Assembly (NCBI GenBank): GCA_001940645.1
Contig: MDVS01000110.1
Coordinates: forward strand, 1 to 38,830
Length of the DNA: 38,830 nt
Direction of reading: 5' to 3'
Source of the DNA: Candidatus Heimdallarchaeota archaeon LC_3
GTDB lineage: Archaea > Asgardarchaeota > Heimdallarchaeia > Hodarchaeales > LC-3
Shown piece by piece: positions 1 through 38,830 of the stretch. Positions within the stretch are counted from its first letter, which is position 1; each line of letters begins with the position of its first letter. The translations under genes were made by a program, and so were the position numbers. The notes beneath the pieces were generated by a model. That model did not search any database. It was not told where the DNA came from and saw only the letters and a program-made list of their open reading frames with translations.

Positions 1-129
1 TACCGAATAGTAGAAATCTTTGGTGAGAAATCTATTGTACGACTTGCAGAAAGACTAGAGCATTTCGATCAAGATCAATTTGATTTATTAAAAGAAAAAG
101 TACAAAAACAACTTGAAAACGAAAAATAG
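1..129 (+). CDS. C-terminal end of an unidentified protein (partial)
   Basis: An open frame enters from the left edge in phase with base 1 and stops at TAG 127-129, giving 42 residues. The tail is charged and helical (LKEKVQKQLENEK). It is followed after 18 bases by the M48 protease gene on the same strand, so the two may be co-transcribed. The fragment is too short to assign to a family. Confidence 0.6.
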   Translation, partial: YRIVEIFGEKSIVRLAERLEHFDQDQFDLLKEKVQKQLENEK

Positions 130-147
130 ACTGGAAACAAAGTTTCA

Positions 148-1116
148 ATGATTCTAAGTATTTATTTATTTTGGATTTTTTTATTCCTGTTTCCTACCTT
201 TGTTGTTATTTTAATTTTTCTTTATAAAAGCGTTGAAATCAAAAGAAGTTTAAAAATAGGAATAGGATTAACTCTTTTTAGTAGTTATGGTCTTATTATG
301 TCAATTTTAGCTTCTTCTGCTGATATTATTATACGAGTTATACCGAATTTTCCTCCACGATTTGAAATTACAAAATTTGATATTTATTGTGAAAAAGGTA
401 TATCAAATTGCTTTGAAATTACAAATTCGTTTGCTGTTGACCTTTCAACCGTATACGTTATAATTCTGGGAATTGGTGTTGTAATTTCATCATTTATTTT
501 GCTTCAAATTATATTAGTGTCATTATTGACTCATAAAATTGAAAAAAGTCGTAATCCAATACTCAGCAATTATTGGAGCAACCAATTTTCAAGAAAAACA
601 GGGTTACCAATTAATAATATTCAAATTGAGATAATCAATTCTGTAAAATTAGAAGCTTTTTCTTTTTCATTGTTTCATTTAAAGAAATCATCAATTAAAA
701 GGCATTATATTGTCATTTCTAACAATTTATTGAAAATTCTTTCAGAAAAGGAAACCTTAAATGTTATAGCTCATGAATATGGGCATATTTACCTCCAAGA
801 TACTATTTGGGTTCCCTTACTTAAATTATTAGGTTTCTCGAAAATTTTTCCGTTTAATAAAATTCAAAAAAGACTTACTAAGTCAATAGAATTACGTGCA
901 GATAAATTATCAGCACAATGGACTAGAACTCCAAATCATCTTGCTTCAGCTTTGCTTAAAATGTACGAGCAATCTTTTAAAAGCGATTTTTTTAATGATA
1001 CTAACAAATTAACTTCTAGTGTTTATTCTAAGGAGAATCATCTCTTATTTGAAAGAATAGAAAAACTTCTAGAAATGAATATTGACATTTTACCTTTTAC
1101 ATGGCCTAAATGGTAA
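148..1116 (+). CDS. M48-family membrane zinc metalloprotease
   Basis: A 322-residue protein with two hydrophobic segments at the N-terminus (about 5-27 and 38-58) and a third at about 100-128, followed by a soluble protease domain. The zinc motif HEYGH lies at residues 209-213 (HExxH, catalytic Glu210). The likely third ligand is Glu248 in IELRADKLS, the usual downstream E-x3-D helix of M48 peptidases (HtpX/Ste24/BlaR1-like). Family members cleave membrane or misfolded proteins at the membrane; the substrate here is unknown. The gene starts 18 bases after an upstream open frame and converges with the RdgB-like gene, leaving only 4 bases between the stops. The fold and active site are clear; the specific subfamily is not. 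Confidence 0.85.
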   Translation: MILSIYLFWIFLFLFPTFVVILIFLYKSVEIKRSLKIGIGLTLFSSYGLIMSILASSADIIIRVIPNFPPRFEITKFDIYCEKGISNCFEITNSFAVDLSTVYVIILGIGVVISSFILLQIILVSLLTHKIEKSRNPILSNYWSNQFSRKTGLPINNIQIEIINSVKLEAFSFSLFHLKKSSIKRHYIVISNNLLKILSEKETLNVIAHEYGHIYLQDTIWVPLLKLLGFSKIFPFNKIQKRLTKSIELRADKLSAQWTRTPNHLASALLKMYEQSFKSDFFNDTNKLTSSVYSKENHLLFERIEKLLEMNIDILPFTWPKW

Positions 1117-1120
1117 CTAT

Positions 1121-1705
1121 TCACATTTTTATAAATTTTCCTAATTCATTCAGAGCTTGAGCTCTATGAGATATCATATTTTTCTTTTGAAAATCCATTT
1201 CAGAAAAGGTTAAGAGATTTGAGTTTATTTCATAATCTGGAATAAAAATTGGGTCGTAACCAAAAACATCTTCAGGTTTCAGATTACCTGTGCGAATTTT
1301 CCAAGCTATTGTTCCATAAGCTTTTCCTTTGAATAAATGAATTTTATTATTATTATCTCTGTAAGCAATAACAGATTTAAAAAATGCTTTTCTATCAGAA
1401 ACATTTTTCATTAGTTTTAGTATTCCCTCATTGAAAATAGTTTTTGATACATACGCTGCATAAGGCCCTGGAAAACCATTCAATGATGAAATAAATAATC
1501 CGGTATCTTCAACAAAATAATTTAACTTATCAGGTAATTGTAAAAGTGAAGTTTTAGCAATAATTTCTAAATTATTGTCTTGTATTTCGAATAAATCCAC
1601 GTGATCTTGTTTAACCTTGAAACCGTAATCTTCTAATATAGCGGTTGCTTCTTTGGTCTTATGAATATTACTAGTGCCAAAAGTTATCTCTTTTATTTCG
1701 TTCAC
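1121..1705 (-). CDS. rdgB: XTP/dITP diphosphatase (HAM1/RdgB family)
   Basis: 194 residues, the usual size of the family. The N-terminal substrate loop FGTSNIHKTKEA (S/T-x-N-x2-K) is present, followed by the acidic metal-binding segment FVEDTGLFI, then GPYAAYV, the FGYDPIF motif, and the C-terminal SHRAQAL. Family members hydrolyse non-canonical purine nucleoside triphosphates (XTP, dITP) to monophosphates and pyrophosphate, keeping deaminated bases out of nucleic acids. The start is GTG (1703-1705) with no strong Shine-Dalgarno, so the mRNA may be leaderless. Assignment is confident from the ordered motifs. Confidence 0.92.
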   Translation of the reverse strand: MNEIKEITFGTSNIHKTKEATAILEDYGFKVKQDHVDLFEIQDNNLEIIAKTSLLQLPDKLNYFVEDTGLFISSLNGFPGPYAAYVSKTIFNEGILKLMKNVSDRKAFFKSVIAYRDNNNKIHLFKGKAYGTIAWKIRTGNLKPEDVFGYDPIFIPDYEINSNLLTFSEMDFQKKNMISHRAQALNELGKFIKM

Positions 1706-1908
1706 AAAACCACAATTAATATTTATCTAACTAAATAATATTTCTTCCATTTTTTTATCATTATTAGTTCATTATAGCTTGAGTTGATCCCCGTAGTTCG
1801 TAACCTCTTGGGATAATTAAATTCATCTGCTGAGACCAGCTTTTTTTAATTTTCTTAAACCTTGGTAGAATTTAATAGAAGTTATACAATGTCTAATACT
1901 TGTGAATT

Positions 1909-3045
1909 TTATAGCGGTTTTTGTGCCCGGATTACACGATCATCATTAAGTAGGAAATTTCTTTCAATTTGTGCAAACCCAGCTTTTAGTAACCATTCCC
2001 GATGCTCTTTTTCGGTATAGGGCGCTGGAACATCATAATAATTGATACTACCAAGCTTATGCCAGACTTCTTCAGGTGGGGAGATATGGGAGTCATCTAA
2101 AATGTGTCCTAGTATGTATAACATCCCTCCTGGCTTTATAATGGTGTAGATATTACTGAGTAATTGTGGTATATCGAGGGGAGAAATTACTTGAATGAAA
2201 GCCCTTAAGACTACAACATCATATTGACCTGTTATAGGACCGGTAACTGCATTAGCGGTAACAATTTGAATTCTATCACTCATTCCTGCTTGTTCTATAA
2301 ACCATAGCGTGACCGGAGTAACTGACGCGATATCTATCACTGTTACTTTTATATGGGGACATAATTCAGTGATAGCGATGGATAGTCCCCCAGGGCCACC
2401 TCCAACATCTACTAATGTCTGATAGGAGGAAAAGTCAAATTTGGTTACTAGTTCCCTCCCCGCTCGCATAGCAATAGGTTGAGTATGTTGAAAGTCCTGT
2501 TTTAATTCCTCTTCCGATTTGGTTGCAAAATCATATTTTAAAGCGGGGATTCCAGTTCGAATTGTGTCTGCAATTTTTAGAGCTCCATAAAAATCCCACG
2601 ACATTATGAGCGGATTGAGAAATGGATGATTCCCAATATATGATGAGGTATTAGGTACCAAGAACTGACTAGCTTCCCTTCCATTAGAAAAGAGGTTATC
2701 CTCTAATCTTAATAATTTTGCAGTTACAAGAGCATAAAGCAAGGGTTCTAACTTGTCTTGTCTTACACAAAGAGTACCAGCAATTTCCTGAGCATCCATA
2801 GGGTTATCATTTAATAAAGAAAAAACCTTAAGATTAATACCTGCTAACATTGCCAATGCGGGATGTACTGCAAAGGCAATTTTTTTGATGTAATTTGGAG
2901 AGGATATATCTCTAGTCACAATTTTGACCTCTGATAGAATGTCTATTACGAGAACTGTTATTAATTCGACTGTTATTCTTTTACTAACAGAATAATTATT
3001 TATCGGTGGTTCTTGAAAAACTTCATCTTTTCTTTTTATAAACAT
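1909..3045 (-). CDS. SAM-dependent O-methyltransferase, acetylserotonin-methyltransferase type
   Basis: 378 residues. An N-terminal winged-helix/dimerisation region (about 50-135) precedes a Rossmann SAM-binding domain with the glycine motif VDVGGGPGG at 212-220, an acidic ribose contact region (VIDIA, 236-240) and the KPGG turn at 304-307. In this family a catalytic His usually sits in an LHDW-type segment; here the matching stretch reads IQVISPLD (about 284-291), so the usual base seems to be missing, and the substrate cannot be inferred. The first 45 residues do not resemble the family and the true start may be internal. Base composition stands out: the lines 2341-2400 and 2401-2460 count about 47% and 40% G+C, against about 32% in an enolase line, suggesting recent transfer, probably from bacteria. 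Confidence 0.85.
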   Translation of the reverse strand: MFIKRKDEVFQEPPINNYSVSKRITVELITVLVIDILSEVKIVTRDISSPNYIKKIAFAVHPALAMLAGINLKVFSLLNDNPMDAQEIAGTLCVRQDKLEPLLYALVTAKLLRLEDNLFSNGREASQFLVPNTSSYIGNHPFLNPLIMSWDFYGALKIADTIRTGIPALKYDFATKSEEELKQDFQHTQPIAMRAGRELVTKFDFSSYQTLVDVGGGPGGLSIAITELCPHIKVTVIDIASVTPVTLWFIEQAGMSDRIQIVTANAVTGPITGQYDVVVLRAFIQVISPLDIPQLLSNIYTIIKPGGMLYILGHILDDSHISPPEEVWHKLGSINYYDVPAPYTEKEHREWLLKAGFAQIERNFLLNDDRVIRAQKPL

Positions 3046-3178
3046 TTATCATTTGATGAAATTGGACTGAAAATTAAAGAGGATCCCAATTATTACCAGG
3101 AACAAGTACGAACTGGGTAATACAACAAACAGTAAAGATCTTTTATCTTAAATGGATTGAATAATGGTGAAACCTCAA

Positions 3179-3822
3179 TTAGAATATTCCTCTACATTTT
3201 TCGGAAAGCTTCTCTAACATTCCAGTCAAAACATTGGTTCCAAAGATATTGGGTGCTTTAAATTGCTCAGAAAAGTCAATAAATGAAAAATTCTGTAAGC
3301 TCTCTCCACTTATATCATCTGGTACCCAGCTCCAAATAACAATGTTTGTACAGTCTTCATATTTAGTTGAATTCTCTGGATAACAATCAATTAAATATCT
3401 GAATAGATAATGTCAGTAGTGTAGCTTTGAGGTGTTGTAGGTTATTCTTGTGATCACGAAACTTATCAGAAACATGTACATCATCTAATGAAATATTTTA
3501 CTGAAGAATTCTATTGTATTTGTAGCAAAAAGATTATTTTGAATAGAGATTTCATTCCGATATAAGATGTTAATATTCCTCAGATTAAAGAGACTATTGA
3601 AGAACACTATTCATTTTTTGATAAGATATATGAAAGAGCTTTTGTATTATTTTTGATTTTTAACAAAGGAATTATTTTTAGAAATTAAAGGATAAAAAGT
3701 CTTTGGGTTCGGTATCCAGTTTGAGCTTATAGACCACTTCTGTTTTAGAAATTCGCTTAAATAGAAGCTAGTTATGAAATACTTTTATCAAAAGGAATAG
3801 CCTTATCTATAATCTTGTTCAT
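3179..3822 (-). pseudogene. Decayed gene of about 210 codons with several frameshifts
   Basis: Reading the minus strand from ATG 3820-3822, which is preceded by a good ribosome site (GAGGT, about 3826-3830), successive pieces read as normal protein in shifting frames. They are: MNKIIDKAIPFDKS; then a piece with FYLSEFLKQKWSISSNWIP; then NNTKALSYILSKNE; then SLFNLRNINILYRNEIS; then SLDDVHVSDKFRDHKNNL; and finally DCYPENSTKYEDCTN through to EKLSEKCRGIF with a stop at 3179-3181. Each piece ends in a stop shortly after the next frame opens, so about five frameshifts are needed. I do not recognise the family. It lies just upstream of, and on the same strand as, the atypical methyltransferase. With this gene accounted for, little of the 911-base gap 3046-3956 remains unexplained. 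Confidence 0.65.
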
Positions 3823-3942
3823 CAAACCTCATCTACATAAGCTAAAATATTTCAATTAATAATAAAATACAAAATTATATTTTAATTATCTTTTCAGAAG
3901 TAAACAATAGTTTATTAGGGATTATTTTCATATTCTTACATC

Positions 3943-3948
3943 AAAGGA
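3943..3948 (+). promoter_or_regulatory. Shine-Dalgarno site supporting a TTG start
   Basis: AAAGGA (within CAAAGGAAG) sits 8 bases before TTG 3957-3959, which supports the TTG as the start of the GNAT gene. No ATG lies nearby in frame. Confidence 0.55.
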
Positions 3949-3956
3949 AGCTTTTT

Positions 3957-4832
3957 TTGGGTTACAATATTAAAAAATTTGTCTTTTCTAATTTACCCGA
4001 TTTGCGACGAATCCGCATCAAAAGCTATGGAGAATTTGATGTCTTGAGATTCGCCAAATATTGTAAAAAAAGAAAGGATCTGGTTTGGGTTTTAAAAGAT
4101 GTTACAGATAGTAATAAACTTGTTGGGTACATCATATTGTATGAAAGAGCATTAGAAGATGCTTGGATTTATCAAATTGGGTGTATGGATGATGTCACTG
4201 AAGAAGGTATTCTCTTACTTATAAATAAAGCTGAAGAAATATTACGAAAAAAGAAACATGAAAATATTAGAGTTCTTATTCGCGATAATGATAACATTAG
4301 AATAAAAAATTCCTTGATTCAAAAGGGATGGAAAAAAATTGATTCCATTTGGATTATGAAAAGGGTTTTGTCCCATAAATCAGAAAATATCTTTAATTCA
4401 AATTTACCTGTAAATGTAAAAGTAGTAGAAGCAGATGTTAGTCAACACTTAGAAGGTGTAGTTCATGTAGACAGAGCAGCTTTTATATTTGGACATCGTG
4501 TTCCCAAGGAAAGTTTAGCTGACCATTTAGGAGAAAGTGGTGCTTATGTTGCAATTGATAGTAATAATAATTCAGTTGTTGGCTATAATTATAATACTAT
4601 AGATTATAATGAAGTCGGACATTTTATTCGCTTAGCTACCCTCCCTGATTATAGAAGAAAAGGTATAGCTTCACAATTAATTTTGCAAGCCCTTGATTGG
4701 TTTAAAAATGTAGAAATAAAAAGTATTTATCTTCGAACAATCCCGGAAAGTGCAGGATCTCAGTTATATAAAAAATACAAGTTTTTTCACAGCCAAAACG
4801 AAAGTACATACGAAATATCTTTTAAAAAGTGA
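3957..4832 (+). CDS. GNAT-family N-acetyltransferase (two GNAT-like halves)
   Basis: 291 residues. The C-terminal half (about 145-291) has the acetyl-CoA pyrophosphate-binding motif A, with FIRLATLPDYRRKGIASQLI carrying the R/Q-x2-G-x-A/G core. The N-terminal half (about 1-130) also reads like a GNAT fold without a clear motif A, a layout common in tandem-GNAT proteins where only one half is active. The enzyme would move an acetyl group from acetyl-CoA to an unknown amine. The TTG start has a well-placed ribosome site. The stop overlaps the GTG start of the next gene by four bases (GTGA), so translation is likely coupled. Confidence 0.85.
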   Translation: MGYNIKKFVFSNLPDLRRIRIKSYGEFDVLRFAKYCKKRKDLVWVLKDVTDSNKLVGYIILYERALEDAWIYQIGCMDDVTEEGILLLINKAEEILRKKKHENIRVLIRDNDNIRIKNSLIQKGWKKIDSIWIMKRVLSHKSENIFNSNLPVNVKVVEADVSQHLEGVVHVDRAAFIFGHRVPKESLADHLGESGAYVAIDSNNNSVVGYNYNTIDYNEVGHFIRLATLPDYRRKGIASQLILQALDWFKNVEIKSIYLRTIPESAGSQLYKKYKFFHSQNESTYEISFKK

Positions 4833-5041
4833 CTAACATGAAAGTATCTTTAAGTCTTAAAAATAACATAATTACACCATTAATAGCTGACATGATTCTA
4901 TTTTTCTTTTTATTTATGTTGCAAACTATTCTATTTTTAGAATATTTTTTTAGTACTCAATTAATTACAATAATATCATTTTTTATTCTTTATATTGCTT
5001 TAATTATTATAAGCTACCTTCTTCCACCAGAACAAGAGTAA
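4829..5041 (+). CDS. Small two-helix membrane protein
   Basis: 70 residues with two hydrophobic stretches (about 16-38 and 43-65) and a short charged C-terminus. The GTG start overlaps the GNAT stop by four bases; an in-frame ATG at 4838 is an alternative start. No family recognised. The overlap ties it to the GNAT gene upstream, and it is followed 46 bases later by another membrane protein on the same strand. It could be an accessory or anchoring subunit, but nothing in the sequence shows it. Confidence 0.6.
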   Translation: MTNMKVSLSLKNNIITPLIADMILFFFLFMLQTILFLEYFFSTQLITIISFFILYIALIIISYLLPPEQE

Positions 5042-5087
5042 ATTTCAACAATTTCTATATGGCCCTAAATAAGGATGGAGTTAAAGA

Positions 5088-5621
5088 ATGAAATCAGAAA
5101 AAATTTTTGTTTACGATAAATCAACAGCTAATTCTATATCTTTACTTTTATTAACCTTCTTTTTATTTGCTTTTGCTGCATTAGCATATTATTTTACTGC
5201 TATTGGAGATACAAATTTTGGAGATATAATAGCAATCATTTGTATTATATTAGGTTTAGTTTCAGGATATTTTGGGGTAAAATATTTTTTTAAAGAAACA
5301 CAAATATGGGTAGAAGGCAGTTTTTTGGTCATAAAGGATAGATTTGGTAATTCTGCTGAAGATAGATATCCTGAAGAGGCTATTGAATCATTAAACTTAA
5401 GAAAAGAAATTCAAGAAATGGTGAATAGCTACCTTTTAATTTCATTTACTACAAAAATTAAACCTTGGTCACTTTCTCTTAAACCTAAGGATACAGCCTT
5501 TGGACAACGGATATTATTATATCGAGGACATAAAGATAAAGTCAAAGAACTTACAGAAAGTATTCTTTCTCATTTCAAATGGCCTTTAGTAGAAGATACT
5601 TCCGAACCCTCAATTGAATAA
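5088..5621 (+). CDS. Membrane protein with a PH-like cytosolic domain, unknown function
   Basis: 177 residues. Two transmembrane segments (about 14-37 and 44-66) precede a soluble domain of alternating strands, including QIWVEGSFLVIKDRFGN, and a C-terminal helix. This arrangement (two helices then a small beta domain) resembles bacterial PH-like (bPH2/DUF) membrane proteins, but I see no diagnostic residue. A ribosome site GGATGGAG lies just before the ATG. It is the third gene in a same-strand run with the GNAT and the 70-residue membrane protein. Confidence 0.6.
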   Translation: MKSEKIFVYDKSTANSISLLLLTFFLFAFAALAYYFTAIGDTNFGDIIAIICIILGLVSGYFGVKYFFKETQIWVEGSFLVIKDRFGNSAEDRYPEEAIESLNLRKEIQEMVNSYLLISFTTKIKPWSLSLKPKDTAFGQRILLYRGHKDKVKELTESILSHFKWPLVEDTSEPSIE

Positions 5622-5649
5622 AAAGAACAATAAAAAATTTTGACAGATT

Positions 5650-5982
5650 TTATTTTTTCTTCTGATATTCAAAGTGAAAGGGGTTTTCTATTCCAAATTC
5701 TTTCATTTGAAAGTAATCCGATTCAATCTCTTTAGCTAAAGTTGGATCTGCTGTCTTTGCCAAAAATCTAAAAACAGATAATGTCTTTTTTAATGAAAAT
5801 TCAGGTTTTTGTTTTGCTGTTTTTAAAAAAACAACATAAAGATCTCGCAATCGATCAGCATTTATCTTTTTCTGTTCAGGAGTTGAAGTATAAGGATTAG
5901 TTCTAAGTAAACTTAACCTTGCAATTTCAACAGATGAAACTCTTTGTAAATCATCAATTTCTTTTGCCATATTAAAATTCAC
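5650..5982 (-). CDS. Small helical protein, unknown function
   Basis: 110 residues, predicted mostly helical and highly charged, with no cysteines, no membrane segment and no signal peptide. The segment KKINADRLRDLYVVFLKTA looks like an amphipathic helix. ATG codons encode both Met1 and Met5, and Met5 (MAKEIDDL) is an equally good start. The stop faces that of the membrane-protein gene across 28 bases. I considered RNase P Rpp21-type proteins because of the helical layout, but their zinc cysteines are absent, so I leave it unnamed. Confidence 0.6.
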   Translation of the reverse strand: MNFNMAKEIDDLQRVSSVEIARLSLLRTNPYTSTPEQKKINADRLRDLYVVFLKTAKQKPEFSLKKTLSVFRFLAKTADPTLAKEIESDYFQMKEFGIENPFHFEYQKKK

Positions 5983-6262
5983 ACCCAGTTTTTAGAATGA
6001 GAATTTATTAGAATAAAAGAAATCATATCTTTTTAGTGAGATTTGGATAATGGTCTAAATATTACAAAGAAAATTGCAACAATGAATAATGTAATCTAAT
6101 TAAAATTTATATTTTTTTTCTAATAAAAAAGGAATTTATAAGATCAGCAGATTTCAACAAGAATTTTCAAGTTTATAATTCCTCAAATTGCCGTTACCGT
6201 ACCTATTTATATACCTTTGACCATTAATAATAACAATTAGGTATCGTTCACATAAAATTATA

Positions 6263-6298
6263 CTTATAAAAAATTAACAATTGTGAAAATTGTAAGGT
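6263..6298 (+). promoter_or_regulatory. TATA box, inverted repeat and ribosome site before the winged-helix gene
   Basis: CTTATAAAAAA (6263-6273) is a good archaeal TATA box. A start about 25 bases downstream would fall near 6290. A perfect inverted repeat ACAATT-GTGAA-AATTGT (6277-6293) covers that spot, and AGGTG (6294-6298) is the likely ribosome site for ATG 6308. A second TATA-like run, TTTATATA, lies at 6206-6213. The rest of the 325-base gap 5983-6307 shows nothing else. A repeat between TATA box and start would suit a repressor operator, possibly autoregulatory; this is inference. Confidence 0.5.
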
Positions 6299-6307
6299 GT
6301 TAAACAA

Positions 6308-6547
6308 ATGGCTTATGCAAACTCCAACAAATTACCAAGAGCAACAAATTTAATATTGAAAGCACTTCAAGGTTCGCCTACTGGAGTTCAAACTTCAGAT
6401 ATATGCGAAACTACTTCCCTGAGCAAAAGACAAGTTAGATATGCCCTTGATTCATTACTAAAAAGAGGATTAATAGTAAGGACGCCAAATCTCTACGATT
6501 TAAGAGTCAATTTATACTCAATTCCAGATGAAGATCAAGAAGAATAG
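6308..6547 (+). CDS. Small winged-helix DNA-binding protein
   Basis: 79 residues forming little more than one winged helix-turn-helix. Helices at about 10-20 lead to TSDICETTSLSKRQVRYALD (about 29-48), where the S-x-R-Q-V-x-Y-A-L segment is the recognition helix, then LLKRGLIVRT and a short beta wing. The layout is that of MarR/ArsR-like archaeal regulators without a ligand domain. It is likely a transcription factor or a DNA-binding accessory subunit. An inverted repeat in its own promoter hints at autoregulation. The target genes are unknown. Confidence 0.8.
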   Translation: MAYANSNKLPRATNLILKALQGSPTGVQTSDICETTSLSKRQVRYALDSLLKRGLIVRTPNLYDLRVNLYSIPDEDQEE

Positions 6548-6566
6548 GATTCATATTCAGATCGGG

Positions 6567-7391
6567 CTAATTTTTTGCTTTTAGATTCCAAAACAAAATA
6601 TCAGTAATCATCGCATCTGTTTCTATTTTCGTAGGAGTCATCATACAAAAATAATAATCTTGATTTAAAGAACCAAAATGTGCTAATTCAATTATAGCTT
6701 TTTGTTTACTAAAATTTTCTTTTTCTTGATTTTCTTTAAAAAGAAAAAAATCTTTATGGCTCATTAGTTTGGTATCAGATTCAGCATCAGCGGAAGGTAA
6801 ATCAAGAATTAAGACTTTTATATCTGGATATTTTTCAGTTAGAGATTTTGATACTTTTTGTCCTAATGAAATAAAATTTTTTCCAGAAAAATTATAATGT
6901 TCTGGAAGCTGTGAAGATTTAGTTTTTAGAGCAAGAATATCTGGAATAATCTCTAAATTGTCTAATTTCTTTCTGATGAACTCCCAATTTAAAACTTTGT
7001 TATTAACAGCAGATTCACTTATACAGTCGAGAAGAAATACCAATCCATTTATTAATTTTGGTTCTAAATCCTTAACAGTGATTTTAATTTTTTGATCATT
7101 CGTTATATGAGAAGATGTTTCAATATGAGTTAAAGAATGAGGGCAAAAAGATAATACATTGACATTACAAGGCCCTCCTTTATTTATATCCCCAATAAAT
7201 CCTGAATTAGTTTTCAAAGGAGTTGATTGCACTATAGGTAAATAAAATGCCTCAGAAGACTTAAAACCTTCTCTGTATAATATATTACGACTTACAGAGG
7301 TGGGATTAGTTAGAACAAAAGATTTAGATTGATTTTTTCTATCATTAACATTGATTTCTAAAGAATAAGTCATATGAATTCTAATCACCAC
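6567..7391 (-). CDS. kynB: Cyclase-family hydrolase, probable kynurenine formamidase
   Basis: 274 residues of the cyclase/arylformamidase fold. The metal-binding motif of the family (H-x3-H-x-D/E-x3-H) appears as HSLTHIETSSH at residues 85-95. Such enzymes hydrolyse N-formylkynurenine to kynurenine and formate, the second step of tryptophan breakdown. Relaxed members act on other esters or amides, so the name rests on the neighbour: the divergently transcribed gene 74 bases away is tryptophan 2,3-dioxygenase, which makes the substrate. The start at GTG 7391 could equally be ATG 7373 (Met7), which better fits the conserved region. The protein has an insertion-rich C-terminal half, longer than the roughly 210 residues of bacterial KynB. 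Confidence 0.75.
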   Translation of the reverse strand: MVIRIHMTYSLEINVNDRKNQSKSFVLTNPTSVSRNILYREGFKSSEAFYLPIVQSTPLKTNSGFIGDINKGGPCNVNVLSFCPHSLTHIETSSHITNDQKIKITVKDLEPKLINGLVFLLDCISESAVNNKVLNWEFIRKKLDNLEIIPDILALKTKSSQLPEHYNFSGKNFISLGQKVSKSLTEKYPDIKVLILDLPSADAESDTKLMSHKDFFLFKENQEKENFSKQKAIIELAHFGSLNQDYYFCMMTPTKIETDAMITDILFWNLKAKN

Positions 7392-7465
7392 AATATTTTA
7401 ATTCAATATGAATTTATCTTTCTATTTAATTAATATGAGTTTTATTCGATAATTGAGGAAAAACC
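7392..7465. promoter_or_regulatory. Shared divergent promoter region of the two kynurenine genes
   Basis: Only 74 AT-rich bases separate the two divergent starts, so both promoters must overlap here. TATTTAATTAATAT (about 7424-7437) is a plausible TATA element for the dioxygenase, and GAGG at 7454-7457 precedes its TTG start. The exact elements are not certain. Confidence 0.4.
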
Positions 7466-8569
7466 TTGAGTAAAAAAGATTTGACATATTGGGATTATCT
7501 GAAGTTAGATACAATCCTTAATTTACAAACTGGTTTCAATAAAGAAGAAGGATTTATTAATACTGACGAATTGCATTTCATAATAGTCCATCAAACATTA
7601 GAACTTTGGTTTAAACTATTTATTAGAGATATGAAAGATATTGTAGATATTTTAAATGTCGAACTAGTCCCAGAAACCTCTATACCATTAATTGTAGAAA
7701 AATTGAAAAGATCCTCTCAAATAGTCAGACTAGCTACTAATCATTTTGACGTTTTGGAAACTTTACTTCCACAAAATTTTTTAGAATTCCGTAATAAATT
7801 GGGAACAGCTAGTGGCTTCCAATCTGTTCAAATGAGAGAAATGGAAATTCTTATGGGTTTAGACGATAAACAAAGATTTTCATTAGGAGGAAGTAATGCT
7901 ATCGAACACATTAAAAGTGCTGCCATTCTTTCAGAGGCTGGTAAGAGAGCATGGGAAAGAATAGAAAAAATTAAAAAAGATACAAATCTGAAAGTTGTAC
8001 TTAATGAATGGTTATATCGAACCCCAATAAATGGTTCATCTCCTGAACTCACATCTGATGTTAAAGTTGTAGAAGATTTTATTGAAAGTTATCTTCAAGG
8101 ATATGAACTATTATTACAAGAACAAAAACAAAAACTACAAGAAACAGGTATTACTGATGTTCAATCGTTAAATAATAGAATGAAACTTTCACTTAATCAA
8201 GTTAAAGAGTTTTTAGAAGCAGCTGACATCCCTGAATCAGAAAAATATAAACAAAAACGTATCAGGGCAGGAATATTATTTATTGAATCGTATAGGAATT
8301 TACCATTACTAGCTTGGCCAAGATTATTGTTAGATTCCATCGTTGAATTAGAAGAACAATTTATTTTATTTAGAACAAGACATGCCAGAATGGTTGAAAG
8401 AATGATTGGAAGGAGAATAGGTACAGGAGGGTCATCAGGGGTAGATTATTTAGATGCTACCACTAAATATAGAATATTCACTGATTTATGGGCTGTTCGT
8501 ACTGCAATATTACCAAAATATTGTTTACCTGAATTGAATAATAAAGAATTTTACGATTTTGCTACTTGA
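7466..8569 (+). CDS. kynA: Tryptophan 2,3-dioxygenase
   Basis: 367 residues of the heme dioxygenase family that adds O2 across the indole ring of L-tryptophan to give N-formylkynurenine. The N-terminal distal histidine is in HFIIVHQTLELWFKLF (His42), the proximal heme ligand is His306 in RTRHARMVERMIG, and the substrate-ammonium loop GTGGSSG is at 319-325, followed by the conserved VDYLDATTKYRIFTDLW. It starts at TTG with a GAGG ribosome site. It is longer than bacterial enzymes (about 280) and closer to eukaryotic ones (about 400), with the extra residues in the middle helical region (about 165-260). The divergent formamidase makes a two-step kynurenine module; kynureninase is not in the window. 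Its O2 requirement implies exposure to oxygen. Confidence 0.93.
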   Translation: MSKKDLTYWDYLKLDTILNLQTGFNKEEGFINTDELHFIIVHQTLELWFKLFIRDMKDIVDILNVELVPETSIPLIVEKLKRSSQIVRLATNHFDVLETLLPQNFLEFRNKLGTASGFQSVQMREMEILMGLDDKQRFSLGGSNAIEHIKSAAILSEAGKRAWERIEKIKKDTNLKVVLNEWLYRTPINGSSPELTSDVKVVEDFIESYLQGYELLLQEQKQKLQETGITDVQSLNNRMKLSLNQVKEFLEAADIPESEKYKQKRIRAGILFIESYRNLPLLAWPRLLLDSIVELEEQFILFRTRHARMVERMIGRRIGTGGSSGVDYLDATTKYRIFTDLWAVRTAILPKYCLPELNNKEFYDFAT

Positions 8570-8573
8570 GCAT

Positions 8574-10157
8574 TTAATCAAAAAGAACACCTGGATTTAA
8601 TATTCCATTTGGATCGAATATTTTCTTCATTTTTTTAATCTTTTCAATTTCCTCTTCATTATATTGAAAATAGAGAGCATTTTTATTCAAAAATTTTTTC
8701 TTTCCTAATCCATGTTCTGCACTGATGCTTCCTCCCATTTTAACAATTTCATACATCATTTCAACCATCAAACTTTTAGCGAAAAGAGATTCTTCTTTAT
8801 TTTTAGGTAAGAAATTTAAATGTACATGATTATCACCTGCATGTGACCATAAAACATGAGAAGGCAATTCAAAATTCCCATTGTTATCCCTGTACATTTG
8901 AAATTTTTTCCCAATTTCTTGACACAATTTATATAATTCTTTAGTCAAATGATCTGGAACTGAATAATCCGTTCCTAATTTAGCTTGGCCATGCCTTTTC
9001 ACCATTGAATTAACGATTTCAGGTAAAGAATGACGAAATTCCTTATGTTTTTCAATACCAACAAATGAATCCTCTACCCAAGAATCCTGAATACCAAACC
9101 CATCAAAAGTTTTTATCCAAAACTCTAAATCATCAATTTTTTTCTCTACATCATAAGTATCTTGCTCTAAATAAATAATTGTATGGGTTTCTTTAGGTAT
9201 TTGGGAATTAACTGGTTTTAAAAGCTCTACTGCATTATGATCAATTAATTCAACTGATAAAGGAATTGGATATATGTTATGTGATCTTTTTTTTTGAGAA
9301 AAATTGATTATCTTTAATGCTTGATCAAATGATTCACAAAACAATATCATACTCATGATTTGAACGGGAGGTCGGATTAATTTGATTGTGACTTCAGTTA
9401 TTACGCCAAAAATTCCATCAGAACCGATAAATAAATCTATAGGTTGATCATCATCTTTAATAACTGGGCCTGCAACATTTTTTCTTACCTTAGGAAGAGA
9501 ATAATCGGGTCTTGGAATAAGTAAGTCTTTTTCATTTGTTACTATGACTATATTTGTCTTCTTTCCTAATTTTTCTTGTTTATTTCTGTCTTGAATAGTA
9601 ATCGACTCATTAGGCAATATAACTCTTAGTTTTTGGACCCATGTACGTGTCACTCCATATTTAAAACTTCTAACTCCAGATGCATTTGTTACAATAGTTC
9701 CTCCAATAAAAGCACCTCTTTCTGTTGGATCTGGAGGATAAAACCATCCAAGTTCTTTGACAAGATTTTGAATTGATTTGATTGTAATAGACACAGGTAT
9801 TGTTAAATAAGCTAATTCATCACTTATTTTTTCTATATGATATTCCAATGACTTATTTAGTTCTTTATCTTTAAAAATTTTCTTAGATTTAGAATAAGAA
9901 ACAATTTGTGTCATTTCATCAGTAGCAATGATCCAACCACCTAATGGTGCGCGTCCTCCAGTTAAACCTGTTCCTCCTCCTGATATAGTGATTGAAATAT
10001 TTTCTTGGTTAGCTTTTACAACTATTTTTTGGAGTTCTTCTTCAGTAAATGGAAAAAAAATCTTATCTGCGTGTCCATGAACTAATGCAGATTCATCAGT
10101 TAAATATGAAGTATAATTTGGTTCAACATCTTTGGAATCAGGAAATTTATCTGTCAT
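8574..10157 (-). CDS. FAD-linked oxidase (GlcD / D-lactate dehydrogenase type)
   Basis: 527 residues of the vanillyl-alcohol-oxidase FAD family. FAD-binding motifs are SGGGTGLTGGRAPLGG (about 60-75) and PPDPTERGAFIGGTIVTNAS (about 140-160), with VRSFKYGVTR after it. The C-terminal domain has HVLWSHAGDNHVHLNFLP and ends in SAEHGLGKKKF. The enzymes oxidise 2-hydroxyacids such as glycolate or D-lactate and pass electrons to quinone or another carrier. There is no C-terminal Fe-S domain, unlike GlpC-type fusions. It lies 30 bases downstream of the KBL-type gene on the same strand; both starts have a GGAGTATT ribosome-site sequence, so they form an operon. It meets the dioxygenase gene end to end with 4 bases between stops. 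The exact substrate cannot be told. Confidence 0.85.
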   Translation of the reverse strand: MTDKFPDSKDVEPNYTSYLTDESALVHGHADKIFFPFTEEELQKIVVKANQENISITISGGGTGLTGGRAPLGGWIIATDEMTQIVSYSKSKKIFKDKELNKSLEYHIEKISDELAYLTIPVSITIKSIQNLVKELGWFYPPDPTERGAFIGGTIVTNASGVRSFKYGVTRTWVQKLRVILPNESITIQDRNKQEKLGKKTNIVIVTNEKDLLIPRPDYSLPKVRKNVAGPVIKDDDQPIDLFIGSDGIFGVITEVTIKLIRPPVQIMSMILFCESFDQALKIINFSQKKRSHNIYPIPLSVELIDHNAVELLKPVNSQIPKETHTIIYLEQDTYDVEKKIDDLEFWIKTFDGFGIQDSWVEDSFVGIEKHKEFRHSLPEIVNSMVKRHGQAKLGTDYSVPDHLTKELYKLCQEIGKKFQMYRDNNGNFELPSHVLWSHAGDNHVHLNFLPKNKEESLFAKSLMVEMMYEIVKMGGSISAEHGLGKKKFLNKNALYFQYNEEEIEKIKKMKKIFDPNGILNPGVLFD

Positions 10158-10187
10158 TTTTTTGAAAATACTCCAGGTTGATTAGAA

Positions 10188-11390
10188 TTATAAAACTTTC
10201 AATTCTTTTCCTACTTTGTCAAAAGCGCTCAAAGATTGGTTTAACTGAATTTTAGATAATGTTGCATTCATCATTACGCGAATCCGTGCTGTTCCTTTTG
10301 GTACCATTGGAAAAACTATAGGTAAAGCAAAGATTCCGTTATTAAATAGACGATTTGAGAATTCTCGGGCAACTTCGTTTTCTCCTAATATCACTGGCAA
10401 AATGGCAGTTTTGCTATTCTGAGTTATTTCATGATCAAATCCTAAATTTATGATTTCTTTTTTAAAATAATCTATATTGTCCCAGAGTTTAGAAACCAAG
10501 GGTTCTTCTTGTACCACCTCGAGAGCAGCAATTGATGCTGCAACTACAGGAGGAGGATGGCTACCACTTAGTAAATAAGTCCTTGTTTTATTACGGGCCC
10601 AAGAAACTAAAGACTTACTCCCAGTGATCGCTCCACCTACAGTACCAGCACCTTTAGAAAAGGTATTCATTTCCACATGAATTTTATTTTGCAATTTGAA
10701 ATGATCGACTATTCCTTTTCCTGATTTGTTAGAACCTAGAACAAAATCACCATGAGCGTCATCCACCCAAATTATGACTCCATATGGCTCAACAATTTTC
10801 TGTAATTCATCTAATTTGGTGTAATCGCCATCCATACTGAATACACCATCTGTTACTAATAAAATGCGTCTTGGTTTTAATTTATCAATTTCTCGTATCT
10901 TTTCTTCTAATGAATTCATGTCATTATGCTTGTAAACACCTTTCTTCGCTTTTGATAATCTGACTCCATCAATAATAGATCCGTGATTTAATTCATCACT
11001 TAATATATAGTCTTCTTTTGCGGGTGCAAGTTGGGGAATAACCCCAGCATTAGCAGCATAACCTGATTGAGTGATCATCACTCCTTCTTGTTCTTTGAAA
11101 TCAGCAAATTTTTTCTCTAAGATTTCATGAAGATCCATATTGCCAGCTATTGCTCTAACAGACCCTGATCCTGCTCCGTGTGTATCAAGTGATTTTTTAG
11201 CTGCTTCTATGAGTTTTGGATGATATGAAAGTCCCAAGTAATTGTTTGAACAAAGCATTAATACCTTTTTTCCTTCAACAACACATTCTGCTGTTGACGG
11301 ACCTTGTAAAATTTTATGTTGCCAATCTAATTGTTTTTCTACAAGATCTTGATACTCTTGTACCATAAATGCGGTAGGATCATTACTCAT
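10188..11390 (-). CDS. kbl: 2-amino-3-ketobutyrate CoA ligase-type PLP enzyme
   Basis: 400 residues of the alpha-oxoamine synthase family (KBL, BioF, serine palmitoyltransferase). The acyl-CoA region SNNYLGLSYHPKL (48-60), GAGSGSVRAIAGN (72-84), the aspartate/histidine pair in VDDAHGDFVLGS (209-220) and the PLP lysine Lys246 in NTFSKGAGTVGG are all present. KBL joins acetyl-CoA and glycine reversibly to 2-amino-3-ketobutyrate in threonine breakdown; the length and the SGSVRAIAGN segment suit KBL best, but BioF-like activity is possible. A TATA-like element (near 11428-11436) and GGAG at 11401-11404 precede ATG 11388-11390. It is the first gene of a two-gene operon with the FAD-linked oxidase. 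Confidence 0.85.
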   Translation of the reverse strand: MSNDPTAFMVQEYQDLVEKQLDWQHKILQGPSTAECVVEGKKVLMLCSNNYLGLSYHPKLIEAAKKSLDTHGAGSGSVRAIAGNMDLHEILEKKFADFKEQEGVMITQSGYAANAGVIPQLAPAKEDYILSDELNHGSIIDGVRLSKAKKGVYKHNDMNSLEEKIREIDKLKPRRILLVTDGVFSMDGDYTKLDELQKIVEPYGVIIWVDDAHGDFVLGSNKSGKGIVDHFKLQNKIHVEMNTFSKGAGTVGGAITGSKSLVSWARNKTRTYLLSGSHPPPVVAASIAALEVVQEEPLVSKLWDNIDYFKKEIINLGFDHEITQNSKTAILPVILGENEVAREFSNRLFNNGIFALPIVFPMVPKGTARIRVMMNATLSKIQLNQSLSAFDKVGKELKVL

Positions 11391-11733
11391 TATTAGAATA
11401 CTCCATAATATATATTATTTAGACGATTTTTATAAATTTTTTGTGTCCTATCCTAAGAAAAAACATAGTTATTTCTAATAAAAATACTATTATGATTAAA
11501 TTTGGAACTACAAGATTATTCATTTTTTAATAATTGTTGTCAGATTGATATCTCAGTTAAGAAATTAATTGACTTTTTTGAAAGTATTGCTAATGGATGC
11601 TGAAGTAAAATCAGAACAAAAATGAATAAATTCGCTCAAAATTCAATTAAATATTAACTTTTTGAATAAAAAACTAGTTTTAAATGATAGGATAACCTTA
11701 TTGAAAATAACCATTAAAAATAGTTGAATAATC
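11391..11733. other. Intergenic divergent promoter region
   Basis: 343 bases between the KBL-type gene and the A-type carrier gene. On the minus strand, TTTATAAA near 11428-11436 is a likely TATA box for the KBL-type gene. On the plus strand the region is AT-rich with no single convincing TATA box. I see no gene or RNA structure here. Confidence 0.5.
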
Positions 11734-12111
11734 GTGAGCGAACAAGACCTAAACAACGCAATTAGTTTTACTCCAAGTGCACTTAATCGTGTTATTAATA
11801 TACTAAAAAACAAAAATGATGCTAATTTAATGTTCAGAATTGATGTAATTCCTAGTGGTTGCAGTGGATTGACTTATGATTTTAAATTAGATTCTGAAAT
11901 TCAAGATAATGATCAAATCCTAAATTTTGATGATATTAAAGTAATTGCGTCTAAAGATGTTCTTTATGATATGACCGGTTCGACTATTGATTTTGAAGAG
12001 ACCCTATTATCTTCCCAATTCGTTGTAAACAACCCTTTAGCCACAAAAACTTGTAGTTGTGGGATAAGCTTTCAAACAGAATCAAATAAGGGCAGAATAG
12101 AAAAGTGCTAA
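11734..12111 (+). CDS. A-type iron-sulfur carrier (IscA/HesB family)
   Basis: 125 residues with the three diagnostic cysteines of A-type carriers: Cys43 in IPSGCSGLTYDF and Cys107/Cys109 in KTCSCGISF. Such proteins hold an iron or a [2Fe-2S]/[4Fe-4S] cluster between subunits and pass it to apo-enzymes. The GTG start is preceded by an AT-rich leader without a clear ribosome site. It is downstream of the divergent KBL-type operon. A second, more divergent member of the family lies at 27592. Both could serve the Fe-S clusters of the ferredoxin oxidoreductase region, which is inference only. Confidence 0.9.
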   Translation: MSEQDLNNAISFTPSALNRVINILKNKNDANLMFRIDVIPSGCSGLTYDFKLDSEIQDNDQILNFDDIKVIASKDVLYDMTGSTIDFEETLLSSQFVVNNPLATKTCSCGISFQTESNKGRIEKC

Positions 12112-12189
12112 TATATTTAAAATAAAAAGTACATGAATCTTTGTGCTTAGGTTTGCATAATGCGTTCATTAGTTTCAATGGTGTTCATT

Positions 12190-12640
12190 TGATTAATTAA
12201 ATCATCTAAACGAAAGAATTATGTAACAAACAGGATGGAACCCACGAAAATTTTAAAGTTTTCGAATATCCACTACTCCCTCAACGTTTAATCAGTGGTC
12301 AAAAGCGTATAGGACTACTTGTAATTGTAGATTTTTGCTGTCCACGTTCCGTAGATACGTCTTCTACCCTATACTAACTTTGGAAGAAAAAATGATTTCA
12401 CCGCTTCGAAGAACTTACTCTTCGGCTTTTACATTTTTTTATTTCCAGAGTAATCGTTAGGAGGTTGAGAACTTCTAGTGCTTCTGGTAATAAGCTTTCG
12501 AATCATGAAAGTCCTTAAGAGAAACACATTTATCATCGTATTGCTCTTCTTTAATAATATTTTTGATACATAATTCAAAGATATTTTTATTATATGTGAA
12601 CATTTTGAACAATTCAAATGAACTACTTTGATGTATCGGA
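12190..12640 (+). pseudogene. Degraded IS4/ISH3-like transposase scar
   Basis: The 541-base gap 12112-12652 has no intact gene, but protein-like pieces in shifting plus-strand frames follow the order of an ISH3/IS4-type DDE transposase. RMEPTKILKFSNIHYSL comes first, then GQKRIGLLVIVDF (like the LLLAIDF segment holding the first catalytic Asp). Next come TLEEKMISPLRRTYSSAFTF, RRLRTSSASGNKL, and FFNNIFDT (like the DRGFF region). At least four frameshifts or stops are needed. The C-terminal portion of a related transposase is at the right edge of the window. Base composition is slightly more GC-rich than the flanks. The family call rests on pattern only. Confidence 0.4.
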
Positions 12641-12652
12641 CGATATTTCACA

Positions 12653-13630
12653 ATGATATGTTCCTCTTGTTACCAATATGTTTCTGAAAAGACTTGTCCT
12701 AATTGTGGTGCACTTGGTTCTAATCTAACAAATACACTTACTCCTAAACGTATTGATCTAAAATCTCTCTCGATAAATTTAACTGATCTAGAGATTGAAG
12801 AAAATTCCCCATTTTCTGTAAAAAGAAACGTATCTGTAATAGCATTAAACAGAAATAAAAAAATAACATTCCTTAATCTTCCTTGGATACATTCTAATGG
12901 TTCTAATACTCATCAATGGCTAGAATTCACTCGTACAAATACAGAGAATGATACTCAATTAAAATTTAGGCTTAATATTAGTTTTTTTTCACCCTCACAA
13001 GGCTCCGATCAAGTAATTTTTACTCGTCCAGTACAAGAGATTAAATTTCAATTAAGTGATGCTTTTATCCTTTTATATCCTGATCCAGCAACAGCTATTC
13101 ACATATTTGAACAACTATCAGAAATGAACCTAGTAAATAGGCCCATTTACTTATTTGGAGATTATAATATACCTGCTGATGAATCCGTTCCTTATAATAT
13201 GTTTTTATGGCGTAGTTCCGAAATTGCATTAAATTCACTTGCAAAAGCAATAGTTTACTATGAGAGAAATATTGATATTAATTTTATAATTAATACTTCA
13301 CCACGAAGAGGTCATATTGTTATTTCTGATGTGATAGAGGGATGGGATGGTACTCCGACCATAAAATTATTAGATATAAATTCTGAAATATATAAAGAGA
13401 ATAACAAAATTCTTGACAAAATAAAATCCGAAACAAAGATTTTATATCAAAATGAAAAATTTGGTACCAAATGTCTTGGTCACGGACAAAAATTACCTGA
13501 AGGAGAAAGATTTGCTTTCTGTGAAGAGTGTAAAGGACCTATTTGTAAAAATTGCTATCTTTCCTTTGAAACAATATGCCCCGGATCGCTTTTTACTAAT
13601 AATCATTATTTACCACCGTTGAAAGAATGA
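12653..13630 (+). CDS. Protein with N-terminal zinc ribbon and C-terminal B-box-like finger
   Basis: 325 residues. The N-terminus is a zinc ribbon (MICSSC, then TCPNCG; four cysteines in 20 residues). A central region of about 220 residues is rich in beta strands with no recognised motif. The C-terminus has a second metal site: CLGHGQ, CEECKGPICKNC and a final Cys before PGSLF, a C-x2-H...C-x2-C-x4-C-x2-C spacing like B-box or treble-clef fingers. The same finger spacing occurs in the two small membrane proteins at 26769 and 27095. No enzyme motif is present, so it may bind protein or nucleic acid. The alcohol-dehydrogenase-type gene follows 31 bases later on the same strand. Confidence 0.7.
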   Translation: MICSSCYQYVSEKTCPNCGALGSNLTNTLTPKRIDLKSLSINLTDLEIEENSPFSVKRNVSVIALNRNKKITFLNLPWIHSNGSNTHQWLEFTRTNTENDTQLKFRLNISFFSPSQGSDQVIFTRPVQEIKFQLSDAFILLYPDPATAIHIFEQLSEMNLVNRPIYLFGDYNIPADESVPYNMFLWRSSEIALNSLAKAIVYYERNIDINFIINTSPRRGHIVISDVIEGWDGTPTIKLLDINSEIYKENNKILDKIKSETKILYQNEKFGTKCLGHGQKLPEGERFAFCEECKGPICKNCYLSFETICPGSLFTNNHYLPPLKE

Positions 13631-13661
13631 AGCAAATACCTTTAAAGAATATCTTAAAAAT

Positions 13662-14708
13662 ATGATAAGTATGAGAGCTACTGCATTTTATCAGCATGGT
13701 GGCCCAGAACAGCTTAAATATGGAGAAGATTTTCCTGTTCCTTCTATAAATTTTGATGAAGTGTTAATAAAGGTTCATTCCTGTTCTTTAAATCATTTAG
13801 ATTTGTTTGTAAGACAGGGATTACCCGGATTACAATTAAAACTTCCGCATATTCTTGGTTCTGATGTTTCTGGTACGGTTGAACAAATCGGTGAAAACAT
13901 ATCTAATGTTTCTGTTGGAGATAGAGTTGTTGTAAATCCTGGTCTATGGGATGGTACCTGTGAATTTTGTTTGAAAGGAGAACATTCTTTATGTGAAAGT
14001 TTTCAAATCCTTGGTGAGCATGTTCCGGGTGGATATGCTGGATTTATTAAAATCCCTTCTAGAAATTGTTTAATCCTCCCTCAAGATTTTCCTTTTAACA
14101 AAGCGGCTGCCGGAGCATTAGTCTATTTAACTGCTTGGAGGATGTTAACAACCCAGACCCAACTAAAAGAGGGAGAGGATATTTTAATCATAGGTGCAGG
14201 AGGAGGAGTAGCCACTGCTGCTATTCAAATTGCTAAATATTTAGGCGCTAATGTGATTGCTACTACTTCTTCAGAATTAAAAATGAAAGAAGCAAGTAAG
14301 ATCGGTGCTGATAAAGTTTTTAATTATAAAACAGATCCTGATTGGGCTAAAAATATTTACAAATTTACTGATAAGAAAGGTGTGGATGTAGTTTTAGATA
14401 GTGTTGGGACTTCAACATGGGAATCTTCTCTAAGATCTTTGAAAAGTGGAGGTAGATTAGTGACTTGTGGAGCAACAACTGGATTTATAGGCAATACTAA
14501 TATAAGATTAGTATTTTGGCGTCAGTTGAAAATTATGGGATCAACAATGGCTACAAATCCAGAATTCAATGAAGTTATGAAGCTTATATTTCAAGGAAAA
14601 CTAGATCCAGTAATTTCAAAAGAATTTTCTTTGCAGGAAGCTTCTAAAGCACATGAATATTTAGAAAACATGGAACAGTTCGGGAAAGTATTACTAAAAG
14701 TGAATTAA
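13662..14708 (+). CDS. Zinc-type alcohol dehydrogenase / quinone oxidoreductase (MDR superfamily)
   Basis: 348 residues. The N-terminal catalytic domain has GSDVSGTVEQIGENI and GDRVVVNPG, and a structural-zinc lobe CEFCLKGEHSLC in which the usual first of four cysteines is absent (an Asp or Trp sits in its place). The Rossmann domain carries IIGAGGGVATAAIQIAKYLG (about 174-193) for NAD(P)H. Such enzymes oxidise alcohols or reduce enones and quinones; the substrate is unknown. The start is ATG 13662, with ATG 13671 (MRATAF) an equally likely choice because the family begins there. It lies 31 bases after the zinc-finger gene and converges with the DUF3592 gene. Confidence 0.88.
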   Translation: MISMRATAFYQHGGPEQLKYGEDFPVPSINFDEVLIKVHSCSLNHLDLFVRQGLPGLQLKLPHILGSDVSGTVEQIGENISNVSVGDRVVVNPGLWDGTCEFCLKGEHSLCESFQILGEHVPGGYAGFIKIPSRNCLILPQDFPFNKAAAGALVYLTAWRMLTTQTQLKEGEDILIIGAGGGVATAAIQIAKYLGANVIATTSSELKMKEASKIGADKVFNYKTDPDWAKNIYKFTDKKGVDVVLDSVGTSTWESSLRSLKSGGRLVTCGATTGFIGNTNIRLVFWRQLKIMGSTMATNPEFNEVMKLIFQGKLDPVISKEFSLQEASKAHEYLENMEQFGKVLLKVN

Positions 14709-14734
14709 TAAGAAATTTATTGCTTAAATTTGAT

Positions 14735-15214
14735 TTAACGAAAAAAGAAAATAAACATTAAATAAATCCATAACAAAAAACTTGCTGTAAATGCGATAAT
14801 ATTTGAAAAAATTGCAATATAAACAATAGATTTTTCAATTTGGGGTTCTAATACTGCATTAGAGGGATTTTCGGGTTCATAATATACGTTAACATTGTCA
14901 CCTAATAGATATTCGTCAATATCAAGATTAACATGCGATTCGATGCTTTTGTATAAATTTTTTTTATTGGATTGGTATTCTATATCGTTTACCTTATATG
15001 AATATAAAAATGATATTTTTCCTGATGAATCTATCTTATAACTCACTTCTCCAACAGTTTTATTCCATGATCTTGCGTTTTCACCCGCTTTTAATGTTTT
15101 TAAACCCTGTTTTATTGCACTACTAACTCCAATTAGAAAAATAATTGGGAATAAAAAAATCCCCACTATTAATTTTATAAAATTTAAAATAATTTTTTTA
15201 ACGGAGAAGTTCAT
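14735..15214 (-). CDS. DUF3592 membrane protein
   Basis: 159 residues. A hydrophobic N-terminal segment (about 8-30), a beta-rich outer domain starting at SWNKTVGEVSYKID and including VNVYYEPENPSNAVLEP, and a C-terminal membrane helix (about 130-155). The domain order and the YYxPxNPxxAxLEP signature match DUF3592 proteins of bacteria and archaea, whose function is unknown. An SD-like GGAG is not evident upstream. It begins close beside an IS-end-like hairpin (15236-15285). Confidence 0.75.
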   Translation of the reverse strand: MNFSVKKIILNFIKLIVGIFLFPIIFLIGVSSAIKQGLKTLKAGENARSWNKTVGEVSYKIDSSGKISFLYSYKVNDIEYQSNKKNLYKSIESHVNLDIDEYLLGDNVNVYYEPENPSNAVLEPQIEKSIVYIAIFSNIIAFTASFLLWIYLMFIFFFR

Positions 15215-15235
15215 ATTTAATTCATTTTTTAACTA

Positions 15236-15285
15236 TCTCGCAAGAAGCCCCTTTCTTTCAGGTGAGGGATGAATTGCGGCCTTGA
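15236..15285 (+). repeat. IS200/IS605 (TnpB-type) right-end-like hairpin remnant
   Basis: The stretch beginning TCTCGCAAGAAGCCCC and continuing TTTCAGGTGAGGGATG has the form of the structured right end of IS200/IS605 and IS1341 elements: an AAGCCCC lead, a stem-loop of C-rich and G-rich arms (CCCTTTC with GGTGAGGG) and GGGATGAAT after it. No tnpA or tnpB open frame is present beside it; the DUF3592 gene starts only about 20 bases to the left. It is therefore read as a leftover end. The call rests on resemblance from memory. Confidence 0.45.
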
Positions 15286-15289
15286 ATTT

Positions 15290-15611
15290 GATGGTAAGAA
15301 AATTAAGAAACTTTTTTTCTTTTATTATGGACCGAGTTATTTCTTATGCACTAACGGACAAGTGACAATAGACCAATTAAAACTCTTTATTGAAAGAGTC
15401 TAATAAGGCTAACAGTTTTTTTCTGTGGTATTTGTCCAAATAATATTATTGAATAGAGGAAATGGTAATTCATACATATAACACGTTTGATTTCATCAGT
15501 TTCAAAATAATCCGAGTTAGTCAGTTTTCCTTGAAATGTTAACCATTCAATAAAATTATTTTCAATTGCTTTAATTATTTCTGCTTTAGTTTGAAAGGCT
15601 TGTTGATTCAT
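15290..15611 (-). pseudogene. Frameshifted, truncated GNAT-type acetyltransferase
   Basis: From ATG 15611 the frame gives an N-terminal GNAT-like leader (NFIEWLTFQGKLTNSDYF) and stays open to 15387 as 74 residues. After about 45 residues the protein sense jumps to another frame, reading ELPFPLFNNIIWTN, which is the P-x-P-L-F-N motif these proteins have at that point. Later fragments (NWSIVTCPLVHKK and further) lie beyond the stop in other frames. The gene therefore has at least two frameshifts and is cut off near the IS-end-like hairpin at 15236-15285. It is not expected to make a working enzyme. Confidence 0.6.
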
Positions 15612-15652
15612 GTAGTTATGATGTTAAGCATCATTTAAAAATCCTGACTTTT

Positions 15653-16597
15653 CTAACTACTATGTATATGATTTAACAAAACTTCTAATTGTTTAACTAC
15701 ATGAGTTGCAGTTCCATCAGTTAATATTCTTCTACTCTTTTCTCTTCCTAATGCGAATATTATTTCCCTTGTCATTCGACTTGTTGTTACACGGTAAGGT
15801 GCTTCTGACGTTCGTTCAACAATAATATCATCTCTCAATTTTTCGATTTGGTATATAGCATCTTTCGGGTTAATATTTCCTTGATTAAAATAATTGATCA
15901 TTACGTTTATTTTATCAATATCGTTATCACGGTCCTGATTCCCAAAGGTGGTTATATTTGATGATGGAGTTGAATATGAAGCAGGAGTCCTTTCAACTTG
16001 AGCAGGCTGTGATGGGGCAGGCTGTGATGGAGCGGATTGTGATGACGAAGGTTCCTTATAAACAGGTTTTTGTTGAATTGGCTCCTTTCTTATGACTTCC
16101 TCTCTTTGTGCAACATTAAGTGGTTCTTCCCTTTGAACAATTCCAGTTTTACTATTTTTAATTTCAGCAAGTATATTTTTATTATCAGCTACTGATTTTT
16201 TGAAAAATCTTGCTAATATTTTATCAATATTCTGAAATTCACCTAAAATAGTGGAATTGATTGAATCCAACTCTTCATGGATAATGCTTCTTATTTTTTC
16301 TTCATCAATTTTAGCAGTTGGTGAAGCACTTGAGGCAAAATTTTCTTCAGTTACAGCTTCTGGGAGAGGTAATCCGAATTTTTGGGAAACATCATTCAAT
16401 TGATTTCTTAACATTTGAGTTTGTAGCTTTAAGGAAATAATTTCTGTCATTAATGGATCCTCGTCCCCTAATCCGGCACTAGTTTGTAATGTCTTCATGT
16501 TTTTTGCAATTTCAAGCAATAATGGACCGAAAGTCTCTTCTAGAGTGCTTACTAATTCTTTCTTTACTATTTGAGCTATATCTTCTTTACTACTCAT
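15653..16597 (-). CDS. Helical protein with Pro/Gln/Ser linker, last gene of the GTPase operon
   Basis: 314 residues with no recognised domain. The N-terminal half (1-165) is helical and likely coiled-coil, with heptad-like stretches around MTEIISLKLQTQMLRNQLND. A disordered linker (about 170-225) is rich in P, S and Q and contains the tandem SAPSQPAPSQPA. A compact helical C-terminal domain follows (about 230-314), with INVMINYFNQGNINPKDAIY and ALGREKSRRILTDG. It begins 26 bases after the Rab-like GTPase gene stop on the same strand, so it is probably co-transcribed. The shape, two helical domains joined by a flexible linker, suits a scaffold or effector of the GTPase; this is inference. Confidence 0.65.
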   Translation of the reverse strand: MSSKEDIAQIVKKELVSTLEETFGPLLLEIAKNMKTLQTSAGLGDEDPLMTEIISLKLQTQMLRNQLNDVSQKFGLPLPEAVTEENFASSASPTAKIDEEKIRSIIHEELDSINSTILGEFQNIDKILARFFKKSVADNKNILAEIKNSKTGIVQREEPLNVAQREEVIRKEPIQQKPVYKEPSSSQSAPSQPAPSQPAQVERTPASYSTPSSNITTFGNQDRDNDIDKINVMINYFNQGNINPKDAIYQIEKLRDDIIVERTSEAPYRVTTSRMTREIIFALGREKSRRILTDGTATHVVKQLEVLLNHIHSS

Positions 16598-16623
16598 AAT
16601 TCAGTCACTTTTTCATATCATTT

Positions 16624-17187
16624 TTAAACATCAATCAATTGGGTAAATATAGCTTTCACTATATCGCTAAATACTTCTTTAACATTAGTTCCATCTTTGG
16701 AAGAGGTGAGAAAATAGTTATTGTTCCTGATTTTTCTTTTTTTAATGAAATCATCAATTTCTTCTGTATCAACTTTAGAATTCAGATCACTTTTTGTTTG
16801 AATAAGAATTTTTGGGATTGGATCGGTTATTAGGGAGGATAATACTTCATCCCATTCGATCAATTTTTTTAAAGTTTCTGGTCGAGTGGTATCAAAACAA
16901 AGCAATACTCCTTGTGTTCCGGCAGAGTATAAAGGTAAGACTTCTCTAAATTTTTCTTCACCACTGGCATCCCAAATTTGTAATACGAGTGTTTCATCCT
17001 CTTTTAATATTTTAGGTATAGCATTTTCAGACCCAAAAATCTTTTTAGTAAAGAAGTCTATACCAATAGTTGACTTTGTTCCAACTAAAAATCTATTAGA
17101 CAAGTACCGTTGAATTAAAGTGGTTTTACCAACCGCAGATTCACCTGCTACGAGAATTTTTATGAGATAAGAGGCTCCACTATTCAT
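16624..17187 (-). CDS. Rab/Ras-like small GTPase
   Basis: 187 residues with the full set of small-GTPase motifs. The P-loop is GESAVGKT (15-22), switch I has Thr40 (STIGIDF), and G3 is DASGEE (73-78). G4 reads TKSD (131-134), with Thr where Asn is usual, and G5 reads TSSKDG (161-166). The layout and FLVGTKSTIGIDF are closest to Rab-type proteins, as known from Asgard archaea. The residue matching Ras Gln61 is Glu77, which in eukaryotic GTPases often lowers intrinsic hydrolysis. No C-terminal cysteine exists, so no lipid anchor is expected. It sits between the tandem longin-like gene (52 bases upstream) and the linker protein (26 bases downstream). Confidence 0.92.
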   Translation of the reverse strand: MNSGASYLIKILVAGESAVGKTTLIQRYLSNRFLVGTKSTIGIDFFTKKIFGSENAIPKILKEDETLVLQIWDASGEEKFREVLPLYSAGTQGVLLCFDTTRPETLKKLIEWDEVLSSLITDPIPKILIQTKSDLNSKVDTEEIDDFIKKRKIRNNNYFLTSSKDGTNVKEVFSDIVKAIFTQLIDV

Positions 17188-17239
17188 CTTGATCAGTATC
17201 TATTTTTTAATGCTATTTTGAATTGAATGATTTTTTCTA

Positions 17240-18244
17240 TTAGAACCACTTTTTCTTTCCTGATTCTTTATTTAATTTTTCTAAATATTTTGGCAAGGAG
17301 TCGTAAGTAGATATCAATTTTTTCATTGACCAATTATTTAACTCTTCTTTTATCATTTCTGACAATTTCTCGGCAAGGAATTCAGATAATGACATACTTA
17401 GTTGTTTAAGAATTTTGTCATCTAATTTATTTAATTCATTAAGGAATTTTTTGTCTTTAAATAATGTATCCCATCTAGTTAAAGAAAGAAAAACATCCTC
17501 ACCTTTTATTACCTCTAAGGGAAATAACGTATCTCCACCAAATACTAATGATTTTGGGCTAGATTCAAATAATTCTTTACAAAACATATATAAGACGGAC
17601 AAATAACCTGCTAATGATGTTGCATTTGTCACATTTCCATACTTCAAATGTATTGGTCCGGATTCATCAGCAATAATTGCCCAAGCATCTGTTTCTGGAT
17701 GTTTTTCAGCAAATATTTTTCTTAGTTGAAAATGAAAAAGCAACATTTCTACTAACGAAAATTCGCTGAAAGAGCATCTACCCTTTTCTACAACGTTTTT
17801 AATGTCCTTATCGTAGCCTATTTCATTTAAAGCTGTCCAAAATAAGTCATCTACCTTTGCACCATTTTCTGAGGACGTATAAAGATTAGCATATAAATTT
17901 GTTGCTTGACCTATTAAAACACTCCGCATTTGGTCTTCTAAGATATTCGGAAGATCCTCGTGGTATATTAATCGCATAGTGATTAATGGATCAGATGCTA
18001 TAAAGAAGAAAGTGCTATGTAAAGAAACAACAAAAATTTCAGATGCAGAAACAGCTTTATTTGACTTCTGGTCTAATGTGATACTCGCTACCCCCGTGCC
18101 ACTACCAAAAAGTTCTTTTCCCATAGAATCAAGCCCATTTAGGAAATTCACCGTATTATCCATAAACTCGGGTGTAAGTTCTCCAAAGTGCCACATAATC
18201 TCAGTTTCTTTTGCAAATATTGCCCAATTAGATGTTGTTGTCAT
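17240..18244 (-). CDS. Protein with two longin/roadblock-like domains, putative GTPase regulator
   Basis: 334 residues containing an internal duplication. Copy 1 (about 6-90) begins NWAIFAKETEIMWHFGEL and has a helix VNFLNGLDSMGKELF and strands ending FFFIASDP. Copy 2 (about 187-265) begins AWAIIADESGPIHLKYGNV, has a helix GYLSVLYMFCKELF and strands ending VFLSLTRW. The beta-beta-helix-beta-beta order is that of longin and roadblock/LC7 domains, many of which occur in Asgard archaea. A helical tail (270-334) follows. Tandem longin proteins in eukaryotes act as Rab exchange factors or platforms (Mon1-Ccz1, DENN). Being the first gene of the run with a Rab-like GTPase, a regulator role is plausible. 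No catalytic residue can be pointed to. Confidence 0.7.
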   Translation of the reverse strand: MTTTSNWAIFAKETEIMWHFGELTPEFMDNTVNFLNGLDSMGKELFGSGTGVASITLDQKSNKAVSASEIFVVSLHSTFFFIASDPLITMRLIYHEDLPNILEDQMRSVLIGQATNLYANLYTSSENGAKVDDLFWTALNEIGYDKDIKNVVEKGRCSFSEFSLVEMLLFHFQLRKIFAEKHPETDAWAIIADESGPIHLKYGNVTNATSLAGYLSVLYMFCKELFESSPKSLVFGGDTLFPLEVIKGEDVFLSLTRWDTLFKDKKFLNELNKLDDKILKQLSMSLSEFLAEKLSEMIKEELNNWSMKKLISTYDSLPKYLEKLNKESGKKKWF

Positions 18245-18440
18245 AAATTACTGCCAATTGAAACTTGTGTTAATATTTCTAATTATTTCTTCGTTTTCTA
18301 ATTAAAAAGATCCACTTTCAAGTAGATTTTTATTATTTTTACCCAATATAATTAATTACCTTCTTTAATTAAAAACTATCTAAACTTATGTTTTAATTTA
18401 TAATTTTTTTTGTGAAAATTTTTAGAGAAAACTCAAGCAG

Positions 18441-19799
18441 TTAAATATCTACACGTTTTTTTCCACAATTAATGCAAAAATTTGAGCTTCCTAGTAACTT
18501 TGAACCACAGTACACGCAAAATTTTTGAATTTCCACTTCATTGGACTTCGATTTTGTTTCATCTAGATGTGTTTCATTAATTAATTTATCTAAATCAATT
18601 TTAGGGTTTTTAATTGAAGTTAAATGATTAATAGTAGATCTAAACAAATATAGAATTATAATAAACAGAAAAATAAAAACAAGATCACTTAAAATGACAA
18701 AAATGAAAGCATCATTACTATTCAATTTAAAAATATCTTCATAAATGAATTTTCTTAAAAAAACACTCCAAATAACCGTAAAAAATATAAAAATTAATAA
18801 AACAAACAATCCAATTAATATTTTATTTCTTAATGAATTACTAACCGACGAAGGAATTTGCTCTATAAAAAGATTAATCTTTTTTTTTCTCTCCCCATTA
18901 AATAATACTTTTCCAATAATAACAAGTCCAACAATCGTTTGTACTATTAGTAACAGACTTAATATAGAAAGGATAGCATAATCATTTAAACGGTTTGGAT
19001 CAACTTCGGCACTGATATCAATATCCAAATACGCTAATAATAATTGTGTAATAAAGGGAAGAAAATTGTTAAATCCATGAAAAAGAATTGGATAAATAAT
19101 ATTTCTCGTTAATATATAGACGAAACCTAACCCTAACCCTAAAATTATCGCGTTTACTCCATGTATAAAGGCAAATACAGCATTACCATTAACTAAATCA
19201 TTATCCGTATGAATTAGTCCAAAGCATAATGATGAAATTATCAATGCTCCATAAGTTCCATGACCTCCTTCAAGTAATGGGATTAATATTCTTCTAAATA
19301 CAAATTCTTCAAATATTGGGGCTAAAATAATTATAAGAATGAATAATAAAAGTACATTAAATATGGTTAAATTTTCAGAAACCAATGTTATACTTTCATA
19401 AGAAGATTCTGGAATATTATTAATGATTGCACTTAATGTTGTTATAATGAATCCAAATACAAAAACCAAGCTAAAGGCACTCAAATAAATATAAAAAGTT
19501 TCTTTTATTCCGAAATTTCTGTTTGCAGTTTGAGGATTTAGGTTTAAAATTGATAATTTAATCAAAATCAAAATTATTACCAACATTAAGATTACTATAA
19601 CAACGTTTAGAAGTAAATTAAGTAATAAATCAAATTTTGGGTCATTTCCAGGATTCGTTAAATCTGTTATTATTCTAGAAACAATTAATCCAAGAAAATC
19701 TCGTAAAAAAAGTAGCATTAATATTAAAATTATAGGGAGAACAAATTTCTTTAAATTAAAATCAGATTGGGAATGGATACTAGATGGAATATTAGTCAA
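18441..19799 (-). CDS. CPBP-family intramembrane glutamic protease with C-terminal zinc ribbon
   Basis: 452 residues with at least ten hydrophobic segments. The CPBP/CAAX-protease motifs are in order: EEFVFRR (Glu164-Glu165-x3-Arg169), His197 in FGLIH, and HGFNN (His241, Asn244/245). This is the family of eukaryotic Rce1, which trims CAAX proteins, and of bacterial Abi proteins. A further membrane region (about 320-410) and a zinc ribbon (Cys428, Cys431, Cys442, Cys445) extend the C-terminus beyond the catalytic domain. The start is TTG with an AGGT ribosome site upstream. It lies 196 bases upstream of the longin/GTPase gene run on the same strand; a functional link to that GTPase is not shown, and the GTPase has no CAAX end. 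Confidence 0.85.
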   Translation of the reverse strand: MTNIPSSIHSQSDFNLKKFVLPIILILMLLFLRDFLGLIVSRIITDLTNPGNDPKFDLLLNLLLNVVIVILMLVIILILIKLSILNLNPQTANRNFGIKETFYIYLSAFSLVFVFGFIITTLSAIINNIPESSYESITLVSENLTIFNVLLLFILIIILAPIFEEFVFRRILIPLLEGGHGTYGALIISSLCFGLIHTDNDLVNGNAVFAFIHGVNAIILGLGLGFVYILTRNIIYPILFHGFNNFLPFITQLLLAYLDIDISAEVDPNRLNDYAILSILSLLLIVQTIVGLVIIGKVLFNGERKKKINLFIEQIPSSVSNSLRNKILIGLFVLLIFIFFTVIWSVFLRKFIYEDIFKLNSNDAFIFVILSDLVFIFLFIIILYLFRSTINHLTSIKNPKIDLDKLINETHLDETKSKSNEVEIQKFCVYCGSKLLGSSNFCINCGKKRVDI

Positions 19800-19946
19800 A
19801 CCATTTACCTAGAATAACTTTATTTTTCTTTAATAAATTATAAAAACGACATTTAATGTTTTTAAACTTGCTAAATTCTTCTAAATCTTTATAATCTTAT
19901 TAACTTATGTTTTCAAATAATTGAAACAACATTTCTTGATCACGAA

Positions 19947-19992
19947 TATAAAAAATTTAAGAAATTTGAATCTGATTTTTATTTAAAGAGGT
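19947..19992 (+). promoter_or_regulatory. Promoter and ribosome site of enolase
   Basis: TATAAAAAA at 19947-19955 is a good archaeal TATA box. A start about 25 bases on, near 19977, gives a leader of about 22 bases with AGAGGT (19987-19992) as the ribosome site for ATG 19999. Confidence 0.55.
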
Positions 19993-19998
19993 AATTTT

Positions 19999-21294
19999 AT
20001 GGTAATTAAAATAATCAAAGCACGAGAAATATTTGATAGCAGAGGCAATCCTACAATAGAAGTGGATATTTATTCTGATAAGAATTCTTTATTTGCACGA
20101 AGTATGGTTCCATCAGGGGCATCAACTGGAGTCCATGAGGCACTAGAATTAAGAGATGGTGATAAAAATAGATTATTGGGTAAGGGTGTTCTTAAAGCTG
20201 TAAAAAATGTGAACAATATCATAGCTCCAAAAATTTTAGGAATGGATCCATCAGAACAAACCAATATAGACAATTTAATGTTTGAATTAGACGGAACTGA
20301 AATGAAAAGCAGGTTAGGGGCTAATGCTATATTATCGGTATCTATGGCTGTTTCTAAACTTGCAGCACTAGAAAATGATTTACAATTGTTTCAATATATT
20401 GCTTCTCTGGCTAAAGTTAATGATTTCGTTTTACCTGTACCCTCTTTAAACGTTATTAATGGTGGAAGCCACGCGGGTAACAAATTAGATATTCAAGAAT
20501 TCATGATTCTTCCTGTGGGAGCATCGAGCTTCAAAGAAGCAATGGTCATGGGAGCAGAAGTTTATCAGAATTTAAAAATTTTGATTAAGAAGAAATATGG
20601 AAGAGATGCTATTAATGTTGGAGATGAAGGTGGGTTCGCTCCTCCGTTTGATAAAACAGATGAAGCTATTAAAGTTCTTTTAGAAGCAATAGATGTTGCA
20701 GGTCATAATGAAAAAATCAAGATCGGATTTGATGCAGCTGCTTCTGAATATTACTTAAAAGATGAATCCCTATATAGTTACGAAGGAAAAAAGACCACTT
20801 CCGATGATTTATTAGATATTTATTTAGGAATCATAAAAGACAATCCTGTTATATCATTTGAAGATCCATTTGATGAAGAAGATTTTGATTCATTCAAAAA
20901 AATGACTTCTAAGGTTGGTAAAGACATCCAAATAGTTGGAGATGATTTACTGGTCACAAATGTTAAACGTATTCAAAAAGCAATAGATATGAATGCTTGT
21001 AATGCTTTGCTTTTAAAAGTCAATCAAATTGGATCAATTACTGAAAGTATTCAGGCATCAGATTTATCAAAAGCAAATGGGTGGGGTATTATGATGAGTC
21101 ATAGATCTGGAGAAACAGAAGATAGTTTCATCGCTGATTTAGTGGTAGGATTAAAATCTGGTGAGATTAAAACAGGGGCTCCCGCTCGATCAGAAAGATT
21201 AGCTAAATATAATCAATTAATAAGAATTGAAGAGTATCTGGTGGAAAGCAATATTAATTATCGATATGCAGGTAATTCATTTAGAAATCCTTAA
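19999..21294 (+). CDS. eno: Enolase
   Basis: 431 residues, the normal size. Enolase dehydrates 2-phosphoglycerate to phosphoenolpyruvate in glycolysis and gluconeogenesis. Active-site features are [17 protein letters not shown] (substrate loop), Glu210 in [10 protein letters not shown], Mg ligands in [10 protein letters not shown] and GDDLLVTN, Lys340 in [20 protein letters not shown], and [20 protein letters not shown] near the end. Start and ribosome site are clear. A T-run (21305-21311) follows. The lipid-kinase gene starts 45 bases downstream on the same strand. Confidence 0.97.
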
Positions 21295-21304
21295 AAAAAT
21301 TTGA

Positions 21305-21311
21305 TTTTTTT
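21305..21311 (+). terminator. T-run terminator candidate after enolase
   Basis: TTTTTTT lies 11 bases past the enolase stop, in the AT-rich space before the next gene. Archaeal transcription often ends at such runs. The downstream lipid-kinase gene starts only 29 bases later, so termination may be partial. Confidence 0.35.
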
Positions 21312-21339
21312 ATATTTTCAATTTTAACCAATAGATTAA

Positions 21340-22368
21340 TTGATTAAAAATTTAATATTCTTTTTCAACTTTTTTTTAATAGTATTTACTTTTGGAATTA
21401 TTAAATTGACTAACAAGAGAAAATGGTTGGCAGTTGTTAATCCAACGTCTGCAGGTGCACGTACTAATATAAGATGGAACATTTCCAAACAATATTTAGA
21501 CAAATTAGATATTAAATATGATGAAGCTCAAAGTGAGTATCATACACATGCCATACATATTGTTGAGAAAGAATTGCTGAATTACGACGGAATAATTGCT
21601 GTAGGAGGCGATGGAACAGTAAATGAAGTAATTAATGGAATCTTACATACGTCTAAAGATAAACTACTTGCTATTATTCCTACTGGAACTGGGAATGACT
21701 TGGCAAATACCTTTCAATTGCATCTTGATATAAGAAAAGCTTGTAAAACCCTTGCAATAGGTAAACCAAGACAGATAGATGTTGGCCTTTTGGTAAGTAA
21801 GGATTTCAATAATAAGCCAGTTAATAGATATTTTGGAGGTGCAGCATCTTTTGGTTTTGATGCAAAGATAAATTTAGATACTAACAATAGTACAAAACGA
21901 TTACCTGGAACATGGAATTATATTCGATCTCTTCTAAAAAACTTAATTACATTAAGGTCTGACAAATATATTATTTCTTATAATAATCTAGTAGATAATA
22001 AATTAGAGCTTGTAGAAAAGGATTTAGTAATCTGTGTTGTAGGGAATGGAAAATTTTATGGTAGTGGAATAATGGTATGTCCAGGTGCTTCTGTAACGGA
22101 TTCTAAATTCCATATTACTGTAGTTAGTTCAATAGGGAGGATTGAAATAATGAAGACATTTCCTAAAATGTACACTGGAGATCACATTAAACATCCTGCT
22201 GTGTCTGTAATAGAAACTAATGAGATAGAAATAAAAAATACTACTAAATCTCTCTATCAGGTTGATGGTGAAGTGTTAGGTTACACTCCTGTTAAAATTA
22301 AAACTATTCCGAAGATTTTAAATATAATGTCACCGAAAAAACTTCCAGATTTCCAAATAAAAAGATAA
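21340..22368 (+). CDS. Diacylglycerol/lipid kinase (DagK/YegS/LCB5 family)
   Basis: 342 residues. The nucleotide-binding signature GGDGTVNEVINGIL (about 91-104) and PTGTGNDLANTF (about 113-124) are those of the DAGK catalytic domain, which phosphorylates diacylglycerol or sphingoid-like lipids with ATP. The C-terminal beta domain ends with the usual YQVDGEVL. An N-terminal hydrophobic segment (about 4-22) from the TTG start at 21340 could be a membrane anchor; an in-frame TTG at 21406 would drop it, giving a start nearer the family norm (LTNKRKW). It ends 5 bases from the stop of the convergent PAP2 phosphatase. In an archaeon the substrate is likely an ether or isoprenoid lipid. Confidence 0.85.
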   Translation: MIKNLIFFFNFFLIVFTFGIIKLTNKRKWLAVVNPTSAGARTNIRWNISKQYLDKLDIKYDEAQSEYHTHAIHIVEKELLNYDGIIAVGGDGTVNEVINGILHTSKDKLLAIIPTGTGNDLANTFQLHLDIRKACKTLAIGKPRQIDVGLLVSKDFNNKPVNRYFGGAASFGFDAKINLDTNNSTKRLPGTWNYIRSLLKNLITLRSDKYIISYNNLVDNKLELVEKDLVICVVGNGKFYGSGIMVCPGASVTDSKFHITVVSSIGRIEIMKTFPKMYTGDHIKHPAVSVIETNEIEIKNTTKSLYQVDGEVLGYTPVKIKTIPKILNIMSPKKLPDFQIKR

Positions 22369-22373
22369 TTTAT

Positions 22374-23327
22374 CTAACTAGCCTCAATTTTTGCAATATT
22401 TTCGTATTTAGAAAAAACGTATGGGACCACAAGAGTAGCTACTAAACCTACTACAAAAAAAACCATATAATCAGTCATCACTATCAAATTTCCTGTTACT
22501 GTAGAAGTAAAGGCCTTTCCTAAAATATATGTGGCTAAAATCAATGAAAAACCTAGAAAAATTCTAACGAATTTAGTCCAGTTATCAATGTTTTCGGTCT
22601 TAAAACCAATCTTTTTTCTCTCAAGTACAAACCCAATTACACCTCCTGCTAATATTCCTGGCAAGTTTCCATTTGGTGCAGCTTCAATAATATTTCCAAA
22701 CAATTCAGTAGTAATTGTTGATAATAACATTAAAATAAAGGAAACTAGTAAAACAAACGTTATTATGGAAAAATCATTTTGTTTAGAAAAGAAAGTCTCA
22801 AACCAAGGCAACGTTTTTAGGACTATAATTGAAAAAGTTAATCCTAATACGATTCCTACTAAAACATCTGATAAATAGTGTACTCCTAAATATATTCTAG
22901 ATAGTGATACTAAAATTATGATTATTCCCGAAAAAAGAATTATTTTAATATTATCTTTATTTCTTAAACTGAAAAATCCAAAAAAAGCGGAACTACTCAT
23001 AGCATGTCCTGAAGGAAAAGAATAACCCGATACAGAGGATATTTCCTTAATTTCAGACGGATATGTCAAGTATGGTCTATCTACTCCGAAAATTCCTTTT
23101 AAAAACGTGTTTGATATCCCAGAAATAGTCATAAAGGAAAATAAAATAATACCTAATTTTTTTGAAAAACTCCAATAAATTGACCCTATTACAGTTATAT
23201 AGAAAATTACATCACCTAAAAGTGTTATAATTAAGAAGGGAATATCAAGTAAGGGAGAAAGTGATTGGATGAAAATTAAAATATCTTTACCTAATTCTCC
23301 TAATAGTATATCGCTCATAAGTATCAT
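22374..23327 (-). CDS. PAP2-superfamily membrane phosphatase
   Basis: 317 residues, several membrane helices. The three phosphatase motifs are present: KGIFGVDRPY (K-x6-RP), SFPSGHAMSSS (PSGH), and SRIYLGVHYLSD (SR-x5-H-x3-D). Such enzymes remove phosphate from lipid phosphates or isoprenyl diphosphates at the membrane. An extra C-terminal part (about 200-317) has four hydrophobic segments beyond the catalytic core. It faces the lipid-kinase gene end to end with only 5 bases between stops. Kinase and phosphatase thus act on similar lipids in opposite directions, which may be only coincidental. Confidence 0.9.
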   Translation of the reverse strand: MILMSDILLGELGKDILIFIQSLSPLLDIPFLIITLLGDVIFYITVIGSIYWSFSKKLGIILFSFMTISGISNTFLKGIFGVDRPYLTYPSEIKEISSVSGYSFPSGHAMSSSAFFGFFSLRNKDNIKIILFSGIIIILVSLSRIYLGVHYLSDVLVGIVLGLTFSIIVLKTLPWFETFFSKQNDFSIITFVLLVSFILMLLSTITTELFGNIIEAAPNGNLPGILAGGVIGFVLERKKIGFKTENIDNWTKFVRIFLGFSLILATYILGKAFTSTVTGNLIVMTDYMVFFVVGLVATLVVPYVFSKYENIAKIEAS

Positions 23328-23624
23328 TTTTCACTTACATTAATGTTTTTTTAATAAAAAAGCAATTGGAAATTTCTTATTTGTCTTTTTTTAAACCGCA
23401 ATGAAAAAAATAATTAAAAGTAATATTATAAAATTTTAAATAAAGATATTTTTATAAAATTACTTGGAAAGAAAATTATACATATTTTGTATATTATTGG
23501 AATATTTAGACGAAAAATAAAATCGAACATTATTGATTATATTAAATAAGAAATAAGATTTTAATCAATTAAATCAAAATAATTTATTTGAAGTTTAAAT
23601 ATGAAAGAAGAATTAGGTAGTTAA

Positions 23625-24779
23625 ATGAACTTGTCTTATAACGAAGCTTTGAAAAGCAATCTAAAGGGTTTAGAAGACGATCAACGACGATTAATACATC
23701 AACGTAATTCTTTTCAAAAACAATTAGAAAAAGCTAAGGGAGAAATTGCTCGGTTGACTAGAGAACCTTTGCTTATTGGGGTATTAGTTGAAACATTAGA
23801 AAATATGGAGCAAGCTATTGTTAAGAGCTCTAATGGTCCTACTTTTGTAGTAAATATTTCTCCAGATATTGAAGTTGAGGATTTAGTTCCTGGAAATCGA
23901 GTTGTTTTAAATCAACGGACGTTTACTGTAATTAAATTAATTTCCTCTCCAATAGATCCTTTCGTTAGAGGAATGGAAGTCGATGAAAAACCAACAACTT
24001 CTTATTCAGATATTGGTGGACTTGATAAACAAATAGAAGAAGTTCGAGAATCTATAGAGTTGTCCTTAAAAAATCCGGAATTATTCGAAAAAGTTGGGAT
24101 TGAATCTCCTAAGGGTGTTTTGCTATATGGTCCACCTGGTTCAGGAAAAACACTAATTGCTAAAGCTGTAGCTCATGAAACTAATGCTACTTTTATTTCT
24201 ATAAATGGCTCTGAATTTGTCCAAAAATATATTGGAGAAGGAGCCCGTCTGGTAAGGGAGTTATTTCAATTTGCTCATAAGAATGCTCCAGCAATTATTT
24301 TTATTGATGAAATTGATGCTATTGGTAGTCATAGATTAGATATTGCTACTGGTGGTGATAGAGAAGTAGCTCGAACTTTTATGCAACTTTTAGCAGAAAT
24401 GGATGGATTTAAAAGCAGAGGAAATGTTAAAATCATTGGAGCTACTAATCGCATAGATATATTGGACGATGCTTTAACCAGAGCAGGACGGTTTGATCGA
24501 CATATTTTCATAGATAGTCCAAATGTTGTAGGTCGTCTTCAGATTTTTAAAATTCATACTGAAAAGATGGCTATTAAAGAAATAGACTTTAATGCTCTGT
24601 CAAAGATAACCGATGGCCTTAATGGAGCAGAAATAAGAAACATTTGCCAGGAGGCTGGAATGAGGGCAATAAGAAACAATTCTGATAATGTTGTTTTTGA
24701 AGATTTTATTTTTTCTGTTAATAAAATCAAAGAAAAGAAAAAACGCGGAGAGCCAACTATATCTGGATTTTATTATTAA
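23625..24779 (+). CDS. pan: Proteasome-activating nucleotidase (PAN)
   Basis: 384 residues. An N-terminal coiled coil (about 10-48), an OB-type beta domain (about 50-110) and an AAA+ module follow. Walker A is GPPGSGKT (169-176), Walker B IIFIDEID, and the pore loop has KYIGEGARLV; ATNRIDILDDALTRAGRFDR is the second region of homology with the arginine fingers. It unfolds proteins with ATP and feeds them into the 20S proteasome. The C-terminus is GFYY, so the last three residues are a hydrophobic-Tyr-X motif that docks into the 20S alpha ring. It is slightly shorter than many PANs (about 400-430). The 297-base region before it is AT-rich with no other gene. Confidence 0.95.
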   Translation: MNLSYNEALKSNLKGLEDDQRRLIHQRNSFQKQLEKAKGEIARLTREPLLIGVLVETLENMEQAIVKSSNGPTFVVNISPDIEVEDLVPGNRVVLNQRTFTVIKLISSPIDPFVRGMEVDEKPTTSYSDIGGLDKQIEEVRESIELSLKNPELFEKVGIESPKGVLLYGPPGSGKTLIAKAVAHETNATFISINGSEFVQKYIGEGARLVRELFQFAHKNAPAIIFIDEIDAIGSHRLDIATGGDREVARTFMQLLAEMDGFKSRGNVKIIGATNRIDILDDALTRAGRFDRHIFIDSPNVVGRLQIFKIHTEKMAIKEIDFNALSKITDGLNGAEIRNICQEAGMRAIRNNSDNVVFEDFIFSVNKIKEKKKRGEPTISGFYY

Positions 24780-24786
24780 ACACAAA

Positions 24787-24795
24787 TTTTTTTTT
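24787..24795 (+). terminator. T9 run after PAN
   Basis: Nine T residues lie 8 bases after the PAN stop, before the convergent mannose-1-phosphate guanylyltransferase gene ends at 24804. It is a likely terminator for plus-strand transcription. Confidence 0.45.
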
Positions 24796-24803
24796 ATCTT
24801 ATT

Positions 24804-25889
24804 TTAAACAAATTTCTTAAATTCTTCAGAATCACCCAAGCGTCGGACTAATTTTTTAACGTTTTGAACCTCATTTTTATGACAAATCATAAGGGCATCT
24901 CTAGTGTTGATAATAATAAGATCTTTAACACCAATTGTGCACACTAACTTATCTGTTCCATTAAAAATAACACAATTTTCTGTTTTTAATCCATTAAATA
25001 AACCAGATATCGTATTATGGTAATCATCCTTCTCGGAAATGCGTGCATAAGCTTCCCAATCCCCCATATCGTCCCATCGGAAGATACTTTTAATCATTGT
25101 TATTTTAGGAGTTTTTTCCATTACAGCAAAATCAATAGAAATTTTTTCTAAATTCTGGAATTCATCAAGGACAAAATCTTCATCAAATCCTGAGTTTTTC
25201 ATTCTTATAAAAGCAGAATGATGTTCTGGTAAAAATTTTTCAATCTCTTCTATCATAACACCATTTTTTGTAACAAACATACCAGAATTCCAATAATATT
25301 CTCCCATTTCAGTGTAACTTATTGCAGTTTCTTTATTTGGTTTTTCTCGAAAACTCTTCACCTTACTAGCTTTGATTCCTGGTAAAGGGTCAGGTAACTT
25401 TTCTCCTTCCTGAATATATCCATATCCTGTTGCATCTGGTCTTGTTGGTTTAATTCCTAGTGTAACTATCACATTTTCTTGATCTGCTAGTTTAAATGCA
25501 GCTTCTAAATGTCTTTGAAATAATTCTTTCTCAGGAATAAGGTAATCACTTCCAATGAAAGCAATTAAATGATCTGTTCCGAATTTCTTATCCAGAATAT
25601 GACAACAATAGCCAATGGCTGCTGCTGTGTCACGACCTAAAGGTTCGATCAAATATTCAACCTTATAATCTTTTAAAAGCTCTCTAAATGGATTTTCCAA
25701 AAATTTTCCAGTGGAAATAAATATTTTATTACTAATCTGAGAAACTCTTTCAATTGTTTCAATTAATAAAGGTTTTTCTGAACCAATTGCTAAAGTTTGT
25801 TTAGGTTGGACAATCCGAGAACGAGGCCAAAACCTTTCTCCTTTTCCTCCAGCCATTATAACGATAATTACTTTATTGTCATTTTTCAC
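24804..25889 (-). CDS. manC: Mannose-1-phosphate guanylyltransferase
   Basis: 361 residues, the short form without the C-terminal cupin isomerase domain. The nucleotidyltransferase signature AGGKGERFWPRSR, followed by PKQTL, is at about 13-30. The family residues EPLGRDTAAAIGYC, IGSDYLI, FREKPN, YYWNSGMFV, SIDFAVMEK and WDDMGDWEA follow in order. It makes GDP-mannose from GTP and mannose-1-phosphate for glycosylation or polysaccharides. The start is GTG. It converges with PAN. The GDP-mannose call is firm for the family, though other sugar-1-phosphates are possible. Confidence 0.9.
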   Translation of the reverse strand: MKNDNKVIIVIMAGGKGERFWPRSRIVQPKQTLAIGSEKPLLIETIERVSQISNKIFISTGKFLENPFRELLKDYKVEYLIEPLGRDTAAAIGYCCHILDKKFGTDHLIAFIGSDYLIPEKELFQRHLEAAFKLADQENVIVTLGIKPTRPDATGYGYIQEGEKLPDPLPGIKASKVKSFREKPNKETAISYTEMGEYYWNSGMFVTKNGVMIEEIEKFLPEHHSAFIRMKNSGFDEDFVLDEFQNLEKISIDFAVMEKTPKITMIKSIFRWDDMGDWEAYARISEKDDYHNTISGLFNGLKTENCVIFNGTDKLVCTIGVKDLIIINTRDALMICHKNEVQNVKKLVRRLGDSEEFKKFV

Positions 25890-26064
25890 AGTAATTTCTA
25901 CCTTTTTTATAATTTTAGAGAATCTTTTTGTAAAATTTTCTTAAATATAATATTATTCACACTTTAAAATAATGTAATTATTCTTTATTCCTGTTTTTGG
26001 GAGGAAAAAAAAATAAAATATATCTTTTTTTCAGTAAACCAAAAAATAAGTCGATATTAGGTTA

Positions 26065-26583
26065 CTAAAATTCTTCATCCTCTTTCTTAGTAAGAGATTG
26101 TGTTGATTGTAATAAACTAGAATTTTCCTCGAGCCATCGGTGAGCTTCTTTTAGAATTTTTTGAGAAGATTTGTGTCTAATAATGTCAATTGCCTCCTCA
26201 TAACTCGTCCATGCATAATCAATATGTTCAGAGCTTAACTTAACTTGAACATCATTAGAAACTCTAACTAGAAATAACCTAACTTCCTTAGGGAGCAGAG
26301 ATTTTCCTCTGTGAACGGTAAATCTAATGACATTTTGTAGACGTTTTAAAAATCGAAATGTATTAGGTGAATATCCTGTTTCCTCCCAAATCTCTCTTTT
26401 CGCAGTTTGCATATCGTTCTCTCCTTTTTCTCTACGTCCTTTAGGAAAATCCCAATGTTTTCCTCTCTTATGTTGCAAGAGAAGAAATTCCCATTTTTCC
26501 CCTTTCTTACTCCTTGCTTCACGGAATAGAACACCGCCTACACTATGAATTACATAATCTTGACGGGTTCTGTGTGATCTCAT
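26065..26583 (-). CDS. Nudix hydrolase (diadenosine-tetraphosphatase type)
   Basis: 172 residues. The Nudix box G-x5-E-x7-REUxEExGU is present at about 49-71 as GRREKGENDMQTAKREIWEE with TGY after it. HSVGGVLFREA and HWDFPKGR precede it, the pattern of Ap4A hydrolases and related housecleaning enzymes. It hydrolyses a nucleoside diphosphate linked to another group. The helical C-terminal segment (130-172) is charged. A 175-base AT-rich gap separates it from the guanylyltransferase upstream on the map. Confidence 0.9.
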   Translation of the reverse strand: MRSHRTRQDYVIHSVGGVLFREARSKKGEKWEFLLLQHKRGKHWDFPKGRREKGENDMQTAKREIWEETGYSPNTFRFLKRLQNVIRFTVHRGKSLLPKEVRLFLVRVSNDVQVKLSSEHIDYAWTSYEEAIDIIRHKSSQKILKEAHRWLEENSSLLQSTQSLTKKEDEEF

Positions 26584-26768
26584 GGTTTAACCCCTGAAAA
26601 AGTAAATCTCAAATTAACAAATTATTTGTCGGAATGGTTATTAGTAAATTTACTTTGAACGATTTATAAATATTCTCTCTATAGCATATAATCATTCCAT
26701 ATGAATATTTGTAAGTAGTGAGAATTTTAAAACTGATTAACTTCCTAAACAATATCGTGTCTGATTGA

Positions 26769-27083
26769 ATGAACAAAACCAATATTGTAAATGAGAAAAA
26801 AATTCTAAAAGAAGTTCAGAAATCTTATTGTGTTTTACACACAAAAAGAAGAGCTTACAGACTTTGTGACAATTGTTATCTTCCCTATTGCAAGGAGGAT
26901 ATCGTAGAATCTTGGAGTCATAACTTTCTTAGTTATGCTTATTTAGGATCCAAAAAAGAGTTTAAAAAACAATCCCTATGCAAATCATGTGAAAGACGGA
27001 AAAGAAGAAATTCCGTTGGATTCGCTGTCTTTTTGTTAATTGTATTTGGAATATTTATACTGGGTTTTGCATTTAATCCATAA
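26769..27083 (+). CDS. B-box-like zinc finger protein with C-terminal membrane helix (copy 1)
   Basis: 104 residues. Metal ligands are Cys21-x2-His24, Cys33-x2-Cys36, Cys41 and the pair Cys71-x2-Cys74, an arrangement like B-box or treble-clef fingers. Between them sits a conserved ESWSHNFLSYAYLGSKKEF stretch. A membrane helix (about 82-100) ends the protein, so the finger faces the cytosol as a tail-anchored module. The next gene, 11 bases downstream, is a paralogue sharing the layout, with W-S-x-NF-L and LC-x2-CER at matching points. Function unknown; a protein-binding role is inferred from the fold. Confidence 0.7.
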   Translation: MNKTNIVNEKKILKEVQKSYCVLHTKRRAYRLCDNCYLPYCKEDIVESWSHNFLSYAYLGSKKEFKKQSLCKSCERRKRRNSVGFAVFLLIVFGIFILGFAFNP

Positions 27084-27094
27084 TTGTTAAAAAC

Positions 27095-27451
27095 GTGACT
27101 TCCATGGTAGAATCGTATTCCAATGAAGATGATATTAAAACCAAAGATCAATTAGATCTTGAATACCTTAATCAAGATATAATTGGTAATAGTTTATGCT
27201 ATAGATTATCCTGTTTTGATAAAGCAGAGAAATACTGTGAAAAATGTAACGAAGTTTTTTGTTCTAGCCATCTTAATGTCTATTGGTCACAAAACTTTCT
27301 TCAACATGCATTTGTTGGACAAAAAAGACAGTTTATTAGTGAAACTTTGTGTCACAAGTGTGAACGGAGTAATAGATTTTTAGGAGTATTCTTAGCATTT
27401 TTTTTACTGTTTCCATTCCTTTTTACTCCTTTATTGATCTTATTTGGCTAG
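27095..27451 (+). CDS. B-box-like zinc finger protein with C-terminal membrane helix (copy 2)
   Basis: 118 residues, paralogous to the preceding gene. Ligands are Cys35, Cys40, Cys48-x2-Cys51, Cys56-x2-His59 and Cys86-x2-Cys89, with YWSQNFLQHAFVGQKRQF matching the sister protein. A stronger hydrophobic tail (about 96-117) follows. A longer acidic N-terminus (1-30) differs from copy 1. The start is GTG 27095, with ATG 27104 (Met4) an alternative. The 11-base spacing shows co-transcription and tandem duplication. Confidence 0.7.
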   Translation: MTSMVESYSNEDDIKTKDQLDLEYLNQDIIGNSLCYRLSCFDKAEKYCEKCNEVFCSSHLNVYWSQNFLQHAFVGQKRQFISETLCHKCERSNRFLGVFLAFFLLFPFLFTPLLILFG

Positions 27452-27591
27452 TTTAAAACTAATTCAGTCAAAAAATTTTATAAAAATATTTCTTCACGTT
27501 TTAATGTAAAAATCATCAGCTTTTTAAATGAAAATTAACAATAGTTAATTAATGGACGATAATTAAACCATTATTTTTCGAGGAAAATATT

Positions 27592-27987
27592 ATGTCTCAG
27601 ATCATTAATCTTGATGAAGTGACCACAAATATAGTATCAGTAACAGAAAGCGCCGCTACTAGAATTAAAAACGTTATAGAAAAGAAATCGCTGGAAAAAA
27701 ATCTAACTGGGCTTAAACTCAGATTTTGGTGTAAATCACTCGGTGGTCAGCCAGAATATGGTATGGCTTTAGATAATTATGTTAATGAAAAAGAAGATAC
27801 TGTTATTCCACTAGATAATGGTGTAGATATTGTATTAGACAAACGATCCATTCCTTTGTTACAAGGAGCAATTATTGATGTTGTTAAGATAGGATTAAAT
27901 GAACAATTTAAGATAGAAAATCCTAATTTTAGCTTGGGTGGATGTCCAGGATGTTCCACTGGTGGTGGATGTTCTGGTTGTGGGTGA
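27592..27987 (+). CDS. Divergent HesB/IscA-like protein with Cys-rich tail
   Basis: 131 residues of the A-type carrier fold. The single early cysteine, Cys47 in RFWCKSLGGQ, stands where the family has its first ligand (GCSG). The C-terminal ligand site is replaced by a glycine/cysteine-rich tail SLGGCPGCSTGGGCSGCG with Cys118, 121, 127 and 130 (two C-P/S-G-C pairs). This gives five possible ligands rather than three. It may carry a cluster or bind another metal. An AGGA ribosome site precedes ATG 27592. It is not closely similar to the carrier at 11734 and could be a specialised homologue. Confidence 0.7.
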   Translation: MSQIINLDEVTTNIVSVTESAATRIKNVIEKKSLEKNLTGLKLRFWCKSLGGQPEYGMALDNYVNEKEDTVIPLDNGVDIVLDKRSIPLLQGAIIDVVKIGLNEQFKIENPNFSLGGCPGCSTGGGCSGCG

Positions 27988-28102
27988 AAGTAAAACTATC
28001 AAAAATAGTAGTAATTCATCCCCTGCTTGAATTCTCTTTTTCCACAACTCATATTTTGTAATTTGTTATTATCAATTCAATAGCTAATTCTCAAATTAGT
28101 AG

Positions 28103-28885
28103 TTGAATATGAGATTGAATAAAAAATCCGTGACAGATAAAATTCTTATAGGCAAAACTACTAAAGAATTTATTGACATTGCAGTTGATACCATATTAAA
28201 GGAATTGGTATCTTCAGGTTCTACTAGTATTGTTTTAGCCGTATCTGGTGGATCTACACCAATACCTATTTACGAAAAAATGAGTAATTTACTTGTGAAT
28301 TCTGAAATTGATCCAAAAAATATTTTTCTCATATGGATTGATGAGCGGTGGGTCCCACATGATTCAGAGGGAAGCAATTACAAACTTATTAAAGATACCT
28401 TATTAAAATCAAGAGTGATACCAGAAGAGAATATTTATCCTATACCGACTATGTTAAAAAATCCTCGAGAAGCAATTATTATATATGAAAAAACTCTTAA
28501 TGATCTTTTCAACAGGTTGGGAAAGAAATCAAATCTTATTGATCTATCAATAATGGGAGTAGGCTCTGATGGACACACTGCATCAATTTTTCCTGGTATT
28601 GATGAATTGAAAAATATTAAAAATCAAAACTGGGTAATTGTTCCCTATGTGAAAAAATTAGATGCTTATCGTGTCTCATTAACTCCAAAACTAATTAATT
28701 CTTCAAAAACAATCATATATTTAGTAAAAGGAAAAGAAAAAGCTTCAATTTTCAATTTTTTGATGAAAACAAAAAATATCATTCATTACCCAGTTCAGTT
28801 AATAAAACCAAAAAATGGAAAAATTATTTGGGTTTTGGACGTAGATGCGTTTAGTGAAGTTGGAGAAGTAATAAAAGACGATTAA
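28103..28885 (+). CDS. pgl: 6-phosphogluconolactonase
   Basis: 260 residues of the DevB/SOL lactonase fold. Conserved motifs LAVSGGSTPIPIYEKM, FLIWIDERWVPHDSEGSNYK, and MGVGSDGHTASIFPG hold the active-site residues. It hydrolyses 6-phosphogluconolactone to 6-phosphogluconate in the oxidative pentose-phosphate pathway, which is unusual among archaea. The start at TTG 28103 could be ATG 28109 (Met3). No glucose-6-phosphate dehydrogenase is in the window. It converges with korB, 12 bases between stops. Confidence 0.9.
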   Translation: MNMRLNKKSVTDKILIGKTTKEFIDIAVDTILKELVSSGSTSIVLAVSGGSTPIPIYEKMSNLLVNSEIDPKNIFLIWIDERWVPHDSEGSNYKLIKDTLLKSRVIPEENIYPIPTMLKNPREAIIIYEKTLNDLFNRLGKKSNLIDLSIMGVGSDGHTASIFPGIDELKNIKNQNWVIVPYVKKLDAYRVSLTPKLINSSKTIIYLVKGKEKASIFNFLMKTKNIIHYPVQLIKPKNGKIIWVLDVDAFSEVGEVIKDD

Positions 28886-28897
28886 AAAATATAGGAT

Positions 28898-29926
28898 TTA
28901 TTTTACCTCCCAAGTTTCACCTTGTTCCATAATATCTTGGAAAGTCATTGTATTTTTTTCTTTAGCGTCTTGAACTTGTTGGTTAAACATTTCATCATAT
29001 GTAGGTCTTTCAATTGCTCTGAAAACACCAATTGGTTCAGGAAATTCTGGATAAGTAAATCTTGAGAGAAAATAAGCAAGTGTTGGTTCTGGTGCAATCT
29101 CATCATGAACTAAAAGATCTTCCTCCTCTATTCCATTACCCAATTCAACAACTTCGGGATATAAAGTTGCAGGATTAACACGAATACCCTTATCGCGATC
29201 TTGACCAAAAATCATTGGTTTTCCGTGTTCGAGAATAAGAATGTTGTTTGCTTTGGTATTCTTATCAGTTCCGTAACTAAATGTCCCATTATTGAAAATC
29301 ACGCAATTCTGATAAACCTCAACAAAACTTGTTCCTTTGTGACGTGCAGCTCTTTCAAGAGTACTAGCCAGATGTTTACCATTTACATCGATTGATCTTG
29401 CTACAAAGGATGCTTCTGCTCCGATTGCTACGGATAGAGGTCTAAGAGGATAATCAAGACTACCCATAGGAGAGGATTTAGTAATCTTTCCTACTCTAGA
29501 TGTGGGAGAATATTGTCCCTTTGTTAATCCATAAATTCTGTTATTGAATAGAATAATATTGATATCAACATTTCTGCGAATAGCATGGAGTAAATGATTT
29601 CCACCAATTGATAATCCATCACCATCACCAGTAATAACAAAAATTTGAAGTTCTGGTCTGGTAGCTTTTAATCCTGTAGCGATAGTTGGGGCCCTTCCAT
29701 GTATGGAGTGAATTCCAAAAGTATTTAAATAATAGGGGAATCTACTACTGCATCCGATCCCTGAAATGAAAACTACATTTTCTTGTGGTATTTCAAGTCG
29801 TGGAAGCATCCGTTTCATCTGAGCAAGGATAGAATAATCACCACATCCCGGACACCATCTAACATCAGATTCACTAGCAAAATCCTTGTCTGTAAGAACT
29901 TTTTCTTCTAATTTTACTTCTACCAT
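28898..29926 (-). CDS. korB: 2-oxoacid:ferredoxin oxidoreductase, beta subunit
   Basis: 342 residues. The TPP-binding core is GDGDGLSIGGNHLLHAI with NIILFNNRIYGLTKGQYSPT after it. WCPGCGDYSIL (Cys25, Cys28) begins a cluster-binding segment, with Cys54-region GIGCSSRFPYYL continuing. With the alpha subunit it decarboxylates 2-oxoglutarate (or pyruvate/other 2-oxoacids) to acyl-CoA, reducing ferredoxin. The gene lies 22 bases after korA stop in the same direction. The C-terminal region (about 285-342) is an extension with charged helices. The substrate is not decided by what I see. Confidence 0.92.
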   Translation of the reverse strand: MVEVKLEEKVLTDKDFASESDVRWCPGCGDYSILAQMKRMLPRLEIPQENVVFISGIGCSSRFPYYLNTFGIHSIHGRAPTIATGLKATRPELQIFVITGDGDGLSIGGNHLLHAIRRNVDINIILFNNRIYGLTKGQYSPTSRVGKITKSSPMGSLDYPLRPLSVAIGAEASFVARSIDVNGKHLASTLERAARHKGTSFVEVYQNCVIFNNGTFSYGTDKNTKANNILILEHGKPMIFGQDRDKGIRVNPATLYPEVVELGNGIEEEDLLVHDEIAPEPTLAYFLSRFTYPEFPEPIGVFRAIERPTYDEMFNQQVQDAKEKNTMTFQDIMEQGETWEVK

Positions 29927-29948
29927 TTAGTTTTTTTTCCTATCTGTG

Positions 29949-31838
29949 TTAATTAAAATCTTTTATAATTTGTATGATCTTTTCTTCTATCTCACTTACT
30001 AAAAACGGTTTTCCTTGAACCTTGTTTAATCCTATAGCATCAATTAAGAACTTCGATCGAATTAACATTTTGAGTTGTCCCATATTTAGTTCAGGAATAA
30101 GAATTTTCTTGAATTTATTAAATATGTCACCTAATTCTGGCCGTATTGGGTTTAAAAATCTGAGATGGATATGTGATACTAAATATCCTTCTTTTTGTAA
30201 AGAATTTACTGCTGTAAATATTGCCCCATAAGTAGATCCCCAACCTAATACTAAAACATCTCCTGAATCTTTTCCGTATATTTCTAAAGAAGGTATTTCT
30301 TTTAAAATTCTCTGTATTTTCTCTTCTCTTAAATGTGTCATATGTTCATGATTTAATGGATCGTATGACACGTCTCCTGTTATATCTTGTTTTTCCAACC
30401 CACCTATTCTATGTTCGAGACCCTTCGTTCCTGGAATGGCCCATGGACGTGCTAGTCTATCATCTCGTAAATAAGGTTCAAATTTTCCATCAAAATCTTC
30501 TGCTGTAGGATGTTTAACACTGATTGGTTTGTAGTCTTTCAAGTTTGGAATAGGCCATGGTTCTGCAGTGTTTGCTAGATAACCATCAGAAAGAAAAATT
30601 ACAGGAGTCATATGATTAATAGCTATCCTAACTGTTTCAATCATTGTGTTAAAACAATCACCTGCTGATCTCGGAGCTAAGACAGGCATGGGTGATTCAC
30701 CATTTCTCCCATATAATACTTGTAATAAATCGGATTGTTCCACTTTAGTGGGAAGTCCTGTCGAAGGTCCTCCTCTTTGAACATTAATAATAATAAGCGG
30801 AAGTTCTAACATAACAGCTAATCCTGCTGCTTCCGTTTTGAGTGCCAATCCTGGTCCACTCGTACCAGTGACACCTAAGCTACCCCCAAAAGCTGCACCA
30901 ATTATTGATCCTATCGCTGAAATTTCATCTTCTGCTTGAAAGGTTTTTATTCCAAATCCTTTTAATCTTGATAATTCATGAAGAATATCGGATGCAGGTG
31001 TAATAGGATATGATCCATAAAATACTTCTTTGTTGCTTAATTGGCTAGCAGCTAGTAATCCTAATGCTATGGCTTCATTACCAGATATTTTTCGATATTT
31101 ACCCGGTTCTAATTTCGCACTAGGCACTCTATATTGGACTGGAAAAATATCCATAGTTTCGCCATAAAAATATCCACTTTTTAGTGTTTTTTCATTTGCT
31201 TTAGCGATGTTTTCTCTTCGCTTAAATTTATCTCTTATCCACTGTACAGTAGGATCAATCGGTCTATCATATAACCATGAAATTAATCCTAATGCAAAGA
31301 AATTCTTTGTTAGATTAACTTCTTTTGTTGTCAGATTGTATTCTTTTACTGCTTCAGCATTTAAGGTTGCGATCTTTACTTTGAATACTTCAAAATTTTT
31401 TAATGAGTTATCATCGAGAGGATTTGATGAATAACCTACTTTCTTTAGATTATTTTGTGTAAAAGCATCTTCATTAGCAATTAAAATTCCACCGGATTTT
31501 AAATCTTTGATATTAACTTTTAATGCTGCGGGATTCATTATTACGAGACAATCAGGAACATCTCCAGGCTCATAAATCTCAGAACTAGCAAAATGAACTT
31601 GATATCCTGACACTCCTGCTAAAGTACCAGCAGGTGCTCTTATTTCAGCTGGATAATCTGGGAACGTTGCTACATCATTACCCAAAATTGTGCTAGCTGT
31701 CGTAAACTTCATTCCAGTAAGCTGCATACCGTCTCCAGAATCACCTGCAAAGCGGATAATAACGTTTTGCAATGTCTCTATTTTTTTGTTTCTATTAGTG
31801 CCTTCAGACTTGCTTATTGAATCTTCAAACTGTGCCAT
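29949..31838 (-). CDS. korA: 2-oxoacid:ferredoxin oxidoreductase, alpha subunit (fused gamma domain)
   Basis: 629 residues. The N-terminal gamma domain (about 25-195) has RFAGDSGDGMQLTG and FPDYPAEIRAPAGT; the alpha domain (about 245-629) has GNEAIALGLLAA, SYPITPASDILHEL, TFQAEDEISAIGSIIGA and SGPGLALKTEAAGLA. Fusion of gamma and alpha is the two-subunit KOR layout of haloarchaea and some aerobes. With KorB it makes acyl-CoA and reduced ferredoxin from 2-oxoacids. A GGAG ribosome site (31847-31850) precedes ATG 31838. The promoter holds an inverted-repeat motif (31897-31908) shared with the TPR gene. Confidence 0.93.
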   Translation of the reverse strand: MAQFEDSISKSEGTNRNKKIETLQNVIIRFAGDSGDGMQLTGMKFTTASTILGNDVATFPDYPAEIRAPAGTLAGVSGYQVHFASSEIYEPGDVPDCLVIMNPAALKVNIKDLKSGGILIANEDAFTQNNLKKVGYSSNPLDDNSLKNFEVFKVKIATLNAEAVKEYNLTTKEVNLTKNFFALGLISWLYDRPIDPTVQWIRDKFKRRENIAKANEKTLKSGYFYGETMDIFPVQYRVPSAKLEPGKYRKISGNEAIALGLLAASQLSNKEVFYGSYPITPASDILHELSRLKGFGIKTFQAEDEISAIGSIIGAAFGGSLGVTGTSGPGLALKTEAAGLAVMLELPLIIINVQRGGPSTGLPTKVEQSDLLQVLYGRNGESPMPVLAPRSAGDCFNTMIETVRIAINHMTPVIFLSDGYLANTAEPWPIPNLKDYKPISVKHPTAEDFDGKFEPYLRDDRLARPWAIPGTKGLEHRIGGLEKQDITGDVSYDPLNHEHMTHLREEKIQRILKEIPSLEIYGKDSGDVLVLGWGSTYGAIFTAVNSLQKEGYLVSHIHLRFLNPIRPELGDIFNKFKKILIPELNMGQLKMLIRSKFLIDAIGLNKVQGKPFLVSEIEEKIIQIIKDFN

Positions 31839-32395
31839 CCAAGAATCTCCAGATGTGTTCTAAGCGATGTAATTCTAATTTAAATATTTATTGTAGTAGG
31901 TAAACCTAAATCGATATGAGACTTATTTGATATTTATTGTAGTGAATCCTTGTTTGTTCATCTAAAATGTTTAGATTAACATGGTTAATAATATTTATTT
32001 TTTCTTTAGGAAATACTTGGTGTGATAACAAGGTAAAACTAACCATTACATTTCTTGTAAATATCAATTTGATTTTCTTTATTCTTAAAACTTAAAAATT
32101 ATTATTCTGCTTACGATTGTATATTTAATGATTTATATTTGTTAGTGAATTGATAATTTTTAACAATTTCTTACAATCCAAATTTATTTAAACTTCAAAT
32201 TTCTAAAATTTCAGCATTATGGATTTAATTTTCGTTAAAGAACCATTTTAAATGTTAAATTGATTATTTTAATTAAAAAAACCAAAACAAATATCTAAAT
32301 TAATTGTTCTGTTATTGGCATTTTTTTCAATAACTAGTAATCACGCTCTAAACATTTTAATAAGAAACTTAAGATTTGCTTTTCTAATTTTTCTG
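31839..32395. other. Long AT-rich intergenic region with several palindromes
   Basis: 557 bases without a gene. It includes the korA promoter (see the palindrome at 31897-31908), two direct repeats of ATATTTATTGTAGT (31884-31897 and 31930-31943), a perfect inverted repeat ATCTAAA-ATG-TTTAGAT (31960-31976) and a second one, TTAAC-ATG-GTTAA (31976-31988). The remainder (about 32000-32395) is AT-rich and I see nothing in it. Confidence 0.5.
31897..31908 (-). promoter_or_regulatory. Palindromic operator candidate upstream of korA
   Basis: TAGGTAAACCTA here reads TAGGTTTACCTA on the minus strand, with 5-base arms and a 2-base spacer. It lies about 59 bases before korA and just upstream of an AT-rich TATA-like run. 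The identical 12-mer is at 35595-35606 upstream of the TPR gene. Confidence 0.5.
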
Positions 32396-33538
32396 TTATC
32401 TAATTAAAAATAAGCTAAACAAAATTGCTATAATAGCAACTAAATCACCTGTAGTTGAAGAAAAAGGTACAATGACATTATCAGCATCAATCCCTTTTCT
32501 AAATACAAAATTTCCTACAAAAAGTGAACTAATTATAGAGTAAGTGGTTGTGATTATACCTGTAATCCAACAAATGATCAAATAAGATAATAAATCGGGT
32601 TTAGGAAGATCTAAATGAAAAAAACTTGCTATTGAATATGCTATTACTCCCAATAAAGTACTCAAACCAAACCCAATTAATGTAATAATGATTGGATCAG
32701 TAATGTAAACACTTTTCTTACCTGAACTAGTTTGTAAAGAACCAAGAAAATAAGCTGTGGTATATCTAGATCCTATAATTGATGCTGTGGCACCTGTATA
32801 TGCCATAAACACAGGTACTATCATTATAATTCCAGCATAAGATAAATTTTCATTGAAAATGATTCCTGAAAAAGAAGCAATTATTGTTACAACAAAAAGA
32901 ACTGGAATTATTTCATACAATAAATTGAAGACTTTAAATTGGTCTCTCGTTTTACTTCTCCCAAAAGTATAAACTAAAAATGCTAATAAAAAGAGAACTG
33001 CTATAATTTCAAAAAATATACCAAAATCTTTTAATAATACATCCTTCAATAATAAATTGACTAAAAATCCTACAATAATCCCTATAACTGTAATTATATC
33101 TGCTATGTTGGATAAAAGTGGATATCCAAGGGTATCAGGGTCAATTCCTCTCTTAAATATATTAAAAGAAATAACCAATGTTATTGGAATGGATAATGTT
33201 AAGGAAAATATACTTGCAGTTATTGCTATAATAAGAAAATTACTTAAAGGAGTTGCAGTTCCCGGTGTTAAAGAACTCAAAAACCATATTACTAGTGACA
33301 TCCAGATAGGCGTAATTAAAGATGCAATTATAACGCTAGCAATTGTTTTATTAAGGTCATTCGTTCGCTCAGAGAATTTTGGCTTAATTAATCCAAGATT
33401 CAGTCCTGTTCCTAATCTTGAGGAAAAAATTCCTGACAGATTTCCTCTCATGTTTGCAATGACTGGTAATAAAGCTAAAATTCCTGCAATTCCTGCTAAT
33501 ACTGGTGTTAATAATACCCATAACGATCCAGTTATCAA
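32396..33538 (-). CDS. MgtE/SLC41-type divalent cation transporter (Mg2+ likely)
   Basis: 380 residues from a TTG start, ten or so membrane helices arranged as two MgtE integral-membrane repeats. The first repeat has the family hallmark PVIANMRGNLSGIFSSRLGT (about 25-45); the second repeat (about 230 on) has TGATASIIGSRYTTAYFLG. The cytosolic N and CBS domains of bacterial MgtE are absent, as in SLC41-type archaeal proteins. The natural start probably lies upstream (about 33621), because 28 further residues of the proper kind are readable after a frameshift (see the separate entry). It follows the PhoU/TrkA_C gene in the same direction, a pairing common in archaea. Confidence 0.85.
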   Translation of the reverse strand: MITGSLWVLLTPVLAGIAGILALLPVIANMRGNLSGIFSSRLGTGLNLGLIKPKFSERTNDLNKTIASVIIASLITPIWMSLVIWFLSSLTPGTATPLSNFLIIAITASIFSLTLSIPITLVISFNIFKRGIDPDTLGYPLLSNIADIITVIGIIVGFLVNLLLKDVLLKDFGIFFEIIAVLFLLAFLVYTFGRSKTRDQFKVFNLLYEIIPVLFVVTIIASFSGIIFNENLSYAGIIMIVPVFMAYTGATASIIGSRYTTAYFLGSLQTSSGKKSVYITDPIIITLIGFGLSTLLGVIAYSIASFFHLDLPKPDLLSYLIICWITGIITTTYSIISSLFVGNFVFRKGIDADNVIVPFSSTTGDLVAIIAILFSLFLIR

Positions 33539-33632
33539 GCTTCCGAGTAATACAATTCCAAGAGCTAGTGAACCTTCTTTTAATAACTTTATTTCATGTC
33601 TTTGGACGTTTTTTGATACATTAATCCCTCCT
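33539..33632 (-). other. Frameshifted natural start of the transporter gene
   Basis: A perfect ribosome site AGGAGGG (33626-33632 on the minus strand) lies 4 bases from ATG 33621. That ATG frame reads MYQK and then stops after 10 codons. Moving one base back at the A6 run (33609-33614) gives VQRHEIKLLKEGSLALGIVL, continuous with the transporter frame. One extra A would restore the gene. The cause may be a homopolymer base-calling error, a real mutation with the TTG start as rescue, or slippage at A6. Confidence 0.6.
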
Positions 33633-33636
33633 AATC

Positions 33637-34887
33637 TTACTTATCTATAGTAATATCTTCTCCTTCTTCATATAGTTTTAATCTTCTTTTAGTTCTTCCA
33701 TATGCCTTAAAAATTAACGTATCATTTGAGATAATTTTAAATCCTTCTGGAGGGTCAATAATATATCCTTTATCGGGTCTATGTATTGCAACAATCCACA
33801 TCCCATGAACTTGATTCTCAAATTCAATTACTGTACTTCCTATCGCTTCAGAATCCTCAACTACTTCATGAATAGAAATTTTTTCCTCAGTTTCTTGAAC
33901 TATATCTTTTAATATTCTGGGAATACCTGTGTCAGATCTAATGGGGGAAACTATCAGAGCTGCGGCATCAGATATTTCTTCTAAAGCCTTAGATAGCTTA
34001 ATTATATTTAAAATTGTATCCTGTTCTTCTAATGTTTTTGGATAAATTTTCAGAGCGATATAACCCAAATTTCTTTCTAAGTGATCAAGTTCAGTTTCTA
34101 ATCTAATAACCTCATCTGCTAATCTAGAATCATTAAGCAAAAGTGACGAGAAGGCTAAATCTACTGCCAATTCAGATTTTTTCTTTAAAAAGGATAGTGA
34201 TCTGACTAAATTTTGTTCTTGTGCACTGATTTCTACAGCAGTTGGCAAGGAATCATTGTTCGATGACTCCAATGCGTCTACAATTTGGTTTTGAGAAACT
34301 AATTCCCCTTTAGATGCTAGAAAAAAAACATTAAGAGAATTTTTGGGTCCACGACAAATAACTGTATCATTTAAATTAAATTTATTTTTACTCGGATTAA
34401 TGTTGAATAAATATTTATTGTCACGGTATATAACCATGACATCTACTCCAAATAATTCTTCAAGATCTTGAATAACATGTTCTTCAAAACCTTTCCAACT
34501 AGAATCCTTTATTTTTACTCTATAGATATTTTCGTCACTTAAATTCATTATAGCTTTGAAAATCTTAGGGACAGGTTGTCCTTCGACTGAAATATGTAAA
34601 TCAGCAATATCTGCTGAAGCATTAGCTATCATACGAAGAGCAGACCCTATTTTTAAAAATGAAGCATATTCAATAGCATCATCCAGATCTCTTGTTGCTA
34701 ACATTGTTTGAATTTCTAATTTTGTGGCTAATCTATCAATCTCTTCTTCTAATCTTAAAACTTCTTTTCTTAATTTATGTGATTCATAAATCACAGATGC
34801 ATATGCTAAATCAAGTACTAATGATGTTATATTTTGCATTCTATTAAGCAAAGTAGCTACAGGCACTGGTTCATATCTTTCTGTCAA
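33637..34887 (-). CDS. Duplicated PhoU-TrkA_C regulatory protein
   Basis: 416 residues arranged as PhoU (about 10-105), TrkA_C (about 120-195), PhoU (about 225-315), TrkA_C (about 325-405). The PhoU halves are helical with matching LRKEVLRLEEEIDRL and DEVIRLETELDHLERNL stretches. The TrkA_C halves begin RVKIKDSSWKGF and include LNDTVICRGP and SNDTLIFKAYG at matching ends. TrkA_C binds small ligands such as c-di-AMP or nucleotides in other proteins and gates ion channels. The stop lies 16 bases before the natural start of the transporter gene, so it probably regulates that transporter. Confidence 0.85.
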   Translation of the reverse strand: MTERYEPVPVATLLNRMQNITSLVLDLAYASVIYESHKLRKEVLRLEEEIDRLATKLEIQTMLATRDLDDAIEYASFLKIGSALRMIANASADIADLHISVEGQPVPKIFKAIMNLSDENIYRVKIKDSSWKGFEEHVIQDLEELFGVDVMVIYRDNKYLFNINPSKNKFNLNDTVICRGPKNSLNVFFLASKGELVSQNQIVDALESSNNDSLPTAVEISAQEQNLVRSLSFLKKKSELAVDLAFSSLLLNDSRLADEVIRLETELDHLERNLGYIALKIYPKTLEEQDTILNIIKLSKALEEISDAAALIVSPIRSDTGIPRILKDIVQETEEKISIHEVVEDSEAIGSTVIEFENQVHGMWIVAIHRPDKGYIIDPPEGFKIISNDTLIFKAYGRTKRRLKLYEEGEDITIDK

Positions 34888-35060
34888 GTTTTATTCAACC
34901 ACACTCTGGTATTAAACATATAAATATTGTATTCTAAATTTTATTTATAAGAAAGTTAATGTATTTAAAAAAAAGATAGAAAGAGTATATTATATGAAAA
35001 ACCTCAATTAATGTAACAATAAATACTTTTGGGGATAATTATTTACTTTGGTGAATATTC

Positions 35061-35459
35061 ATGAAAAAATTGACAGAATTTAATGAAATTTTAGATAAAA
35101 AATCCTTTTTACATTTAGCATTTGTTAAAAAAGATGGATCTCCACATTCTACTCCAATTTGGATGGATGACGATAGAGAAAATAACATTATTTATATTAA
35201 TACTGCTACTGGAAGAGTTAAAACTCATTTAAATGTAGGATCCAAAGTTGCTGGCTCAATAATAGATCCTGATAATCCATATAACTTTTTAGGTTTTGAA
35301 GGAGCTATTATACATAAAACAGTAGGTGATTCTTCGGCAGATGATCACATAGATGCATTAGCTAAGAAATATTTAGGTCAAGATAAGTATCCTTATCGTT
35401 CCGATACAGAAACTAGAATTAAACTCACTATAAAAGTAGATAAGGTATTTGGAACGTAA
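35061..35459 (+). CDS. PPOX-class flavin/F420-binding protein
   Basis: 132 residues of the split-barrel pyridoxamine-phosphate-oxidase fold. The family strands FLHLAFVKKDGSPHSTPIWM (about 16-35), IYINTATGRVKTHLN and SIIDPDNPYNFLGFEG are present. Members bind FMN or deazaflavin F420; the archaeal ones of this length are often F420-dependent. The substrate is unknown. A T10 run follows (35499-35508). Confidence 0.85.
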   Translation: MKKLTEFNEILDKKSFLHLAFVKKDGSPHSTPIWMDDDRENNIIYINTATGRVKTHLNVGSKVAGSIIDPDNPYNFLGFEGAIIHKTVGDSSADDHIDALAKKYLGQDKYPYRSDTETRIKLTIKVDKVFGT

Positions 35460-35498
35460 ATATTTACTTTTCTAACTATGAATTTGTTTAAACTTAGA

Positions 35499-35508
35499 TT
35501 TTTTTTTT
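35499..35508 (+). terminator. T10 run after the PPOX gene
   Basis: A run of ten T lies 40 bases past the stop, a common archaeal terminator form. The next gene starts at 35656 on the same strand, with its own promoter motif. Confidence 0.45.
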
Positions 35509-35594
35509 ATTTCAAATTTCTAGATCATAACTGTTTTGGAAAGTCTTTTAATCTTTAATTTTATTATAACGATACATTCAACAAATCTTTTGAG

Positions 35595-35606
35595 TAGGTT
35601 TACCTA
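35595..35606 (+). promoter_or_regulatory. Palindromic operator candidate upstream of the TPR gene
   Basis: TAGGTTTACCTA, the same 12 bases as on the minus strand at 31897-31908 before korA. It lies 49 bases upstream of the TPR start and just before an AT-rich TATA-like run (TAATTAAAAC). Confidence 0.5.
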
Positions 35607-35655
35607 ATTAAAACAATCATAATCGAATTTTTCACTGACTTTTCAAGGTGCTTTA

Positions 35656-36804
35656 GTGCGATCAATCAAATTTAATCAATCCATTTTGCCTGTTGAATTC
35701 AAATATCATTTTACTCGACTTAAACCTGAAACAATACAATTGTGGATAGATTTTAAAGAAAAAAGTCCTCATATTTCTAGTTTTCAAACATTTCATGAGT
35801 TAACTAATACATTACTAGATGTTGTTGAAACTGAATATATTAAGGACCCTGAATTCATTTGGATTGCTACAAAAGCTGGTGTTTATTCGGGACAATTGAA
35901 TAGAATATTAGAAAATATAACGTGGAAATATCAGGAACCTTATATTCGAGGTCAAGCTGCTTTTGCTTTGACATTTAAAGGGAAAACAACTGAAGCACTT
36001 GAAATATTAAAAGCAGCTGAAACAGAAGCAGAAAAGAGCGAAGACCTAGAAATTATACTTGAATTGTTAGGGATTAAAACATTTGCACTAACAGTTGAGA
36101 ATAAGTATCAGGAAGCAATTGGTGTATTCATAAAAGCTTTACAATTTGCTAAGGAAGATAAACATCTTAATCATTGGTTACAACTCTCTCGTATCCGCTA
36201 TGCGTATTCTTTATTAAAATTAGGATATTACGAGGAGGCTACAAGAGAAAACAACAAAGTTTTATCTATTGCAAACAACCTAGGCGATAGGATTTTCAAG
36301 GTGTTCGCACTTACTGGGTTAGGCCACTGTCTAGATAGAGTTAAGAAATCAGATGATGCCTTAAAGTTATATAATAAAGCCTTAGATATATCTAGTAAGA
36401 TTAATAGTCTTAATTTATCTTCAATTATTTTGAACAGAATTGGAACGTCTATAGCATGGAGGAAAAGAAATCTTGATGGTGCAGCTGATTATTTTAAAAG
36501 ATCAATAGCCACAGCACAAGAAGGTGATGCAGATTGGTTAATGTTTGGTCCAATGGCCAATCTAGCTTTAATTAAAAAAATGTCTGGGAATTATTTTGAA
36601 GCACAAGAGTTATTTGAGGGAGTAAGGGATCGTGCAGAATCTTGTGGTATTATTAGAGATCAAATATTTGCCTACATAAATCTTTCTGATATCTACAAAG
36701 AATTGGGAGATAAAACTAAATCTATTGATTATAAAAATATAGCTCAAGAATTAGCTAAAACTTTGCAATCAGAATTTAGTGCAAATAAAGATTTCATAGC
36801 ATAA
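35656..36804 (+). CDS. TPR-repeat protein
   Basis: 382 residues, all helical. At least five TPR-like helical pairs are readable from about 95 to 370, with the W/L-G-Y/A-P pattern: AFALTFKGKTTEALEILKAA, IRYAYSLLKLGYYEEATREN, ALTGLGHCLDRVKKSDDALK, and further ones ending DIYKELGDKTKSIDYKNIAQ. The N-terminal 90 residues lack the repeat. TPR domains bind partner proteins; the partner is unknown. The GTG start has an AAGGTG ribosome site. It shares its promoter palindrome with korA. Confidence 0.8.
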   Translation: MRSIKFNQSILPVEFKYHFTRLKPETIQLWIDFKEKSPHISSFQTFHELTNTLLDVVETEYIKDPEFIWIATKAGVYSGQLNRILENITWKYQEPYIRGQAAFALTFKGKTTEALEILKAAETEAEKSEDLEIILELLGIKTFALTVENKYQEAIGVFIKALQFAKEDKHLNHWLQLSRIRYAYSLLKLGYYEEATRENNKVLSIANNLGDRIFKVFALTGLGHCLDRVKKSDDALKLYNKALDISSKINSLNLSSIILNRIGTSIAWRKRNLDGAADYFKRSIATAQEGDADWLMFGPMANLALIKKMSGNYFEAQELFEGVRDRAESCGIIRDQIFAYINLSDIYKELGDKTKSIDYKNIAQELAKTLQSEFSANKDFIA

Positions 36805-37044
36805 GATTAGCTTTATATAATAATAATGATTAAAATAATTTTATTTTTTAATTTATAGAAAAAATCTTAATATCGAATAAGAAATAGTCCTAATTATCGG
36901 TTCTTATAATTCTTTCTAATAACTAATGTGTATTTCTTATGAGATAATCTTTAATTTCACAATAATCATATTAGCAAATAAATTAGGAATTATTGAATAA
37001 ATACTAATATTTTACATTTTAATTACTATTGGATAGGCGTTACC

Positions 37045-38127
37045 TTGGTTTGGAAAATAGGGTCAGTAGGACCACAAGGAAGTGGTAAAACACGTACAAT
37101 AATGGAAGTGTGTAACCAACTTATTGAAAATAAATATTTATGGGAGGAAGAAGAAAATTTAGCTGGTACAACTATTGTAAAACCTTTTACTATACTTATT
37201 GATAATAAAAAACTAATTATCGCTGATAATCCAGGTCAAAATTCTTTAGAAATGGTAAGGAAAAGTGTTGCTCAATCAGGAGCAGATTACACAGGAATAC
37301 TAATATTTGTTGATTCTCTTCAATTTAATTTTAGAGAAATTGGATTGTTTCATGCTATGAGCATTGCAAACTATGTTAAGCAAGAAGGGCTACCTGTAGC
37401 CTTAATCACCACTAAAGCTGATTTGATTCAACGGTTTTTCCAATCTGATTTATTGACAAGAATCTGTTATATACTAGAATCAGGTGTTCAAAACATTTTT
37501 GATGGACAAAATATTCCCTATTTTGACAGAACAAGAAAGCTGCACAGTGAATTTATTTTACACATAAATGATGGATGGATTCCTTTTCTTGAATTAGAAC
37601 AAGTTTTAATAAATGCTTTGGAGTATAATATAAATCCCTTAAATGTACCTGGATTTACAATGATGAATGTTCGTCTATTTGCTAGATCAATACTGTTAGG
37701 ATATTGTCAATTTTATAAAGAGAAACATCCAGACTTTATCCAACAATATCCTATTTTTAATGCACTGTATTCTGATTATGACTTTATTAATTCATTGAAT
37801 TACAACAGACCATCAGCTATGGAGACAGGTACACCGTGGAGGTTCATAGCAGCACAATCAAAATCTAAATTCGTAGATAAAAATGAACCACCTTTTCAAC
37901 AATCAGCATTTTATGCCAATAATATTGAATTTGTTTTAAAAAATTACTGCCTTGCAAGTCCAACAAGACACATGGTCTACGAAGGAGAATTGAGACAAAA
38001 AGTCTTCGATATGGGCTGGAAATTCATAGGATCAACCTTCACTGACTCAATAACTCCAGGTGGCATCCAGAATTCAATAAACATAATTTATAAGCTAGCA
38101 GAGGCAGCAGAAGAATACTCAAAATGA
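37045..38127 (+). CDS. Divergent P-loop GTPase with long C-terminal domain
   Basis: 360 residues. The P-loop GPQGSGKT (9-16) begins the protein; switch-I-like threonines are at 42-43 (GTT); G3 is DNPGQ (61-65), keeping the Gln; and G4-like TTKAD is at 122-126. A long C-terminal region (about 190-360) resembles no domain I know, and is rich in aromatic residues. No signal peptide or lipid motif is visible. The start is TTG. The unusual fusion suggests an Arf/Sar-like or Gtr-like GTPase of Asgard archaea, with the extra domain perhaps dimerising. The TPR gene is 240 bases upstream on the same strand. Confidence 0.75.
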   Translation: MVWKIGSVGPQGSGKTRTIMEVCNQLIENKYLWEEEENLAGTTIVKPFTILIDNKKLIIADNPGQNSLEMVRKSVAQSGADYTGILIFVDSLQFNFREIGLFHAMSIANYVKQEGLPVALITTKADLIQRFFQSDLLTRICYILESGVQNIFDGQNIPYFDRTRKLHSEFILHINDGWIPFLELEQVLINALEYNINPLNVPGFTMMNVRLFARSILLGYCQFYKEKHPDFIQQYPIFNALYSDYDFINSLNYNRPSAMETGTPWRFIAAQSKSKFVDKNEPPFQQSAFYANNIEFVLKNYCLASPTRHMVYEGELRQKVFDMGWKFIGSTFTDSITPGGIQNSINIIYKLAEAAEEYSK

Positions 38128-38386
38128 ATATTTTAATAATTGAAATTGAAAAATAAAGAAAAAAAAATTAAAAAGAATATTACTAATTTTGTGTTTTTTT
38201 ATAGTAATTTCTCATCATATAATTCTTTTATTCCTTTTTTAACATGTGTTTATAAAATAATATCCGGTATATCTTATTATATCGCGTTCAACAAGCTTTA
38301 CGACCACTTTTCCTATTAATAACTCATTTATTGATTATTAAAAAGAATAGAAAATCATAAGACATCAGTACTTCCGCAAGTCTAGA

Positions 38387-38830
38387 TCAACTCCGTTCAT
38401 TTGGTCTCCAAAGTGCTTGAAGTAGACGTTTGAATCTTGAAACTGTCAAAATTAATGTACTTATTTTATAAATTTTAATAGGAAGCTCATAATTGCAAGT
38501 AACCTTTAAAACATGAGTTACTATATGCAAAAATGCATTAATACGGAGCCAAATAGCTTCAAGGATAAAACCAATTCCAATGAGAAGAAGTCGCAAAATA
38601 GAGTTTAGTGAGGTCGTTCGAGCTTGAAACTGATGTACAACGCGATATTGGGTTTCAATTCCCCAACGAGATCTATAAATTTTCTCAATGTAATCTGCTG
38701 AACCTCGAATATTGGTCGTGTACACATAGAAGTCAAGATAAACCCTTTCTGGCTTTCTGCCTTTTTTCACCTTAAGTAATTGTGCTTGTACAATGACGGG
38801 ATACCGCCGATTGTGGCACGATGTAAGTTC
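38387..38830 (-). mobile_element. C-terminal part of an IS4-superfamily (ISH3-like) transposase
   Basis: The frame is open from the right window edge and stops at 38387, giving 147 residues of a longer protein. It holds CHNRRYPVIV, the strand FYVYTTNI, and the YREK-type motif YRSRWGIETQYR (Y-x2-R-x3-E) with the last catalytic Glu, followed by RTTSLNSILRLLLIG. This is the C-terminal half of a DDE transposase of the IS4/ISH3 group. The stretch 38128-38386 should hold the element's end repeat, but I cannot define it. A GTG at 38770 is not the true start. Confidence 0.75.

What the first reader, a model, noticed from the sequence alone, without database searches (positions are those of the whole stretch)
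15653..18244. A three-gene cassette: tandem longin-like protein, Rab-like GTPase, helical-linker protein
A protein with an internal duplication of a longin/roadblock-like domain (WAIFAKETEI... and WAIIADESGP...) is followed in 52 bases by a Rab-like GTPase and in 26 bases by a helical protein with a Pro/Gln linker. In eukaryotes, paired longin domains form Rab exchange-factor platforms (Mon1-Ccz1, DENN). A single-gene tandem form encoded with its GTPase would be an archaeal version of such a module. A function as regulator is inferred from order and fold, not seen directly.
Basis: partly seen in the sequence, partly recalled or inferred. Interest (0 to 1): 0.82.

Follow-up and report, generated by a model that had tools for sequence, protein, structure and literature searches.

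The report
Archaeal tandem-longin protein with partner GTPase
An Asgard archaeon, a relative of the ancestor of complex cells, encodes a protein made of two longin-type domains right beside a Rab-like molecular switch, an arrangement that resembles the switch-activating platforms of our own membrane traffic and could be tested directly.

Summary
The three genes are real and exactly where reported. The 334-aa protein holds two copies of one domain: profile comparison links them (P 2e-6) and both are predicted to fold as longin/roadblock domains. It has no significant Pfam or PDB sequence match. Searched whole, its top structural matches are mostly the longin Rab exchange factors Fuzzy-Inturned and Mon1-Ccz1 (7 of 9 rows), weakly (best E 1e-4, TM about 0.2). 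The neighbour is a Rab-like GTPase of its own subfamily (24 sequences), with Glu for the catalytic Gln in all 24. Longin and GTPase recur on contigs of identical length in six other assemblies; four of seven longer contigs of the clade show no such partner. The helical third gene is known in two relatives. Fourteen other Asgard genomes carry 1-6 tandem-longin genes, nearly all without an adjacent GTPase. In two of them the longin pair is fused to a degenerate GTPase-like domain (P 4e-7), an independent link to GTPases. It is not a HerMon member: two longins, not three. Most likely it is a dedicated GTPase platform, exchange factor favoured over scaffold or GAP. No activity is shown.

The parts
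17240..18244 (-). tandem-longin protein, 334 aa
   Evidence: 43 relatives; model pLDDT 87.1, pTM 0.84
17873..18223 (-). longin copy 1 (residues 8-124), strand/helix order b-b-a-b-b-b-a-a
17702..17863 (-). mostly helical linker between the copies (residues 128-181)
17339..17680 (-). longin/roadblock copy 2 (residues 189-302)
   Evidence: homologous to copy 1:
17261..17326 (-). C-terminal helix (residues 307-328)
16624..17187 (-). Rab-like small GTPase, 187 aa
   Evidence: Pfam Ras E 1.5e-33
17122..17145 (-). P-loop GESAVGKT (residues 15-22)
   Evidence: G15, V19, G20, K21, T22 invariant in 30 aligned sequences
17068..17091 (-). switch I, F33 to T40, with basic residue K38
   Evidence: position 38 is K or R in 24 of 24 of the subfamily
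16957..16971 (-). G3 motif DASGE: Glu where Rab/Ras have the catalytic Gln
   Evidence: SGE in 24 of 24 of the subfamily
16786..16797 (-). G4 motif TKSD (residues 131-134)
15653..16597 (-). helical protein, 314 aa, no known family
15920..16147 (-). poorly conserved Pro/Ser/Gln-rich linker of the helical protein (residues 151-226)
15668..15925 (-). conserved C-terminal region of the helical protein (residues 225-310)
   Evidence: 65-75% of columns identical in 3 sequences at residues 241-300

Best explanation
The 334-aa protein is a two-longin platform that binds and regulates the nucleotide state of the Rab-like GTPase encoded beside it. Inferred: the longin pair (within one chain, or in a homodimer) docks on the switch region of the GTPase, as in Mon1-Ccz1, Fuzzy-Inturned, TRAPP and MglA-MglB. 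Inferred with less weight: the effect is nucleotide exchange, with the conserved basic residue at GTPase position 38 used as in Rab7. The Glu in place of the catalytic Gln should make intrinsic hydrolysis slow, so that activation or an outside GAP sets the switch. The third protein is guessed to be an effector or adaptor, in close relatives only.
For: Duplicate longin-type domains. Whole-model Foldseek: 7 of the first 9 rows are from HerMon exchange-factor entries, over 334-399 alignment columns. Copy 1 alone: the 50 listed Foldseek rows come, judged by titles, from roadblock/longin proteins or complexes that hold them. Gene order with 52- and 26-base gaps. Six longin/GTPase pairs share exact contig length and source tags: 2160, 2341, 8419, 10838, 11905, 417456, from both branches of the window clade (tree). 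Distances of seven pairs, window included, correlate, r 0.88, 30 of 5040 permutations as high, which species descent alone can give. Nine relatives in two genomes are longer; in the eight whose C-terminal part is long enough, that part matches the GTPase family at P 4.3e-7, 0 of 100 permuted controls as high. One of the nine lies 24 bases downstream of a true GTPase gene. Basic residue at switch I position 38 in 24 of 24, against 18 of 39 background GTPases and 16 of 29 nearer ones.
Confidence: 0.5

Rival explanations
1. The longin pair is a scaffold or effector that holds the GTPase (Ragulator-like) and hands it to the helical third protein, without acting on the nucleotide.
For: Ragulator and roadblock rows are as good as HerMon rows for single domains. 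The fused GTPase-like domain in G053/G054 has no P-loop and no [NT]KxD, as expected of a structural partner. The third gene has a long variable linker and conserved ends.
Against: The third gene was not found outside close relatives (the search can miss fast-evolving proteins). The adjacent GTPase keeps its nucleotide-binding motifs.
Confidence: 0.27
2. The longin pair is a GAP, as MglB is for MglA: two roadblock/longin domains in one chain reshape the switches of a GTPase that lacks its catalytic Gln.
Against: Whole-chain matches favour exchange factors. Z differences under 1 are ties. PMC10933270 speaks of dual GEF/GAP activity of MglB (passage), so an MglB-like fold does not decide. No arginine finger was sought.
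Confidence: 0.15
3. The longin protein serves another role (coat or adaptor subunit, SNARE-like or motility regulator) and lies beside the GTPase by chance or for co-expression only.
For: Nearly all tandem-longin genes examined in other genomes are not next to GTPases. VAMP7 longin rows appear among copy 1 matches.
Confidence: 0.08

Closest known systems
[quoted passage not shown]
   Same: Tandem longin domains in one chain; leading whole-chain structural matches; beside a Rab-like GTPase with a basic residue at the switch I position of Ypt7 K38 (mechanism from passages of PMC12383261).
   Different: Two longins, not three; one gene, not a known heterodimer; no significant sequence match; Tyr next to the catalytic Lys missing; exchange activity unknown.
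MglA-MglB (bacterial polarity GTPase and its roadblock partner)
   Same: Small GTPase with a roadblock/longin partner; highest single-domain Z.
   Different: MglB is a roadblock homodimer (passage of PMC10933270); here two domains lie in one chain.
Asgard roadblock and longin proteins, and GTPase-longin/roadblock fusions (PMC10933270)
   Same: Same superfamily and host phylum; Odin and MK-D1 roadblock structures are among the matches.
   Different: The passages I saw speak of roadblock and longin homodimers, of GTPase domains fused to a longin and/or a roadblock domain, and of one longin-TRAPPC3 fusion, not of tandem longins ('tandem' occurs 0 times in the text). They say MK-D1 GTPase genes do not generally lie in operons with such genes; here one does.
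Rab11/RABA1, Rab7, Rab23 (nearest solved GTPases)
   Same: P-loop, IGxDF switch region, W-D-x-x-G motif.
   Different: Glu for the catalytic Gln; TKxD rather than the usual NKxD (usual form recalled); no C-terminal cysteine for prenylation in the window protein.

Membership tests
HerMon / tri-longin RabGEF | Three longin domains per subunit (PMC7703760, passages) | tested here: not met
   Model shows two longin-type domains plus a C-terminal helix in 334 aa
HerMon / tri-longin RabGEF | Sequence match to PF19036 or PF19031 above the curated cutoff | tested here: not met
   PF19036 weakly in 6 of 43 members, best E 0.019, not in the window protein itself; 3 of 65, and PF19031 in 1 of 65; the one score I saw beside its cutoff is P0017, 14.2 bits against 26.1
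HerMon / tri-longin RabGEF | Whole-chain structural similarity | tested here: inconclusive
   7 of the first 9 rows, but TM about 0.2 and one E below 0.001
HerMon / tri-longin RabGEF | Heterodimer of two longin subunits forms the active site | not testable with these tools
   No complex prediction on hand; adjacent paralogue pairs in G001, G002, G003, G051 are only suggestive
HerMon / tri-longin RabGEF | Substrate GTPase with Tyr-basic pair at switch I (Y37-K38 of Ypt7; PMC12383261, passages) | tested here: inconclusive
   Basic 24 of 24, Tyr 0 of 24
HerMon / tri-longin RabGEF | Nucleotide exchange activity | not testable with these tools
   needs purified proteins
Longin/roadblock superfamily | Five-stranded sheet with b-b-a-b-b-b order and flanking helices | tested here: met
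   Copy 1 and copy 2 in predicted models; fold matches
Rab-like small GTPases | Ras family profile with intact G1 and G4 motifs | tested here: met
   Pfam Ras 116.1 bits against cutoff 21.6; motifs
Rab-like small GTPases | Catalytic Gln in the G3 motif | tested here: not met
   Glu in 24 of 24; Gln in 30 and Glu in 6 of 40 background Asgard GTPases
Rab-like small GTPases | C-terminal prenylation cysteine (feature of eukaryotic Rabs, recalled) | tested here: not met
   Window protein ends QLIDV
MglB-type GAP | GAP activity on the partner GTPase | not testable with these tools
   fold match only

The most novel reading that the evidence does not exclude
Hodarchaeal archaea possess a dedicated Rab-type exchange factor built from tandem longins, a prokaryotic side branch or forerunner of the HerMon RabGEFs, here with its own cognate GTPase in one operon; elsewhere in the group it has multiplied into side-by-side paralogue pairs (possible heterodimers) and into forms carrying a built-in pseudo-GTPase.
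Probability: 0.25. Interest if true: 0.9.

Novelty: new variant of a known kind. Interest (0 to 1): 0.7.

Why it matters
Asgard genomes hold many small GTPases (14 to 73 matches to this one in each of 19 genomes), and which regulator serves which GTPase is mostly unknown; PMC10933270 states that GTPase and regulator genes are not generally in operons in MK-D1 (passage). This locus names a one-to-one candidate pair that can be expressed and assayed, in relatives named as Hodarchaeales, the order called closest to eukaryotes in PMC10307638 (passage). If the longin protein exchanges nucleotide, tandem-longin RabGEFs would predate eukaryotes. I found no paper describing tandem-longin proteins in Asgard archaea in the held library (searches; listings and some passages seen); subscription papers and supplements were not searchable.

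Tried and rejected
Rejected: that the three-gene unit is widely conserved (the helical gene has two relatives; word-based searching can miss fast-evolving proteins). Rejected: filing it as HerMon (two longins; weak sequence match). Led nowhere: NCBIfam for the longin and helical proteins, PDB sequence searches with single and aligned longins. Unexplained: LANC_like weak Pfam matches in 7 of 65 paralogues, best 4.8e-5, and TetR_HI_0893_C on the window protein's C-terminal helices, E 0.006, below its cutoff; taken as chance on helical stretches, not pursued. The G090 match (E 2.2e-4) is weak and was not counted among the 14 tandem-longin genomes. BLOC-3, TRAPP and DENN appear only as weaker rows.

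Full report
What is there. On the minus strand of the window three genes follow one another: 18244-17240 (334 aa), 17187-16624 (187 aa), 16597-15653 (314 aa), with gaps of 52 and 26 bases. Upstream, 196 bases away and also on the minus strand, is an Rce1-like protease (18441-19799), which I do not count as part of the unit. No whole genome is held for the window. Among named relatives of the longin protein the nearest are from a MAG labelled Hodarchaeales (79% identity, P0003) and one labelled Thorarchaeota (66%, P0006).

The longin protein. It has no significant Pfam, NCBIfam or PDB sequence match. With 43 aligned sequences AlphaFold2 gives mean pLDDT 87.1 and pTM 0.84. Copy 1 runs E8-12 E15-20 H25-46 E50-58 E69-75 E79-84 H86-93 H100-124; copy 2 runs E189-193 E198-202 H208-226 E229-236 E240-247 E251-255 and then helices to 302. 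The order b-b-a-b-b-b-a-a is that of longins; copy 2 is also preceded by a helix (164-181), so for it longin and roadblock cannot be told apart by topology (distinction from passages of PMC10933270). Copy 1 predicted with the linker but without copy 2 keeps the fold (184 residues, pLDDT 82.8). Profile comparison of the copies gives P 1.3e-4 and, with a wider alignment, 2.1e-6; 0 of 100 column-permuted controls reach the first score, 30.2 against a maximum of 24.2.

The GTPase. Pfam Ras E 1.5e-33. Twenty-four sequences including the window's form a subfamily at 47% identity or more; the next are at 45% or less, apart from one 112-aa fragment. P-loop, T40, W-D-x-x-G and TKxD are kept in the subfamily. 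In all 24 the G3 motif reads SGE, Glu for the catalytic Gln; among 40 background Asgard GTPases 30 have Gln and 6 Glu. In the Mon1-Ccz1 mechanism switch I residue K38 is pushed into the nucleotide pocket, and F33 and Y37 are bound by the exchange factor (passages of PMC12383261). Here position 38 is K or R in 24 of 24 (background 18 of 39 with the motif, one more without it; nearer GTPases 16 of 29), position 33 is F in 22, W in 1 and Y in 1, and position 37 is never Tyr (0 of 24; background 31 of 39). So the substrate signature is half present. In 19 Asgard genomes the best match has 122.7 bits and the rows listed reach at most 45% identity, against 163 bits or more in the subfamily, so the subfamily itself was not seen there.

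Do the genes stay together? The longin and GTPase hit lists share six exact contig lengths with agreeing source tags: 2160 (P0005/P0050), 2341 (P0025/P0060), 8419 (P0023/P0066), 10838 (P0014/P0065), 11905 (P0006/P0054), 417456 (P0017/P0070). On contigs of 2160 and 2341 bases the two genes would fill two thirds or more, so they must be close neighbours. The length 11905 also fits the helical relative P0046, and the locus tags ACFFD1_00620 and _00630 of P0006 and P0046 leave room for one gene between them if tags rise by five (convention recalled). Against this: of 7 window-clade longins whose cluster's longest contig is 9 kb or more, P0003, P0013, P0016 and P0022 have no GTPase listed at that length; P0028 has none either, but the tree places it outside the clade. 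Of five subfamily GTPases on such contigs, the window's not counted, P0061 and P0062 have no longin at that length. I could not open any of these contigs. Distances of seven pairs, window included, correlate (r 0.88; 30 of 5040 permutations as high), which vertical descent alone would also give. In the tree, made with 11 of the proteins, the window clade has support 0.994 and holds both branches of paired longins.

The wider family. Of 227 genomes of the phylum, 15 match at E 0.001 or better, 14 of them strongly (E 7.5e-52 or better) with 1-6 matches each, 55 matches in all. I examined the surroundings of 54 of the 55, fragments, the weak G090 match and genes at contig ends included (the 136-aa frame G048:C186 was left out). 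Only one, in G054:C422, has a GTPase next to it on the same strand, 24 bases upstream. Beyond that GTPase lies a 619-aa protein with a hydrophobic segment near 438-463 and a weak longin-like C-terminus (8.5 bits; no longin match in Pfam), a possible second three-gene unit. In four genomes (G001, G002, G003, G051) two tandem-longin genes lie side by side.

Fused forms. All nine relatives found in G053 and G054 are longer: 446-585 aa as translated, three of them reaching a contig end. In the eight with enough left, the C-terminal part of about 200 residues aligns to the window's GTPase family at P 4.3e-7 over 117 columns; 0 of 100 permuted controls approach it, 52.7 against a maximum of 18.5. 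A search with the fused family pulls in GTPases through this part: of 15 such loci inspected, 9 have a P-loop and one more is Ras by Pfam; two are small proteins matching copy 2; three gave a wrong frame and were dropped. None of the nine fused proteins has a P-loop motif, and none has [NT]KxD in the C-terminal part; one keeps a DxxG there. A longin pair joined to a degenerate GTPase is an independent sign that such pairs and GTPases belong together. No structure of this part was predicted.

How it probably works. A platform of two longins holding the neighbouring GTPase is the best-supported reading. Exchange is favoured over scaffold and GAP by the whole-chain matches and the basic switch residue, but not strongly; the Glu in G3 and the MglB matches keep the GAP reading alive. 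The third protein, with conserved ends and a variable linker, may be an effector or adaptor; this is a guess.

Literature. PMC10933270 (abstract and passages) describes Asgard GTPase, roadblock, longin and TRAPPC3 proteins, including GTPase-longin fusions, and notes that MK-D1 GTPase genes are generally not in operons with them. PMC10307638 (passages) reports HOPS, CORVET, GARP and retromer homologues in Asgard archaea; 'Mon1' and 'longin' do not occur in its main text. PMC7703760 (passages) defines HerMon by three longins per subunit and infers a homodimeric precursor with three repeats. PMC12383261 (passages) gives the exchange mechanism. PMC12872458 (passages) does not mention longin or Mon1.

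Noticed in passing
L076-L084 (genomes G053, G054): Tandem-longin proteins with a C-terminal GTPase-like part lacking P-loop and NKxD; five in G054, four in G053.
   Followed up: yes
L080:496-4762: Possible operon of a membrane protein with weak C-terminal longin similarity, a Ras-like GTPase and a longin-pseudoGTPase gene.
   Followed up: partly
L038:6323-8455, L039:6600-8741, L001:3770-5919, L046:6957-9163, L053:6838-8998: Side-by-side paralogous tandem-longin genes, possible heterodimer partners.
   Followed up: partly
window 16957-16971: The whole GTPase subfamily (24 of 24) has Glu for the catalytic Gln.
   Followed up: partly
window 18441-19799: Rce1-like CAAX protease with C-terminal zinc ribbon directly upstream on the same strand; the GTPase has no C-terminal cysteine.
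   Followed up: no
window 6567-8569: Tryptophan 2,3-dioxygenase (Pfam E 6e-55) beside a putative cyclase (E 1.4e-6); kynurenine formamidase is a guess, and rarity in archaea is recalled.
   Followed up: no
window 1909-3045: O-methyltransferase with Methyltransf_2 and dimerisation domains by Pfam; a likeness to acetylserotonin-type enzymes is recalled, not tested.
   Followed up: no
window 37045-38127: 360-aa protein starting with a P-loop-like GPQGSGKT stretch and only a weak ATP_bind_1 match.
   Followed up: no
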